Shown here: positions 1 to 64,000 of the stretch, in pieces | Numbering within the stretch: the stretch's first letter is position 1 | Layout: each line of letters starts with the position of its first letter | Assembly (NCBI RefSeq): GCF_032393985.1 | Contig: NZ_CP135918.1 | Location: 5,457,724-5,521,723 of the forward strand | From: Fischerella sp. JS2 | GTDB taxonomy: Bacteria; Cyanobacteriota; Cyanobacteriia; Cyanobacteriales; Nostocaceae | Direction: 5' to 3' | Length of the DNA: 64,000 bases | The notes under the pieces: model-generated | Databases searched by the model: none | Seen by the model: only the letters and a program-made list of their open reading frames with translations | Told to the model about the DNA's origin: nothing | Made by a program: the position numbers and the translations under genes

Positions 1-501
1 GAAATTCAGAATGATCCCAGTTTTCGTACTAAGGTACGGCTAGGCTATTCTGGGGAACAGGGAGGGGGAATAATTTTTGGTGTAGAAGATGTATTTATCG
101 GTCGGAGTGGTTTGACGGTGAGTGCTGAGTATGAGTCAGCATTCAACGGTAAGTATGAGTCTTATGGTGGTAATTTATATTATTATCTACGTCCTTTAGG
201 TAGCTATGTTAACTTTGCACCCTTGGTAGGATATCAGAATTTACAAACTAATGATTATTCTACAGATGGGGTGAATGTAGGTATCAAGTTGTTATTGGTA
301 TTATCTCGTGGTGGTGCGGCAGATATTTCTGTAACTCAAAGTTGGGTTTCTCCCGGTAGTGAAGAAGAAGTGGGTTTAACAACGGCTGCAATTGGTTATG
401 CGATCACTCGTAATCTACGCTTATCTACTGGTTTTAAGCAACAGACTTCACGGCAATATCAAGATAGTAGTGTAGGAGTAGTTTTAGAGTGGATGCCATA
501 A
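1..501 (+). CDS. C-terminal part of a probable outer-membrane beta-strand protein
   Basis: The reading frame is open from the first base to a TAA at 501, so this is the 3' part of a longer gene that starts outside the window. About 166 residues are visible. They show alternating polar and hydrophobic residues and many Gly, Tyr and Ser, and end in a short strand VVLEWMP. This resembles the last strands of an outer-membrane beta-barrel. No family motif was recognised and there is no other evidence for location. It is followed by a run of short tandem repeats, not by an obvious terminator. Identity as a real coding region is fairly safe; the barrel call is inference. Confidence 0.6.
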   Translation, partial: EIQNDPSFRTKVRLGYSGEQGGGIIFGVEDVFIGRSGLTVSAEYESAFNGKYESYGGNLYYYLRPLGSYVNFAPLVGYQNLQTNDYSTDGVNVGIKLLLVLSRGGAADISVTQSWVSPGSEEEVGLTTAAIGYAITRNLRLSTGFKQQTSRQYQDSSVGVVLEWMP

Positions 502-514
502 TGTCAAGGGTTAA

Positions 515-605
515 GCGTTAGTGGTTAGTGGTTAGTTGTTGGTAGTTGGTTGTTCACTACTCCTCACACTCCCTACACCCCTCACACCCCTCACACTCCC
601 CACCT
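515..605. repeat. Degenerate short tandem repeats (GGTTAGT and CCCTCACA types)
   Basis: A low-complexity stretch of TTAGTGG/TTAGTTG units runs directly into CACTCCCTACACCCCTCACA-type units between two convergent genes. Such heptamer-like short tandem repeats are typical of intergenic DNA in Nostocales. Similar tracts lie at 12890-12990 and 16494-16625. Confidence 0.6.
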
Positions 606-607
606 CA

Positions 608-2128
608 TTAACCTTGGTAACTTTCTAAATCCTTGACTGGTGGCCCGTGCAACACTTTGCCATCATAGTCATAACGTCCACCGTGACAGGGACAGTCCCA
701 ACTTTTTTCGGCGCTGTTCCAGTTGACAATACAACCGAGATGGGTGCATGTAGCCGAAATTGTGTGAAGTTGTCCCTGTTGATCGCGGTAGGCAGCTATC
801 TTTTTACCATCAATTGTCAGTAGCTTAGCTTCATCTTTTGCTACTGCTGCCAAAGAAGAATCATCAAGTCCCTTGAGGCGATCGCCTACCCAATGAAATC
901 CTACCTCTAGGTTATTCTTGAGTGATTCGGTAGTTAAAAATGGAGTTGTACGCGTAGAATCGTAGAGTTTTAACCAATGATTGTCTATTCCTAAAATTAA
1001 ATCTGAAAGCAACATTCCTGCTAGTGTACCTTTGCTCATACCCCAAAGGCTAAATCCTGTTGCTACGTAGACATTCTTACTAAAGGGGGTAAGTTTACCA
1101 ATATAAGGTAGCTGATCAAAAGACACCATATCCTGTGTAGACCAGCGATACTCAAATTGCTCGACTCTAAAACGGGAACGAGCATAAGTTTCTAGTTTTT
1201 GGTAACGTTCTTCGGTTTTGGTAACAGTACCAACTTTATGTCCACCGCCACCGACTAATAACAGCAATCCACCATCACCAGCAGGAGTTGTCCGAATTGA
1301 ATGATAGTCGCTGCCAGTACCAATATACATTCCTTCTGGCGCTCTTGCTGGGTCTATGCGAGCAGCAATAATATAGGAACGCTTGGGATAAGTCTTAGCA
1401 AAAAATAGTCCTTGATTGAGAATAGGTAAATTAGTAGATACTATTACATTTTGTGCTTTGACAGTTCCTGTCGCTGTTACTACCTGACAGGGAGTACCTT
1501 CTTCGACGTTTTCTACGCGGGTATTTTCAAATATATAACTGCCATTACCATCAATTAATTTTGCAAGATGCAGCAAATATTTACGAGCATGAAATTGAGC
1601 TTGGTTATCAAATTTAATAGCTCCAGCAATAGAAAATGGTAAAGAAGTTTCTGTCACAAAGGAAGCTGGCAATCCTAAATTAACTGCTGCTTCTACTTCT
1701 TTTTTGATGTCATCTAAATTCTCTGCTGTTTCTGCAAAGGTATAAGCACTTCTACGACTAAAATCACAATTGATATTTTCTTCTTCTACAAATTGTGCTA
1801 CTCTTTCAATAGCAGCTTGATTAGAATCTGCATAAATTTGTGTTTTTTGATCACCAATTTCCTTAATCAATTGCGCGTAAATTAATTGGTGAAGTGAAGT
1901 AATTTTTGCTGTTGTATGTCCACTGACACCCGTTGCAATCTGTTGCGAATCAAGGATAGCCACAGTTTTTCCGGCACGCTTGAGGAGCATACCAGCTGTG
2001 ATTCCCACAATACCTCCCCCCACTATTGCCACATCAACCGATATGTCATGCGTGAGAGATGGAAAATGAGACATAGAAAGAGTTGAAGCAATCCAATATG
2101 AGATTGCTTTTCCAGGTAATTGAGACAT
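608..2128 (-). CDS. FAD-dependent oxidoreductase with C-terminal Rieske [2Fe-2S] domain
   Basis: A 506-residue protein of the DAO/glycine-oxidase-like FAD superfamily fused to a Rieske domain. The N-terminal dinucleotide-binding motif VDVAIVGGGIVGITAG lies at about residues 31-46. A DAO-type C-terminal signature (VYVATGFSLWGMSKG) lies near 350. The Rieske ligands are visible as CTHLGC and, 17 residues later, CPCHGG, near residues 460-485. This architecture is common in cyanobacteria and bacilli, but the substrate is not established. The protein has no signal peptide, so a cytoplasmic role is likely. It stands alone, with a MITE-rich region upstream. Domain call is secure; function beyond FAD/Fe-S redox chemistry is unknown. 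Confidence 0.88.
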   Translation of the reverse strand: MSQLPGKAISYWIASTLSMSHFPSLTHDISVDVAIVGGGIVGITAGMLLKRAGKTVAILDSQQIATGVSGHTTAKITSLHQLIYAQLIKEIGDQKTQIYADSNQAAIERVAQFVEEENINCDFSRRSAYTFAETAENLDDIKKEVEAAVNLGLPASFVTETSLPFSIAGAIKFDNQAQFHARKYLLHLAKLIDGNGSYIFENTRVENVEEGTPCQVVTATGTVKAQNVIVSTNLPILNQGLFFAKTYPKRSYIIAARIDPARAPEGMYIGTGSDYHSIRTTPAGDGGLLLLVGGGGHKVGTVTKTEERYQKLETYARSRFRVEQFEYRWSTQDMVSFDQLPYIGKLTPFSKNVYVATGFSLWGMSKGTLAGMLLSDLILGIDNHWLKLYDSTRTTPFLTTESLKNNLEVGFHWVGDRLKGLDDSSLAAVAKDEAKLLTIDGKKIAAYRDQQGQLHTISATCTHLGCIVNWNSAEKSWDCPCHGGRYDYDGKVLHGPPVKDLESYQG

Positions 2129-2306
2129 GATTACTTCAAGACAAATGTGTAAATTATTTATATATTTCTAAATATATAAATAATTTATGAAAATTTTCAT
2201 CCCTCAAGAGGTAAACAGCTTAGTCATAAATTTATCTATCAGAAGGAAGAAGTAATATCATATCCGTTTGGACACTTGTATTATCTATTGAGTTGGGTAA
2301 TTAGTA

Positions 2307-2660
2307 ATATCAAGTTCGGCTAATTGCTTATATTATGCTTCGCTGTAGATCATTGGTTTTTCCCATTACCAATTACCAGCCCACACAACAATATAAGTAT
2401 TCAAGCGAACATGATATAATTGGTTTTTCCCATTATCAATTACCGACCTTCACAGATATAATATCAAGTTCGCATGATTACTTACAATTCCCTTTTACCT
2501 CACCCCGCCTTCGGCACCCCTGTTCTTGCTAAGGAGAGGGGATGGGAGGGTCCCCTCTGGGGAACTCGGGGCCCCCACTCCCTTAGGGGAGTGGGGATTA
2601 GGGGTGAAGGGGCTGTTCTTGTGAGGTTTTTTATTCTAAGTGATTAACCGAACTTGATAT
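2307..2660. repeat. MITE-like composite element with ATATCAAGTTCG termini
   Basis: The left end (2307-2330) starts ATATCAAGTTCGG and the right end (2637-2660) is its inverted complement with about three mismatches over 24 bp. A smaller unit is nested at 2307-2417, ending in an inverted copy at 2393-2417. A third ATATCAAGTTCG terminus occurs at 2461. The 2307-2417 unit has a close relative at 62032-62159, including the shared GGTTTTTCCCATTACC core. The part from 2490 to 2640 is a GC-rich imperfect palindrome. No transposase is encoded, so this is a non-autonomous or hairpin repeat family. Confidence 0.7.
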
Positions 2661-2790
2661 AAGCTATCAAACTTGTACTATGTGAAAATGGTCAAATAGA
2701 AAAATGATTTTCTACTTGACCACCAACACTCAACTAACAAGGAATGATTCAGAAAATATTGTTTTTTACTTGGCGTAGTTATTAACCGCT

Positions 2791-3258
2791 TTAGGTTTTT
2801 GGTTTGACAACTGTAGCTTTAACATTCACAGCTGTTACACCTTTGATTTCCTTAGCTAAACGTTCAATTTTAGCTAGCTCTTGTTCATTTGTTACTGTTC
2901 CGGAAACGGTGACAACACCACCCTTATCAGCCTCAACTGTTAAACTACCTCTGGGGATATTAGCCTCTAACTTAGAGCGAACTTCACTAGCAATGTTGTC
3001 TGGGTTTCTATTTTGAGCGCTACCTTCATTAAATGTATTATTTCGCTGTTCACGAGCGCGAATATCTTGATTGAGTTGTCTTCTGCGAAGTTCACTTTGG
3101 GCATCTTGTTTAGCTTCTTGAGTTTCTTGAGCCGTTGGTGTTTCTGTTTGAGATACATTAGTATTATTAGGTGCGGTCTGGCTTGTTCTAGCACCATTAT
3201 CACAAGCAGCTGTAAATATTAAAAGACCACTGATTAAGAAGAAAGTTAGCTTGTTCAT
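2791..3258 (-). CDS. BON-domain lipoprotein
   Basis: A 155-residue protein with a lipoprotein signal peptide: MNKL, a hydrophobic stretch, then the lipobox FTAAC with the acylated Cys near residue 19. A Gln/Thr/Arg-rich linker (about 20-85) follows. A BON domain (about 86-152) contains GSLTVEADKGGVVTVSGTV and the terminal EIKGVTAVNVKATVV. BON domains bind phospholipid or membrane surfaces and often occur in osmotic-shock proteins such as OsmY. Anchoring in the periplasm is inferred. It lies 163 bp downstream of the glycine-zipper stress protein on the same strand, so a shared envelope or stress role is possible. Confidence 0.85.
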   Translation of the reverse strand: MNKLTFFLISGLLIFTAACDNGARTSQTAPNNTNVSQTETPTAQETQEAKQDAQSELRRRQLNQDIRAREQRNNTFNEGSAQNRNPDNIASEVRSKLEANIPRGSLTVEADKGGVVTVSGTVTNEQELAKIERLAKEIKGVTAVNVKATVVKPKT

Positions 3259-3421
3259 TTGTTTAGATTTTAATAGTAATACAAGACATGAAAAACAAAA
3301 TATTTGAGTGCAAAGAGTAATTTTTCAAGGTAGGAAATAGAAAATAACAGGAAAAACTTTATTCTCAATTCTTCATTGCTAATTGTTCTGCCCAATTTCC
3401 TATTTCCTTAGTTCCTTTTAC

Positions 3422-5455
3422 TTAGATGGTTTCCTCCCGACGGTCAATAATAATGACTTTGGGTTCCTCCACTCCTAATTCCGGTGAATAACTAGTTTGA
3501 CTAGTATCGGTAACTGGTGCTGCGTGATGCGTACGGTCTATATCAGTAGCATCAAAGATGTCAAAGTCTGCAATTCCTCGACGCTTCAAAATTGCTTCTG
3601 CACGATGGATTTGCTCATCTGTGCCATCTACCATTACCAAATAGTCACCTCTGTTGAAGCGATCGCTATACAATCGCGCCCGATTTTCAGGTATTCCCAA
3701 GCCAATGAGTCCACCTGTTAGGCCGCCAGCCGCAGCACCGATCGCGCCACCTGCAACAGTTGTTGCTAAAGCTGTGGCGACAGCACCACCTGCAATTACG
3801 GGGCCTACTCCGGGAATGGCTAAGGCTCCCAAACCAACTAGTAAACCTCCCAAACCACCTAACACTCCGCCTGTGGCTGCCCCAGCTTTTGCACCTTCAT
3901 CAGCTTTTGTTTGTGCAGCTAAATTTGTGGTTGCACCTGTGTTGACACCAGGAAGGCGATCGCCACTGTCCTTAGCAATCAGAGATACTTGGTTCATGGG
4001 GAATCCAGAGTCTCTCAGTTCCATGAGTGCTGCTTGTGCATCTCGAGGATGAGAAAATACGCCAATGGCTCTTTTTCTTTGCAAAGGTGCTGTACCATAG
4101 CTAGAAACTGGTGCAGGAGTAGCAACATAATCTGTTGCTGTGGGATCAAAAATCTCCCACTGTTGAATTCCGTGACGATTGAGAATGGTAGCAGCACGTT
4201 GGATATCTGCGTCAGTACCACTCACGACTACTACATAATCTCCATTATGGAAACGTTCGTTGTAGAAACGAGCGCGCTGATCTGGAAGTCTCCATCTGGT
4301 GAAATCTAAGCGATCGCTTACACTCACTCCAGGAAAACTGTCTCGTCCCAAATCCCTATTAATTAAGGATATTTGACTTAAGGGAAAGCCCGCAGCCCGT
4401 AAATCATCAATTGCGGCTTCTGCATGACGCAGATTAGAGAAGTAACCGATGGCTTGTTTGTGAGTTACATCTAAATCTCGTCCAGGGGTAGTGGTGTAAT
4501 CTACTGTGGGGTCAAAAATTTCCCAATCTCGAATTCCATGACGATTGAGAATCGCAGCAGCACGTTGAATATCTGCATCTGTACCGCTAACAACCACTAC
4601 ATAATCTCCGTGATTGATCCGATCATGATAGAAACGACTACGATGATCTGGTAGTCTCAATCTCAGGTTGTGAATGGCATCGTCAAAGCGATCGCGTAAA
4701 GTGACACCACTAAAGCGATCGCGTCGTGACAAATCTCTGTGAATCAAGGAAATTTGACTCAAGGGGAAACCCGCAGCCCGCAAATCGTTAATTGCGGCTT
4801 CTGCATCTTCCAGACGTGAAAAGTAACCGATGGCGTGTTTGTGAGTTACACCTAAATCCCGTCCGGGGGTGGCAGTATAATTGGCTGTGCCAACAGGTAT
4901 GTCATAGACCTCAAACTCTTCAATTCCCCGACGTCGGAGAATTGCTTCTGCTCTGGCAATTTCCTCATCTGTGCCATCTATGATGACTAAGTAATGCCCT
5001 CGCCCTACTCGTTCATTATAAACTCTGGCTCGTTCTTCGGGAATTCCCAAACCAATCAAAGCCCCAAGCAAACCACCTGCTACTGCACCAATTCCAGCCC
5101 CAGCTAGAGTTGTAGCTAAGGTAGTTGCAGCTGCACCAGCCAGCATAATTGGGCCAATTCCAGGGATTGCCAAAGTCCCAAGCCCAACTAATAAACCAGT
5201 CAGTCCACCTAAAACACCACCAGAAACAGCTCCAGCCGTTGCTCCTTCATCAGCTTTATTGCCAACATTCTCTGTTACTTCAGCACCGGCAATTTGATCG
5301 TTGCGATCGGCATCACGCACTACGACAGATACTCTGTCCATTGGAAAGCCAGCATCTCTCAATTCATGTAGGGCTGCTTCTGCATCACGACGATGAGAAA
5401 ACACCCCTACAGCACGTCTATGTATACCTACAACCATATGATTAGTTACCACCAA
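3422..5455 (-). CDS. Four-unit YflT/GSP17M-like stress protein with glycine zippers
   Basis: A 677-residue protein built from four copies of a unit like the general-stress-protein 17M (YflT) domain. Each unit has a version of AxGxFSxxxDAEAALxxLRxAGFP at the start and DYVVVVSGTDADIQRAAAIL near the end (starts about residues 14, 208, 333 and 463). Units 1 and 4 also carry a Gly/Ala-rich glycine-zipper hairpin (about 75-135 and 530-590), while units 2 and 3 lack it. Glycine zippers can insert in or span membranes, so this may be a membrane-associated multimer. Units 2 and 3 are nearly identical, suggesting recent internal duplication. The exact function is unknown. Confidence 0.8.
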   Translation of the reverse strand: MVVTNHMVVGIHRRAVGVFSHRRDAEAALHELRDAGFPMDRVSVVVRDADRNDQIAGAEVTENVGNKADEGATAGAVSGGVLGGLTGLLVGLGTLAIPGIGPIMLAGAAATTLATTLAGAGIGAVAGGLLGALIGLGIPEERARVYNERVGRGHYLVIIDGTDEEIARAEAILRRRGIEEFEVYDIPVGTANYTATPGRDLGVTHKHAIGYFSRLEDAEAAINDLRAAGFPLSQISLIHRDLSRRDRFSGVTLRDRFDDAIHNLRLRLPDHRSRFYHDRINHGDYVVVVSGTDADIQRAAAILNRHGIRDWEIFDPTVDYTTTPGRDLDVTHKQAIGYFSNLRHAEAAIDDLRAAGFPLSQISLINRDLGRDSFPGVSVSDRLDFTRWRLPDQRARFYNERFHNGDYVVVVSGTDADIQRAATILNRHGIQQWEIFDPTATDYVATPAPVSSYGTAPLQRKRAIGVFSHPRDAQAALMELRDSGFPMNQVSLIAKDSGDRLPGVNTGATTNLAAQTKADEGAKAGAATGGVLGGLGGLLVGLGALAIPGVGPVIAGGAVATALATTVAGGAIGAAAGGLTGGLIGLGIPENRARLYSDRFNRGDYLVMVDGTDEQIHRAEAILKRRGIADFDIFDATDIDRTHHAAPVTDTSQTSYSPELGVEEPKVIIIDRREETI

Positions 5456-6006
5456 AAAAATGATTTATTTTTAAATGTGAATTAAGGCATGTAACTTTAT
5501 TAAGCTTATTATTGATTATTTATTCATCAATCACTTGGAATAATTTGACATATATACTTTGGAATAAGTTACCTCTACATCCAAAGAAATAGGTATATAT
5601 TATTTGTATTGAATGAATTATGAGTCAAAATAATTAAAATAGTACTAATAAACTTTTTATCTTATAAGTCATCCTTATTTATTTGGAAATCAGTCTAGGA
5701 GTTGTAACTGTTGATCAAGCCAGATTTTCGACTTATTTAAGAAGTCGGAAATCTTATTGTTCACGAAACATTTAAGAATGCTATAGTAGGTAATATCTAA
5801 AAATAGATTGCAATAACAACAATTTGAAAGCAAGCTTAAATATAATAATTTTGGTATAAATTGCCTAATGACTATACTAATTTCACTTGCATCCAATAAA
5901 TAATCTAACTGTCATTGATGAGCGCACTCATCTACCAACTCAATGATAAAAATATCTCGCATTCTTCAACACAAAATTATTTATTGTAAAGTATTATTTC
6001 TCTAAT
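5456..6006. other. AT-rich intergenic region, no supported gene
   Basis: About 550 bp, strongly AT-rich. It holds a near-direct repeat of TTTGGAATAA-type sequence around 5538-5572 (TTGGAATAATTTGACATATA then TTTGGAATAAGTTAC), which may be promoter or operator DNA for the stress protein that starts at 5455. The 68-codon minus-strand frame at 5690-5896 has no recognisable features and is not annotated. Confidence 0.4.
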
Positions 6007-6543
6007 TCACAACTCAATCATAAAACTATCTCGTAGGTGAAAATCAGCCTCTTTCCCTTGATGCGTCAACGCCCAATAACTAATTCCATCTCTGTGTTTG
6101 ATAACAGTAGTAATTGCAACTTCAAGGGTTTGCTCTTGTGAGACGATACCACTCAAATCTATATTTAAAGCAAGCACTAAATTATCTGATTGATACTGGA
6201 CACTAAACGGTAGGCTTGTAAAAGCTGTTTCCTCTTGCATACCTTGACGATACCCATTAAAACTATAAATATTCCAGTGTCCAGCCGGGGAAAGGTTGAA
6301 TTCCCAATACTGTTGCGAGTTTTTGATGCCCAAAAAGAACTCAAAGCAAGTGTCTTCCCAAAGTTCATGCTGGCGCTGAGGTGGATCTGATAGTGGGGCG
6401 ATCGCAATTTCTTCTAAGTCACCAGAAAGTGTGTAGCAGAGATTGATTTGATTACCATATCGCGCAATATGGCCTGTAATCTTTATATTAGGCAGTGACT
6501 TGTCAGTAGGGAAAGGTTGCAGGGAAAAATTTTGCTTATTCAT
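6007..6543 (-). CDS. DOMON-like domain protein
   Basis: A protein of about 178 residues resembling the DOMON-like family found as stand-alone cyanobacterial proteins. It has a beta-rich sequence with CYTLSGDLEEI, the conserved LWEDTCFEFFLG, a YWEFNLSPAGHWN strand, and a terminal block SYWALTHQGKEADFHLRDSF. The start at 6543 is chosen because its ATG overlaps the TGA of the upstream kinase gene (ATGA, 4-bp overlap), implying translational coupling. A slightly longer frame exists upstream but begins inside that gene. DOMON domains bind haem or sugars in other proteins; no ligand can be assigned here. Coupling to a sugar-kinase-like gene favours a carbohydrate link, which is inference. Confidence 0.75.
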   Translation of the reverse strand: MNKQNFSLQPFPTDKSLPNIKITGHIARYGNQINLCYTLSGDLEEIAIAPLSDPPQRQHELWEDTCFEFFLGIKNSQQYWEFNLSPAGHWNIYSFNGYRQGMQEETAFTSLPFSVQYQSDNLVLALNIDLSGIVSQEQTLEVAITTVIKHRDGISYWALTHQGKEADFHLRDSFMIEL

Positions 6544-7658
6544 TTCACGTCTCGAATAATTTTGCAAATATTTGCTTCCTGAGATTCGATACTCTCGGTT
6601 AACTTAAACTGGACAAGCGCCCTCGCCAAGTTGTGTTCTGGGTACTTGACTTTGAAATAGACATTCCCGGCTAGATAGTCAGCAAAGAATCGTAGTCCTA
6701 ACTCAAAGGCGATGAGACGGATCGCGTCATATATATAGGTATAGTCATTTTCTGTAAGAAATTCCTTGGCGACACAGAGATATCCTTGGAGAATTCCCTG
6801 ACATAGTTCTGTATCAAAATAAACGCTTTCCCATTCTTCTGTCTCTTCTCCAGCAGGATTACAGCCCGATCGCAAACAGTCGCCAATGTCGTAATGTACC
6901 AAACCAGGCTTAACAGTGTCGAGGTCTATGACACTTACGGCTTGGTTAGTCTTAGTGTCAAACATGACATTATTGATTTTGGGATCGCCGTGCATTAGAC
7001 GCAAAGGCAGTTTGCCTGTAGCTTTGGCATCTTCCAGAACATGGGCAAAAGTTTGGCGCCCACTCACAAACTGTAAGCAATAATTGACTTCTGGGGATTG
7101 GCACGGGCTAGTTTTTGCTAAAACTTCGTTGTATTGCTGAAGGTAAAGTGGCGTAATATGAAAGCCTTCGAGGGTGTCAGCAAGTCTTTCTGGGGGCAAA
7201 TCACTGATCAGATTGTGGAACATCCCCAAAGCATAGCCAATTTCTTTGGCTTGTTCCGTGCTTTGCATCGTGTCAAAAGATTGCGAGTCTGCAATAAAAC
7301 TAATTGCCCGCCAAAACGAGCCTTCAGTATCTGTGCAATAGTCTTGACCATCCTTAGTCAACAGTACACGCGGCACTTCCCAGCGACGGTTTAAGGGGCT
7401 ATGCTGTAACCTCATGCGAACATGTTCAGTGAAAGTACACATGTTCTGCATAATCAACTGTGGCTGGCGAAATACCTGTGTATTAATCCGTTGCAGGACA
7501 AAATGCTTTGCATCTGGAGAATCTACTGTAACTAGAAAAGTGTCATTGATATTACCACTGCCAAATGTTTGAACAGTTCTAACCTTTCCCTGAAGAGTGA
7601 ATTGGTCAGCGATATTAACAAGATTGTCTGTGTCCTGTGTTTTGAGATACTTGCTCAT
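6540..7658 (-). CDS. APH-superfamily kinase, N-acetylhexosamine 1-kinase-like
   Basis: A protein of about 372 residues in the aminoglycoside phosphotransferase/choline kinase fold. Visible motifs are the Gly-rich loop GSGNINDTFLV (about 34-44), the Brenner-type catalytic loop LMHGDPKINNVMFD (about 222-235) and the metal-binding VSVIDLDTVKPGLVHYDIGD. This pattern is that of the NahK-type sugar kinases and related phosphotransferases. The ATG at 7658 is preferred over the longer frame because GGAG lies upstream and the conserved region begins soon after. It is coupled to the DOMON-like gene downstream. An N-acylglucosamine 2-epimerase lies 0.8 kb upstream on the same strand, supporting amino-sugar metabolism. 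The actual substrate is not proven. Confidence 0.7.
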   Translation of the reverse strand: MSKYLKTQDTDNLVNIADQFTLQGKVRTVQTFGSGNINDTFLVTVDSPDAKHFVLQRINTQVFRQPQLIMQNMCTFTEHVRMRLQHSPLNRRWEVPRVLLTKDGQDYCTDTEGSFWRAISFIADSQSFDTMQSTEQAKEIGYALGMFHNLISDLPPERLADTLEGFHITPLYLQQYNEVLAKTSPCQSPEVNYCLQFVSGRQTFAHVLEDAKATGKLPLRLMHGDPKINNVMFDTKTNQAVSVIDLDTVKPGLVHYDIGDCLRSGCNPAGEETEEWESVYFDTELCQGILQGYLCVAKEFLTENDYTYIYDAIRLIAFELGLRFFADYLAGNVYFKVKYPEHNLARALVQFKLTESIESQEANICKIIRDVK

Positions 7659-8022
7659 ATTCTTGCACAACTCCCCACATAATTGCACAAAGGCAATAGG
7701 GGATATATTAGCGCAAGTGTCACACCAGGTTTGTATAAATAAAGCTTTAATATCCTTAAGAATATTAAGAAGGCAGAAGTACGCTCGTCTGAAGGCAGTT
7801 ATGTATCCCTATAAATAAATTTAAGGGATTTAGCAAGGACGTAGTCTTTCTTGCGCTTTGCGTCTCGAAATACATACTTTCTTATTTTTTCATAAATGAA
7901 TTTAGGGGCTTGTGACCCTTATGGCATCAGGCACACCCTTGAATCTCTTTAGCTGCCTTCTGCCCTCTGCCCTCTGCCTTTCTTCGGTCAAGAACTTCTT
8001 ACAATATGCTACTGATTTAAAA

Positions 8023-8185
8023 ATGCATTTGGACATTAAAGACGGTAAAATTTGGATTCAACGCAACCAGACCGATAAGTTGCTTGCTGATGAATTAGTA
8101 GCAATGGGTGGGCCAAAGCAAAGATATTGTGTTGGGATTACAGCCTGTCTATGCAAGAGAATATACAGGGTATGGTGTGGCGTAG
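8023..8185 (+). pseudogene. xisI: xisI 3' fragment, frameshifted
   Basis: The frame reads HLDIKDGKIWIQRNQTDKL then LADELVAMG, the conserved core of the XisI family (fdxN element excision controlling factor). After GPKQ the frame is lost. Removing one A in the CAAAGAT run at about 8120 restores DIVLGLQPVYAREYTGYGVA and a TAG at 8185, the expected XisI C-terminus. The N-terminal half is absent. This is a degraded remnant, not a functional gene. XisI-like genes are scattered widely in Nostocales and often accompany XisH. Confidence 0.8.
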
Positions 8186-8229
8186 GGGTGACAAAATCTT
8201 GAATCACCAAGTGTAAATCATTAATTCAG

Positions 8230-8337
8230 TTAGTTGTCTAAGATTAAATAAGAGCGATCGCCCTCCGTCAGAAATCCGAGTTCAATCAACCGATGATATT
8301 CGTCAATTGTGAATCGCTTCGGTGTAACAACATTCAT
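8230..8337 (-). pseudogene. Uma2-family nuclease 5' fragment
   Basis: A 35-codon minus-strand frame reads MNVVTPKRFTIDEYHRL then IELGFLTEGDR and then stops. This is the typical N-terminus of Uma2 (DUF820) putative endonucleases, which continue with an E-L-I-x-G-E-I segment that is missing here. A TAA follows after an unrelated stretch. It is a truncated relic; an intact Uma2 gene is present at 20982. Confidence 0.7.
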
Positions 8338-8501
8338 AACGACACCCATCAGATAAATCTGTTTTTACTCTAGCTTCTCAACACAGGCAAAACGGGAACA
8401 TCCCAATTATTTGAAAACACAAAACCAAGTAACTCTGATTAACACTCTGCGCCCCTTTGCGTAAACCTCTGCGTTCCTTTGCGTTTAAAGAATACTCCTC
8501 G

Positions 8502-9683
8502 CTAAACTGACTGCGAACTCAACCCTTCAAACTGCTGCCAACAAAGATACATCGCACGTGGTACATGAAAACATCCCTTCCACTTGCCACCTTTAAGATT
8601 CAACAGCACTTCCCCACGGCGATTGAGATAACCAAACCACTCACCGAATTCTGGATCGGCAAAGTGCGACCAAGCATAATCATGTACTTTTTGATACCAT
8701 TTTTCACATGCTTCCCGTCCTGTCAAACGATAACCCATTGCCAATGCAACCAACGATTCTAAATGCACCCACCACAGCTTTTGATCCCATTCCAGTTGTT
8801 GTGGTGGATGACCGTTTGCATCCATAAAATAGTACAAACCGCCATATTCTTTGTCCCAAGCAAAATTGAGAATATTTAATACCACATCAACAGCTTGATT
8901 AATAGTTTTAGTATCATTTTGGCGATGGGCAATGTCCATAATAAACCACATCGCTTCAATACCATGACCAGGGTTAATTAACCGTCCCTCAAAACAATCA
9001 ATATGTGAACCATCAAGAGCAACACTTTCGTACATTAGCCCCTTTTCTTGGTCTAAAAAATCAGTCATCACTTCCTGAACAGTTGCAGATAAAACATTTT
9101 CCAGAATTTCACTTGATAGCAACCATTCCATTTCTAAAGTTAGGTTAGCCAAAATCATTGGCACAGCCAAAGATTTCATCGGGCGTGTGCCGGGATAGAT
9201 TTTGGTATATTTGCCCTTTGGGTTATCCTTGCGCCGCAAAACGTTATTGTAAGCTTGCATTGCCACATCTTTTGCCCAATCTTCACCGCTAGCGAGGGCA
9301 TATTGACTAAATGCCATTGCCGCAAAGCAATCAGAAAAGATATTGTAGGGCTGTACTAGTGGTTTACCTGCCCGAGTTAGTGCAAAGTACCAGTTACCAT
9401 CAGCATCTCTGCCATGTTGGGCGAGAAAATTAGCACCGTTGCGAGCAATATTTAACCAATTTTCGCGTTTTTCTAGCTGATTGCAAAGCATCGAAAAAGT
9501 CCACACTTGGCGGTTTTGCAGCCAGATAAATTTGTCTGTATCGTAAACTTTACCCTCGCGATCCAGACAGGTAAAATAACCGCCGTACTCCCAGTCCAAA
9601 GAGTGTTTTTCCCAAAAAGGAAGTACATCGTCAAGGAGAGTGTTTTTGTAAAGTTCTGCTAGCGTGTTCAAGTCGTACCCCAT
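8502..9683 (-). CDS. N-acylglucosamine 2-epimerase (AGE family)
   Basis: A 393-residue protein of normal length for the AGE family ((alpha/alpha)6 barrel), which interconverts N-acetylglucosamine and N-acetylmannosamine. Recognisable blocks include [21 protein letters not shown] near the start, [36 protein letters not shown] with the conserved His, and [20 protein letters not shown]. The C-terminus has [15 protein letters not shown] and [13 protein letters not shown], also family-typical. No signal peptide is visible, so it is cytoplasmic. It shares its strand with the NahK-like kinase downstream, suggesting salvage of cell-wall or glycan amino sugars. A cellobiose 2-epimerase would be an alternative, but the sequence fits AGE better. 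Confidence 0.9.
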
Positions 9684-9950
9684 ATTTTTTCTGCTTGTGT
9701 GCCAAAACCAACAGTGACAATTATCGCCTTCCTATGGATGGGCTACAAGTTAGCGATCAACACTCAAGGATGAGTAGGGTAAACTTAGATCTTGCGATCG
9801 CAGATGGTCACTTAAGTCAGGACTTACGCAAAATCATGAAAAAACGAGAGTTTGAGAAAGTTCTTGCGTAAGTCCCATTAAGCAATAAAATCCCCTTCAG
9901 TGAGAAAATTAGGAGGCGTATACGCTAAACAAATGTAATTAACTATTTTA

Positions 9951-10757
9951 GTGAAGTCGCAAACATTACTATTAGCCATCACCACCGTTTTACTTTTCAC
10001 CCACAGCCCTATAACCCAAGCGTTATCAATTCCTTCTGGCTTTCAACGGGTCGTGAAAGATACTGGCGTACAAGTATATAAGAAAGATTACACAAACGGA
10101 AAGTTAGAATATGTCACAATAGTTAATATTACTGAAGGAACTATAGAAAATTTAATTGGTGCAGTAGATAATACTTCTCAAGACAAGGTGAGCAAAAAGA
10201 CGCTCAATCAGTTTTGGCAAGATGCTGTTAAGCAAAATACATCATCTCGAAAAGCGAGAGTTGTTGTCAATGGTGCGTTTTTTTCTACTCGCGAACAACC
10301 AACGGGAATTGCTTTTGGCTTGAAAGTGCGAGGAGATTTGATTACTTACGGCTATGCTATTGGTAAAGAATACCCTGGTCAAATTCGCACTTTTGCTGTA
10401 AACGCTTTATTGGCAAGTGCAAATATTCAGACGTATTTGCAACAGACGTTTGCGCGTTTCCCGGAAGTAGTCGGCGTATTAGATGTGAATGCAGATAAGT
10501 ATCCTACAAGGTATTTACCACGAACTTTTGTCGGTGTTCGGGATGTTAATGGCGATCGCATTCAAGAAACAGTATTATTATATTCCAGCAATTACGCTCG
10601 ACAAATCGATGCATCCAGAGTGTTGAAAGACTTTGGTGCTAGCGCCCAAGCGATGTTAGATGGTGGTGGTAGTACTGGAATCATTGTAGATGGCAAACCT
10701 TTGATTTCTACCAATCGTCCTATACCTCATGCGATCGCAGTATATTCTGGCAAGTAA
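9951..10757 (+). CDS. Secreted phosphodiester glycosidase family protein (NAGPA-like)
   Basis: A 268-residue protein with an N-terminal signal peptide (MKSQTLLLAITTVLLFTHS, cleavage probably after TQA) and the phosphodiester glycosidase fold (formerly DUF2233). Motifs include VVNGAFFSTREQPTGIAFG, the central NALLASANIQTYL and the conserved terminal AQAMLDGGGSTGIIVDGKPL. The family includes the mammalian uncovering enzyme that removes GlcNAc from phosphodiesters; bacterial members are exported and mostly uncharacterised. The GTG start at 9951 is forced by an in-frame stop at 9936. An AGGAGG lies too far upstream (9911) to serve it. The divergent AGE gene suggests an amino-sugar context. Confidence 0.85.
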   Translation: MKSQTLLLAITTVLLFTHSPITQALSIPSGFQRVVKDTGVQVYKKDYTNGKLEYVTIVNITEGTIENLIGAVDNTSQDKVSKKTLNQFWQDAVKQNTSSRKARVVVNGAFFSTREQPTGIAFGLKVRGDLITYGYAIGKEYPGQIRTFAVNALLASANIQTYLQQTFARFPEVVGVLDVNADKYPTRYLPRTFVGVRDVNGDRIQETVLLYSSNYARQIDASRVLKDFGASAQAMLDGGGSTGIIVDGKPLISTNRPIPHAIAVYSGK

Positions 10758-10764
10758 GACCAGC

Positions 10765-11493
10765 CTATAAACGAGTTAAACGTAACATGAGATTGCCAGT
10801 TTGAAATATTTGATATTGGACTGGTACTATCTCAGCAACAATTCTCTGTGTTTTTAATTCCGTTAGTAGCTGTGAGACATATTCATGAGGTTGTCCTGTT
10901 AAATTACCAACCGGAAAGATTCTCACCTCTTTTTTACTTACGCGCAGCAACTCTATAATCGCTTGTCGGTGAAATTCATAATCAAACTTTTCCAGATTTG
11001 GGTTAATGAGTTTGCTGTAAATAAAAAGAAAGTTACCACTGAGAACTAAATCAAAACTTCGGTCACAAAATGGTAAGTTAGGCAGTGCTGCTTGGATGTA
11101 TACATTTTCTTTTCTGCCTAATGAATAAGATTCAGCAAATATTTTTAATGCTTTAGTGGCATATTCTTTCATCTGTTCTAATGAAGAGTAAAATTGTTGA
11201 CTCAAGTATTGAGAATACTGTGAACTTACTTCTATAGTTTTATCAATATCATTATTTCCATTATCAACCATTACTAGTAGTTCATCGGTATATGAAGGAT
11301 CACAGCCGATAACATCTAACCCTTGCTGTCTAGCTTCCTCAACAAAAGAAGCTGGCCCTGCGGGACAGTCTAAAATTTTACATCCTTGCCAAGCAGACAA
11401 TTCTATATCAAACATGCTTACGTATTCTTTAAGAGTACGTCCATAAAACAGCACGTTTGTTGGCTGACTAGATTTATTATTTTCAACTGTCAT
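10765..11493 (-). CDS. Class I SAM-dependent methyltransferase-like protein
   Basis: A 242-residue protein with a Rossmann-like SAM-binding region: CKILDCPAGPASFVEEARQQG (motif I, about 36-56) followed by VIGCDPSYTDELL (the acidic motif II position). A later SFDLVLSGNFLFIYS resembles the motif IV/V region. The glycine motif is atypical (DCPAGPASF rather than DxGxGxG), but this variant is common in a cyanobacterial family. The substrate is unknown. It converges on the glycosidase gene with only 7 bp between stops and is divergent from hisD. Confidence 0.75.
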   Translation of the reverse strand: MTVENNKSSQPTNVLFYGRTLKEYVSMFDIELSAWQGCKILDCPAGPASFVEEARQQGLDVIGCDPSYTDELLVMVDNGNNDIDKTIEVSSQYSQYLSQQFYSSLEQMKEYATKALKIFAESYSLGRKENVYIQAALPNLPFCDRSFDLVLSGNFLFIYSKLINPNLEKFDYEFHRQAIIELLRVSKKEVRIFPVGNLTGQPHEYVSQLLTELKTQRIVAEIVPVQYQIFQTGNLMLRLTRL

Positions 11494-11605
11494 ATGAGAA
11501 TTTTTTGGTATTTATCGAGGGCTTAAACTTTGTTAAAATGCTTAACTCCCACTTTAAACTAGTTATTATCCCTTGAGAACGCGCACTACTGCCGAGAGAT
11601 TTACT

Positions 11606-12892
11606 ATGCAGCTACTGAAAACAACCGACCAAGATTTTTCTATCCAATTCCAAGCATTTGTCAACGAACGCAGGGAAGCAACGGTTGATGTCAGTGGCAC
11701 TGTCAAAGAAATTATTGCTGATGTCAAAGCGCGTGGTGATGCAGCAGTTAAGGAATATACTACTCGTTTTGACCGCTACAGCCCTGAATCTTTTCGTCTG
11801 AGTGATACTTTTGTTACTCAACAAGCTGCCAAATGTCCCCAGGAAGTCAGGGCTGCGTTGGAAGTTGCTGCTGAGAGAATTACTGCTTTTCATCAAAAAC
11901 AGCTACCCCAAAATATTGCCTACACCGATGAAGTGGGTGTGAAACTTGGCTTAAATTGGGTAGCTTTAACAACAGTTGGAATTTACGTACCTGGGGGAAG
12001 GGCAAGTTATCCCAGTTCTTTGCTAATGAATGCACTGCCCGCTAAAATCGCTGGTGTTGAGAGAATTGTCATGACAGTGCCAATGCCTGGCGGTGAAATT
12101 AATCCAGCAGTATTGGCAGCAGCTCAAGTAGCAGGTGTTACAGAAATCTATAGTATCGGTGGAGCGCAGGCAATAGCAGCTCTCGCCTATGGTACACAAA
12201 GCATTGCCCCTGTTGATAAAATTGTTGGGCCTGGCAATGCCTATGTTGCAGAAGCAAAACGTCAGGTATTCGGCAGAGTTGGCATTGACAGTATTGCTGG
12301 CCCATCTGAAATTTTGGTAGTAGCCGATGATCAGAATCATCCAGAATGGATTGCTTGGGATTTGCTATCACAAGCAGAACACGACCCCAGCGCTCAATCT
12401 ATACTAATTACTGACTCAGAAATTTTTGCCCAAGCTGTGATCAAGGCCGTTGAACAAATTCTTAAAACCTTATCTACTCAAGCTGTAGCTAGTAAAAGTT
12501 GGGAAAATCATGGTGCGGTGATTATTGTCAGTGATTTAGCCGCAAGCATTGCTTTGCTGAATCAATTAGCACCAGAACATGTGGAATTATGCGTAGACGA
12601 ACCACAACAGCTTGCCAAGCAAATTCGCTGTGCTGGTAGCATGTTTTTAGGTCGTCACACCCCAGAAGCAATTGGTGATTATGTCGGCGGTCCCAATCAC
12701 GTCTTACCAACAGCACGTTCAGCCCGCTTTGCTTCCGGCTTAAGTGTCTACGATTTTGTGAAGCGGATTACTTCTTTGCAATGCGATGAACAAGCATTAC
12801 AAACCATAGGCAAAGCAGCAATCAGCCTCGCCCAAGCCGAAGGTTTACCAGCTCATGCAGGTAGTGTGGCGGTAAGGTTAGAAATCAGTTAA
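11606..12892 (+). CDS. hisD: Histidinol dehydrogenase
   Basis: Catalyses the last two steps of histidine synthesis, NAD-dependent oxidation of L-histidinol to L-histidine. Family blocks are clear: VGIYVPGGRASYPSSLLMN, EIYSIGGAQAIAALAYGT, KIVGPGNAYVAEAKR, the signature IDSIAGPSEILVVAD, and the zinc and catalytic region LSQAEHDPSAQS and LAPEHVELC, ending with GPNHVLPTARSARFASGLSV. The ATG at 11606 is preferred over an upstream TTG (11573): GAGAG precedes it at good spacing and the protein becomes 428 residues, normal for HisD. It stands alone, as is usual for his genes in cyanobacteria. Confidence 0.97.
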   Translation: MQLLKTTDQDFSIQFQAFVNERREATVDVSGTVKEIIADVKARGDAAVKEYTTRFDRYSPESFRLSDTFVTQQAAKCPQEVRAALEVAAERITAFHQKQLPQNIAYTDEVGVKLGLNWVALTTVGIYVPGGRASYPSSLLMNALPAKIAGVERIVMTVPMPGGEINPAVLAAAQVAGVTEIYSIGGAQAIAALAYGTQSIAPVDKIVGPGNAYVAEAKRQVFGRVGIDSIAGPSEILVVADDQNHPEWIAWDLLSQAEHDPSAQSILITDSEIFAQAVIKAVEQILKTLSTQAVASKSWENHGAVIIVSDLAASIALLNQLAPEHVELCVDEPQQLAKQIRCAGSMFLGRHTPEAIGDYVGGPNHVLPTARSARFASGLSVYDFVKRITSLQCDEQALQTIGKAAISLAQAEGLPAHAGSVAVRLEIS

Positions 12893-13114
12893 CAGTTAAC
12901 AGTGAACAGTTAACTGTGAGTCATAGAATTTGATAACTGATAAGTGAACTACACCCCTCACACTCCTCATCTCCCCACCTCCCCCTCAAACAGCCAAAAA
13001 AGTTAAGTTATTTGTACTGCACTTGGGAATTAGGTGTAAACGTGGTGATGTATTAAGTATGAATCAAGCGATCGCTTATCAGTAATTACATTGCATCACC
13101 CTTAGGAGGTGGCT

Positions 13115-13234
13115 ATGGAAGGTATTCTATTTACAATTTTGTTAGCAGTTTATTTAGTAACCGTGAAGAAGCAGCTAACACAAGACCAGTCTTCAGCAAA
13201 TGAAGATACAAACGTGATTATTGCTGAAAAATAG
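13115..13234 (+). CDS. Small single-pass membrane protein, 39 residues
   Basis: A short frame preceded by an excellent ribosome-binding site (TTAGGAGGTGGCT, ATG at 13115). The product starts MEGILFTILLAVYLVTVKK, a single hydrophobic helix, followed by a polar tail rich in Gln, Asp and Glu. The strong Shine-Dalgarno sequence and the clean helix-plus-tail design argue for a real small protein. No family was recognised. It lies alone between hisD and the sucrase-ferredoxin gene. Confidence 0.6.
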   Translation: MEGILFTILLAVYLVTVKKQLTQDQSSANEDTNVIIAEK

Positions 13235-13605
13235 TTACTTGACCACTTTGGGTCAAATAACTCTTCCAATAACTATGATTTTGCTGTGGGTAAAGCATTT
13301 GCGCGACAAACTTGTAGAAGCGAACATTAGCCGCATCACAAATGTTTTACCCTAGCTTCTATTTAAAGTGGCACAACCGTAGCATGAGCAACTTCACGTT
13401 TTCTTAGTACAGCATTGCATTTATTCGTAGCGAATTCTATGCAGAAAAACTCTGCGTCCCTCCGCGCTGACTTTGCGTCCCCACCGAAGCTTTGAGCCTC
13501 GCTATCGCGAGGATCTTACGCTAACGGAGGAAACCTTCGCACCCTTCGGGAAGCCGCGCAAAGCGCGTCTACAAACTTCTCTGTGCGTTTACAAACATTA
13601 CAATT
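13235..13605. repeat. Intergenic palindromic repeats
   Basis: No gene seen. The segment at about 13440-13590 contains Nostocales-type repeats (CTCTGCGTCCCTCCGCGCTG) and a GC-rich mosaic of small palindromes, including CCTCGCTATCGCGAGG near 13497 and CGCGCAAAGCGCG near 13555. These look like the HIP1-rich interspersed repeats of cyanobacteria. Confidence 0.5.
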
Positions 13606-14586
13606 TTACGCTGTTACAGTAATAAATTGTGTAGAAGTTAGCCAAAGACTAGCAACAGCATACTTAACGAATACTGATTCTTGTTTAGCATTGCAAGAAC
13701 TTTTCAATTCCACAGTTTTTGTTTCGTCTTTTACCAACCTAGCCTGATAATTATATTGTGAGCCATCAGGTTTTTCAAAACTCAACTCAGCCCGAATTGT
13801 CTTTTTATCTGCACTTTGCTCAATTATTCTGCCCGCTACTTTATAGTTAAACCAATCCCATCCATAACGTAACATCAATTCTCGTTCCATAACTTGAATT
13901 GAACTGGGCAAGATTCCCCAGCCCCGATAAGCTTTTTCCAAAGATTGAATATCGCCAGTACGAGTCACAATCGACTTAAATAAATCTTGATTGAGATTGC
14001 CGTAATATCTCCCGTCTGGAAAATCTATGCAAGTTGGTGCAAACCGATGTCCACCAAAATGGCTAGATTTCCAAATCCGTACATTATTTAACTTCAAATC
14101 AGCAACAATATTTGTAGCATGAAAGTGAAAAGGATTACCGTATCGAGAGCAGCACTTATCATGACTACCGTGGGTACATACGAGAATATCTCTTGTTGAA
14201 TTTGTATCTAATTCATAACCTCCAGAGTTTCTACTCCATAAATATTTTTTAATTACTACTGCTGCTTGCTGGATATTTTCTAATCTGTACTCTCTTTTAG
14301 AGAAACCATAAGACAGCCCTTCTTGTTGTTGATAAATCAAAAGGGTTGTACTGTCTGATTTATGGGATAAATTATTAGCAATTAATAAAAATTTAATTGG
14401 CAGTTTTGCACGTTGGACTTCCTCTACCAAAGTCCGTAAATTGTTTGGAACCCAGCGAGAATGAAAGGCTTCTGCTGCCCAAGGAGTTGGACACTCAATT
14501 AATACATAAGTTTGGTGATTGCCAACACTACCAATAATATCTTCTCCTGCGGTACGGGAATTATCGGAACAAAAGAAAGTGTTCAT
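13606..14586 (-). CDS. Sucrase-ferredoxin-like (thioredoxin-fold) protein
   Basis: A protein of about 326 residues of the sucrase/ferredoxin-like family (thioredoxin-like [2Fe-2S] fold). The conserved heart is DILVCTHGSHDKCCSRYG (cysteine cluster, about residues 145-165) followed by VRIWKSSHFGGHRFAPTCIDFPDGRYYG. An N-terminal ECPTPWAAEAF block is also family-typical. The cysteines probably hold an Fe-S cluster. ATG 14586 is chosen over an upstream TTG because the conserved N-terminus MNTFFCSDNSR begins there. Function in cyanobacteria is not established. It is monocistronic. Confidence 0.85.
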   Translation of the reverse strand: MNTFFCSDNSRTAGEDIIGSVGNHQTYVLIECPTPWAAEAFHSRWVPNNLRTLVEEVQRAKLPIKFLLIANNLSHKSDSTTLLIYQQQEGLSYGFSKREYRLENIQQAAVVIKKYLWSRNSGGYELDTNSTRDILVCTHGSHDKCCSRYGNPFHFHATNIVADLKLNNVRIWKSSHFGGHRFAPTCIDFPDGRYYGNLNQDLFKSIVTRTGDIQSLEKAYRGWGILPSSIQVMERELMLRYGWDWFNYKVAGRIIEQSADKKTIRAELSFEKPDGSQYNYQARLVKDETKTVELKSSCNAKQESVFVKYAVASLWLTSTQFITVTA

Positions 14587-15746
14587 CGAAGCGTAATGAT
14601 GGGTGTACTTAGGGAACAAATCATATTACTAAAAGAGATAGTATTTTTAGTTACAATCTCTCTGTAAAAACTGCTTGCTAATTTGATGAATCAAAAAATC
14701 ATGTGCTAATTAGCAAACAAGAGAAAACAGGAATAATTGCTATCTTCCAGCCCAATCCTGGTAGCAACTTTATAACATTAATTCTTGCTAAGGTTTGTGC
14801 TGTAAATATTGTTTTCATAAAAGACATCAACATTGTTTGAAAAAATCCTCCTTTGTTGCAAACAGAGATTGTAAAATTTCTCGGTGTTGAAAAGCAGACT
14901 TTATTAACTTTGTTTTGGCAATAAAAGTAGCCAAATTTATATTTATTGACTGTATGTAATGAATGCTGTCATCAAGGGTTACTTGATGTTTGTACTTTCA
15001 TCTCATCAATATTCCAAATATTATGAGTACGTTGATTCACTTGCTCAGTAAATACAATTACTGATTTCCCTGGGAAGTTATTGCTTAAGAAAATTTCCCC
15101 AATCCCTGATTTAAATATATATTCTAATTTTTCCATCTTGCAAATGATTCTCAACAAAATTATAAAAAAATAAAAGTCATAAAGAAATAGAGCCAAAGTT
15201 AATGTTTTTAACTTGAACTCATATATTTTAAGGCTACTAAAAATATTAACAATTACTTATTGATTAAAACACAGTCATAAGAAGTATTTCTACTCAATAC
15301 TCTAGTCTGATTCAATCAATATGTGACGCTTCTCCACCTCCTGTTAAAAAATAAATTTACAGTTACATAATGAGTATCCGCCTCGAATCTAACTTATGTT
15401 TATCTTAGTTGCAAGTATTTTTTAATACATGTGGCTTTATCTATGTTTGAGATAGTGCTAAAGCCTTGTTAAATCAAGATTAACATAGGTTTAAAGTTAG
15501 AAGAGGCTAATATCATTTATGCTTGCATATCCTAGTCTAAAAGATAAAAGTTATCAATACATAAGCAAACAAGTGAGCATAAAGAAAAATCAACTGTTTA
15601 TTAGTATTATTTCCGATAAATTGGGTTAATTACCATGAAAATGAGATATTTTGGCAATGAAGATGATTTAGTCCTTATGGCGATCGCCTGTTTTTGTCCA
15701 TAGAAGTTACTATGGTGTACATAGAAAAATTAAATGATTTGTTGCT
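14587..15746. other. Long AT-rich intergenic region
   Basis: More than 1.1 kb with no recognisable gene apart from a weak 54-codon candidate at 14972-15136. It is AT-rich with frequent short A and T tracts and no long inverted repeat. It probably contains the promoters for the flanking genes and may hold small RNAs that cannot be identified by eye. Confidence 0.4.
14972..15136 (-). CDS. Possible small hypothetical protein, 54 residues
   Basis: Reads MEKLEYIFKSGIGEIFLSNN and continues with GKSVIVFTEQVNQRTHNIW to a polar end. It has a balanced composition with alternating hydrophobic strands and would be soluble. The ribosome-binding site is weak (GCAAG just upstream) and the ORF is open further upstream without a better start. 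No family was recognised. It may be spurious. Confidence 0.3.
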   Translation of the reverse strand: MEKLEYIFKSGIGEIFLSNNFPGKSVIVFTEQVNQRTHNIWNIDEMKVQTSSNP

Positions 15747-16493
15747 ATGGCTAGGGCAACCTTCCAATTTTACGCAGAATTGAATGATTTTCTGCCACCT
15801 GACAAAAGACAGGTGAGAATAGAGCATTTTTTTGGAGAAAGAGCATCCATCAAGGACATGATAGAAGCTTTGGGTGTTCCCCATCCTGAAGTTGATTGTA
15901 TTGAAGTGAATGGAGAATCGGTTGATTTTTCTTACATTGTTCAAGATGGAGATAAGATCAATGTCTATCCTGTTTCCACGGTAGCACAAACACCTATTTT
16001 GAGCCGGGTACGGCCGAAGCCGCTAAATATTATCCGCTTTGTGTTGGATATTCATCTTGGCAAATTAGCATCATCTTTGCGACTATTAGGCTTTGATACG
16101 TTATATCAAAATGATTATGATGACCCTGAATTAGCAGAAATCTCTAGCACTCAAAACCGTATTCTGTTAACACGCGACAAGGGTCTTTTGATGCGGGGTG
16201 CAGTTACTTATGGTTATTATGTCAGGAATACTGACCCACAACAACAAATTGTTGAAGTATTACGACGTTTTAATTTGTTTGAATTAGCATCACCTTTTAA
16301 ACGATGTCTGCGTTGTAATGGCGTCTTACAATCTGTGGATAAGCAGGCTGTTATTGATCAGTTACCAGATACTGTAGTGTTATACACTGATGAATTTCAT
16401 CGCTGTCAGAACTGCGCTCAAATATATTGGAAAGGCTCACATTATGAGCGATTACAAAGATTTATTGATGGTGTACTTGACGTTAGTGGTTAG
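15747..16493 (+). CDS. Mut7-C RNase domain protein with N-terminal ubiquitin-like fold
   Basis: A 248-residue protein with three parts. Residues 1-80 form a ThiS/MoaD-like (ubiquitin) domain with FYAELNDFLPPDKRQ and VQDGDKINVYPV. Residues 90-170 carry the Mut7-C PIN-like nuclease motifs RFVLDIHLGKLASSLRLLGFD and RILLTRDKGLL, with conserved acidic residues. The C-terminal zinc ribbon (about 182-235) has CLRCNGVL and CQNCAQIYWKGSHY. This arrangement is a known prokaryotic family of predicted RNases. No operon partner is evident; ROK kinase follows after 130 bp of repeats. Confidence 0.88.
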   Translation: MARATFQFYAELNDFLPPDKRQVRIEHFFGERASIKDMIEALGVPHPEVDCIEVNGESVDFSYIVQDGDKINVYPVSTVAQTPILSRVRPKPLNIIRFVLDIHLGKLASSLRLLGFDTLYQNDYDDPELAEISSTQNRILLTRDKGLLMRGAVTYGYYVRNTDPQQQIVEVLRRFNLFELASPFKRCLRCNGVLQSVDKQAVIDQLPDTVVLYTDEFHRCQNCAQIYWKGSHYERLQRFIDGVLDVSG

Positions 16494-16625
16494 TGGTTGG
16501 TGGTTGGTAGCTAGTGGTTAAAATTACCTTTATTAACAACTAACTACTAACTACTAATGTACAGACGCGAGGAACATCGCGTCTCTACCTACTAACAACT
16601 AACAACTAACTACTAACAAAAAATT
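16494..16625. repeat. Short tandem repeats with an inserted hairpin
   Basis: GTTAGTGGTTGGTGGTTGG-type units are followed by AACTAACTACTAACTACTAA-type units, roughly complementary to each other. Between them is a hairpin ACGCGAGGAACATCGCGTCT near 16564-16583. The tract fills the whole gap before the ROK gene and its GTG start. Confidence 0.6.
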
Positions 16626-17603
16626 GTGAGTTTAATTTTAGCACTTGATTTTGGTGGCACTAAGCTAGCAGCAGCGATCGCACATGCTGGTTCTCAAGAG
16701 TGGTTGGGTTACGAACGCTCTTTGTCGCCAGCCGCTGGTAATGCTAGCACTGATTTGGAGATTATGCGATCGCTCATTCATTCTCTGTTGTTAGGAGAAA
16801 AACCAGCGGCAATAGGTGTCAGTTTTGGCGGGCCTGTCGATGCCAATACGGGTACAGTCAGGCTATCACATCACGTCCCTGGTTGGGAAAATATACCTTT
16901 GCGGCAATTGTTGGCGGAGGAATATGGTGTAGTTGTTGGTGTTGACAACGATGCGAATGTGGCGGCGTTGGGTGAATACAGATATGGTGCGGGGGTTGGG
17001 TACGATAGTTTGTTTTACATTACTGTTAGCACTGGCGTCGGTGGTGGTTGGATATTCAATGGTAAGCCTTGGCGGGGTGCGGATGGTATGGCTGGGGAAA
17101 TTGGACACATGGTAGTAGATCCAGCTGGGCCAGTATGTTTGTGTGGAAAGCAGGGATGTGTGGAAAGGTTGGCGTCGGGGCCGTATATGGCGTTGGATGT
17201 GAGGGAGGTTTTATTAAACGAACCGCAAAGAACACAAAGAGGGGAGATATTGAGGGATTTAGTGGAGGGGAATTTGGAGTTAATTACTGGGAAGGTTGTG
17301 AGTGAAGCGGCGGCCCAAGGTGATAAGTTAGCACAGGAAATTTTACACCGTTCGGCTTGGGCGTTGGGTGTGGGTATTGGCAATGTGGCAAATTTGATTA
17401 ATCCGCAGCGATTTGTTTTGGGTGGAAGTGTGACAAAGGCAGGGGAAGGATATTGGCAGGTGATTCGTCAAGTGGCGCAACAGACGGCTTTACCAGAGAT
17501 TAATTTTGAGGTTGTCCCAGCAGGGTTGGGTGACGACGCACCATTATGGGGTGCAGTGGCACTTGCTCTAGAAGCGGCTTCCAGGCATTATGGCGAGAAG
17601 TAG
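16626..17603 (+). CDS. ROK-family sugar kinase
   Basis: A 325-residue ROK (repressor, ORF, kinase) protein lacking the N-terminal HTH of the repressors, so probably a sugar kinase such as glucokinase or an N-acylmannosamine kinase. Motifs: LALDFGGTKLAAAIAH (phosphate 1), AIGVSFGGPVDANTG, VDNDANVAALGEYRYGAG (catalytic Asp region), ITVSTGVGGGW (phosphate 2), GEIGHMVVDPAGP and the zinc-binding CLCGKQGCVERLASG. It starts at a GTG directly after a repeat tract, with no clear Shine-Dalgarno sequence. Given the epimerase and NahK-like kinase in the same window, an amino-sugar substrate is possible, but glucose is equally likely. Confidence 0.85.
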   Translation: MSLILALDFGGTKLAAAIAHAGSQEWLGYERSLSPAAGNASTDLEIMRSLIHSLLLGEKPAAIGVSFGGPVDANTGTVRLSHHVPGWENIPLRQLLAEEYGVVVGVDNDANVAALGEYRYGAGVGYDSLFYITVSTGVGGGWIFNGKPWRGADGMAGEIGHMVVDPAGPVCLCGKQGCVERLASGPYMALDVREVLLNEPQRTQRGEILRDLVEGNLELITGKVVSEAAAQGDKLAQEILHRSAWALGVGIGNVANLINPQRFVLGGSVTKAGEGYWQVIRQVAQQTALPEINFEVVPAGLGDDAPLWGAVALALEAASRHYGEK

Positions 17604-17667
17604 ATGAGTAGTAGGTAGTAGTGCATAGTAATAATAAAATCAGTAAGAGTCGTTTAATACAGGAGCT

Positions 17668-17877
17668 ATGCACCAGCTAGTTCGTAAAACATTGTCGTTC
17701 TCTAAAATGCTGGACAAGCATATTGGTGCAATTTGGTATTTTGTCCATCATTACAATGCTAATCTTAAGATGCTAAATCATTACAATGCACTACTACCTA
17801 AAATTGATTGGCGTTTTGCAGCTTCAGATGCCAGAGTTAAGTTTCAACGATTTTATCCTGATTTAAACCTGTCATAA
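17668..17877 (+). pseudogene. IS1-family transposase C-terminal remnant
   Basis: The frame opens with QLVRKTLSFSK and then HIGAIWYFVHHYNA, the C-terminal signature of IS1-type (InsAB) transposases. All upstream domains are missing. After HHYN the sequence does not stop as expected but runs on for about 35 residues, through a 30-bp-period duplication of ATCATTACAATGC (17747 and 17777). This remnant differs from the intact IS1-family copies at 31554 and 58072, so it comes from another element. Confidence 0.65.
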
Positions 17878-18337
17878 TTTTATTGGCAGACTACTAGGAT
17901 TATGCTACGTCGTTTTGTATCCTAAATATTTACTTTATAAAAAGTCTCCTATCAAATTAGCTTTAACTTATCAATAGCTAATTTATATTATTAAAATTAA
18001 CTTCTAGAAGTTAATCATTAAAGTAAAACTAAAACATCCATCGTAAGATAGATAATTTCGATATTCCTATTTATCAGGCTAAAAATAAAGTTCTCAATCA
18101 TAAATTAGCTAATATTTCTATCAAAAATATAATTTTTACTAATATAAAAGTCTCTAGTGTAAAGTAGCAAATGCTCATACAATAAGCTGTTAGTTGCTGC
18201 TGGTAGCAATTAAGTTTTCATCGACTGAAATTTGAGAGTTATTAGGTTAGGTAAAGCGAAAAGTTAAAACTTTTGTTTTAGATTTTCGATTTACTCTACC
18301 AAATAAACTTGGCGAACTATTTAGGTATCAAGGAATA
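17878..18337. other. AT-rich intergenic region upstream of the secreted-protein cluster
   Basis: About 460 bp, very AT-rich, no gene seen. It probably carries the promoter of the three-gene secreted-protein cluster that begins at 18338; no specific box can be defended by eye. Confidence 0.4.
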
Positions 18338-18565
18338 ATGTTAAAACGTCGTACAATACTAGCTGGTTTAACTGTGCTTAGCTTCACGTTGGCCGTCAGT
18401 ACAAAGGTCTATGGACAATCCACTAGCGGCCCAGATGCTTGGGAGACTGTCTACAATGATGCAGTTGCCGGGGCTACAACGACAATTACAGTTCCGATTT
18501 TAAGTCCCTTATTATCATTTATCCTGCAAATATTCTTCAACTTGGCAGGTTTTTGGGGGGGTTAA
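18338..18565 (+). CDS. Small secreted or membrane protein, 75 residues
   Basis: MLKRRTILAGLTVLSFTLAV forms a signal peptide (positive n-region, hydrophobic core) with probable cleavage after VYG or near residue 26. The mature part has a Thr-rich stretch and a hydrophobic C-terminal helix, PILSPLLSFILQIFFNLAG, ending in Gly-Gly. It may stay membrane-bound through that helix. It precedes two secreted proteins on the same strand (165 bp to the next start), so co-expression is likely. No family was recognised. Confidence 0.55.
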   Translation: MLKRRTILAGLTVLSFTLAVSTKVYGQSTSGPDAWETVYNDAVAGATTTITVPILSPLLSFILQIFFNLAGFWGG

Positions 18566-18730
18566 TTCTTTGTCTGATACCTAATACAGAGAAAGACTGT
18601 AAGTAGAGGCTTTTGCAGTGTAATTTTTGGATGATTTTTCAGCTTGCGATCACCTCAATACATCTTTGATCCATTAACGCAGATTATCCCATAGCCAAAT
18701 ATTCTATCACCCATGAGGAGTTTTCTTTCC

Positions 18731-20011
18731 ATGTTCAAACCTCGCACAATTTTTAGTGTCTTAACTGCAATTATCCTAGCGTCTGTCATCAGTACACAGA
18801 TATATATACAACCCGCAATAGCTGCTGGAGGAACGTGTAATCCAACTGTGGGAAACCTACCTATATGTCCAAGTACAGCACCTTCAGAGTCAGCTAGTTT
18901 CGTTGACCCCGCTGCCACAATCACCAATCCCACAAATATTACCTTGGGCGAAAAAGTCTACATCGCCCCATTTGCCAAATTAGACGCTACTAATGCCCCT
19001 ATTAGTATCGCGGCAGATTCTAACGTCCAAGACCAAGTGAGAATTATCGCTTCGGGAACGGGAGTGGAGATTGGACCGCGAGTGATTATGGCACACATGG
19101 CCACCATCAAAGGTGCAGCCAAAATCGGTACTCAAGGCTCAAGCGGGCCTTTTACCGACCCGATTACCAATACTCAGTTCAACAACGATATTCCAGAGGC
19201 ATTTCTTGCTTTCAACTGTGAAATTGACGGTGCAACTATAGAAAGAAACACGGTAGTCAACTTTCTCTCGCGGGTTGGCCCTGGTGTTACCTTACCTGCT
19301 GGTAAAGTTGTCCTGCCAGGTAAAAACGTCACAACTAACTTAGAAGCTACTAGTGGCAGTTTGGGGAAGGTAGCAAACTTGACACAAGCGGACGTTAGAT
19401 TGATGGAAGGCATCATTGAAGTCAATGAGGCATTTGCCAAAGGTTACACAGAATTGGCCAGAACAGACTTGTCAAACGTAAAAGGGATAAATTACGCTCC
19501 AGTCACATCTTTTAACTCCGGAGGTCTACCGCAGATAGGTGGAATTGCCACTCGTGATCCAAACTATCGTAACCGCATTATCGGCAACATCACTTTTCAA
19601 GATTCTTTAGCAACGCTCAAAAACAAACTAGCTAATAGAATTTCACTGCGTGCTGACGAGGGTGAACCTTTTAATGTTGGACAAATTGCTGGGATGGCAA
19701 ATGATGTTGTATTTCACGCTTTAGAGACCACTAGTTTGACTCTTGGTAATGGCATTGGTTATGGGCCTCGCGCTCTAGTTCATGGTGGTAGGCAGGTTGT
19801 CAATGGTGTTGCTAATGGCCCTGAAACCAGCATCGGTAATGCTGTTGGGTTAGGTCCAAACTCCGTTATATTCCGCGCCAGCATCGGTAACAACTCAGCA
19901 GTTGGGCAAAGAAGTGCTGTCTTCAATTCTACAGTAGCTCCCAGAACTTATATCCGTTCTCGAACGATCTATGCAGACAACGGCAGCATTATCTTACCTG
20001 TGGAGTGGTAA
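18731..20011 (+). CDS. Secreted gamma-carbonic-anhydrase-like beta-helix protein
   Basis: A protein of about 426 residues with a signal peptide (MFKPRTIFSVLTAIILASV; cleavage likely after AIA) and hexapeptide-repeat left-handed beta-helix sequence. The stretches TLGEKVYIAPFAKLDA, DSNVQDQVRIIA, IGPRVIMAHMATIKG and VGPGVTLPAGKVVLPGKNV match the layout of gamma-class carbonic anhydrase and CcmM-type domains. A second beta-helix section occurs near residues 340-420 (LGNGIGYGPRALVHGG, IGNAVGLGPNSVIF). Not all three zinc histidines of Cam can be assigned, so catalysis is uncertain. The ATG at 18731 is chosen because GAGGAG lies 10 bp before it; an earlier ATG at 18713 lacks a good site. Clustered with the next secreted gene. 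Confidence 0.7.
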   Translation: MFKPRTIFSVLTAIILASVISTQIYIQPAIAAGGTCNPTVGNLPICPSTAPSESASFVDPAATITNPTNITLGEKVYIAPFAKLDATNAPISIAADSNVQDQVRIIASGTGVEIGPRVIMAHMATIKGAAKIGTQGSSGPFTDPITNTQFNNDIPEAFLAFNCEIDGATIERNTVVNFLSRVGPGVTLPAGKVVLPGKNVTTNLEATSGSLGKVANLTQADVRLMEGIIEVNEAFAKGYTELARTDLSNVKGINYAPVTSFNSGGLPQIGGIATRDPNYRNRIIGNITFQDSLATLKNKLANRISLRADEGEPFNVGQIAGMANDVVFHALETTSLTLGNGIGYGPRALVHGGRQVVNGVANGPETSIGNAVGLGPNSVIFRASIGNNSAVGQRSAVFNSTVAPRTYIRSRTIYADNGSIILPVEW

Positions 20012-20032
20012 ACAACAGACTTTTGCATCATT

Positions 20033-20572
20033 ATGAATCGGAAAATATTGTCGGTACAATTAAAATGCCTACGATTGATTGTGCTGTTCACTTTGATATT
20101 TGGACTAATATTAAGTGTTGATAGTGGTTCATCTTTAGCTGCTGACATCACCTCTAATCAGCCTCAAGTTGTACAACCTCCCGTCACCGGCCTTGTTTCT
20201 ACATTGTCCGATGAAGTCGAGGAACTACCAACACAGTTAATTCGCTGGTCAACTTACTGGCAACTTTGCTGGGAACCCTATCCCGAAGCTAAAGAGTACG
20301 AACTACAAACGGTGCTGATGGAGGGGAAATCTCCAAAGTTGAAACGGCAAAGTGATCGCTGCTTTCGTTTACAAGTTGCATCTAATGAAAACCAAAAATC
20401 ACAAGGATTACTCAACCGTGATTTAATCTTGTTAATACACAAGATTCAGCTTGGTTATCGAGTGCGTGCTGTTTTAGATAGTAACCGTGTCAGTGAATGG
20501 TCTCAAGTAATGGCAGTTGGTGCAACCACTGTGTCTGAAACAAATGGCACTCAGATCAGTGTAAATCCCTGA
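20033..20572 (+). CDS. Secreted protein with fibronectin-III-like segment
   Basis: A 179-residue protein. The N-terminus has a long signal peptide (about residues 1-37, CLRLIVLFTLIFGLILSVDS, cleavage near SLAA). The mature part contains LCWEPYPEAKEYELQTVLME and LIHKIQLGYRVRAVLDSNRVSEWS, the strand pattern of a fibronectin type III fold. It starts 22 bp after the beta-helix gene, so it is very likely co-transcribed with it. Function unknown; a periplasmic or surface partner of the beta-helix protein is an inference from position. Confidence 0.6.
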   Translation: MNRKILSVQLKCLRLIVLFTLIFGLILSVDSGSSLAADITSNQPQVVQPPVTGLVSTLSDEVEELPTQLIRWSTYWQLCWEPYPEAKEYELQTVLMEGKSPKLKRQSDRCFRLQVASNENQKSQGLLNRDLILLIHKIQLGYRVRAVLDSNRVSEWSQVMAVGATTVSETNGTQISVNP

Positions 20573-20604
20573 TATTTCTGGCGTAAGGGGTAGTGTGAAG
20601 GTAC

Positions 20605-20870
20605 CTGCGACCGGGGGCAAACTGTGGAAGCTAACTTAACCTCACCATTGTGCAAATTTTCTTGTGCTTGAATCACCTCCGTTTTGGATTGCTGCACTTG
20701 GTGTTCTGTTGCATTAGGTTGGGCGACGAGCGCATCGTAAGCGGCTTTTGCTGCATCAAGCTCAGACTGAGAATAAGCTCCTTGCTGTACGAGGAACTTT
20801 CTATTTACGCCACTACCCAGATTTCTTTGCAGCGCAGCCGCTCTCTTAAAGCTTGGAGAACACTAATCCC
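20605..20870 (-). pseudogene. HlyD/DevB-type membrane-fusion protein fragment
   Basis: On the minus strand an open stretch reads FKRAAALQRNLGSG, then FLVQQGAYSQSELDAAKAAY and DALVAQPNATEHQVQQSKTE. This is the coiled-coil hairpin of HlyD-family adaptor proteins. A frameshifted APVAG segment (the usual lipoyl-domain return) follows near 20610. Neither the N-terminus with its membrane anchor nor the C-terminus is present. It is a decayed internal fragment, lying opposite to the flanking intact genes. Confidence 0.65.
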
Positions 20871-20981
20871 TCTTTTATTACTACGGGGAGAGTATAATCA
20901 GTAAGGAAATCGGAAACAGTAATTGAAGGAGATGGTTTCGAGTAGTATTGGTAGTAAACTCAATTTTTTTTCACTCAAACC

Positions 20982-21551
20982 ATGTCTTTACCATTAACCT
21001 ACCTAACTATTGATGAATACCTCCAATTAGAACAATATAGTGAGGTTCGCCATGAGTATCTTGGTGGTCAAATCTTTGCTATGTCTGGCGGTAGCAAGGA
21101 ACATAATACAATTACACTAAATATTGCCAGCAGACTACGTTCACATTTGCGAGGTGGTTCCTGTAGTGTGTTTATGGCTGATATGAAAGTCAGGATAGAA
21201 TTAGCAAATCAAAATAACAATATATTTTATTATCCTGATGTGGTTGTTTCTTGCGATTCCCAAGATCAAGACCGCTATTTTTTAAATTATCCTTGCCTCA
21301 TTATAGAGGTGCTATCACCAAGTACAGAAGTCACGGACAAGCGAGAAAAACTTGTTAATTACCAAGAATTAGAAAGTTTACGGGAATATGTATTAGTTTC
21401 CCAAGATGACATGAAAGTAGAAGTTTATCGTCAAGTTTCTCAAGGCAATTGGTTACTGGAAATTTTAGGCAAAGAGAATGAATTAAGTTTAGATTCTGTT
21501 GGCTTAAGCTTGACAATGGCAGATATTTACGAAGATGTTTTAAGTATTTAG
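20982..21551 (+). CDS. Uma2-family putative endonuclease (DUF820)
   Basis: A full-length 189-residue member of the Uma2 family, a PD-(D/E)XK-fold group hugely expanded in cyanobacteria. Motifs: LTIDEYLQLEQYSEVRHEYL with the conserved Glu, GGQIFAMSGGSKEHNTI, YYPDVVVSCD with the catalytic-type Asp, PCLIIEVLSPSTEVTDKREK (the E-x-K-like core) and LREYVLVSQDD. Its biological role is not proven; association with mobile DNA is common. A truncated antitoxin-like gene begins 11 bp downstream. Confidence 0.85.
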   Translation: MSLPLTYLTIDEYLQLEQYSEVRHEYLGGQIFAMSGGSKEHNTITLNIASRLRSHLRGGSCSVFMADMKVRIELANQNNNIFYYPDVVVSCDSQDQDRYFLNYPCLIIEVLSPSTEVTDKREKLVNYQELESLREYVLVSQDDMKVEVYRQVSQGNWLLEILGKENELSLDSVGLSLTMADIYEDVLSI

Positions 21552-21562
21552 GGTGGAAATTT

Positions 21563-21721
21563 ATGCAATCAGCTTTACATATCACAACCAAAGTTTTACC
21601 AGGAAACAAAATAGAAATTGAAATCCCAGAAGCTCAAATTAGCATCTTGAACGCTGGAGATCGGGCGTTACACAAATTTAGAGGATGTCTATATTCTAAT
21701 TCAGCAACGCCCAATTATTAG
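21563..21721 (+). pseudogene. Truncated small antitoxin-like protein
   Basis: The start MQSALHITTKVLPGNKIEIE matches the beginning of small cyanobacterial antitoxin-like proteins that pair with PIN or Uma2-type genes. GGGTGG serves as ribosome-binding site. After about residue 30 the frame enters a 50-bp element with GGGCGTT/AACGCCC ends (21663-21712) and stops at 21721, so the conserved C-terminal half is missing. The gene is therefore probably dead. Family assignment rests on the first 20 residues only. Confidence 0.5.
21663..21712. mobile_element. 50-bp inverted-repeat relic with IS1-type ends
   Basis: The segment starts GGGCGTTACACAAATT and ends AATTCAGCAACGCCC, giving at least 7-bp perfect inverted termini with partial matching beyond. 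The right end reads GGGCGTTGCTGAAT on the minus strand, the same opening as the terminal repeat of the IS1-family element at 31554 (GGCGTTGCTGAATAAAGG). It is either a minimal MITE of that family or a deletion product of an old insertion. Confidence 0.5.
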
Positions 21722-21725
21722 TTAT

Positions 21726-22100
21726 TTAACTTGCAGCCGCAACTGGCTTTTTGCGGTTAGGACGTTTGCGATCTGATTTTTTCTTGAGTCCAACGGCTTG
21801 GGCTTGGTCGCTGTCTGAGCCATATTGCCCGCGTATGACTTCTTTCATGGCTAATACAGCATTGTGAAATTCCCATTATGCTAATCTAGCAGCATCAGCC
21901 GCCGCACGGTATAAAGTTAGTCTCTCTGTTTCGGCTTGTTGCTTTGCCAACATAACCTGATAAGCTTGCTGTAAGCTGTCAACAGAGGCATCAGCACGGG
22001 TTGTATTGTAGGTGCTGATGGTTTGTAAGCCGTGCAATGAGTCAATATCTTTACTGATAATTTGAGGGCGCAAACGGTTTGTTGTATTTTGGATAGGCAT
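21726..22100 (-). pseudogene. Hypothetical gene with premature TAA
   Basis: From ATG 22100 the frame reads MPIQNTTNRLRPQIISKD then IDSLHGLQTISTYNTTRAD and stops after AAADAARLA at 21876. The same frame continues without further stops as WEFHNAVLAMKEVIRGQYGS and then a Lys/Arg-rich tail ending KKPVAAAS and TAA at 21726. The continuity and composition imply one protein of about 125 residues with a single nonsense codon (probably GAA to TAA). The C-terminal basic tail suggests nucleic-acid binding. The family is not recognised. Read-through or a sequencing error cannot be excluded. Confidence 0.55.
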
Positions 22101-22200
22101 TGTTGCATACGTACTAAGGTACAATTTTAATGTTCCCTTTGCAACAATAAATCTAACAGTAAGGTGAAATTTTTAGAGAAAGTGGGTTAAGATTATAGAC

Positions 22201-22284
22201 CGACGTATTAACATAACACAGCGACGTATTAACATAACACAGCGACGTATTAACATAACACAGCGACGTATTGGCATTACACGG
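22201..22284. repeat. Four tandem 21-bp repeats
   Basis: Three perfect copies of a 21-bp unit starting CGACGTATTAACATAACACA (22201, 22222, 22243) and a fourth diverged copy at 22264. The unit length is a multiple of three, so the repeats read as a repeated heptapeptide in the spurious minus-strand frame 22153-22407. No coding role is supported. They sit between a broken gene and the XRE regulator. Confidence 0.85.
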
Positions 22285-22527
22285 TAATGCAAATACAAAA
22301 CTGCAAGACGACACTAATTGATTAGTAGTGCGATCGCAAAACATCTCCATAAGAAGAATTAGCGATCGCATCCCTGAGCAAAGCTTTTTGGTCATGCGTA
22401 ACATCACAAGACAATGCCGAAATCCTCAACAATTATTTCTTAAGGTAGATAGGTTTATAAATTCACCTCCTCAGAATTAAGATATATAGCAGACGCTATA
22501 CCAAATAGCTTCATCTATTGAGTTCTC

Positions 22528-22815
22528 ATGGTTAAAAAAACAGTTGCGTTTGGGCAACCAGAAGTTAGCCATCTGATTCGTAAATTACGGCAGTTAACTG
22601 GATTAAGCCAAGAGCAGTTTGCACAAACACTAGGAGTTGCTTTTAGTACGATTAATCGATGGGAAAACGGTCACATGCAGCCCTCACCTCTGGCACTCAA
22701 GCAAATTAAAGCAATGCTCAACGACTTAAGCCGTTCACCTGTTGTTGAGCTTGTTGAGCAAAGCCAAATTTTGTTAGAACAATATTTTTCAGAAGCAGAG
22801 TCAAGCGTTCGATAA
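22528..22815 (+). CDS. XRE-family helix-turn-helix regulator
   Basis: A 95-residue protein with an XRE/Cro-type HTH: HLIRKLRQLTGLSQEQFAQ and LGVAFSTINRWENGHMQPSP (about residues 13-50), the classic five-helix pattern. A short C-terminal helix follows. It lies 47 bp upstream of the giant histidine kinase on the same strand and is probably co-transcribed with it. The kinase's only output domain is a terminal receiver, so this regulator could be a downstream partner; that is inference. Confidence 0.8.
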   Translation: MVKKTVAFGQPEVSHLIRKLRQLTGLSQEQFAQTLGVAFSTINRWENGHMQPSPLALKQIKAMLNDLSRSPVVELVEQSQILLEQYFSEAESSVR

Positions 22816-22862
22816 GTGAGGTCAAAGGTGCGATTTCTAACCATCCTTGTGCTATAGAAAAT

Positions 22863-25800
22863 ATGGAAACAGTTCCATTATCAGAGAGTGAGGCAAGATT
22901 TCGGTTGGTGCTAGAAGCATCGCCCGACGGATTCATCATTTTGACTAGCGTCCGAGATGCAGCAGGGGAAATCGCTGACTTCCAAATCGAATACACTAAT
23001 TCAGTCGCTGCTAGAGGTGTGAACCGTACACCAGAGGAGTTACTCGGTCAGTACCTACTGCGCCTGTTTCCCGATTGTAAAACTAGTGGTATTTTTGCTC
23101 GCTACGTGAGTGTCGCCGAAACTGGTGTCTCGGCAACATTTGAGACGTTTTACGACAGTAAAGAACTGACAGGCTGGTTTCGTAACGTCGTTGTGAAGTT
23201 AAACGACGGGATAGCGGTTTCCTTTAGCGATATTACTGACCGCAAACAAGCAGAATTAGCACTACAACAACAACAGCAGCATTTTAGGATTGCTTTGCAA
23301 ACCGCAAAGCTTGGTTCCTGGGAACATGATCTGACAACGGGAGTTCTCACTTGTTCAGATCAATGCAAGGCGAACTTTGGCTTACCGCCTGATGCAGAAT
23401 TTACGCATGAAACCTTATTTGCAGCCTTGCACCCCGATGATCGCCCGCTTGTGGAGGCTGCGATCGCACGTTCTATAGAAGAACGAACGGACTATGAGGT
23501 GGAGGAGCGTTGTTATCATCCTGATGGCAGTCTTCACTGGTTGATTGTCCGAGGTCAACTGGTGTATGACTCTCAAGGCACACTGATACGTATGGTTGGT
23601 GTAACCCTTGACATCACAGAGCGCAAGCAATTTGAACAATCCCTGCAAGCAGCCAATCAACGCATTTCTCATATTCTGGAAAGTATCACCGATGCCTTCA
23701 TCGCCTTTGACCGCGACTGGCGCTACACCTACGTCAATCAGGAAGCTGCTAGGATGCTAGGGCGATCGCCTCAGGAACTCCTTGGTCAAAGTTGGCAAGA
23801 GGTGTTCCCCGAAGTTACCCAACAAAATTCTGTCATTGCTCAGCAGTTTGAGCAAGCAATGGCAGAGCAAACAACTGTCAGGTTTGAGGCGTTTTCGCTT
23901 CCCCTGAATCGCTGGCTCGATGTTTCGCTATTTCCTTCAACAGACGGATTAGCGATGTATTTTCGAGACATTAGCGATCGCAAGCGCACAGAAGCTGCAT
24001 TGCAAGAAAGTCAACAACTGTTCCAAAGTTTTATGAACTATAGCCCAGTTGCAGCATTTATTAAGGATGAATCTGGGCGATATGTTTATGCTAATTCCTG
24101 GGTAGAGCAGGTATACGGGCGATCACAATCGGATTTACTTGGTAAAACGGATTTTGAGTTACTACCACCAGCAATTGCCCAGCAGTGTTCCACAAATGAT
24201 CTGAGCGTGTTAACCAGTGGACAGCCGATGCAAATACTGGAAAACATTCAGCATCAAGATGGGGAACATATTTATATGTCCTTTAAGTTCCCCTTTCGTA
24301 ATGCAGCTGGGCAAAAACTTCTGGCTGGCGTGGCGATCGATGTCAGCGAAAAAGTCCGGGCTGAAGAGGAACTACGACAACGAGAAGCCGAACTGCGACT
24401 GATCACAAACGCTGTCCCGGTGCTGATTTCCTTTATTGATGCTCAACAGCGTTACCGCTTCAATAACCAAAAATATGAAGAATGGTTTGGAAAACCTGCC
24501 TCCCAGGTGTATGGCAAGCATATGTGGGAAGTGCTAGGCGACGCGGCGTATGCAAAGATTCGTCCTTACATTGAACAGGTATTGGCAGGGCAAGAAGTTA
24601 CCTTTGAGAGCAAAATTCCTTACAAAGATGGAGGCGCACGCTTTATCAGTGCTACTTACGTTCCTCGCATTGATCAGCAGGGAAACGTTGCAGGCTTTGT
24701 AGGATTAGTCAGCGACATCACCCAGCGCCAGCAAGCCGAAGAAACCATACATCAAAATGAAGAACGATTGAGGATTGCCCAAAAAGCTGCTAATGCCGGC
24801 GTGTGGAACTGGGATATTATCACCAACCAAGTTACCTGGTCAGAAGAATACTACGGCCTGTATGGGCTTGATAGAGGAACTACTCAACCCTCCTATGAAA
24901 ATTGGCTTTTATCAATTGTTGAACAAGACCGCGATCGCGTCGATCAGGTAGTCCGCAATGCTTTAGCACACCGCACCGACCTCAATGTTGAATTCCGCAT
25001 TTTCCACCCAAATCGGGGCGAGCGCTGGCTGAGTGCGATCGGGCAAACATTTTACGATGATCGCAACGGACAGCCCCAGCACATGACGGGGATGGCGCTG
25101 GATATTACAGAGCGCAAACATGTTGAACTTGCTTTAGCCAAGAGCAACCAGACTTTAGAGGCGATAATTCAAGCTTGTCCCCTAGCGATTATGGGATTGC
25201 AAGCAGATGGCACGGTGAAAATTTGGAATCCGGCCGCAGAGCGAATTTTTGGCTGGAGCCAGCAAGAAGTACTGGGACAGTTTTTGCCTATAATTCCCAA
25301 CGACAAACGCAATGAATTTCTCAACAATATTGCTGCTACTATGCAAGGACAGGTTTTAGCAGGAGTGGAAACACAACGGCTCAAAAAAGGCAATTTATCT
25401 ATTGATGTGGCACTCTGGTCAGCCCCGGTAGATGAAGCGCAAGCTGGGATTAGTTGTTTGTCAATTGTCGCTGACATCAGTGATCGCAAACAAGCCCAAG
25501 CAGCGTTGCAGCAAAGTGAAGCATTTAATCGGCAAATTTTGGCAAGTACTGAGGATTGTATTAAGGTATTGGATCTGGAAGGTTCGCTTTTGTACATGAA
25601 TCCGGGTGGTCAGAAATTGTTAGGAGCTAATGACATCGCCTCACTGATCGGTCACTCATGGGTCAAGTTTTGGCAAAAAGCTGACCAAAGAGCAGCCCAA
25701 GAAGCACTCAACACAGCTAAAGCAGGTGGAGTGGGAACTTTTCAAGGCTATTGTCCCACCTTAAACGGTGAGCCGAAGTACTGGGATGTGCAAATAACTC

Positions 25801-27440
25801 CAATTAGAGGTGCAGATGGACAAGTCGAACGGTTGTTGTGTATTTCTCGTGATATCACTGAGCGTAAACGCTCAGAAGCAGCTTTGCGTCAGAGTGAAGA
25901 ACGTTATCGATATTTAGCAGAATCGATTCCCCAATTAGTCTGGACAGCTAATACAGAGGGTGTGTTGATTGATATCAACCAACGCTGGTCTAACTTCACG
26001 GGGTTGACACTGGCACAAGCACAAACGGTCGGCTGGCCAGCCGTTGTTCATCCTGATGATGTACCCATACTCAGCCAAAAATGGGCGATCGCCCAACAAG
26101 ATGGCAGCTACTATCAAGCACAAGGGCGAATACGCCGAGCCGATGGGGTGTATCGCTGGCATTTACATCAAGCAGTACCATTAAAGAATGAGCAAGGCCA
26201 GGTGATTAAATGGTTTGGTACAGCAACCGATATTGAAGACCAAAAACAACTGGAACAGCAGCGCATTCAACTGCTGCAACAAGAGCAAGCTGCCCGAGAA
26301 AAAGCTGAAGCTGCAAATCGCATTAAAGATGAATTTTTAGCAGTATTATCCCATGAGTTGCGATCGCCCCTCAACCCAATTCTGGGTTGGGCAAAGCTGT
26401 TGCAAACTCGCCCATTTGATCAATCAAGTGCAAAACGAGCATTAGAAACAATCGAGCGCAATGCCAAATTGCAAACTCAACTGATTGACGACTTACTTGA
26501 TATCTCACGTATCTTGCGCGGCAAAATGGTGCTGAATATATGCCTAGTGAATTTGGTGGAAGTCATTGATGCAGCTTTAGAAACTGTGCGTCTATCAGCC
26601 GAGACCAAAGGCATTAAAATCCAGAAGGTTGTAGCAGGTGATATTGGGCCGATCTTAGGTGATTCTGGTCGCCTACAACAGATTCTATGGAATTTACTCT
26701 CCAATGCGGTTAAGTTTACAGCATCTGGAGGAAAAATCGAAATTCGGCTGCAACAAGTTGGCACTGATGCTCAAATTCAAGTTAAAGATACAGGCAAAGG
26801 AATCAATCGAGAGTTTCTTCCACACGTATTTGAGTATTTCCGACAAGAGGATAGCAAAACGACCCGAAAATTTGGTGGTTTGGGATTAGGACTAGCGATT
26901 GTCCGGTATTTTACTGAACTGCATGGTGGAACTGTGAAGGCAGAAAGTCCCGGAGAAGGATTAGGCGCAACATTTACAGTTTCTCTGCCAATATCAAAAA
27001 ATGAGAACCAAGGAAAAACATATGCGCCCGTGTCTGCAAACAGTGTGGTTGATGCTTCCCCCCTCGCTAATGTGCGAATCTTAGTCGTGGATGATGAAGC
27101 CGATATGCGAGAGCTAATTTTCACCATTCTCCAACAAACAGGAGCACAGGTGAGAGTAACAGCATCCGCAGTTGAAGCATTGCAAGCATTGCATATATTC
27201 AAGCCAGATGTTTTAATCAGTGATATTGGGATGCCAGAGATGGACGGTTATCAACTCATGCGTCAAGTCAGGAGTTTACCTTCGCAAAACAGAGGACGAA
27301 TTCCGGCACTTGCCCTGACTGCTTACGCTGGAGAGATTAACCAACAACAGGCATTAGCAGCAGGATTCCACAAACACATTGCAAAACCAGTCTCTCCAGA
27401 GGAGTTGGTAGAGGCAATTGTCAGTTTGGTGAAGTGGTAA
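22863..27440 (+). CDS. Hybrid sensor histidine kinase with about nine PAS domains and a receiver
   Basis: A 1,525-residue, probably soluble sensor with no membrane segments. About nine PAS/PAC repeats run from residue 10 to about 1135, each ending in a version of DITERKQAE. A coiled linker leads to the HisKA domain with FLAVLSHELRSPLNPILGWA (phospho-His near 1165). The HATPase follows with the N box LWNLLSNAVKFT, DTGKGI and GGLGLGLAIV. A C-terminal receiver (about 1400-1520) has VDDEADMRELI, the phospho-acceptor Asp in VLISDIGMPEMDGYQLM, the Thr of ALTAYA and Lys in HIAKPV. All catalytic residues seem intact. The ligands are unknown. Preceded by an XRE gene with a 47-bp gap. Confidence 0.92.
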   Translation: METVPLSESEARFRLVLEASPDGFIILTSVRDAAGEIADFQIEYTNSVAARGVNRTPEELLGQYLLRLFPDCKTSGIFARYVSVAETGVSATFETFYDSKELTGWFRNVVVKLNDGIAVSFSDITDRKQAELALQQQQQHFRIALQTAKLGSWEHDLTTGVLTCSDQCKANFGLPPDAEFTHETLFAALHPDDRPLVEAAIARSIEERTDYEVEERCYHPDGSLHWLIVRGQLVYDSQGTLIRMVGVTLDITERKQFEQSLQAANQRISHILESITDAFIAFDRDWRYTYVNQEAARMLGRSPQELLGQSWQEVFPEVTQQNSVIAQQFEQAMAEQTTVRFEAFSLPLNRWLDVSLFPSTDGLAMYFRDISDRKRTEAALQESQQLFQSFMNYSPVAAFIKDESGRYVYANSWVEQVYGRSQSDLLGKTDFELLPPAIAQQCSTNDLSVLTSGQPMQILENIQHQDGEHIYMSFKFPFRNAAGQKLLAGVAIDVSEKVRAEEELRQREAELRLITNAVPVLISFIDAQQRYRFNNQKYEEWFGKPASQVYGKHMWEVLGDAAYAKIRPYIEQVLAGQEVTFESKIPYKDGGARFISATYVPRIDQQGNVAGFVGLVSDITQRQQAEETIHQNEERLRIAQKAANAGVWNWDIITNQVTWSEEYYGLYGLDRGTTQPSYENWLLSIVEQDRDRVDQVVRNALAHRTDLNVEFRIFHPNRGERWLSAIGQTFYDDRNGQPQHMTGMALDITERKHVELALAKSNQTLEAIIQACPLAIMGLQADGTVKIWNPAAERIFGWSQQEVLGQFLPIIPNDKRNEFLNNIAATMQGQVLAGVETQRLKKGNLSIDVALWSAPVDEAQAGISCLSIVADISDRKQAQAALQQSEAFNRQILASTEDCIKVLDLEGSLLYMNPGGQKLLGANDIASLIGHSWVKFWQKADQRAAQEALNTAKAGGVGTFQGYCPTLNGEPKYWDVQITPIRGADGQVERLLCISRDITERKRSEAALRQSEERYRYLAESIPQLVWTANTEGVLIDINQRWSNFTGLTLAQAQTVGWPAVVHPDDVPILSQKWAIAQQDGSYYQAQGRIRRADGVYRWHLHQAVPLKNEQGQVIKWFGTATDIEDQKQLEQQRIQLLQQEQAAREKAEAANRIKDEFLAVLSHELRSPLNPILGWAKLLQTRPFDQSSAKRALETIERNAKLQTQLIDDLLDISRILRGKMVLNICLVNLVEVIDAALETVRLSAETKGIKIQKVVAGDIGPILGDSGRLQQILWNLLSNAVKFTASGGKIEIRLQQVGTDAQIQVKDTGKGINREFLPHVFEYFRQEDSKTTRKFGGLGLGLAIVRYFTELHGGTVKAESPGEGLGATFTVSLPISKNENQGKTYAPVSANSVVDASPLANVRILVVDDEADMRELIFTILQQTGAQVRVTASAVEALQALHIFKPDVLISDIGMPEMDGYQLMRQVRSLPSQNRGRIPALALTAYAGEINQQQALAAGFHKHIAKPVSPEELVEAIVSLVKW

Positions 27441-27537
27441 TTAGTAGCATTGGAACAGCAAACTGGGATCAGCAGTATTATATGAATACTCCTAAGATGC
27501 ATACAGCAAGGGTAATGGTATGCTGACATGGTGATTG

Positions 27538-29091
27538 TTAGCTTGACTCTTGCAGCACTTTTAAAGCCCATTTGTAAAGCGATCGCACCAGCAGTTGATC
27601 TAAGTTTGGTGCAGTGCTAACTTGTTTAAGCAGTTCTATCATCAAATCATTGACAACTGCTGGATTTTCTGATGCTTTTACCGAGAATAAACCACCTTTA
27701 TTCCAAAGAGAACAAATTTCGCTCAATGTCACAGGTTCACTCGAATGAATTACTTGATTGCGTTTTCTCCGAATGCGATCTAACAATCTAGACCATCTAT
27801 TATCTTGATTAAAATTCCGAGATATACACCAAGCTTGAATTAAATCAAACAGTGCTGGTTCATACTCTGCTCGATGTGCCTGATGTGGTGGTATGGTCAA
27901 AAATCCCTTATTTAACCAATTGTTTTCTTGAAATTGAATATATAGTAGGCGCTCTAAAATATGTGCAAATTGAATAAATGCTGTAGTGTAATTTTGACGA
28001 TAAAGCGGTAGTTCAATCAACAAAGTAGACTCCCAAACTTTACTCGTATCGTCTAATTTAATTTGGTTTAATTGGTCTTGCCAAGCTTGAATTTGTTCGC
28101 TATTTACTGCTTTAGCAACATTATTATAACGCAGCCAATCACTAATATTTTTGATAAATTTATCTGTTTCCCAGTTGGTATAGCTTAATAAAATTCCAGC
28201 TAATTTATATATAATCTTATGACGACTTTGATGCACTTTTAACCAAATTTGGGCTTCTGAAAAATCACCTCTTTCCCAAGCAGAAACTACCCGCAAACGT
28301 TCTAGCGACCAAAAATACTCCCCCATCGGAATGAGTTTAAAGGTTTGGGAATGAGCAGCAGTTCTAACACCATTTGGCATTCTGGGGAAGAACTCTTCTG
28401 GTTCATCGGGATTGGCATTAAAAACTTGACATTGACGTACCAAAGCTGCGGCACAAATTTCTACACTGGATGCTACAGCAGGCGCACAGCCTTTATTTTG
28501 TATCCATAATACAAATTCTTCATCTCCAGAAGGAGAGAAATAATTTAAAGCTTCTTTTAAGACTAAAATTTCTAGTTCTTGACGAATAGCATTACTATCA
28601 ATTGCGTTAATCTCTGGTGCGTGAACATCTACTCTCACATCCGGAAAAATACTTTTTATTTTTCCTGCCATTAATTGTGCTAACCAAAGAGTATCTAATC
28701 GGCGAAAAGTCCAAGAAACATTTTCTGGTTGGTCAGTTCCCCATAAAATGATATGTTTTAAACCCAGTTTAATACCCGTCTCAATAATTTTTTGGTCTAA
28801 AAGTAGTTCAACTTGACTAAAGTCACCACCGAGCCATTCTATACAGTATTCGTAATAGCGTTTACCTAAATCTCTAGCACTCCAAGGAGAATTTAGATCA
28901 TTTTCTTGGTGAAAACTACGTTCAATTCCTAATTCTTGATAAAGTTCTTTGACGTGGCATGGATAGCCAATATTACCATCAGCACCAAAAGAACGAATTA
29001 CTCCATCTTGACAACGCCAACCAACTTGGCGAGTACCAACAGTAATAATTAATGTATCTACGCGATTAGTTTCAGTTGATATAGTTGTCAT
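27538..29091 (-). CDS. CARF/HEPN-like type III CRISPR accessory RNase (Csm6/Csx1-like)
   Basis: A 517-residue protein at the downstream end of the cmr cluster. The N-terminal half looks like a Rossmann-type CARF domain: VDTLIITVGTRQVGW at residues 11-25 and LKHIILWGTDQPENVSW near 115. The C-terminal third is helical and contains RKRNQVIH, which fits the HEPN active-site motif R-x4-H. CARF-HEPN proteins such as Csm6 and Csx1 bind cyclic oligoadenylate made by Cas10 and degrade RNA. The gene starts 47 bp after the RAMP gene. The CARF call is by layout, not by strong motif, so confidence is moderate. No frame lesion is seen, unlike cas10 and cmr4. Confidence 0.65.
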   Translation of the reverse strand: MTTISTETNRVDTLIITVGTRQVGWRCQDGVIRSFGADGNIGYPCHVKELYQELGIERSFHQENDLNSPWSARDLGKRYYEYCIEWLGGDFSQVELLLDQKIIETGIKLGLKHIILWGTDQPENVSWTFRRLDTLWLAQLMAGKIKSIFPDVRVDVHAPEINAIDSNAIRQELEILVLKEALNYFSPSGDEEFVLWIQNKGCAPAVASSVEICAAALVRQCQVFNANPDEPEEFFPRMPNGVRTAAHSQTFKLIPMGEYFWSLERLRVVSAWERGDFSEAQIWLKVHQSRHKIIYKLAGILLSYTNWETDKFIKNISDWLRYNNVAKAVNSEQIQAWQDQLNQIKLDDTSKVWESTLLIELPLYRQNYTTAFIQFAHILERLLYIQFQENNWLNKGFLTIPPHQAHRAEYEPALFDLIQAWCISRNFNQDNRWSRLLDRIRRKRNQVIHSSEPVTLSEICSLWNKGGLFSVKASENPAVVNDLMIELLKQVSTAPNLDQLLVRSLYKWALKVLQESS

Positions 29092-29138
29092 AAAGGAAAA
29101 ATTTGGGCGTAGTATTAGCGAGGAGTGTGATCGCGCTT

Positions 29139-30854
29139 TTAAGGATTAGTGGGAGGTTGAACACCAAATACATGCACAGCACCACTCATTTTGCCTAGAT
29201 CGCGAAGAAAACGCGATCGCACATGGTCAGAATTTGGTGTTTGTCCGCCCATAAAAAGACAGACAATTTCTTGACAGTCTGTTTCTTCTTCTTTGTTGGG
29301 AATATTTACCCGCTTGATACTCGCCCAAGAACAAGAAGCATTACCTACACCTGCATTCCCGCCAATATCAAGATTGCGCTTGTAATTTCGTGGTGCAGTT
29401 TGTTGATAAATTAAGTACATCCCGTCACCACGAGTTGCTTCTGCGTCGTTTGCTTGTTTCCAGTAAGGTTCACGGCGTTCTATTGGTTCACTGTCTGGGC
29501 CAGGAACAGCGTAGATTGCACAGGTACTAGGTGAGAAAACTTCGGCGCTAATATTATGGTTATCAGCTGTAACTCTATCAGGCCATTGGCGTTGAACTGC
29601 TGCTAACCAATCGCTATAAGCTTTTGTCCATGCAGCTGCATTTAAAGGTAAACCGTAGGGTTTGGTTTCCCATTGCTGTGTACCTCGATTTCTTACTTTG
29701 TGAGTTAAGGTCAAAAGCGTTCCCCGTGCAGCTGCATGACCATTGTTCATGTAGTATATGTGCAACGGTCTGCGCCAACCACGCCCTACACCGCCAACCA
29801 TGACTGCAAATCGCATAATCGGCAGAATAATTTGATTTAAGATGTCGTTGGGGGCGCTAATTTGTAGTTTGCCTTTCCAGGCGTAAAATCTTGGTTGATC
29901 GGTGGAGCGATCGCCCCAAGTTGTTCCCTTAAACATCTGCAAACGTACACAACCTTTACGGGTTTGTGGTTCTAAGGTTCCTAACAACTCACCAACGGTT
30001 TTTTTAGCATCTTGCTGAGACATTACTCCCAGCAAAAACCGCAAAATCCAAGACCTCAGCCAGCCACGCCAATGGGAAGGGCGCAATTCCATTGTTTGCA
30101 TATTTGGCCCCGCACTACCTTGACTGTAGAGACTAAAGTCAAATTGCTTTATTGCACAATCAGGATCAGGAGTTAGTCTGAAGGAATCAGAAAACTTCAG
30201 TGTTCCATATCCAGAAGCCGTCCGGCTACCAACACCGTATAAACTCAATGCTTGCTGCACCCATCCCCAAACTTCACTGACTTCTGCATCGGTAGCTCGT
30301 CCTGGAATGCCGCGAATGGCTACTGTAACAGGAATATAATCTTTACCATTGCCCAAGGTATAGAGAGATATAGGCATACCTTGTCCTTGATGATAAACTT
30401 GAAACTCCTGCTGAGGATTAACAATATCTAAAGTCAGTTTGGTTGGTTCATCAGGCCAAGCATCCAGAAATTCAATTTTACCAGCAGTGATTGTATCGTT
30501 GTTTTGATACCCCAAAAGTTCATACATTCTAGGTAAAATATCAGGGCGTTGTTTTGCCCAAGCTCTTACTATTCCTCTGATAGAAGCACCAGGAATATAA
30601 CCATTCAGAGGTAATATTCGTAAACGTTCCCAATTTTCATTAACATTACGTTTATCTTCCGGTCGTCCTTGAGTAGGTCGCCATGTGCCGCAAGGTTCGC
30701 CGGCTGAAACGATAGTTTCTACATCTGGATGAGGAAAAGAACCAACTTTAGCACGCCACTGGATAGTAAAAGTACCTTTTTTGAATAAGCCAGATTGCGA
30801 TCGCCTTTGATGTTGTAACTCTAACAATTCAATTAATCGAGAACCAGTGTACAT
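29139..30854 (-). CDS. Fused double-RAMP Cmr protein (Cmr6-like plus Cmr1-like)
   Basis: A 571-residue protein with two RAMP regions. The first has YIPGASIRGIVRAWAKQ near residue 84 and the glycine-rich loop LSLYGVGSRTASGYG near 208, as in Cmr6. The second begins MELRPSHWRGWLRSWILRFL near 258, like the Cmr1 N-terminal region, and has a glycine-rich FAVMVGGVGRGWRRPLH near 340. Type III-B complexes normally have separate Cmr1 and Cmr6, and no separate cmr1 is present here, so one fused protein may do both jobs. Its ATG shares one base with the cmr5 stop (TAATG), implying translational coupling. Which domain is Cmr1 or Cmr6 is inference. Confidence 0.75.
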   Translation of the reverse strand: MYTGSRLIELLELQHQRRSQSGLFKKGTFTIQWRAKVGSFPHPDVETIVSAGEPCGTWRPTQGRPEDKRNVNENWERLRILPLNGYIPGASIRGIVRAWAKQRPDILPRMYELLGYQNNDTITAGKIEFLDAWPDEPTKLTLDIVNPQQEFQVYHQGQGMPISLYTLGNGKDYIPVTVAIRGIPGRATDAEVSEVWGWVQQALSLYGVGSRTASGYGTLKFSDSFRLTPDPDCAIKQFDFSLYSQGSAGPNMQTMELRPSHWRGWLRSWILRFLLGVMSQQDAKKTVGELLGTLEPQTRKGCVRLQMFKGTTWGDRSTDQPRFYAWKGKLQISAPNDILNQIILPIMRFAVMVGGVGRGWRRPLHIYYMNNGHAAARGTLLTLTHKVRNRGTQQWETKPYGLPLNAAAWTKAYSDWLAAVQRQWPDRVTADNHNISAEVFSPSTCAIYAVPGPDSEPIERREPYWKQANDAEATRGDGMYLIYQQTAPRNYKRNLDIGGNAGVGNASCSWASIKRVNIPNKEEETDCQEIVCLFMGGQTPNSDHVRSRFLRDLGKMSGAVHVFGVQPPTNP

Positions 30855-31351
30855 TAATCCTCCTGATAAGCTCTAGCCCAGAAATTCCAATGATTAGCTA
30901 ATATCAAAGACCTGCGCCAAGTAGCCATATATTGTTGTGGCTGCTGTTTAGTCAGTTCTACTATTTGTGCCATCAGTTGTTCCCGTTGTGGAGGATTTGC
31001 TTGATTAATCATCTGACCTAGCAGTGATTCCCAAACAGGAACTGTACGTTCTCGCACTTCACCGCCTTGAGCGTTAGATTGGTTCACATAACCAACCGCA
31101 GACAGCAAGCCAAATACTCGTAAATGCTGCGATAAACGCAAAACAGCCGTGAGATCATTTTTATCTATGTTTGATTTACGCTGATTTTTTAAATAAGTTT
31201 GGATATGTTCGTGTGCAACCAAACTCATCTGTTCTGGTAATACTTGAGTAGGACTAAAACCACTATCAATATTAGCTGGTTTAGTAGGTGGCGTAATTGA
31301 ATTAGCTTTTGCTGTTTGTGGTCTTTGAGGTTTATTTAATTGATCGGGCAT
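30854..31351 (-). CDS. cmr5: Type III-B CRISPR small subunit Cmr5
   Basis: A 165-residue helical protein. A Pro/Thr-rich N-terminal tail (about 1-35) precedes the Cmr5 helices: MSLVAHEHIQTYLKNQRK, LRLSQHLRVFGLLSAVGYVN and PQQYMATWRRSLILANHW. The LRVFGLLSAVGY region is typical of the small subunit that lines the Cmr backbone and contacts target RNA. It starts 11 bp after the cmr4 stop and overlaps the next gene by one base, so it belongs to one operon. It is longer than usual Cmr5 (about 130) because of the tail. Confidence 0.88.
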   Translation of the reverse strand: MPDQLNKPQRPQTAKANSITPPTKPANIDSGFSPTQVLPEQMSLVAHEHIQTYLKNQRKSNIDKNDLTAVLRLSQHLRVFGLLSAVGYVNQSNAQGGEVRERTVPVWESLLGQMINQANPPQREQLMAQIVELTKQQPQQYMATWRRSLILANHWNFWARAYQED

Positions 31352-31577
31352 AATTTTCTCCTCTATACTCCAACTTTTACTTGAGCAGGTGATGTAGCAT
31401 TATTTGTCCAACCTTGCACCCAACCGCGCCCCACATTGGCTTGACCACCAACTTGAAAAAGCCCCTGCAAAATGTTCATTAATACATCATGTTGTTCTGG
31501 CTTCACAGGTTTATCTTTGAGGAGACTGTAACCCCAAGAGAAATAGAAAATCGGGCGTTGCTGAATAAAGGTATGTT

Positions 31578-31925
31578 TTAGGCAGGTAAGGGAACAGAAC
31601 GATATTTGAGGTAGTGCAATAACAATCGAACAGAGTATCTCAGCATTTCCTCGGTTTTGGAATAACATAAAGTTTTACGATGAAGACGAGCCAAATAATG
31701 TCTAAGCCTTGTGTTTTCATTTTCGACTCGTGTCATGTAGGTCTTACTCACAATTTGGTCACCATCAGGAACAAAACAAGGGTAAACAGGGTATCCATCT
31801 GTGACGTAAAAATAACTCTGCCAACACTGGACAATGTTCCATAACTGTTGGAAAGTAGTCGAACTACGATCACCTAAAACCCAAGCAAGAATACCTTGAG
31901 TAAAGTGATTTACCGCCGTCCACAA
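31578..31925 (-). CDS. IS1-family transposase, catalytic part (InsB-like), copy 1
   Basis: A 115-residue frame holding the catalytic half of an IS1-type DDE transposase: TAVNHFTQGILAWVLGDRSS and FYVTDGYPVYPCFVPDG with catalytic-type Asp residues, then RVENENTRLRHYLARLHRKT. It is probably made as a fusion with the upstream frame through a -1 frameshift at an A8 run near the overlap (GSKK then NKIWLWTAVNHF). On its own it lacks a good ribosome-binding site. Confidence 0.88.
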   Translation of the reverse strand: MWTAVNHFTQGILAWVLGDRSSTTFQQLWNIVQCWQSYFYVTDGYPVYPCFVPDGDQIVSKTYMTRVENENTRLRHYLARLHRKTLCYSKTEEMLRYSVRLLLHYLKYRSVPLPA

Positions 31926-32269
31926 CCAGATTTTATTTTTTTTGAACCAATAAATGTTTCTAATTCATCTAGTTCTCCCACCTGCGGAATTTCCTTTGAA
32001 TTTGGTGTATCCGCCAATTGTGTACCCACTCGTTTAACCCAATGAATAATGGTAGTATGATGAACGTTTTTCACCCTTTCAATTCCACGAAATCCCATAC
32101 CATTGACGTACATTTTTAGGCATTCTTGTTTGATTTCATCCGAGTAGCCCCTGGGTGGTTTATAGACATCAATGAATTGACGACCACAATCACAGCAAAT
32201 GTGATTCTGTTTACCTCTTTTCTTTCCATTCTTACGGTTATGACAAGATCCACAGCGTGGACATTCCAT
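31910..32269 (-). CDS. IS1-family transposase, DNA-binding part (InsA-like), copy 1
   Basis: A 119-residue frame with an N-terminal zinc finger (MECPRCGSCHNRKNGKKRG, then HICCDCGRQFID) and an HTH-like segment (MGFRGIERVKNVHHTTIIHW). This matches InsA of IS1 and its cyanobacterial relatives. It ends in a frame overlapping the catalytic frame by 16 bp at an A8 slippery run, where ribosomal frameshifting is expected to give the full transposase. Confidence 0.88.
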   Translation of the reverse strand: MECPRCGSCHNRKNGKKRGKQNHICCDCGRQFIDVYKPPRGYSDEIKQECLKMYVNGMGFRGIERVKNVHHTTIIHWVKRVGTQLADTPNSKEIPQVGELDELETFIGSKKIKSGCGRR

Positions 32270-33079
32270 GATTAATTGACCTCAATTCATACCGCTATTA
32301 TGCAACGCCGAAAATCGTGTCTCTAGGAATGCATACATCTGTCCAAAACACTTCAGCCGAACCTGCTTGATTAGCACCTGTTGTTTCATCTTAAATTTTG
32401 TTACGAACTTGAGTCCATAAAGAGTGTTCCATTAATACTTGAAAATCAGCATCGGGTAAAACAATGCGATTATTTTCCCAAGTCGGTTGAACAGCACTTT
32501 TAAGAGAATTTGGCCAAGTTCCAGCTAAGGTTGTTGCTTGTTTTTGCTCATTAGACATCTGAGTGACTTTAATTTGAGCATCAGCAACCAGATATGTACC
32601 CGCCGAAGTACCTACAGCTTGGTTAGGAAAAATGACAGAATTTTGCTGTGTAATGATTGCATGATCGCGAATCAAAGAATGACAGCTAACCCAGGTAAAT
32701 ACATCTTTACCACCATTCATTGACATGGTTCGCATAGGAACCCATAACAAGCGTGCATCTCCAAACCATACCTGATGTACTCCCATTTGACCTTGCTTAT
32801 CTAACTCTTTACCAAATAAAATATCGACTGCTGTTTCATCCTGTAACTTGACTTCATCTCTGAGAGTTCCTCTAAGAGATGAACCAGGAACATAAGGAAA
32901 ATTTGTATGCACTTCACGGGCAATTTCTAAAATGTTGCCTAAATCACCTTCACCACCACAATGAATAGGTGCAAGGCTGTATATATAACCAACTCTAAAA
33001 TCAGACATAATTCTTCTCACTTAATTTAAATAATTAAATTCCAAAATTTACAAATAAAATCTATTAAGCTCTTTCTAAT

Positions 33080-34228
<1,149 letters not shown>

Positions 34229-34312
34229 TTATGAATGGGGTATGAGTTGTGATTATTTGTTTTTTTGGATGTTAATAATGATTTTGGTGATAATGGCAAT
34301 TAGTTCTTAGGT

Positions 34313-34627
34313 TTATTGAATCAAATCTGTCAAGCGATCGCTGGAAACAATTGCCGATTTAACTAATAAACGTAGCCAATATAAACTTTCTCTTGCTTCC
34401 TTTTGAGCGATACTAAACTTATGGATGAAATCAGCTTTACTCTCACCAGATTGAGCTTCTTGAATATTAGCGCCAATAGAAGTAGCTGAACGCAAATATT
34501 GTTTTCCGATTATGTAACCCGCACCATATTTTTCTTCCTGCAAAAACTCAAATAATTTAATTGCTCTCAACGCATATTCAAAAGACCTATCTCGAATATC
34601 CCAAGTTTTTATATTTTCCTCACTCAT
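34313..34627 (-). CDS. Four-helix-bundle protein (23S rRNA IVS-type)
   Basis: A protein of about 104 residues of the four-helix-bundle family found in 23S rRNA intervening sequences and as free-standing genes: MSEENIKTWDIRDRSFEYAL, RSATSIGANIQEAQSGESKADF and IAQKEARESLYWLRLL. Here it lies between cas10 and cmr3 in the same orientation. Such proteins often travel as single cargo genes, also near diversity-generating retroelements. The ATG at 34627 is preferred; the upstream frame start arises from ATAATTC repeats. Its role in the CRISPR operon, if any, is unknown. Confidence 0.8.
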   Translation of the reverse strand: MSEENIKTWDIRDRSFEYALRAIKLFEFLQEEKYGAGYIIGKQYLRSATSIGANIQEAQSGESKADFIHKFSIAQKEARESLYWLRLLVKSAIVSSDRLTDLIQ

Positions 34628-34644
34628 CACTCCCTCTTGCCTTT

Positions 34645-37620
<2,976 letters not shown>

Positions 37621-37794
37621 AAGTAATTTTCCTTTCTTAACCTCCAGATTAGATTGTATTAATTGTTATCTGATTTTGTCGAATTTCTGTAAATATTCGG
37701 TACAATATATAAAAAATGCTTCAGATTGTTGAATGGCAAGGCTTTCAGATTCTATGGGAAAATAGTCAACAATATTTTCTTATCTCTTGACATT

Positions 37795-38658
37795 TGAATT
37801 AGTTTCCCCAGTGAGGTTTCCATTCAATTAGTTTCCCCAGCGAGTGGGGAGATCTCAACCAAGCCATCAAAATTAATCCCAAATATGGTTTCGTTTCCAT
37901 TCAATTAGTTTCCCCAGCGAGTGGGGAGTTCAAGGCGATCGCATTCTATGAAACGGATGAATAATGGTTTCCATTCAATTAGTTTCCCCAGCGAGTGGGG
38001 AGAATATGTAGCGATCAATTACCCCTCACCAAGTTTTAAGTTTCCATTCAATTAGTTTCCCCAGCGAGTGGGGAGGTAATCACATTGTTAGAGGTAAATT
38101 TAATCAATGGTTTCCATTCAATTAGTTTCCCCAGCGAGTGGGGAGTGATTGGGGTAATTATGGAAATTCTGTAACTGTACCACGTTTCCATTCAATTAGT
38201 TTCCCCAGCGAGTGGGGAGGATGACTTCTATAACAGGTTAATTGCATTAATTAGAGCGTTTCCATTCAATTAGTTTCCCCAGCGAGTGGGGAGAGTAAGC
38301 TCATAAACCTGTCCATTAGCGTAAATAGAGTTTCCATTCAATTAGTTTCCCCAGCGAGTGGGGAGGTTGGATGATGAGTCCTTGCAATTGCGATCAATGG
38401 CAATGTTTCCATTCAATTAGTTTCCCCAGCGAGTGGGGAGTAGCAAATCTAATTCTTTCCACTCCCGGAACATCATGTACAGTTTCCATTCAATTAGTTT
38501 CCCCAGCGAGTGGGGAGGTCGACGGCGCTTTGAGGGATTTCCGAGAGGAGTTTCCATTCAATTAGTTTCCCCAGCGAGTGGGGAGTCTTCTTCACCATCT
38601 GCGATCGCTCGATCTACACTACGTTTCCATTCAATTAGTTTCCCCAGCGAGTGGGGAG
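37795..38658 (-). CRISPR. CRISPR array, 12 repeats of 36 bp, 11 spacers
   Basis: Twelve identical 36-bp repeats between 37816 and 38658. On the plus strand each starts GTTTCCATTCAATTAG and ends CCCCAGCGAGTGGGGAG. Spacers are 32-41 bp. Repeat starts: 37816, 37893, 37967, 38040, 38110, 38184, 38258, 38330, 38405, 38482, 38550, 38623. A degenerate partial repeat (37795-37815) lies next to the first, marking the leader-distal end. The minus-strand repeat ends in ATGGAAAC, which resembles the type III 8-nt 5' tag (usually ATTGAAAC/G), and its 5' half can form a CCCC/GGGG stem. So the array is probably transcribed on the minus strand, with the leader at 38659-38845 beside cas2. Confidence 0.97.
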
Positions 38659-38845
38659 AGTCCCATTTTAAACTGTTACCCGGTAAGATTTCCAGAGCCG
38701 ATTTCCGAAGTTCAGATATTTTGTAGACAAAAACATTTCAATTCCTCCAACCAAAAAGGCTAAAACCCTTATCCCATAAAGAACCGAAGTTCACAACAAA
38801 ATAATAGGCATTTGCGGAATTTGGGCTGAACTTCGGTACTTGCTC
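38659..38845 (-). promoter_or_regulatory. Probable CRISPR leader with three CCGAAGTTCA boxes
   Basis: The 187 bp between the last repeat and the cas2 stop hold no gene and are the expected leader. CCGAAGTTCA occurs at 38705-38714 and 38784-38793, and inverted (TGAACTTCGG) at 38827-38836. The last two could form a 10-bp-arm stem with a 33-bp loop. These boxes may guide spacer integration, act as a promoter operator, or terminate the cas1-cas2 transcript. Confidence 0.6.
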
Positions 38846-39127
38846 TTATATAATCACAGAGCTAGGTGGTTCAATCAGAGGTGATCCAACTCCCCAAGTT
38901 TCCACTTGTGCCAAAGTATGCCGTGATAAAGGATAAAATCGCACATTATCTTCTGTTAATTTTACCTGTTTCTTTAACCGCTTGCGAAGTTCATTATATT
39001 GATCTGTAGTCAACTGGCATTCAAAAACAGAATATTGAACCCTCTGTCCATAGCCTTCCAATAAATCAGACACCTTTTTGCGGCGTTTGTTGCAAGGAAT
39101 GTCATAAGCTACGACGTACAACAACAT
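38846..39127 (-). CDS. cas2: CRISPR adaptation protein Cas2
   Basis: A 93-residue Cas2 of normal length. MLLYVVAYDIPCNKRRKKVS contains the strand-1 Asp (YDI), followed by GYGQRVQYSVFECQLT and VRFYPLS, the ferredoxin-like core. Cas2 dimers bridge Cas1 dimers during spacer integration. The gene follows cas1 with a 12-bp gap and is next to the leader. No lesion is seen. Confidence 0.95.
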   Translation of the reverse strand: MLLYVVAYDIPCNKRRKKVSDLLEGYGQRVQYSVFECQLTTDQYNELRKRLKKQVKLTEDNVRFYPLSRHTLAQVETWGVGSPLIEPPSSVII

Positions 39128-39139
39128 GATTGATTGGCT

Positions 39140-40132
39140 TTAATCAATTCGATAAGGCTGATAATGATGGCTAGGATTGTAGACAAACTGCTTAAAAACC
39201 TTAATTTGTCGGTTGAGTAAATCCCATTTCGGTTGTTTATCACCTGCATCAGTTTGTATTTCCTCTCCCATACGCTGAACAAATGCCTTCAAATATTTCC
39301 TCCGTCCCGAATCATTTAAATAACAACCGCCATTGTGATATTCAAAGTCTTGTTGAGCGTCAACAATTTTACGATCAATCAGCCACAATACCAAAGAATC
39401 TACAATTGGAGCGCGAAACTCCTCGATTAAATCGGAAGCCAATGCTGCATGACCATCATGGGCTTGATGTAAACAAGCATAATAAGGATCAAGTCCTTGG
39501 AGTTCAATTAGTGCTAATAAATGATTCCACAGAACTTGATAACCAAAGCTCAACATAGCATTGACAGGATTTCCCGGAGGACGGCGACTACGCCCAGTAA
39601 ATACAAAAGTTGGGTTGGTGATACACCTGCCAAAAGCTGAAAAATACTGAGCCGCACCTGCACCTTCAAATCCTAATAATCGTTCCCAACTATCAGCCTC
39701 ACCAGCTTGAGCAGCCAAATAATCAAGATTTTGCAGTGTTTTTTCCAATTCTTCTGATTCTAGTCGCTTTTTCTGTCGCCGTAGCAAAACTCGACTATTT
39801 TTGATTTTAGTTTGGGCGATCGCTCGTGCAGTCATCAGCCGTTCAACTGTTGAAAGTTGCTGTTGATAGCGTGACAATTGGCGATATCCCCGTTCCAGTG
39901 GTAATAACCTACCGTAACAGTAACCCATACGTGAAAGATAGGCGATAGGAACGTTCTGCCATAAACACGCCCGAATTGCTTGGGTGCTAACCTGGGAATT
40001 GCCGAAAATCAAAATTTGTTCTAACAATGGCAATTGCACCTGTGCATATACAGTTTCGCCTTGTTTGACTATCAGTTTTTCTTGTTGCAAGGCGACATAG
40101 CAGTTCTGTTGAGAAACGTAGAGAGTGTGCAT
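39140..40132 (-). CDS. cas1: CRISPR adaptation integrase Cas1
   Basis: A 330-residue Cas1. Visible conserved parts: the N-terminal beta domain (LYVSQQNCYVALQQEKLIV), LLGFEGAGAAQYFSAFG with the first metal-binding Glu, NAMLSFGYQVLWNHLLALIE, GLDPYYACLHQAHDGHAALA with the active-site His, and ASDLIEEFRAPIVDSLV with the acidic Asp and Glu. There is no fused reverse transcriptase and no separate RT gene nearby. It is transcribed with cas2 and preceded by the Csx18-like gene. Intact, unlike the interference genes. Confidence 0.95.
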   Translation of the reverse strand: MHTLYVSQQNCYVALQQEKLIVKQGETVYAQVQLPLLEQILIFGNSQVSTQAIRACLWQNVPIAYLSRMGYCYGRLLPLERGYRQLSRYQQQLSTVERLMTARAIAQTKIKNSRVLLRRQKKRLESEELEKTLQNLDYLAAQAGEADSWERLLGFEGAGAAQYFSAFGRCITNPTFVFTGRSRRPPGNPVNAMLSFGYQVLWNHLLALIELQGLDPYYACLHQAHDGHAALASDLIEEFRAPIVDSLVLWLIDRKIVDAQQDFEYHNGGCYLNDSGRRKYLKAFVQRMGEEIQTDAGDKQPKWDLLNRQIKVFKQFVYNPSHHYQPYRID

Positions 40133-40156
40133 TTAAACTTTATTAATTAATCTTTA

Positions 40157-40450
40157 CTAATCTCTGCGATGCTCATTTCTCAAAATAGAAGACAAGAGGT
40201 GACTAAGGGCATTTTTATTTCTTGGTCTAGATGCAGAGATTAACTCTGCCTTTTGTCCTGGTTCTAACCACCTGATCGCTCTGTCAGCAATAGTAGCGAC
40301 AAAAAAAGTAGCTATTGTTACTAATAATGTATTGATGATCACTGCTGCTAACCCTAAAGGAGCAATCAGCAGAATAATCAAAGTAATACTGCCATTGAAT
40401 ATGGATACCAAAGCATTACGTAGTGTGGCAACACGAGGCGATATATACAT
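40157..40450 (-). CDS. csx18: Small two-helix membrane protein, probable Csx18
   Basis: A 97-residue protein with two long hydrophobic helices (LVSIFNGSITLIILLIAPLG and LAAVIINTLLVTIATFFVAT, about residues 13-57). A basic cytosolic tail follows (about 58-97) and contains SASRPRNKN. Small membrane proteins of this type next to cas1 in cyanobacterial type III loci have been named Csx18. It starts the adaptation gene group and is divergent from the WYL regulator. Function is unknown; membrane anchoring of a CRISPR response is a common suggestion for such accessory genes. The name is from memory of the family and should be checked. Confidence 0.55.
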   Translation of the reverse strand: MYISPRVATLRNALVSIFNGSITLIILLIAPLGLAAVIINTLLVTIATFFVATIADRAIRWLEPGQKAELISASRPRNKNALSHLLSSILRNEHRRD

Positions 40451-40627
40451 AGATGAGGAAATAATTTAAATAATTTATTGTAGTCTTTATAACTAAGATA
40501 TTACTTAAATTTTATTTAAGCCATAAAAAGACTATAATTAAATACTTTTATACAAATTGACTAAAAAGCTTTATCCAAGAATTTATTAGCAAACTAAAAT
40601 TGATGATTACAATATTTTCTTTTTCAC
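40451..40627. promoter_or_regulatory. Divergent csx18-cas1-cas2 / WYL promoter region with dyads
   Basis: A 177-bp, very AT-rich divergent spacer. It contains a perfect 7-bp-arm dyad CTTAAAT/ATTTAAG (40504-40520) centred between an inverted pair TAGTCTTT (40481-40488) and AAAGACTA (40527-40534). This symmetric arrangement is a good candidate operator for the WYL protein, which would then control both itself and adaptation. Confidence 0.5.
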
Positions 40628-41821
40628 ATGTCCAAAAAACCTCCATCCCATCCTTACATAGACAACCTTGCATTTGAACGCCTGATGTTACTAATTGCAA
40701 CTTTGCTGAAACATCCAGGTATAGGTTGTCCAGAGTTCACCGCTTCAGATTCTCCAGATCATCAACACCACAATGCACTAGTCCAAGTACAAATCTACCT
40801 ACAAAAATTAGCTGCTGAATGCGGTGTAGAATTACCAACGGGTTATCCTGCAATTCCCACAATCCGTAAAGACTTAGAAACCCTACGCCGCTACGGTATT
40901 TTAGATCGCCGCATGTATCGTTGGGGTTACTACCTTGGTACTGGTGCTTTAGCTTCGGAAGAACTCAAAGTAGCATTTAATGCTTTAGCATCACAAGCCC
41001 AATTCCAAGGTGATCCTCAACTCAGACGAATTTACCAAACACTCTCCAAAAGATTGCGGGGTTTGGATATGGAATTAAAAGGAGAATTTTTCTACCCAGT
41101 CCGCCAGCATCTCAACCGTGCCATTATTTACACAGACCCTGAAGAAATGACCGCGCGAGGAGAAAACCGAGACACTTTATTTCATCAATTATTTGTAGTT
41201 GAAAAAGCAATTAGTCAGGGATTAGCAATTGAAATTTCTCGTGGTAGCGACTTATACGGCAATAGTCGCATCGGCCCCATGCGAGTTATACCTTTACAAC
41301 TTATTTATCACGATATTGCTTGGTATTTACTCTATGAGTATTGTGAAAATGCACATTTAGCTATAGGCCGTTTGAATCGCTTTAAGAACTACTGTGTAGT
41401 TTTAAGTCAATTAGCTAGAGGACTAGAAGCACAAAGAAATAGCCTAGCCAAAGCCTATCAATTGCTAGAAAACGGCTGGGGTTTATATTTAGGAGATTTA
41501 CAACAGCAAAAGCTGGAATTAGAAGGGAAGTTAGAGTTTGTTAAGGTAAAAGTACGTTTTTTTCCTCCAGTTACATCTTTTATTGTTGAGGGAGAACGCC
41601 GTCATCCCAAACAAAAAATTACTATCGGTTCTGTAGATACAACTACAGGTAAACCTTGTTATGTGGATTATGCAGTTCCCCTCCCACCTCGTTCATTAGA
41701 TGAGTTTAGTATCTGGGTGAATCGTTATATGGATAAAGTGCAGGTACTTTCTCCTCCTCAATTACTAGAGAAGCACTATCAAGCAGCACAAGCTTTAGTT
41801 GACCGATATGTGAGATTGTGA
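40628..41821 (+). CDS. WYL-domain regulator beside the CRISPR locus
   Basis: A 397-residue protein. The N-terminal part is HTH-like (IPTIRKDLETLRRYGILDRR, about residues 78-97). The central WYL domain has FVVEKAISQGLAIEISRG, IGPMRVIPLQLIYHDIAWYL with a literal WYL, then LAIGRLNRFKNYCVV. A C-terminal WCX-like extension follows, with VKVRFFPPVTSFIVEGERRH. WYL proteins bind nucleic acids or nucleotides and often control CRISPR-Cas or phage-defence genes in cyanobacteria. It is divergent from csx18-cas1-cas2 with a dyad-rich spacer, supporting a role in regulating adaptation. Target and ligand are unknown. Confidence 0.82.
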   Translation: MSKKPPSHPYIDNLAFERLMLLIATLLKHPGIGCPEFTASDSPDHQHHNALVQVQIYLQKLAAECGVELPTGYPAIPTIRKDLETLRRYGILDRRMYRWGYYLGTGALASEELKVAFNALASQAQFQGDPQLRRIYQTLSKRLRGLDMELKGEFFYPVRQHLNRAIIYTDPEEMTARGENRDTLFHQLFVVEKAISQGLAIEISRGSDLYGNSRIGPMRVIPLQLIYHDIAWYLLYEYCENAHLAIGRLNRFKNYCVVLSQLARGLEAQRNSLAKAYQLLENGWGLYLGDLQQQKLELEGKLEFVKVKVRFFPPVTSFIVEGERRHPKQKITIGSVDTTTGKPCYVDYAVPLPPRSLDEFSIWVNRYMDKVQVLSPPQLLEKHYQAAQALVDRYVRL

Positions 41822-41956
41822 TTTCGGTGAAAACTCTTAAGACTAAGCTAAAACTGTATAAATAAACACTAAAGTTTAGACTTTTCCTTAATATCCTTCC
41901 ATATCGAAAGCTAATTCACGGTCAAGTATTTACTTAAGAATAAATCACGTAGCTCA

Positions 41957-42175
41957 TCAAGGGGTGGTTGTATTATGTTCGACCTTAAAAGCAATATGCA
42001 TTGTCACCTTGTAGCGCACAATCTGATTGTTCTCAACATCAGCAGTCCAGTTAGTTATTTCAAGAGCGCTAATACCACGCAACGTCAGCGCCGCTTCTGC
42101 TAAACCCTGTTGCACTGCATCATCAAAGTTTTTTTCAGAAGAAGCTACAATTTCGATCACTTTAGCGACTGACAT
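41957..42175 (-). CDS. Dodecin family flavin-binding protein
   Basis: A 72-residue protein with the dodecin fold: MSVAKVIEIVASSEKNFDDA, VQQGLAEAALTLRGISALEI and TNWTADVENNQIVRYKVTMH. The conserved Trp near residue 42 stacks on flavin in known dodecins. It forms a hollow dodecamer that stores or buffers riboflavin, FMN or CoA. A strong AAGGAG ribosome-binding site is present (near 42185). It is probably monocistronic. Confidence 0.93.
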   Translation of the reverse strand: MSVAKVIEIVASSEKNFDDAVQQGLAEAALTLRGISALEITNWTADVENNQIVRYKVTMHIAFKVEHNTTTP

Positions 42176-42582
42176 GAATAGTCTCCTTTATTACATTTGT
42201 GATCTGCTCACTCAGCAGCATTGTTTCTGTTTGTTGGATGGGGTTGGTAGAAAATAACCTGCACGGTTGCACTTTAATCCTAAGGATAGCAGCAACAACT
42301 TTATATCTTGTTAATGTTCTCCGTTCTCCTGAGTTGTTCGTTCTAACTCTCAATTTCTACAGAGCAGAATTGACTTTTCCTCTACCATAGGGCAGTTTCC
42401 CTGGTTGTATTGCAAAAAGTTTTTGAGAGAGTATTAAGACTAGCTGGACGGTGGTGCGATCGCTACTGAGTTTGCTAACTAGAGCCAAGGTTTATCACCT
42501 CTGATTTCACCACACCCAACATCCGATTTCATGACTAGGGCTTTCTTAGAGGAAAGTCCTGCTACAGGGCTTTGAGTCATAT
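42176..42582. other. Intergenic region without a supported gene
   Basis: About 400 bp. It holds the dodecin promoter region and a HIP1 site (42458); short open frames on both strands here lack any motif or good ribosome-binding site and are treated as noise. Confidence 0.4.
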
Positions 42583-42810
42583 TTAACGTAGGGATTCTAA
42601 GATTACTGTTATTGTCATCAAACACAACAGAATAACTCCCAGCTTATAAAACCAATTGCCTATAAACGGTAGCAGTGCTGCGACAAAATCCAAAGCCCCA
42701 AAACTCATTGATAGAATGCAGGTGATCACAAAGGCAAATATTGCTAGCAAGAAATATTTGAGGAACTTAACAGTCAATTTGAACAGAGGACTATACTGAT
42801 TTGTGGTCAT
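42583..42810 (-). CDS. Small two-helix membrane protein
   Basis: A protein of about 75 residues, MTTNQYSPLFKLTVKFLKYF followed by two hydrophobic helices (about 20-45 and 50-72). The ATG at 42810 is chosen because GGAG lies nine bases upstream and the longer frame would overlap the previous gene more deeply. It overlaps the 3' end of the upstream small gene by 20 bp, so the two are probably translated together. No family was recognised. Confidence 0.5.
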   Translation of the reverse strand: MTTNQYSPLFKLTVKFLKYFLLAIFAFVITCILSMSFGALDFVAALLPFIGNWFYKLGVILLCLMTITVILESLR

Positions 42811-43033
42811 GGCTATGAACTCCAATATGGAGCGTAGGTGATTCAATTTGTCTTACAGTTGACAAAAACTCAATTGCACACCCAGCAAAAGGATCATTGA
42901 TTTCCACTCGTAAGCTTAAAGGTGTGACTTGCACGGTGACGCTTCTATCAAATTTTGCTAATACTGCTAAAACGATGGTGAGCAAAGCTAAATAAGTAAA
43001 ATACCCAAAGAATTGATTGTTTGGTAAATTCAC
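42791..43033 (-). CDS. Small membrane-anchored protein, 80 residues
   Basis: One N-terminal hydrophobic helix (FFGYFTYLALLTIVLAVLA, about residues 8-26) is followed by a soluble beta-rich tail: RSVTVQVTPLSLRVEINDPF and a His-rich end with HIGVHSHDHKS. The histidines could bind metal, but this is only suggestive. It is followed by a partly overlapping membrane protein gene, forming a two-gene unit. No family was recognised. Confidence 0.5.
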   Translation of the reverse strand: MNLPNNQFFGYFTYLALLTIVLAVLAKFDRSVTVQVTPLSLRVEINDPFAGCAIEFLSTVRQIESPTLHIGVHSHDHKSV

Positions 43034-43088
43034 TTTTTCCTCTCCCAGTGATTAATTTGCTTTGTTGGTTGCTAGAGACAAAAAACGG

Positions 43089-43259
43089 ATGCGCGAAGCT
43101 AAAACTTCACCAGCATCCGTCGTGGTTATTCTCATCGATGAGCTGTCAGCAAAAATTTATTTAGATTGTTCGGAACCACTCTCACACCAAGTAAGATTCA
43201 ATCCAAAAATTCATGAGGTTGAGCTTTACGTTATCACCTCTAGGGTCAACAAGGCTTAA
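43089..43259 (+). CDS. Possible small hypothetical protein
   Basis: A frame of 56 residues reading MREAKTSPASVVVILIDELS and then a beta-rich SHQVRFNPKIHEVELYVITS. Composition looks protein-like and not repeat-derived, but the ribosome-binding site is poor and it overlaps the opposite gene end by 14 bp. It could be a real small protein or chance. Confidence 0.3.
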   Translation: MREAKTSPASVVVILIDELSAKIYLDCSEPLSHQVRFNPKIHEVELYVITSRVNKA

Positions 43260-43629
43260 TTCCGTAAATCACTGATGGCATAAACTGGAACCCGTATTGA
43301 TCGTCATGTGAGCGATAGAAAATTATAATAGTCGCATAGCCTTGCCGTTGAGAAAAAGTCTCAAATAATGCGCTATTAAGTGTGACCAAAACATGTTCTA
43401 AGGTTTCCAGCGTTTCCCATTGTTTAGGCAGCGGAGGTGGGTTCCAAACAGCCAGGTCTTCTGGCGTAATTGGGAAATGTTCAAACTCTCCGCAGCGACA
43501 CTCGACTTTGTACTGACCTCTATGTGGGCAACATCGGATTTCTATAAGTCCAGTATCCTTAAATTTCTGAAATCTAGCTATCCTTTGTTTGCAGTAATAG
43601 AGGATTTCCTCTACTGCTTTGGGAAGCAT
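43246..43629 (-). CDS. Hypothetical protein, 127 residues, Cys-rich centre
   Basis: A soluble protein starting MLPKAVEEILYYCKQRIARF. A cysteine cluster IEIRCCPHRGQYKVECRCGE (about residues 29-48) suggests a zinc site. An aromatic C-terminal part contains YATIIIFYRSHDDQYGFQF. No family was recognised. It is divergent from the 847-residue HTH protein, with about 250 bp of AT-rich, palindrome-bearing DNA between. Confidence 0.55.
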   Translation of the reverse strand: MLPKAVEEILYYCKQRIARFQKFKDTGLIEIRCCPHRGQYKVECRCGEFEHFPITPEDLAVWNPPPLPKQWETLETLEHVLVTLNSALFETFSQRQGYATIIIFYRSHDDQYGFQFMPSVIYGIKPC

Positions 43630-43791
43630 AATCTTTTAGCTTACTGTTAAGCTTGTATACATGTGAATAATACATTCATAAAAAAAACATTTTTTGTATC
43701 TGGTGATACTAAAAATAAATTTTTTGACTAATTTTGTCCAAAAATTGTAAATTTCATGTACCTGTTAACTATAAAGCAAGTTTTTGAAGAT

Positions 43792-43807
43792 TTTAAGTAT
43801 ACTTAAA
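43792..43807. promoter_or_regulatory. 16-bp perfect palindrome TTTAAGTATACTTAAA
   Basis: A perfect palindrome (two 8-bp halves, no spacer) in the AT-rich region upstream of the 847-residue HTH protein. Together with the stronger dyad at 43831 it may be an operator or promoter element. Confidence 0.5.
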
Positions 43808-43830
43808 TACAAAAAAACTAAATACAGGTG

Positions 43831-43859
43831 TTTTAATGTCAATATAATTGACATTAAAA
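43831..43859. promoter_or_regulatory. Perfect 13-bp-arm dyad 19 bp before the 847-aa HTH gene
   Basis: The arms are TTTTAATGTCAAT (43831-43843) and ATTGACATTAAAA (43847-43859) around a 3-bp ATA spacer, with no mismatch. The dyad ends 19 bp before the ATG at 43879, so it covers the ribosome-binding region. It is a strong candidate autoregulatory operator for the HTH protein, or an RNA hairpin hiding the start. Confidence 0.65.
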
Positions 43860-43878
43860 ATTTATAGAATTCCAGAAT

Positions 43879-46422
43879 ATGAGTAAAGAAAGTGTTGGAG
43901 ATCAAGAAGCACTAAGGGAGATGCTCCACTTCTTCCTAGATAAATTGGGAGCAACGCAGGTGGAACTATCACAAGGGATGGGTGTTAGCCGACCGGTTGT
44001 GATTGATTTTTTGAATGGGGTAAAAGAGCGGTTACCGATTGATCGTGAAGGTTTGATCAAACTGTGCGAGAGTCTACAAAACGGGAAAGCATCTAAGAGG
44101 AAATCAAAAACAGAGGTTGAAAAAACAACAGAACAAGTCGAACCAAATTCTAAGGAACTACGAGGTTTATTGAAAGAGATTGGAGTAGACGAGTTACTGG
44201 AGTCCGCAGGTTTTTTACCAGAAAAAACCAAGATGATTCGGGTAACTCCAGAAAGGTTTTTTCAAGTTGCTCAAGTAGTTGCATTGCTTGAGTTTTTGGA
44301 TTTTGAAGATTTACTGCCCACAACTCAAGAGTTTTTGGCGATCGCAAGTAACAAAATAGCAATTGCAAGTAAAAAGTCTTCTCAGGAGAACTCTGAGTAT
44401 CGAGATAATGACTCTCTAGGGCATCTGATTGAGGAACTACGCAGATCTTGCAAATCTTACCCTACGTTGGGCTTAAAACTGAGGCTGGAAGTAATTGACA
44501 AGCTAGAACGAACCTGGAAAAGACTTAAAGCCGGAGGAAAGACAAACTTTACCCGACAAGAAGCGATCGCGCTTTTTTTGAGTATTGTCATCAAGGAGCA
44601 AATGCCTAAAGACGTGGCTAACCTGCGTATTAGAGTTCAAAAGTTAGAATTCCAAACTTTATCTCGATATATTAATGCAGAAGAGGAGTATAGCGATTTA
44701 TACCATCAATTTGTCCAGATAGGTCATCAGGCGGAGTGCGATCTGAATACTCCAGGTTCATGCTTAACAACACAACTAGAAGCAAAGTCGCTTGATTCAC
44801 TGACTCCAGTGATTATGGCGATAGTCACTTGTAGCCTGAGTCATGATGGCAAATCTAATGAGCCGATTGAATGGATATATACTTCTGGCAACACAATCTT
44901 AGAAAATGCTATCGGTGCTTGTAGCCTACACATGGGTTTGACAGAAGATGTAGCTAACGTCAGCATCTCAACAAAGACCTTAGACAGCAGTATTGATTCT
45001 TTAGTTGAAACAACGGTAATTCTGGGCAATCAGCAACAGTATCAGGGAATTTGGGTAGACCGAGACTCAATTATCACTATGCTGCAAGCAATTGTCTATG
45101 CTGCCAAACAATGGCTCGTAGATCAAAACACAAATGGGAAACTCGATCTAGAAATCTACGGTTCAGTCTGCAAAGCTCTCTCTGAGTTGAGAAAACGATT
45201 AACTAGAGCAAGAAGAGCTTTTCAAAAATTTCAATTTCTTGATCAGGAGTGTCAGCCTGCTGAAATTAAGAAAATTGCTGATACAGCCAGAGAAGAATTA
45301 AAGAAAATTCCCAAAGAGAATATTTACTTTTCGTATCGACTTAACTTCTACCGTTGCTATTTTCTTGCAAAACGCTTGGATCTAAGACTGTCAAACTTTC
45401 AAGGTAACATCAGTAATGCACAACTGCTTATTCAAGAAATTGAAAAAGTCTTTGAGGAAGACGAGCAAGTAAAAGAAGAACTTGTTCCTATCCAGGCTTT
45501 AATTCAATCAGAGGTCTACTTGTACAAGCTTTCCTGCGGACATGAGCCAGATTTATTTTCCCAGAGCAACAGAAGCAAGTGGCTGGGATTAAAAGAATGG
45601 GACATTAAAATTAGGGGTGCAATTAAACCAGGATCTTGCTACAAAGATCCTGGTTGGGATGTTTATCTAGCCTTGTCTGAAATTTATGGGAATGTGGCGC
45701 GCATAGAGTTTTACCTTTGTGATCAAAAAACTACGCTCTCAAAAGCCGCAGAATATTTTCTCAGAGCAGCACACTATGCATTACGTATTGGTTTAACTCA
45801 ACGGGCGTCTCGATGGCTAGCTTTAGCAGGACGAATCTGGGTCAGACTTGGAGATGGTAATTTGCCAAGACAGGCATCCAACTTTGCTAATAAACTTGCT
45901 AAAACTGATTTAACAGCTGGTCACAGTCAAAATTTTTGCCAAGCTGTTCTTTCAGAGATTTATTTGCTTGATGGAGAATATTTACTTTTTATCCAAGATG
46001 ACCCTACCAGTGCTTTAGAGTGTTTTTTAAAGGCACTGAAGGGGTCTGTATATTTAAGCTTGAATCGTCGGATTTGTGATGCACTCTTCAATATTTCGAG
46101 ATGCTCACAAAAGCTTAGCAACTTTAGCACTAAGGAGGGACTAAGCAGGGTCTTCAAGGAAGAAGATCACTTAAGTGAATCAAACAAAAACAAACTGAAT
46201 CCTATTAGGAACCGCACCTCAGAAAAAGTTTTAGATTTGCTATGTAGTTTGTGGAGTAGAGAAGATAATCCTAGTTGGTTTCAAGTGCGGGGTGAGTTTT
46301 CCGAACTCGCTGCACAGACTTGGCAAGAATGGCATCGTAACACATCTGAGCCTGGAGCGACAACAAAACACCCTATCGCCGAGCGGATTAAAAGCGGATC
46401 TTGGCTTTGTCAAGTTAAATGA
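43879..46422 (+). CDS. Large HTH plus helical-repeat protein, 847 residues, unknown family
   Basis: No family was recognised. The first 70 residues look like an XRE-type HTH (FFLDKLGATQVELSQGMGVS, then RPVVIDFLNGVKERLPIDRE). A Lys/Glu linker (about 72-95) leads to a long helical region. The segment at 250-460 has mixed composition (SLTPVIMAIVTCSLSHDG). Residues 460-780 are TPR-like, with AAEYFLRAAHYALRIGLTQ, ASRWLALAGRIWVRLGD and YLLFIQDDPTSALECFLKAL. The layout (DNA-binding head, effector-like centre, repeat tail) recalls signal-responsive regulators or defence sensors, but no ATPase motif is seen. It is preceded by two perfect palindromes. It lies downstream of the CRISPR locus on the opposite strand to its neighbours. 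Confidence 0.7.
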   Translation: MSKESVGDQEALREMLHFFLDKLGATQVELSQGMGVSRPVVIDFLNGVKERLPIDREGLIKLCESLQNGKASKRKSKTEVEKTTEQVEPNSKELRGLLKEIGVDELLESAGFLPEKTKMIRVTPERFFQVAQVVALLEFLDFEDLLPTTQEFLAIASNKIAIASKKSSQENSEYRDNDSLGHLIEELRRSCKSYPTLGLKLRLEVIDKLERTWKRLKAGGKTNFTRQEAIALFLSIVIKEQMPKDVANLRIRVQKLEFQTLSRYINAEEEYSDLYHQFVQIGHQAECDLNTPGSCLTTQLEAKSLDSLTPVIMAIVTCSLSHDGKSNEPIEWIYTSGNTILENAIGACSLHMGLTEDVANVSISTKTLDSSIDSLVETTVILGNQQQYQGIWVDRDSIITMLQAIVYAAKQWLVDQNTNGKLDLEIYGSVCKALSELRKRLTRARRAFQKFQFLDQECQPAEIKKIADTAREELKKIPKENIYFSYRLNFYRCYFLAKRLDLRLSNFQGNISNAQLLIQEIEKVFEEDEQVKEELVPIQALIQSEVYLYKLSCGHEPDLFSQSNRSKWLGLKEWDIKIRGAIKPGSCYKDPGWDVYLALSEIYGNVARIEFYLCDQKTTLSKAAEYFLRAAHYALRIGLTQRASRWLALAGRIWVRLGDGNLPRQASNFANKLAKTDLTAGHSQNFCQAVLSEIYLLDGEYLLFIQDDPTSALECFLKALKGSVYLSLNRRICDALFNISRCSQKLSNFSTKEGLSRVFKEEDHLSESNKNKLNPIRNRTSEKVLDLLCSLWSREDNPSWFQVRGEFSELAAQTWQEWHRNTSEPGATTKHPIAERIKSGSWLCQVK

Positions 46423-46448
46423 ACTACACAGTGCGATCGCACTCTCGG

Positions 46449-48971
46449 CTACGCCTTCTTTATCCGACAGGCAAAACATTTGAAAGCCTGCTGTCCTGAG
46501 AGATTGTCGTAGTACTGCTTATCTATCAAAATATTCGCTGGTACGTAGTAGGGAGTCGCGAGTTCTTCCGCCATTTTTTGCTGTTGACCGAACCAATTAG
46601 GCACGAAAATTGTATCTTCTCGAATCCCATCCCAAATCAGCGCTGTTCCATTGATAGATCCTCTGGGACTTTCAACGATGATTCCATCACCATTTTTTAT
46701 ACCTACTGTTTGTGCTGCTTTTGGGTGGATTTGAATGAAACGAACACCATTCATTTGCTTCCCTCTATAAGTCCAGTGTGTAACTGAGTGAAAATGAACC
46801 ACACTAGACCTACCGGTTATTCCTATTAGCGGGTACTGTTTATGCACTTCCCCTGTTGAAATTTTTCCCAATATAACTTTTTGAGTCAGTGCTTGAGGGT
46901 TAACCGGATTTTTAACCAGTTGAGCTTCATACTCAATACTAGGATTATTACCTGTAACTTCCGGATGGGTGTAGAAGATAGGTAAGGCAGAGTGTCCAGC
47001 ACTAGCTAGTTGCTTTTGCTGTAAAGGTGTGTAAATTTCGATCTTGCCACTAGGAGTAAGGAATCTTTTGCCTTTGTTTTGTGGGTTAAGTGCTTCTGCT
47101 GCTTTATACCAAGAAGGATGATCTAAGTAAAGCGTGCTGACACCAGGATGATCCACTGTTGGACAGGGCCAGCGTAAAGGTTCAGTGCGCTTGGACATTC
47201 GTTCAACAGTCATACCGCCCATACCAGGAGTATTGGCGACAAATGTCGCCCAAAGATTACGGTAGTCTTTCCATGCTTGCGGAAAATTCTCCCTCCAGTA
47301 CTCTGGTGGATTGCGTTTGTCTAACTTAGCTGTGGCGTGTGCTAAATCAATCCAAATGTGCCAGTCTGGTTTTGATTCTCCAACTGGAGATACTACTTGA
47401 TTTTGCCAACGGATTGCCCGATCATCTCGCCGCATATAGACGGTTTGCATTTCAAAGCCACTAGTAACAGGTAAAATAATGTCAGCGTAGTATGCTGACT
47501 CCTCCATAAACAATCCAGTGTAGACATAAAATTCCAGTTGGCGAAAAGCTTCCTGTACCCTAGTTGTATTAGAACAAGCGAGTAGGGGATTACCTTGAGT
47601 GACAATGGCTTTTAACTGGTAGGGTTTGCTTGTGAGGATAGATTCAGCAAAATAATCAGGCCCTACGGGCAGGGCAATATCTTTGTTTGGGGTTTTATCC
47701 TTGATGGGTGGCAAGTTCAAAGCACCGGGCCAAGTGTTGTGCATGAAGTTGCAACCACCACCGTTGATGCCAATATTACCTGTAATCGCAGCCAAAAATG
47801 CTAAACAGCGATACGTGTCAAAGGCTCCCAGTTGATGAGAAATTCCTGCATTACAGAAGATAGCAGCAGGCTTAGTTTTAGCGTATGCTTCAGCAATCTG
47901 TTTAATTTTACTTGCTGGGACATCAGTAATTGCCGCAGCCCATTCTGGTGTATATTTGTTGCTGACGAGATGCTTTTTCAGTTCATTAAAACCCAGTATC
48001 CATTTTTTGACAAAGACAGCATCGTAGAGATTGTTGGTAACGATGTGATGGAGCATTCCCAACACCAAAGCTTGGTCTGTGTGTGGCTTGGGTGCAATCC
48101 ACTCGTCTGCCTGCGCTCCTGTGGGAGTTAAGCGGGGGTCGATGACGACTAGCTTGGCTTTGGTTTGAGCGCGGCTCCTGAGAAGATAGGCAAAGGTCAC
48201 AGGATGGGTTTCTGCCTGGTTTGTTCCTAAAAACAGAAAGAATCTTGCAGACCCCAAGTCTTCTTTTCCAGTTGCACTATCAATACCGTAGCCATTAGTA
48301 AAATTACTTAAACCAAAAGTCCATGCTAAGGCATTGCCACCAGCATCGTTGCAAACAGGGCCGACATCAGTGTCATTGGGACTACCCAAGAGAGTGAAGT
48401 AACGCCCAACCAGAGAACCCGTACCTCGTGGTAGTCTGCCAGAAGTTTTGTTAGCGATCGCTCTAGCTTCGCCCGCGTCCCTCAGTGCCAAAAACTTCCT
48501 CGCTATGGTTAAGAGGGCTTCATCCCAGGAAATTGGCTCAAATTTAGAATTGGGAGAACCTTTTTCTCCTCCAACCCGCTTCATTGGACTTTTCAGACGG
48601 AAGCGATTGTAAACTAATTGGGTCATCATCGGGCCTTTGACACAAAAGCCTCCTGCTTGGACTGGATCGTCTGGTTCACCCAAGACATCGATAATACGTC
48701 CGTCTTTGACATGAACCTTCAAACGACAAAGGGAGTTGCAAAATTGGCAGGCACTATCAATAATCTGATCTGGTTGCAAGACACCTGATTTCTGCGTAAA
48801 GTCAAATTCAGTTGTTGTTGATTGTGGTGTGACTGCCGGAAATTCACCTTCGGCCGCAGCTTCTGCTGGCTCTTTGTTGAGCAACTCGCCTCCCGTCAGA
48901 GCAGCTGTAGTAATTGCTACTCCTTGCAGAAAACCCCTACGTGAACTTTTTTTCTTTCCCTTTGATGTCAT
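46449..48971 (-). CDS. Tat-exported molybdopterin oxidoreductase (DMSO-reductase family)
   Basis: An 840-residue protein with a twin-arginine signal (SSRRGFLQGVAITTAALTGG, residues 9-28). The [4Fe-4S] ligands are CQFCNSLC and the downstream FCVKGPM Cys. Molybdopterin-domain blocks include DVGPVCNDAGGNALAWTFG, RFFLFLGTNQAETHPVTFAY, LVVIDPRLTPTGAQADEWI and the C-terminal HPKAAQTVGIKNGDGIIVES. It is close to periplasmic nitrate-reductase or arsenite-type enzymes but no electron-transfer partner gene is nearby. The C-terminus ends in a CFAC pair of unknown role. The substrate cannot be told from sequence. It converges on the 847-residue gene with a 26-bp gap. Confidence 0.85.
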   Translation of the reverse strand: MTSKGKKKSSRRGFLQGVAITTAALTGGELLNKEPAEAAAEGEFPAVTPQSTTTEFDFTQKSGVLQPDQIIDSACQFCNSLCRLKVHVKDGRIIDVLGEPDDPVQAGGFCVKGPMMTQLVYNRFRLKSPMKRVGGEKGSPNSKFEPISWDEALLTIARKFLALRDAGEARAIANKTSGRLPRGTGSLVGRYFTLLGSPNDTDVGPVCNDAGGNALAWTFGLSNFTNGYGIDSATGKEDLGSARFFLFLGTNQAETHPVTFAYLLRSRAQTKAKLVVIDPRLTPTGAQADEWIAPKPHTDQALVLGMLHHIVTNNLYDAVFVKKWILGFNELKKHLVSNKYTPEWAAAITDVPASKIKQIAEAYAKTKPAAIFCNAGISHQLGAFDTYRCLAFLAAITGNIGINGGGCNFMHNTWPGALNLPPIKDKTPNKDIALPVGPDYFAESILTSKPYQLKAIVTQGNPLLACSNTTRVQEAFRQLEFYVYTGLFMEESAYYADIILPVTSGFEMQTVYMRRDDRAIRWQNQVVSPVGESKPDWHIWIDLAHATAKLDKRNPPEYWRENFPQAWKDYRNLWATFVANTPGMGGMTVERMSKRTEPLRWPCPTVDHPGVSTLYLDHPSWYKAAEALNPQNKGKRFLTPSGKIEIYTPLQQKQLASAGHSALPIFYTHPEVTGNNPSIEYEAQLVKNPVNPQALTQKVILGKISTGEVHKQYPLIGITGRSSVVHFHSVTHWTYRGKQMNGVRFIQIHPKAAQTVGIKNGDGIIVESPRGSINGTALIWDGIREDTIFVPNWFGQQQKMAEELATPYYVPANILIDKQYYDNLSGQQAFKCFACRIKKA

Positions 48972-49412
48972 TGAGATGCCCCTTCTGGATGTTGAGCTTA
49001 AGTAGTTAAGTAGCGGTTACATCTTGTGGTGTAGTTGCAGAGCCGAAATCCGTGATTTTGGGTGCATCACTTTGCAATAGGAAAATAATTATCAACATGA
49101 ATGTTAATTCATATGAAAATTCATTCAAATGTAGCCTGAAAATTATCGCTCTCGGTTGCTGTATTTGAACTGTTTTGCATCAAAACTTAATGTCTGCACC
49201 TAGCTTTTGCTCCCCTAAGCGCAAGCCTACCGTGTACACACAAGTTGGATTTACCCCCCTTAATCCCCCCGATATTCGGGGGGAAATAACAAATTCAGTC
49301 CCTTAAGCGTGTGCTATTAGGGGTTGGGGGTGGGGTTCAAGTGTATTGCATCTATCCAAACGAGAACAGCAACAGCTATAGTACATTTTGGATTTGAGTG
49401 CTTGCTATGGCA
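48972..49412. other. Intergenic region with cyanobacterial repeats
   Basis: About 440 bp without a supported gene. It contains a hairpin TCCCCCCGATATTCGGGGGG near 49264-49283, flanked by partial inverted copies of CTTAAG-containing sequence. This resembles the interspersed repeats of filamentous cyanobacteria. A 60-codon plus-strand frame (49324-49506) is antisense to the next gene and not supported. Confidence 0.45.
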
Positions 49413-49715
49413 TCAAAAACCAAAATTCCCAAGTGCATCAATACCTACAGTTCTTGCGGCGATAAGACCGATAAGTACAACCAAACCTAGCGTTCTACGA
49501 AAATAATTAACGCCTTGAAATAATTCCAACCATGCCCAAGTAAACAAAGAGCCATTTGCCAGTACGTCCAACCCTGTATTAATTTCACCTGTTGGAAAAA
49601 CTAGTTTGAGTAAACTAGCTGTGAACCAGACAATAATCGGTAGATTTGGCATCTGAGCTATAACAATTTTGCCATCGCTGTCACGGAAGGTTTTGTCAAA
49701 TAATGTATTTTTCAT
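49413..49715 (-). CDS. Small membrane protein, 100 residues
   Basis: Starts MKNTLFDKTFRDSDGKIVIA and continues with a hydrophobic helix (NLPIIVWFTASLLKLVF, about residues 24-40), a loop, and two more hydrophobic stretches (LFTWAWLELFQGVNYF; LGLVVLIGLIAARTVG). ATG 49715 is preferred over an upstream start because this N-terminus resembles small cyanobacterial membrane proteins with a similar IPNLPI-type motif. Function unknown. It lies alone between two intergenic regions. Confidence 0.55.
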   Translation of the reverse strand: MKNTLFDKTFRDSDGKIVIAQMPNLPIIVWFTASLLKLVFPTGEINTGLDVLANGSLFTWAWLELFQGVNYFRRTLGLVVLIGLIAARTVGIDALGNFGF

Positions 49716-49856
49716 GACTTGAAGTTGCAACAAATACAACAGCTTTTTAATTTACAAAAACTACTGAGTCTACGCACCATTCTATGACCTCAAACAGTTG
49801 CTTTTCAATAAGTGCTGATTGTTGCAATAGCACAGGCAAAGAGATCGCTATACTCA

Positions 49857-50786
49857 CTATTGCATAATGACAAGGCTAGGTTTGTTTTCAAGAATATCTA
49901 TTTCAACAGGAGATAGTACTTTCGGTTTCATTTGTTGTAGGTCAGACAACACGGATTTAATATCATCAAAATTAAATTTATAGTATTCTGTCAAACTACC
50001 AATGGGATAATTAAAATTCTGATAGCGGTGTTTGAAATATTTTTCTACATTCCCTCTGTGATTCCAACTTCCTAGCACTACAGGAGTAACAGTTTGATGA
50101 TAGGAAAATAAATCTTTTTTGATTTCTGCTATTCGCTCTTGAATCGGTCTTGTAGTTACTCCTATCTTGTATAAAGTACTCTTTGAAGTTTGAATTTCTA
50201 AAAAATAGAGACTACAAGATAAAATGCGTCTGAGTTGAGCGCGATACAGTTGTAAATCAGTTAGCATATATGATAAGTCTGGAGAATTTTTATGTTTAGC
50301 ATGTGCTACAGATAGTTCTAGTTTCAGTAACTTACTTTGCAATAATGGCTCTTGCACTTCGTTAAAGTGCATCAACTCTAATGCTCCAACAGGAATTTTA
50401 CCTAAATGAGTAAATTCATAGGCTTTGGGAACTGTGTAAACATTTTTCCTCAACATCCCTGCTTTTATTAAACTAGGAAAACAAGCGTGAGCATCAATTG
50501 GGTAATTTTTAGACCCATACTCTTTCCAAAGCAGTTTTAATTGCTCTAAATCTTTGCTAGATAAATTAATATTAAAGTTATCATAAAATGGTAAAAATGG
50601 AAACTCACCCTTAGCAATTCGACGGCAAGTCTCGTGATTATGAGCAAAATGATGCTCTTTAATTTTGCCTTTTTTAGCAGTTAGTCCACTACTGCAATAG
50701 GGACATGTAAGTGAAGTTTTTCCCCTAGAAACATCTTCAATACATACTAAATTACCGTCTGAATTTACACCAAATTTCAACCACAT
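49857..50786 (-). CDS. GIY-YIG nuclease-family protein with CoiA-like zinc knuckle
   Basis: A 309-residue protein. The N-terminus carries a zinc knuckle SLTCPYCSSGLTAKKGKIKE followed by HHFAHNHETC, the start seen in CoiA-like competence nucleases. The C-terminal third (about 195-290) has the GIY-YIG pattern: YFLEIQTSKSTLYKIGVTTR, PIQERIAEIKK and a catalytic-type Arg, then a Glu (GNVEKYFKHRYQ). The middle is helical. Proteins with this pairing (zinc knuckle, GIY-YIG) are seen beside mobile DNA and may process incoming DNA. No partner gene is adjacent, so a free-standing role is assumed. Confidence 0.72.
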   Translation of the reverse strand: MWLKFGVNSDGNLVCIEDVSRGKTSLTCPYCSSGLTAKKGKIKEHHFAHNHETCRRIAKGEFPFLPFYDNFNINLSSKDLEQLKLLWKEYGSKNYPIDAHACFPSLIKAGMLRKNVYTVPKAYEFTHLGKIPVGALELMHFNEVQEPLLQSKLLKLELSVAHAKHKNSPDLSYMLTDLQLYRAQLRRILSCSLYFLEIQTSKSTLYKIGVTTRPIQERIAEIKKDLFSYHQTVTPVVLGSWNHRGNVEKYFKHRYQNFNYPIGSLTEYYKFNFDDIKSVLSDLQQMKPKVLSPVEIDILENKPSLVIMQ

Positions 50787-51173
50787 TGAAAAACCTTTGA
50801 TAAAATTGGCAGATGCAATTGGTTATAACAAAAATTAAGTTATCAAATAAGGATAATTTCAACAACGATAATTGTTCCTAACTATTTTGCTTTATCTATT
50901 ACAAAAACTAGAGTGTAAGGGTGTAAGGGTATGGGGTGTAGGAGAAGAAAGATGTATTACTCTACGAGAAGCTGCTACGCGTCTATGGCGTTCTTATTTT
51001 AATCCCGCGCTCAGTGCGCGATCTTTCCCTACACCCCTCCTAAATCGATCACAAAGACCGCGATCGCGCATCCATCCTAAATCCATTATCTTTCTAATCG
51101 TCAGCAACCGTTGAGTGCAAGTTGGGGATGTTGAGTGGGAATACTAACTCTAGATTAGTAGGAGATAGCAGGT
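50787..51173. other. Intergenic region without a supported gene
   Basis: About 390 bp between divergent genes. It has TGTAAGGG repeats near 50916-50932 and small GC-rich palindromes (GCGCTCAGTGCGC near 51007, plus a HIP1 site near 51060). The 80-codon plus-strand frame at 50872 has no protein-like features. Confidence 0.4.
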
Positions 51174-54100
51174 ATGGTCAGCATCGTTGAGGTTCAACTC
51201 CCCGGTTATAGTATTGGAGAAAAAATTTACTCAGGTAAGCGTACGCTAGTTTATCGGGGTATTCGACAGCTAGACCAAAAACCAGTGGTGATAAAGCTGA
51301 TGCGTTTGGAATACCCTAGCTTTCACGAACTTCTACAATTTCGTAATCAGTACGTCATTGCTAAAAATCTCGACCTACCTGGTGTGATTGAACCCTACAG
51401 CTTAGAAAGCTACCGTAACGGTTACGCTTTAGTCATGGAGGATTTTGGCGGAATTTCTTTAAAAGAATGGGGAATAGAACAGAGAAATACGCAATTCCTC
51501 ACAAATTTCTTGCAAGTCGCAATTCCCATTGCAGATATTTTGAGTCAACTGCATAGCGATCGCGTTATTCATAAAGATATTAAACCAGCCAACATTTTGA
51601 TTAATCCCCAGACCAAACAAGTAAAATTAATAGATTTTAGTATCGCCTCTTTGTTACCGCGAGAAGTGCAAGAAATCCAAAGTTTTAATGTTTTAGAAGG
51701 AACTCTAGCTTATTTATCTCCTGAACAAACTGGGCGCATGAACCGAGGAGTTGATTATCGCACAGACTTTTACTCGCTGGGTGTGACTTTTTACGAAATA
51801 CTGACTGGACAATTACCCTTTCAGTCAGATGATGCAATGGAATTAGTTCACGCACACTTGGCAAAACAAGCAAAACCACCTCATCAAATCAATTCTGATG
51901 TCCCAGTTGTGATTTCGCAAATTATTACCAAACTCATGGCAAAAAATGCGGAGGAACGCTATCAAAGTGCTTTAGGATTAAAGTATGACTTGGAAACTTG
52001 CTTGCACAGCTTCACAGAAACAGGAGAAATTCCAGCTTTTGAAATCGGTAAAAGAGATATTCAAGACCGTTTTCTTATCCCAGAAAAGCTCTATGGTCGA
52101 GAGCAAGAAGTTCAAACACTGCTAGATGCTTTTGAACGAGTTGCTAATGGTGCATCAGAATTAATGTTAGTAGCGGGATTTTCAGGAATTGGTAAAACCG
52201 CAGTTGTTAATGAAGTTCATAAACCAATAGTTAAACAACGTGGTTATTTTATTAAAGGAAAATTTGATCAATTCAATCGTAATATTCCCTTTTCAGCATT
52301 TGTTCAAGCATTCCGCAATTTAATCAGACAGTTATTGACGGCAAGTAATCAAGAAATTCAAGAATGGAAAACTAAGATTCTTGAAGCTTTAGGGGAAAAT
52401 GGAGAAGTAATTATTGAAGTTATTCCCGAATTAGAGATGATTATTGGGCAACAACCACTAGCGCCAGAATTGTCAGGTAGCGCTGCTCAAAATCGATTTA
52501 ATTTATTATTGCAAAAATTTATTCAAGTATTTACTACTAAAGAGCATCCCCTCGTAGTATTTTTAGATGATTTACAATGGGCTGATTCTGCTTCATTGAA
52601 ACTTATAGAGTTACTAATTAGTGATGCGAATAATGGATATTTGTTATTAATTGGGGCATATAGAGATAATGAAGTCACACCAACCCATCCCTTGATGTTA
52701 ACTTTAGATAAAATTATAGAGATAAATGCAAAAATTAATACAATTACACTAAAAAATCTTAGTTATTTAAAACTGAATCAGTTAGTAGCTGATACATTGG
52801 GTTGCATAGAAGAATTAGCATGGTCTCTTTCACAATTAATTTATCAAAAAACTAAAGGAAACCCATTCTTTACTTCTCAATTTTTAAAAGGATTACATCA
52901 AGATGGCTTGATTGAGTTTAATTTGTCAGATGGATGTTGGCAATGTGATATTGCACAAATTAATCAGCGATCGCTAACCGATGATGTGGTTGAATTTATG
53001 GCATTTAAATTGCAAAATCTGCCTCAATCAACTCAACAATTATTGCAGTTAGCTGCTTGTATTGGTAATCAATTTGATTTAAAAACATTAGCAGTTATTT
53101 TTGAACAATCAGACATAGAAACTGCGATGTGTTTATGGAAGGCTTTGCAGGAAGGATTAATTTTACCCCAGAGTAATGTTTATAAATTTTATGTTGGTGA
53201 TGTAAATCAAGCAGTTAATCAGGAAAATAGTGAGATTGTTGTATATAAATTTTTGCATGATCGTGTTCAACAAGCTGCTTATTCTTTGATTCCTAAATCT
53301 CAGAAGCAATGGACTCATTTAAAAATTGGGCAAATTCTGTTAAAAAATACTCCTCAAATTGAAGAAAATGAAAATATTTTTACAATAGTTAACCAGCTAA
53401 ATATAGGAGTAGATTTAATTACTGAGCAAGTAGAAAAAAATCAGCTAGCCCAACTTAATTTAATTGCAGGTCATAAAGCTAAATCTGCCACAGCTTATGA
53501 GGCAGCAGCAAATTATCTAAACACTGCTTTAGGATTACTAGAGTCTGATTGTTGGCAATCTCAGTATGATTTAACTTTAAACTTATATATTGAAATTGCC
53601 GAATCGGAATATTTAAATACTAACTTTACCAAAGCCACAGAACTAACTGAGATCGCTTTACAAAACACTAAAAAGCTACTGGATAAAGTCAAGATTTATG
53701 AACTACAAATGCAAATTTATATTGCCCAGTTAAAAATGCTGCAAGCAGTAGAACTTGGGCTGCAAGTGTTAGAAAATTTGGACATTAATTTGATAAATTT
53801 AACTAATGAGGAAAGCTTAGTAATTGACTTACCAAATTTAGCAGATATAGATAAATTTTTGGTAATGAAAGCCCCAGATAAAATAGCAGCAATGGGGATT
53901 TTAAAAATTCTCTGCGCTCCTATTTTTATGGCAAAACCAGAAATTTTTCCCCAAGTGATTATTACAATGGTTAATCTTTGTATTGAACATGGTAATTCAG
54001 AATTATCAGCTTTTGCATACTGTTTTTATGGCCTATTACTTTCTGGAATTGGGAAATTAAATGACGGTTATTATGCTGGTAATATCGCTTTAAAACTCTT

Positions 54101-56982
54101 GGAAAAATTTGATGCTAAAGAATTAAAGGCTAAAATTTATAATTTATATAATTCTAACATTAGAACTTGGAAAGAACATGCAAAAAATAGTATTACACCC
54201 TTGCAAGAAGCAGTACAAAGTGGGATAGATACTGGAGATATTGAATGGGGAGGATATTCTGCTGCTAATTTGTGCAGTTATCTATTCTTTTCAGCTAATA
54301 ATTTAGAGTTTGCTGTTAATCAACAAGCAAAGTATATAGAAATTTGCATGCAAATTAAACAGGAAATTCCGATTCATTTTTCTCAAATATGGCGACAACT
54401 AGGTTTAAATTTACAAGGACAATCTTCAGAAAAATATTTATTAGTTGGCGAAAGTTTTAATGAATTGCAAATGCTAACAAATTTTATTACAGCTAAAAGT
54501 GGTACAGTGCTGTTTATTTTTTATGTCGCTAAAACAATTCTACTTTACCAGTTTAGAAATTATGCTCAGGCTATAGAACAAGTTAACTTAGCTAATGAAC
54601 AAGCAGGCTCGGCTTTTGGTTTTATGCAAGTTGTTATTCTTAATTTTTATCATTCATTGGCTTTGTTGGCACATTATTTTCAAGCAAATATCAAAGAAAG
54701 ACAACAGTATTTAGAACAAGTGAAAACTAACCAAGAAAAAATGAAATTCTGGGCGGAACATGCTCCAATGAATAATCAGCATCGTCATAATTTAGTAGAG
54801 GCTGAAAAACTTCGAGTATTAGGGCAATGTTGGCAAGCTGCTGAACTTTATGATCGCGCGATCGCCCAAGCTAAAGATAACGAATATATGCAAGAAGAAG
54901 CGATCGCTAATGAACTCGCTGCCAAATTTTACCTGGAATGGGGTAAAGAAAAAGTGGCCGCAGGCTATATGCAGGAAGCCTACTACTGCTATGCTCATTG
55001 GGGAGCATCAGCTTTAGCTGATGAGTTAGAAAAACTATATCCCCAATTGTTGCAACCAATTCTGCAACAGCGACAACTTAACCTAAATCCCTTAGAAACC
55101 ATTGCTAATCTTGGTTTTGCTAGGACTTCTTCATCCACTCGCACTTCTAGCAGTAGCAGCAACAGTATTTCTGATGCTCTCGATTTTACCTCTGTCCTTA
55201 AGGCTGCTCAAGCTATTTCTAGTTCCATCGAGTTGGATCAACTCATTACCAGCCTCACCCACATTATTTTAGAAAACTCTGGTGCTAAAAAGACTGTATT
55301 AATTTTGCCTCAAGGAGATACCTGGCAAGTACGAGCAATTACTTATATCAATCACGAAGCGAATTTCCAGGGTGAAATAGAAACTATCTTAGACACACAA
55401 CCGATAGAAACTTGTCGAGACATCCCTAAAGAACTGATTCATTATGTCAAAAATACTCAAGAAACAGTAGTTATTGACAATCTGCAAACTGATATTTCTG
55501 GATTGATTGGGGAATATATGCACTTTGTTCAACCTAAGAGTGCGTTATGTATGCCAATTCTCAATCAAGGACATTTAGTGGGTATTCTTTATCTGGAAAA
55601 TAAATTGACTCAAGGGATATTTACAAGCGATCGCTTAGTTATTTTAAATTTTCTCTGTACCCAAGCTGGCATTTCTTTAGATAATGCTCAACTTTATACA
55701 GATTTACGAGCAAGTAAAGCTCTATTGCAAAAGCTTGCTAATAATATCCCTGGAGTTATTTACCAACTCCACCTCACTGCGGATGGTACTGCTTCTATGC
55801 CATATGTTAGGTTCTGGTTGCTACAACCTCTATGGAGTAACAGCAGAAGAATTGATGTCTGGAAATCAAACCTTACGTTCTTTAGAACATCCTGAGGATA
55901 TTACAAAAATTGAGCAGTTGATGTTGGAATCAGCGCAAAATCTCACACTTTTTCAACATGAATGGCGCATTATTACACCAGCAGGCAAATTGAAATGGAT
56001 TCAAGCTGTATCTCAACCAGAAGCACAAGAAGATGGTTCCTTAGTTTGGGATGGTGTAGTTTTAGATATAACTGAACGCAAACAAGCAGAAGCAATTATA
56101 CAGCAAAAATCTCAGGAACTAGAACAAGCACTGCAAAACTTACAACAAGCACAATTACAAATTATCCAAAGCGAAAAAATGTCCGCTTTAGGTAATCTTG
56201 TTGCGGGTGTCGCTCACGAAATTAATAACCCTGTTGGCTTTATTAATGGCAATATTCAGCCAGCATGTGAAGGCGTTCAAGATTTATTTAATTTGCTTAC
56301 TCTTTATCAAGATAAATTTCCGAAACCAGGCGAAGAAATTGAGTCAGAAATCGAAAATATTGATTTAGAATATCTGCGAGAAGATTTACCAAAATTAATT
56401 TTTTCTATGAAAGAAGGGGTGCAACGCATCCGCGAAATTAGTAATAGCCTGCGTACATTCTCTCGCGCCGATTCTGAATATAAAGTTGCTTTCAACATTC
56501 ACGAGGGTTTAGATAGCACTATTTTGATTCTCAAACACCGTCTCAAAGCAAATGAAAACCGTCCAACAATTAATATCATTAAAAATTACGGTAATTTACC
56601 CCACATTGAGTGTTTCCCAGGACAGTTAAATCAGGTATTTATGAATATATTGGCTAATGCCATCGATGCACTGGAAGAGTCAAATCTTGGACGTAGCTTT
56701 GCTGATATTCAAGCTAACCCAAACCTGATCACCATCACTTCTAAACTGAGTGAAGACTGCAAACAAGTAAATATTAGTATCAAAGATAATGGTGTCGGAA
56801 TGACTGAGGAAGTCAAGCAAAAAATCTTTGACCATCTTTATACTACGAAAACCGTTGGTAAAGGTACTGGTTTAGGGTTAGCGATCGCCCGTCAAATTAT
56901 TGTGGAAAAACACGGTGGTACTCTCGAAGTGAATTCCGCACTCAACCAAGGAGCAGAGTTTGTCATTACAATACCAAGGTGA
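51174..56982 (+). pseudogene. Ser/Thr kinase-AAA-GAF-PAS-histidine kinase, split by a +1 frameshift
   Basis: A trifunctional signalling protein common in Nostocales, normally about 1,900 residues. Frame 1 (51174-55895) has a Ser/Thr kinase (VIKLMRLEYP; HKDIKPANILI; LIDFSIASLLP; GTLAYLSPEQTGRMNRG), an AAA/STAND-like ATPase (VAGFSGIGKTAVVNEVHK; VFLDDLQWADSAS), a long helical region and a GAF domain near residues 1,350-1,500. At 55806-55809 one T too many (GTTA) shifts the frame. Frame 2 resumes as GSGCYNLYGVTAEELMSGNQ (PAS), then HisKA (LVAGVAHEINNPVGFINGN) and HATPase (ILANAIDAL; DNGVGM; GKGTGLGLAIARQI), ending at 56982. It may be a true pseudogene or a sequencing error in the TT run. Confidence 0.85.
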
Positions 56983-58111
56983 AACAATTTTGGATTTTGG
57001 ATTTTGGATTCATGTCTGAAAAAATTTGCTTTATGTGGATATAGATTATCCCGAGAACAGAATCTACTTTGATCGTTCCCCGATGTCGATCAACAACTAT
57101 TTGGCGAGCGATCGCCTACAACAAAGTACTAAAATTTCTTACGGTCTGTTGCGGGTACCAGCATTAACTTCGCCCCCCTGCGATCGCTTTTTGATGGTAG
57201 TTGGGGCGGGTATAAAAATTTTATCTAACGTATCACACTATCTGATAAAATTGAGTGCAAGATAAGAGTTATCTGTTTGCACTCATGCAGGTAAACTACG
57301 AACACTCAAAGCCTGATTTGACAACCTCTGACACAGATCATCACCTGATTGAAATGTGGTTGCATGGTTTGTCTAATGATACACAACGAGGCTACAGGCG
57401 TTGCGTAAGTGAGTTTCTCTGTTGGGTAAAAAAACCACTCCATAAAGTCACATTAGCTGACCTTCAAAACTGGCAGGATACCTTTTTTGGTTACGCCCCT
57501 GATACACAAAGGTTAAAGATGGCTGCTGTTAGATCACTGTTGAGTTACGGGCATAAAATTGGTATGTTGCCGACGAATGTGAGTATAGGTTTAAGGCAGC
57601 CAAAAATTAAGGATACTCTCAACGAACGCATCCTCTCTGAAGAAGAGGTGGCTGCGATGATTTCAGCAGAAAAAAACCCCAGAAATCAGGCTATCTTGCT
57701 GTTGCTCTACACCGGTGGCTTGCGGGTGCAAGAATTGTGCGCTTTGCGTTGGAAGGATTTATCTGCAAGAAAGCCTGGTGGACAATTGACTATATTCGGC
57801 AAAGGTGGAAAAACTAGAATCGTGCTTCTGCCCGAGCCTGTTTGGAAGAAACTGTGTAAGTTGAAGAACAATGCTGTTGGGTCAGACCCTGTGTTCGTGT
57901 CCAGGGAGAAAGATTCGCTTGGCAGAACCCTTGACCAATCCCAAGTTAATCGAATTGTGGCTGCTGCGGCACAAAAAGCGGGTATTGATAAAAAGGTGTC
58001 TCCCCATTGGTTGAGACACGCTCACGCAACCCATTCCCTCAACCGAGGTGCGCCACTACATTTGGTACAAAGGCGTTGCATAATAGCGGTATGAATTGAG
58101 GTCAATTAATC

Positions 58112-58471
58112 ATGGAATGTCCACGCTGTGGATCTTGTCATAACCGTAAGAATGGAAAGAAAAGAGGTAAACAGAATCACATTTGCTGTGATTGTGGTCG
58201 TCAATTCATTGATGTCTATAAACCACCCAGGGGCTACTCGGATGAAATCAAACAAGAATGCCTAAAAATGTACGTCAATGGTATGGGATTTCGTGGAATT
58301 GAAAGGGTGAAAAACGTTCATCATACTACCATTATTCATTGGGTTAAACGAGTGGGTACACAATTGGCGGATACACCAAATTCAAAGGAAATTCCGCAGG
58401 TGGGAGAACTAGATGAATTAGAAACATTTATTGGTTCAAAAAAAATAAAATCTGGTTGTGGACGGCGGTAA
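58112..58471 (+). CDS. IS1-family transposase, DNA-binding part (InsA-like), copy 2
   Basis: Identical in sequence to the frame at 31910-32269: zinc finger MECPRCGSCHNRKNGKKRG with HICCDCGRQF and an HTH-like segment. It is expected to join the next frame by -1 frameshifting at an A8 run (58438-58445). Confidence 0.88.
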   Translation: MECPRCGSCHNRKNGKKRGKQNHICCDCGRQFIDVYKPPRGYSDEIKQECLKMYVNGMGFRGIERVKNVHHTTIIHWVKRVGTQLADTPNSKEIPQVGELDELETFIGSKKIKSGCGRR

Positions 58472-58803
58472 ATCACTTTACTCAAGGTATTCTTGCTTGG
58501 GTTTTAGGTGATCGTAGTTCGACTACTTTCCAACAGTTATGGAACATTGTCCAGTGTTGGCAGAGTTATTTTTACGTCACAGATGGATACCCTGTTTACC
58601 CTTGTTTTGTTCCTGATGGTGACCAAATTGTGAGTAAGACCTACATGACACGAGTCGAAAATGAAAACACAAGGCTTAGACATTATTTGGCTCGTCTTCA
58701 TCGTAAAACTTTATGTTATTCCAAAACCGAGGAAATGCTGAGATACTCTGTTCGATTGTTATTGCACTACCTCAAATATCGTTCTGTTCCCTTACCTGCC
58801 TAA
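58456..58803 (+). CDS. IS1-family transposase, catalytic part (InsB-like), copy 2
   Basis: Identical to the frame at 31578-31925: TAVNHFTQGILAWVLGDRSS, FYVTDGYPVYPCF and the C-terminal RHYLARLHRKTLCYSKTEEM. It overlaps the InsA-like frame by 16 bp and is probably expressed only as an InsA-InsB fusion. Confidence 0.88.
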   Translation: MWTAVNHFTQGILAWVLGDRSSTTFQQLWNIVQCWQSYFYVTDGYPVYPCFVPDGDQIVSKTYMTRVENENTRLRHYLARLHRKTLCYSKTEEMLRYSVRLLLHYLKYRSVPLPA

Positions 58804-59200
58804 AACATACCTTTATTCAGCAACGCCGGTACAAAATACCCTTGGTCATGCGTCGATCGCAACCACCAGTAGATATCTTCATGCTCGCCCTGATGATTCC
58901 AGCGCTTTGTACTTGAACGTGCAAACTCAAACCACTTTTGACGCTACAACTGGTGCAGTTGATACTAGACACAATAAACACCCAAAACAGCCTCAACGAG
59001 TGCCAAAGACCCCGTCGAATCTAAAATGCCCTAACTGCAAATCAAAAGAACTTCAAAAAAATGGTTTTCAAGTATTAGCTGATGGGTTAAAGCACCAACG
59101 TTTTCGATGCAAAAGCTGTGATTACGTATTTACCCCGCTTTTATCAATTCCTAACTCAAATTGAGCCACTCCCCCGTTTTGAAAACGGGGGATTCAGGCA

Positions 59201-60325
59201 TCAAACAGAGATTGCAGTCTGAGACTGTCTAACATCTCCTACTCCTAGAGTCGAACTCCCGACTCTTTTAATATTAAGACTGGCGTTTTCATCTCTATCA
59301 TTTTCAGATTGACATGAAGGACAACGCCAGCGTCTAATCGACAAATCCAATTTTTCTAAAATGTGTCCACAGCTAGAACAAGTTTTTGTGGATGGATACC
59401 ATTGATCTACAAACACTACTTGTTTATGCTTCTTCTTAGCAATCCATTCTAGAATTTGCAGAAATTCACGCCTCGCCAAGTCTGATATTTTCCTACCCCA
59501 AAGACGTTGCATTCCTTTAAGATTTAAGGTTTCAAAACAAAGCACATCAAAATTATCTGTTAATTTATGAGCGAGTTTCCAAAACCAATCACGTCTACGA
59601 TGAGAAATATCCTCATATTTGCGAACTAGATTTTTTCTAAATCGCTCTCTGTTTGATGAACCTTTGAGTTTTTTAGAATGCTGTCGGCTAGCTTTCCTAA
59701 TGGCATTTAATGATTGTTTTAAAAATTGGGGAGACTCAATTTTTGTTCCGTCCGAGCAAGTGAGGAATGTTTTTAATCCAAAATCAAATCCCGCTATTCT
59801 ACCAGTCGCAAACTTGATTTTTGAATTAGAACAATCATCAACAACTATAATCATAAATAGCTCGCCTAAAGGAGTGCGTTTTATGGTTAAGGTTTTGACT
59901 GTTCCCTCTATCTCTCTCGACTTCCAAAATTGATAAACTTTGTTCCCAATCTTGACTCGATTTCCACCTAAAAACTTGTATCCAGATTGTTTAAGAGTGA
60001 ATGATTTGTATTTCTTAACTTTTTTAAATCCTGGCGGTCTAACTCCTTTTTTGTTGTGTTTAAAAAATAATTGGTAGGCTTTCTCAATGCGTTGACAAAT
60101 ATCTTGTACTGATTGAGAACCTACTGTTTGCCAAAATGGATTACATTTCCGCAGTTTGGCAATATGAGATTGAAGTTTTGCACAGCTTAAGTGTTTGCCC
60201 CACATTCGATAGTAGCGTTTGTGTAGGGCAATACAATGATTGTAGATTATCCCACTCGCGTTAATCATGCGCTTGAGGAATCTATTTCTTTTGTGCTGAT
60301 ACAGTTTAAACTTCAGGGTTTTCAT
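59201..60325 (-). CDS. tnpB: TnpB RNA-guided nuclease of an IS605-type element
   Basis: A 374-residue TnpB of normal length. The RuvC active-site residues are visible: Asp in IAGFDFGLKTFLTC (about 180), Glu in LCFETLNLKGMQRLW (about 270) and Asp in RDENASLNIKR (about 345). The zinc ribbon is CSSCGHILEKLDLS and CPSCQSENDRD. The N-terminus (MKTLKFKLYQHKRNRFLKRM, then NASGIIYNHCIALHKRYYR) is family-typical. TnpB cuts DNA guided by an RNA from the element's end, homing the element back. Intact catalytic residues suggest it may be active. Its guide RNA would lie at the 3' end near 59165-59260. Confidence 0.93.
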   Translation of the reverse strand: MKTLKFKLYQHKRNRFLKRMINASGIIYNHCIALHKRYYRMWGKHLSCAKLQSHIAKLRKCNPFWQTVGSQSVQDICQRIEKAYQLFFKHNKKGVRPPGFKKVKKYKSFTLKQSGYKFLGGNRVKIGNKVYQFWKSREIEGTVKTLTIKRTPLGELFMIIVVDDCSNSKIKFATGRIAGFDFGLKTFLTCSDGTKIESPQFLKQSLNAIRKASRQHSKKLKGSSNRERFRKNLVRKYEDISHRRRDWFWKLAHKLTDNFDVLCFETLNLKGMQRLWGRKISDLARREFLQILEWIAKKKHKQVVFVDQWYPSTKTCSSCGHILEKLDLSIRRWRCPSCQSENDRDENASLNIKRVGSSTLGVGDVRQSQTAISV

Positions 60326-60371
60326 GTGATTATGATATCATCAGTGGTGTAGATAATCAATACTCATCTAC

Positions 60372-60773
60372 ATGAAAACTGTTTATAATCATTACAATCA
60401 TGCTGTTGGATTAGCTACTGTCCATTTAATCTGGATACCATGCAGACGCGCTCGTGTATTCGCTAATAACGAAAACTTAAAACTTCGATGCATTGAAGTA
60501 TTCCAGTCTGTTGCTAATGACAAGAAGTGGATTATCAAAGCATTAGAAGTTGCGCCGGATCATATACATCTACTAGTTGAATATGATCCGCACCACTCAA
60601 TATCTCAAATAGTTAAAGCTTTTAAAGGAAGGTCATCAAGACTACTAAGAAAAGAATTTCCAGAATTATTGAGATTACCTAGCTTATGGACACATTCTTA
60701 TATGTTTGACACGACTGGAAAGATTAGTACTCAGAAGGTTTTAGAGTATATTAATGACCCCCTTCACGGATGA
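60372..60773 (+). CDS. tnpA: TnpA Y1 HUH transposase of the IS605-type element
   Basis: A 133-residue IS200/IS605 TnpA. The HUH motif is DHIHLLVEY (about residues 66-74), and the catalytic Tyr is in KVLEYINDP near 126. The start HYNHAVGLATVHLIWIPCRR is the conserved first strand. It nicks and rejoins single-stranded DNA at the element's hairpin ends. Divergent from tnpB with 46 bp between them. Looks intact. Confidence 0.9.
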   Translation: MKTVYNHYNHAVGLATVHLIWIPCRRARVFANNENLKLRCIEVFQSVANDKKWIIKALEVAPDHIHLLVEYDPHHSISQIVKAFKGRSSRLLRKEFPELLRLPSLWTHSYMFDTTGKISTQKVLEYINDPLHG

Positions 60774-60935
60774 ATAAATTCATCATGTTCGCTTATATCC
60801 GCCCTTTAGAAAAAGGCGGCTTTACGCATCACGATTCGTAAAAGTCTATTGCTCATGCTTAAGCTCTTAAGGCTATTTTGTCTTTGAGGCGATCACAAAT
60901 GCGGTAAGATTTGGGCGATTGCATCAACCTATTGA

Positions 60936-61847
60936 CTACGATCTCACCATTAACAATTCTACTAACTTCTCGGTAATTGGAAAATCTGTCTGTCTTTCAA
61001 AATGGAGAAACATCGGACTAGGATTGGCTTCTAAAAAAACATACTCACCCGCAGGATTTTGTCGCCAATCGATCGCCGTCCATTTTAGATACAATGCTTT
61101 GGCGATGTCTTTACACAGCTGCTGAATTTGTTTTGGCAATTCCACCGGAATTAATTCCGCTTCTATGTCTGTGCGAAAGTCTAAATCATCACTGCGAATC
61201 TCGGCCGCATAAACAGAGTCACCAATTACATAACTGCGAACGTTAGTTCCAGGAATATACTCTTGTAAGGTAACAGGAGCAATACTCAAAGCTATATTTA
61301 GTCGCTTCGGTTCTAACACAGATGCGGTTAAAGTTTGAGTATGAGCGCCACCGTATACAGGTTTGAAAATGGCTTTTTCGTAGGATTTAGCAAACCTGAT
61401 CACTTCTTGTGGATCGTTGGTGATCAAAGTTTGGGGAATTTTGACACCTAAAAGATGAATTTGGCGAAGTTGTAGAGGTTTTTCTTTATGAAATTGATAC
61501 GCTTCCCAAGAGTTCACCCAACGTGCTGGACATGCCTTAAATAATGTTCGCAGCACACTCATAGAATCATTGAAGGCGATGTTTTGTTGATGGGAATCTT
61601 CTAGAGAAGGAATACCAACGCTACCCAAGCTACGCCAATAAACACTGTGAATATCTTGAAAATCTAATTGATATTCTGGAGATAACTTGAGAGAACCGAA
61701 AACAGAATTAGGTTCCCAAGATATTTTTAGTTGACTGGGGAACATCCGAGTATCTAAATAATCTACAGTCGCTCCCGCCTGTGTCAAAACATTCTTCATA
61801 TGCACAGCATGAGCATCTGAAGAATTGCCTAAAATTAAAATATTCAT
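60936..61847 (-). CDS. ATP-grasp ligase of a graspetide locus (PsnB/MdnC-like)
   Basis: A 303-residue ATP-grasp protein. An N-terminal pre-ATP-grasp region (MNILILGNSSDAHAVHMKNV) is followed by the ATP-grasp fold: AIFKPVYGGAHTQTL (phosphate-binding strand), LQEYIPGTNVRSYVIGDSVY, AEIRSDDLDFR and the metal-binding end AIDWRQNPAGEYVFLEANPS. The length and the IPGTNVRSYVIG and FLEANPSPMF segments are typical of enzymes that make omega-ester or amide macrocycles in graspetides (microviridin, plesiocin). The gene just upstream carries graspetide-type core repeats, separated by a hairpin. General RimK-type ligase activity is the alternative. No lesion is seen. Confidence 0.8.
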   Translation of the reverse strand: MNILILGNSSDAHAVHMKNVLTQAGATVDYLDTRMFPSQLKISWEPNSVFGSLKLSPEYQLDFQDIHSVYWRSLGSVGIPSLEDSHQQNIAFNDSMSVLRTLFKACPARWVNSWEAYQFHKEKPLQLRQIHLLGVKIPQTLITNDPQEVIRFAKSYEKAIFKPVYGGAHTQTLTASVLEPKRLNIALSIAPVTLQEYIPGTNVRSYVIGDSVYAAEIRSDDLDFRTDIEAELIPVELPKQIQQLCKDIAKALYLKWTAIDWRQNPAGEYVFLEANPSPMFLHFERQTDFPITEKLVELLMVRS

Positions 61848-61873
61848 AGTCGTATTTAAATTGTTCTAGTTCG

Positions 61874-61897
61874 TAGTGAGCGTTTCAACGCTCACTA
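61874..61897. terminator. Hairpin with 11-bp perfect arms between precursor and ligase
   Basis: TAGTGAGCGTT (61874-61884) and AACGCTCACTA (61887-61897) form a perfect stem with a 2-bp loop, located between the graspetide precursor relic and the ATP-grasp gene. It lacks a strong T-run on the minus strand, so it may act as an attenuator or RNA-stability hairpin that favours precursor over enzyme synthesis, as common in RiPP operons. Confidence 0.6.
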
Positions 61898-61913
61898 AAT
61901 CATGTACACTTTT

Positions 61914-62034
61914 TTAAAAACCCCCCTCTTCACCAAATGCTTGAGTAGTAACCGTATCACCTCCTTCCTCACCAATAGCCTGGGAAGTGAATAATCCAGA
62001 ATCAGCGATTTTCTTTACTTCCCGATTATTGACA
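61914..62034 (-). pseudogene. Graspetide (plesiocin-type) precursor, 5' end lost to a MITE
   Basis: Read on the minus strand, the 3' end encodes SGLFTSQAIGEEGG, DTVTTQAFGEEGG and a final F before TAA at 61914. The two cores fit the plesiocin-type pattern T(T/S)xxxxEE, in which Thr/Ser side chains are joined to Glu side chains by esters. Upstream the frame runs into a MITE at about 62034 and then a stop, with no ATG, GTG or TTG start, so the leader peptide is missing. The ligase gene follows 66 bp downstream. The precursor therefore looks dead at this copy. Residues before SGLF (NNREVKKIAD) are the last of the native leader. Confidence 0.75.
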
Positions 62035-62159
62035 TCAAGTTCGGCTAATTGCTTACGATATTATGCTTGTTTGGGGGTAATGGGTAATTGGTTTTTCCCA
62101 TTACCCATTACCTATTACCAGCCTACGCGACAGCATAAGTATTCAAGCGAACATAATAT
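62032..62159. repeat. MITE copy (ATCAAGTTCGG family) inside the graspetide precursor
   Basis: Left end ACATCAAGTTCGGCTAATTG (62032) and right end ATAAGTATTCAAGCGAACAT (62135) are near-inverted copies. The core GGTTTTTCCCATTACCCATT matches the unit at 2307-2417. About 128 bp, no coding capacity. The insertion splits the precursor leader from its promoter side. Confidence 0.75.
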
Positions 62160-62419
62160 GACATGTTGAACATGCACAATCATGTTTTCCAATTTATGGA
62201 GTTCGAGTTGAAACGGGTGAACGTAATAATGCATAAGTATGATCCGAAATCAAGTATTACTTATTGAAGATACAAAGAAGAATGTCTTGATTTCTGAACA
62301 ATTATAGAGGACTCTGAAGCAAATTGGCGATCGCTCAAATTATTATGATTTTGTAGACCCCCTGAGAATTTCTTCCCCTCCACAAAAACCTCAATCCTTA
62401 CATAATCAGAGCAAAGCCA

Positions 62420-62899
62420 GTGGTTGAAATTAGACCAATCCAGCAACATGAGATCGAACAAGCCAAGCAAATCGTTGTGGGAGTTAGCCTAGAAATTTGG
62501 CAAGGTGTACTAACTGAAGCAGATTTTTTGCGCTTTGATTCAATGTCCGATATCGAGAATGTGCAGTCACATTATTTCGACAACTGCGGTATATTCTTAG
62601 TCTTGGTCGATGGTGAACAAGTTGTAGGCACAGGGGCAATTCGACGACTTGATGATGAAATTTGTGAACTCAAGCGAATGTGGTTTCTCAAAGACTATCG
62701 AGGACAGGGGTTTGGCTGGAAAATGGCTCAAATGCTCTTCGATTTTGCCCAGCAAGCAGGGTATCGGAAAGTGAGACTCGATCTAGCTGACGAAAAGCGA
62801 CAACCACAAGCACTCAAACTTTATAGAAAACTTGGTTTCTACTCAATTGAACGGTATAACGATAGTTCATGTACTGTGTTTATGGAGAAGGTTGTTTGA
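62420..62899 (+). CDS. GNAT-family N-acetyltransferase
   Basis: A 159-residue GNAT protein, GTG start. Motif A is MWFLKDYRGQGFGWKMAQML, containing the acetyl-CoA pyrophosphate loop Q/RxxGxG/A. Motif B is VRLDLADEKRQPQALKLYRK followed by LGFYSIERYNDSSCTVFMEK. The N-terminal strand (MVEIRPIQQHEIEQAKQIVV) is family-typical. Substrate is unknown. A large hairpin lies downstream. Confidence 0.88.
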   Translation: MVEIRPIQQHEIEQAKQIVVGVSLEIWQGVLTEADFLRFDSMSDIENVQSHYFDNCGIFLVLVDGEQVVGTGAIRRLDDEICELKRMWFLKDYRGQGFGWKMAQMLFDFAQQAGYRKVRLDLADEKRQPQALKLYRKLGFYSIERYNDSSCTVFMEKVV

Positions 62900-62924
62900 C
62901 TACTCCCTCAAATAGCCAAAAGTA

Positions 62925-62979
62925 AAAGGTAAAAGGTAAAAGTAATGGGAAGGTTTTTTTACTTTTACCTTTTACCTTT
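62925..62979. terminator. Hairpin with 21-bp perfect arms after the GNAT gene
   Basis: Arms built of AAAAGGT heptamers (62925-62945 and 62959-62979) are exact inverse complements around a 13-bp loop. This is a convergent short-tandem-repeat palindrome that could act as a transcription terminator or RNA-stabilising structure. Confidence 0.7.
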
Positions 62980-63176
62980 GTGTTTTTCCTAGCATTGGAT
63001 ACAAGTCGTAAATGATACCATAATTTTTTGATAATCATCAACCGTCAAAAATGTCGAAAAACCACCGTATTATCTTCATTAGTCGCTTATATACAACCTT
63101 TTGTAACCCAATCTAAACTAGATTCTAATTCCGTACTTAAGCTACAACCTTTACAAGCAAGCGTGACCGTAAGATT

Positions 63177-63198
63177 AATGATACTTATCGGTATCATT
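63177..63198. promoter_or_regulatory. Dyad AATGATAC/GTATCATT
   Basis: Perfect 8-bp arms around a 6-bp TTATCG spacer, 40 bp beyond the 3' end of merR. No gene clearly starts here, so it could be a terminator arm or an operator for an unseen transcript. No T-run is present. Confidence 0.4.
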
Positions 63199-63238
63199 GA
63201 AGCAAAAGATATTGAATACCAATTTAAAAATTGATTTT

Positions 63239-63652
63239 CTAAGTCGGATCGATAATCGGACAGATGGTATTTTCAGGTATTTCAGAAACCGATTCCCAGC
63301 CTGAAAGTAGCCCTTCTAACTCCAACTTCAACACTTGTAGCTGTTCGATTTGGTGTGCGATCGCTGCAATTTTATCATTTAGTTTTGCTTTAATGTGGTC
63401 GCAGGGTAAGTCCCCTTGGTCATGCACATCCAGCAACTCTTTAATCTCTAACAAGCTCAATCCCAGGTTCTGAGCGCGCTTAATAAAGCTTAAGCGGGCA
63501 AAAACAGTTGAGTTAAATAATCGAAATCCGCCCTCAGTCCGATCCGAAGCCTTGAGTAAGCCCAGTTCTTCGTAGTAACGAATTGTTTTGATAGGAATGC
63601 CACTTTCTTTAGCAACTAAACCAATTTGCTTGAGTGTTTCTTGGGTTAACAT
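63239..63652 (-). CDS. MerR-family metal-responsive regulator
   Basis: A 137-residue MerR protein: HTH (QIGLVAKESGIPIKTIRYYE, residues 9-28), ELGLLKASDRTEGGFRLF, then the dimerisation helix (AHQIEQLQVLKLELEGLL). A Cys near residue 83 (LPCDHIKAKL) and a Cys near the end (ICPII) fit the copper/zinc-sensing subgroup (CueR/ZntR-like). It is 10 bp downstream of a cupredoxin gene on the same strand, so the pair is likely a copper-responsive operon. Its own operator is not identified. Confidence 0.85.
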   Translation of the reverse strand: MLTQETLKQIGLVAKESGIPIKTIRYYEELGLLKASDRTEGGFRLFNSTVFARLSFIKRAQNLGLSLLEIKELLDVHDQGDLPCDHIKAKLNDKIAAIAHQIEQLQVLKLELEGLLSGWESVSEIPENTICPIIDPT

Positions 63653-63662
63653 AATTAACTCC

Positions 63663-64000
63663 TACTTAGTTGGTTGAGTATCTGCTACAGTCTCATCATC
63701 CTTTGAAGATTGAACTTGCCCTTGCCCTGCTTCGACTTTAACTTCGCCCCGAAACATATTCATGCCGCAGGTAAAAGTGTAAGTCCCTGGTTGCTTGGGA
63801 GTAAACTCAATCGGAGTAACTTGGTTAAGGGGTAGCTGTTGGGCAATATAGAAGTCAGGAAACCGGACTTCTTCAAGGCAACTACTGGGATCTTGACGGT
63901 AGAAGTTGAGCCGGACTCTTTGACCTGAATTAACTACAACTTGGCTTGGTTCATATCCACCATCAACGGTAATTGTTACTTCCTGGACTCCCTGCTTTAA
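63663..64000 (-). CDS. Cupredoxin-domain protein (partial at window end)
   Basis: The C-terminal 112 or so residues are visible. They have a plastocyanin-like copper-binding pattern: ITVDGGYEPSQVVVNSGQRV, EFTPKQPGTYTFTCGMNMFR with the conserved Cys and Met ligands. A Gln/Ser/Asp-rich tail ends at TAG 63663. The 5' part lies beyond the window. It is followed within 10 bp by a MerR gene, consistent with a copper-handling operon. Periplasmic location is likely. Confidence 0.85.

Follow-up and report, generated by a model that had tools for sequence, protein, structure and literature searches.

Directly downstream of a broken precursor gene, the genome of Fischerella sp. JS2 keeps an intact gene for an ATP-grasp ligase, which raises the question of whether this enzyme still has a substrate and, if so, where that substrate is encoded. 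The locus was followed up in a window, by which we mean the whole stretch of 64,000 nucleotides that was analysed (contig NZ_CP135918.1, positions 5,457,724 to 5,521,723 of the forward strand), and positions below are those of the window unless a genome position is given. An earlier note, made from the sequence alone, had described a plesiocin-type graspetide locus whose precursor leader had been destroyed by a MITE.

A precursor gene split by a MITE

Read 5' to 3' on the minus strand, the locus (60936-62316) begins with a conserved region ahead of the 25-codon leader; after these come the MITE with its flanking GTC copies, a remainder with two cores, a 66-bp spacer with a hairpin, and the ligase:

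62235..62316, minus strand: stretch preceding the leader, similar in the three Fischerella genomes compared and probably promoter plus 5' UTR (inferred; alignment)
62160..62234, minus strand: complete 25-aa leader, MHYYVHPFQLELHKLENMIVHVQHV, which forms the 5' part of the precursor (frame reading and alignment with F. thermalis)
62115..62234, minus strand: 39-codon ORF now remaining, leader plus 14 MITE-encoded residues, with its stop within the MITE (frame reading)
62034..62159, no strand assigned: 126-bp MITE that contains an inverted repeat and is flanked by GTC direct repeats at 62031-62033 and 62160-62162 (genome copies, alignments)
61914..62033, minus strand: 3' part of the precursor, VNNREVKKIADSGLF plus two cores, without a start codon (frame reading, alignment)
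61959..61988, minus strand: core 1, TSQAIGEEGG (translation)
61920..61949, minus strand: core 2, TTQAFGEEGG (translation)
61916-61914, minus strand: stop codon of the core frame (frame reading)
61848..61913, minus strand: spacer between precursor and ligase, 66 bp
61874..61897, minus strand: perfect hairpin in the spacer, 10-bp stem, TAGTGAGCGTTTCAACGCTCACTA
60936..61847, minus strand: ATP-grasp ligase of the graspetide family, 303 aa, intact (ORF, profiles, structure model)

Much of the earlier description holds at this level. The two T(T/S)QAxGEEGG cores said to end a minus-strand frame upstream of the ligase are present (61988-61959 and 61949-61920), and the gap of 66 bp between precursor and ligase is reproduced. 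The core frame, as claimed, has no start codon before it enters the MITE: there is no ATG, GTG or TTG from the upstream TAA (62063-62061) to the cores, and the supply of a new start codon by the MITE is thus ruled out. The loss of the leader, in contrast, did not stand, as the leader lies intact at 62234-62160, beyond the MITE and just past the coordinates that the note had covered.

The two GTC copies are 129 bp apart from start to start, so that the gene has gained 129 bp without a shift of the reading frame; the leader frame is closed by two adjacent stops and a third, all of them within the MITE. Because translation from the leader stops after 39 codons and no start codon is available to the core part, the split gene should no longer yield a modified peptide. 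The local precursor gene is broken, and its leader and its cores both survive, separated by the MITE.

One way in which the broken gene might still matter is through the 39-aa peptide of leader and MITE residues, which, if produced, might influence the ligase in trans, either as a decoy or by activating it. The leader is unchanged from that of F. thermalis PCC 7521 (25/25 residues), the upstream region is conserved, and microviridin ligases are reported to be activated without a covalently attached leader; the identity of the leader, however, may just reflect a young insertion, and we consider a role for this peptide highly improbable.

The MITE and the spacer hairpin

The element proposed to begin at about 62034 is indeed a dispersed repeat with a recurring end at that position. 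With a 101-bp probe, 44 partial or full matches were found in the 7.02-Mb genome, its own copy counted, and with a longer probe matches were found in all three genomes of the genus, with ends that recur at query positions 142 and 267 (window positions 62159 and 62034). The copies are numerous and short, share common ends and carry no transposase ORF, as expected of a MITE, and their terminal inverted repeats, judged by eye from the copy alignment, are imperfect. The GTC direct repeat flanks the window copy, for which F. thermalis offers an empty site for comparison; no clear target-site duplication was seen by eye elsewhere among eight aligned copies.

The perfect hairpin reported between precursor and ligase (61874-61897) was confirmed in the sequence. 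Its pattern, searched at the same length and loop length with at most two mismatches, occurs once in the genome, which does not support a dispersed repeat, and its stem is preserved in F. thermalis and F. muscicola, with different loops. The case for a hairpin clearly special to these operons is weak, as low folding z values are also common in control gaps: z is below -2 in 25 of 30 ligase spacers versus 29 of 51 other co-directional gaps, or 25 of 47 when the four control gaps that proved to be ligase spacers are removed.

Three states of one operon within Fischerella

The genus was compared through three genomes, namely that of the window, F. thermalis PCC 7521 and F. muscicola PCC 7414. In F. 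thermalis the leader runs uninterrupted into NNQEVKQIADSRLF-TSQAIGEEGG. This is the intact relative that the note had proposed to look for; it bears out the disruption of the precursor by the MITE and, by supplying the empty site, fixes the insertion point. The F. thermalis gene crosses a contig gap and has at least six cores (two on contig C59 and four on C58), versus two left in the window. In F. muscicola the same leader start is followed by post-core sequence, the core region being deleted, and the ligase is without seven residues that fall within helix 1 in the model of the window ligase. Thus, a single RiPP operon is found in three states within one genus (intact, MITE-split and core deleted), and the enzyme ORF is kept in all of them.

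The surroundings of the locus also vary. Just downstream of the ligase, the window carries an IS200/IS605 pair (59201-60773), made up of a TnpB-type ORF (59201-60325, minus strand) and a Y1 transposase (60372-60773, plus strand); the ORF found at this position in F. muscicola combines an acyl-CoA dehydrogenase N-terminal domain with a putative cyclase domain. On the other side, a GNAT acetyltransferase gene (62420-62899) is divergent from the precursor, and in F. muscicola the 1 kb upstream of the ligase holds the end of a MerR gene, with no GNAT acetyltransferase ORF seen.

Identity and constraint of the ligase

Profile searches, suggested in the note as a check, place the ligase in the graspetide family. 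Its best NCBIfam model is TIGR04187 (160.7 bits, under the cut-off of 350), the MvdD and MvdC models score 111 and 108 bits, far under their cut-offs, and the gathering thresholds of the Pfam families PF21068 and PF08443 are exceeded. By sequence, the best of the solved relatives is 7drm (PsnB, the plesiocin ligase; 112.8 bits, 1.5e-31), to which the ligase is 27-30% identical, and MdnC scores 77.2 bits. The structure model (pLDDT 91, pTM 0.88) matches MdnC, PsnB, AMdnB and PruB in Foldseek, mostly with query TM values of 0.77 to 0.86. MdnC is marginally ahead of PsnB by Foldseek E-value and PsnB is ahead in the sequence search, and the PsnB clade is a candidate placement for the ligase. The enzyme is thus an ATP-grasp protein of the peptide-maturase clade, as a graspetide locus should encode, although its TIGR04187 score is below the cut-off.

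The same searches bear on another reading, in which the ligase makes a non-ester product by RimK-like glutamate ligation and the GEEGG repeats have nothing to do with it. A RimK Pfam domain is matched and RimK structures are among the Foldseek matches, but graspetide ligases come first both by sequence and by structure, and the ligase repeatedly adjoins ORFs that carry leader and cores; we regard a RimK-like product as extremely improbable and treat the enzyme below as a graspetide ligase.

An intact ligase beside a broken precursor could also be a relic that has not yet eroded, within a system that is decaying as a whole. The window ligase has one replacement that fits such a course, G288D, at a column with G in 31 of 32 other relatives. 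It nevertheless keeps all 63 columns that do not vary among the 32 other relatives in the alignment; of the 54 columns that are nearly invariant it keeps 53, with G288D as the exception. The dN/dS values of the window ligase against the other two genus genomes are low as well, at 0.11-0.21 (0.11 by NG86 and 0.18 by YN00 against F. thermalis), although they say little about the time since the insertion because part of the ligase divergence must predate it. Lineage-specific codon changes, nonsynonymous to synonymous, number 8:19 for the window, 6:10 for F. thermalis and 11:15 for F. muscicola, and the window lineage is not richer in replacements than the other two. G288D in the window and the loss of seven residues in F. 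muscicola leave room for slow decay of the ligase, which is possible. In view of the unlinked precursor described below, the ligase is probably not idle.

Ligases and precursors across the family

Ligase matches were found in 124 of 192 genomes of the taxonomic family, and 31 genomes had a full-length match at 63% or above; 30 of these 31 loci were examined (all except G085). An intact ORF with an HPF-type leader and at least one GEEGG lies upstream of the ligase in 27 of the 30, a count in which F. thermalis enters through its second contig and L031 by reading, the regular expression having missed it. As this is the usual arrangement, the precursor-enzyme pairing thought likely from spacing and strand is well supported. 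This arrangement is missing from the window, from F. muscicola and from G048; in G048 a homologue of the precursor, with five pattern-matching cores, lies on a separate contig. The loci therefore combine a ligase with an adjoining leader and Thr/Ser...Glu/Asp core, of which the window has a copy that is present but split. In the ligase tree, ligases with HPFQxELH-type precursors group together with weak support (76/77), on labels assigned by the analyst; L048, without such a precursor, was tallied with the other group.

Across 100 cores, in which GEEGG was set by the search pattern, the first two positions are T in 84 and 91, followed by x, A in 93, x and then GEEGG. The plesiocin-type (group 2) core motif is TTxxxxEE, and the assignment of the cores to this type is supported, with several repeats per precursor and a single core in some relatives (L015, L017); the precursors of genus g47 have degenerate cores. 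A strict 26-base core pattern occurs in 22 of the 192 genomes, that is, in 21 of the 31 with a full-length ligase versus 1 of the 161 others, and the lone outside genome, G123, carries a ligase remnant. A looser pattern occurs in 35 genomes (28 of the 31 versus 7 of the 161), the outside ones being G123, G071 and five single-match genomes, of which two were read and both proved not to hold precursors. The reversed patterns, used as a control, occur in none of the 192 genomes (strict) and in four (looser). The core pattern in these genomes is not due to chance.

Several negative and side results help to delimit the family. Further ligase loci were found in Calothrix, Dulcicalothrix, Iningainema, Crocosphaera, Acaryochloris, Alkalinema, Prochloraceae and Leptolyngbyaceae. 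A Pseudoalteromonas ligase (L048, 43% identical) has no GEEGG ORF within 1.5 kb upstream, and matches on plasmids were all below 60% identity, the best rows being at about 27-31%. Tested against NCBIfam and Pfam, none of three precursors reached a family cut-off, and the precursor gave only histone-like chance matches to solved structures. In-frame stops in the ligases of genus g47 were considered and dismissed for the three that were read, namely L026, L029 and L031 and not G085, which show just the natural stop after residue 300. In the ligase of a Prochloraceae MAG (L043, 55% identical), residue 113 is followed by a single in-frame stop, a sign of either a pseudogene or an assembly error. 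L101 (G071:C96:16000-24000) and L102 (G096:C23:1-8000) each hold a GEEGG precursor with three cores and, over the 8 kb examined, show no ligase match, and the G071 assembly examined has no ligase of the clade of the window ligase. Ligase copies that are truncated, internally deleted or stop-bearing (L103, L104, L105 and L106 in G123, G114, G030 and G018) indicate repeated decay.

We are confident of the anatomy of the locus and of its ancestral plesiocin-type graspetide function. The ancestral locus was a two-gene operon, in which a single ATP-grasp ligase gene came after that of a multicore precursor made up of an HPF-type leader and TTxAxGEEGG repeats. The 126-bp MITE, with its GTC repeat, has since separated the leader from the cores. 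PsnB, the plesiocin ligase, binds the leader of its precursor and forms Glu-Thr macrolactones using ATP. On this precedent, the window ligase would bind a leader, activate the Glu side chains of GEEGG with ATP and join them to Thr hydroxyls as macrolactones, a cross-link chemistry proposed by likeness to plesiocin and microviridin.

An unlinked precursor and possible activity in trans

The note had further advised a search of the genome for other GEEGG precursors that the ligase could use. A whole-genome core search found one further place (G000:C1:6360979), about 0.84 Mb away:

G000:C1:6360817-6361119: unlinked precursor, 101-aa ORF

This ORF has a leader of a second type (HPFDL...GG; MRHPFDLDLSELE...SEKVTGG), unlike the type adjoining the window ligase, one TTLALGEEGG core and a 40-residue tail. 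Its neighbours are genes for an arginyl-tRNA synthetase on one side and cytochrome oxidase subunit III on the other, and the 12 kb examined hold no ligase match. It is present in all three genus genomes, with TTLALGEEGG unchanged in all, and F. thermalis and F. muscicola have one ligase match each. A second ligase of the window genome (L002, 25% identical) is an unlikely partner because no second ligase match was seen in F. thermalis or F. muscicola, both of which keep the unlinked precursor. L002 (G000:C1:5640804-5644736) is a distant graspetide-type ligase with its own small upstream ORF ending in SDNGWDDSDCF, possibly a graspetide precursor.

Two orthologs of the unlinked precursor, 72% and 65% identical, occur in genus g5, in genomes (G057 and G108) without a ligase of the clade of the window ligase, as there is no ligase match in G057 and only distant ones in G108. 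These orthologs keep leader and tail, but the ORF is seven codons shorter and both the TT and the EE of the core are missing; the protein alignment places the gap at TTLALGE, and the DNA alignment splits the 21 missing bases into 9 + 12. This contrast between core and ligase rests on three versus two genomes and perhaps on a single event. G048 runs counter to this contrast, as the ligase is present there but the ORF that belongs to the unlinked-precursor family, which adjoins COX3 in this genome too, is without a TT/EE core. Iningainema (G044), with one ligase match, also has a second, unlinked multicore precursor with the second-type leader, and a further weak match to the unlinked ORF was found in G068. 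Small ORFs with an HPF...FEELS...SEKxxGG leader and varying middles also occur (L117, L118, L128), and three of the six compared have a TT..GEEGG core.

These comparisons suggest that the ligase still has a substrate, namely the unlinked single-core TTLALGEEGG precursor, and acts on it in trans, which we consider somewhat probable. More tentatively, the Fischerella ligase may have changed its substrate, its own multicore precursor having been lost in two ways (MITE split and core deletion), so that it would now serve the conserved, single-core, long-tail precursor; if true, this would offer an example from nature of a RiPP enzyme that has survived the loss of its operon partner. The explanation by general decay competes only with the in-trans part of our account and would make the unlinked precursor a coincidental remnant. 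The deleted core and partly missing ligase helix 1 of F. muscicola agree with it, as do the broken ligases in G018, G030, G114 and G123, which indicate frequent loss in the family; the unchanged TTLALGEEGG in all three unlinked precursors speaks against it, and we consider decay possible but rather doubtful. Activity in trans, the reading we prefer, predicts in a testable way that the substrate of the ligase comes from a gene outside the locus, and it is this likely source of substrate that gives the finding its interest. Cluster mining that demands an enzyme-adjacent precursor would miss the split gene and the unlinked precursor alike.

Comparison with known systems

All graspetides characterized so far are described as protease inhibitors (PMC8939145), and protease inhibition is therefore the likely use of the intact products. 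The F. thermalis and F. muscicola strains used here were also mined in a study from 2015, the consulted part of which gives no microviridin or cyanobactin cluster for either, and lists bacteriocin clusters (PMC4558948). Our literature search found no paper that joins 'Fischerella' with 'graspetide' or 'graspetide' with 'GEEGG'; subscription surveys outside this search (Lee 2020, Ramesh 2021) may list these loci, and we do not claim that they are unpublished.

The state of the window locus resembles that of inactive cyanobactin clusters, RiPP loci predicted to be non-functional in some strains and active in close relatives, from which it differs in peptide class and enzymes and, as far as the consulted part of that account goes, in the MITE, which is not mentioned there (PMC4558948). 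With the microviridin systems (MdnA/B/C, MvdC/D) the locus shares the ligase superfamily and fold (MdnC being the top Foldseek match), the cyanobacterial host and a leader whose HPFxL occupies the place of the microviridin PFFARFL. Unlike these systems, one ligase is seen beside the window precursor, and no microviridin TxKxPSD core was found in the window cores or in the precursors of relatives that were read. The closest parallel is plesiocin/PsnB, a group 2 graspetide system of Plesiocystis pacifica, which likewise pairs a single ATP-grasp ligase with a multicore precursor with TT-x(4)-EE cores, and whose ligase has the same fold and is the top sequence match among solved ligases. Unlike plesiocin, the family of the window locus has a cyanobacterial HPFxL leader and an apparently distinct GEEGG ending, and the window precursor is broken. 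The window locus is thus a broken new member of the plesiocin-type graspetides.
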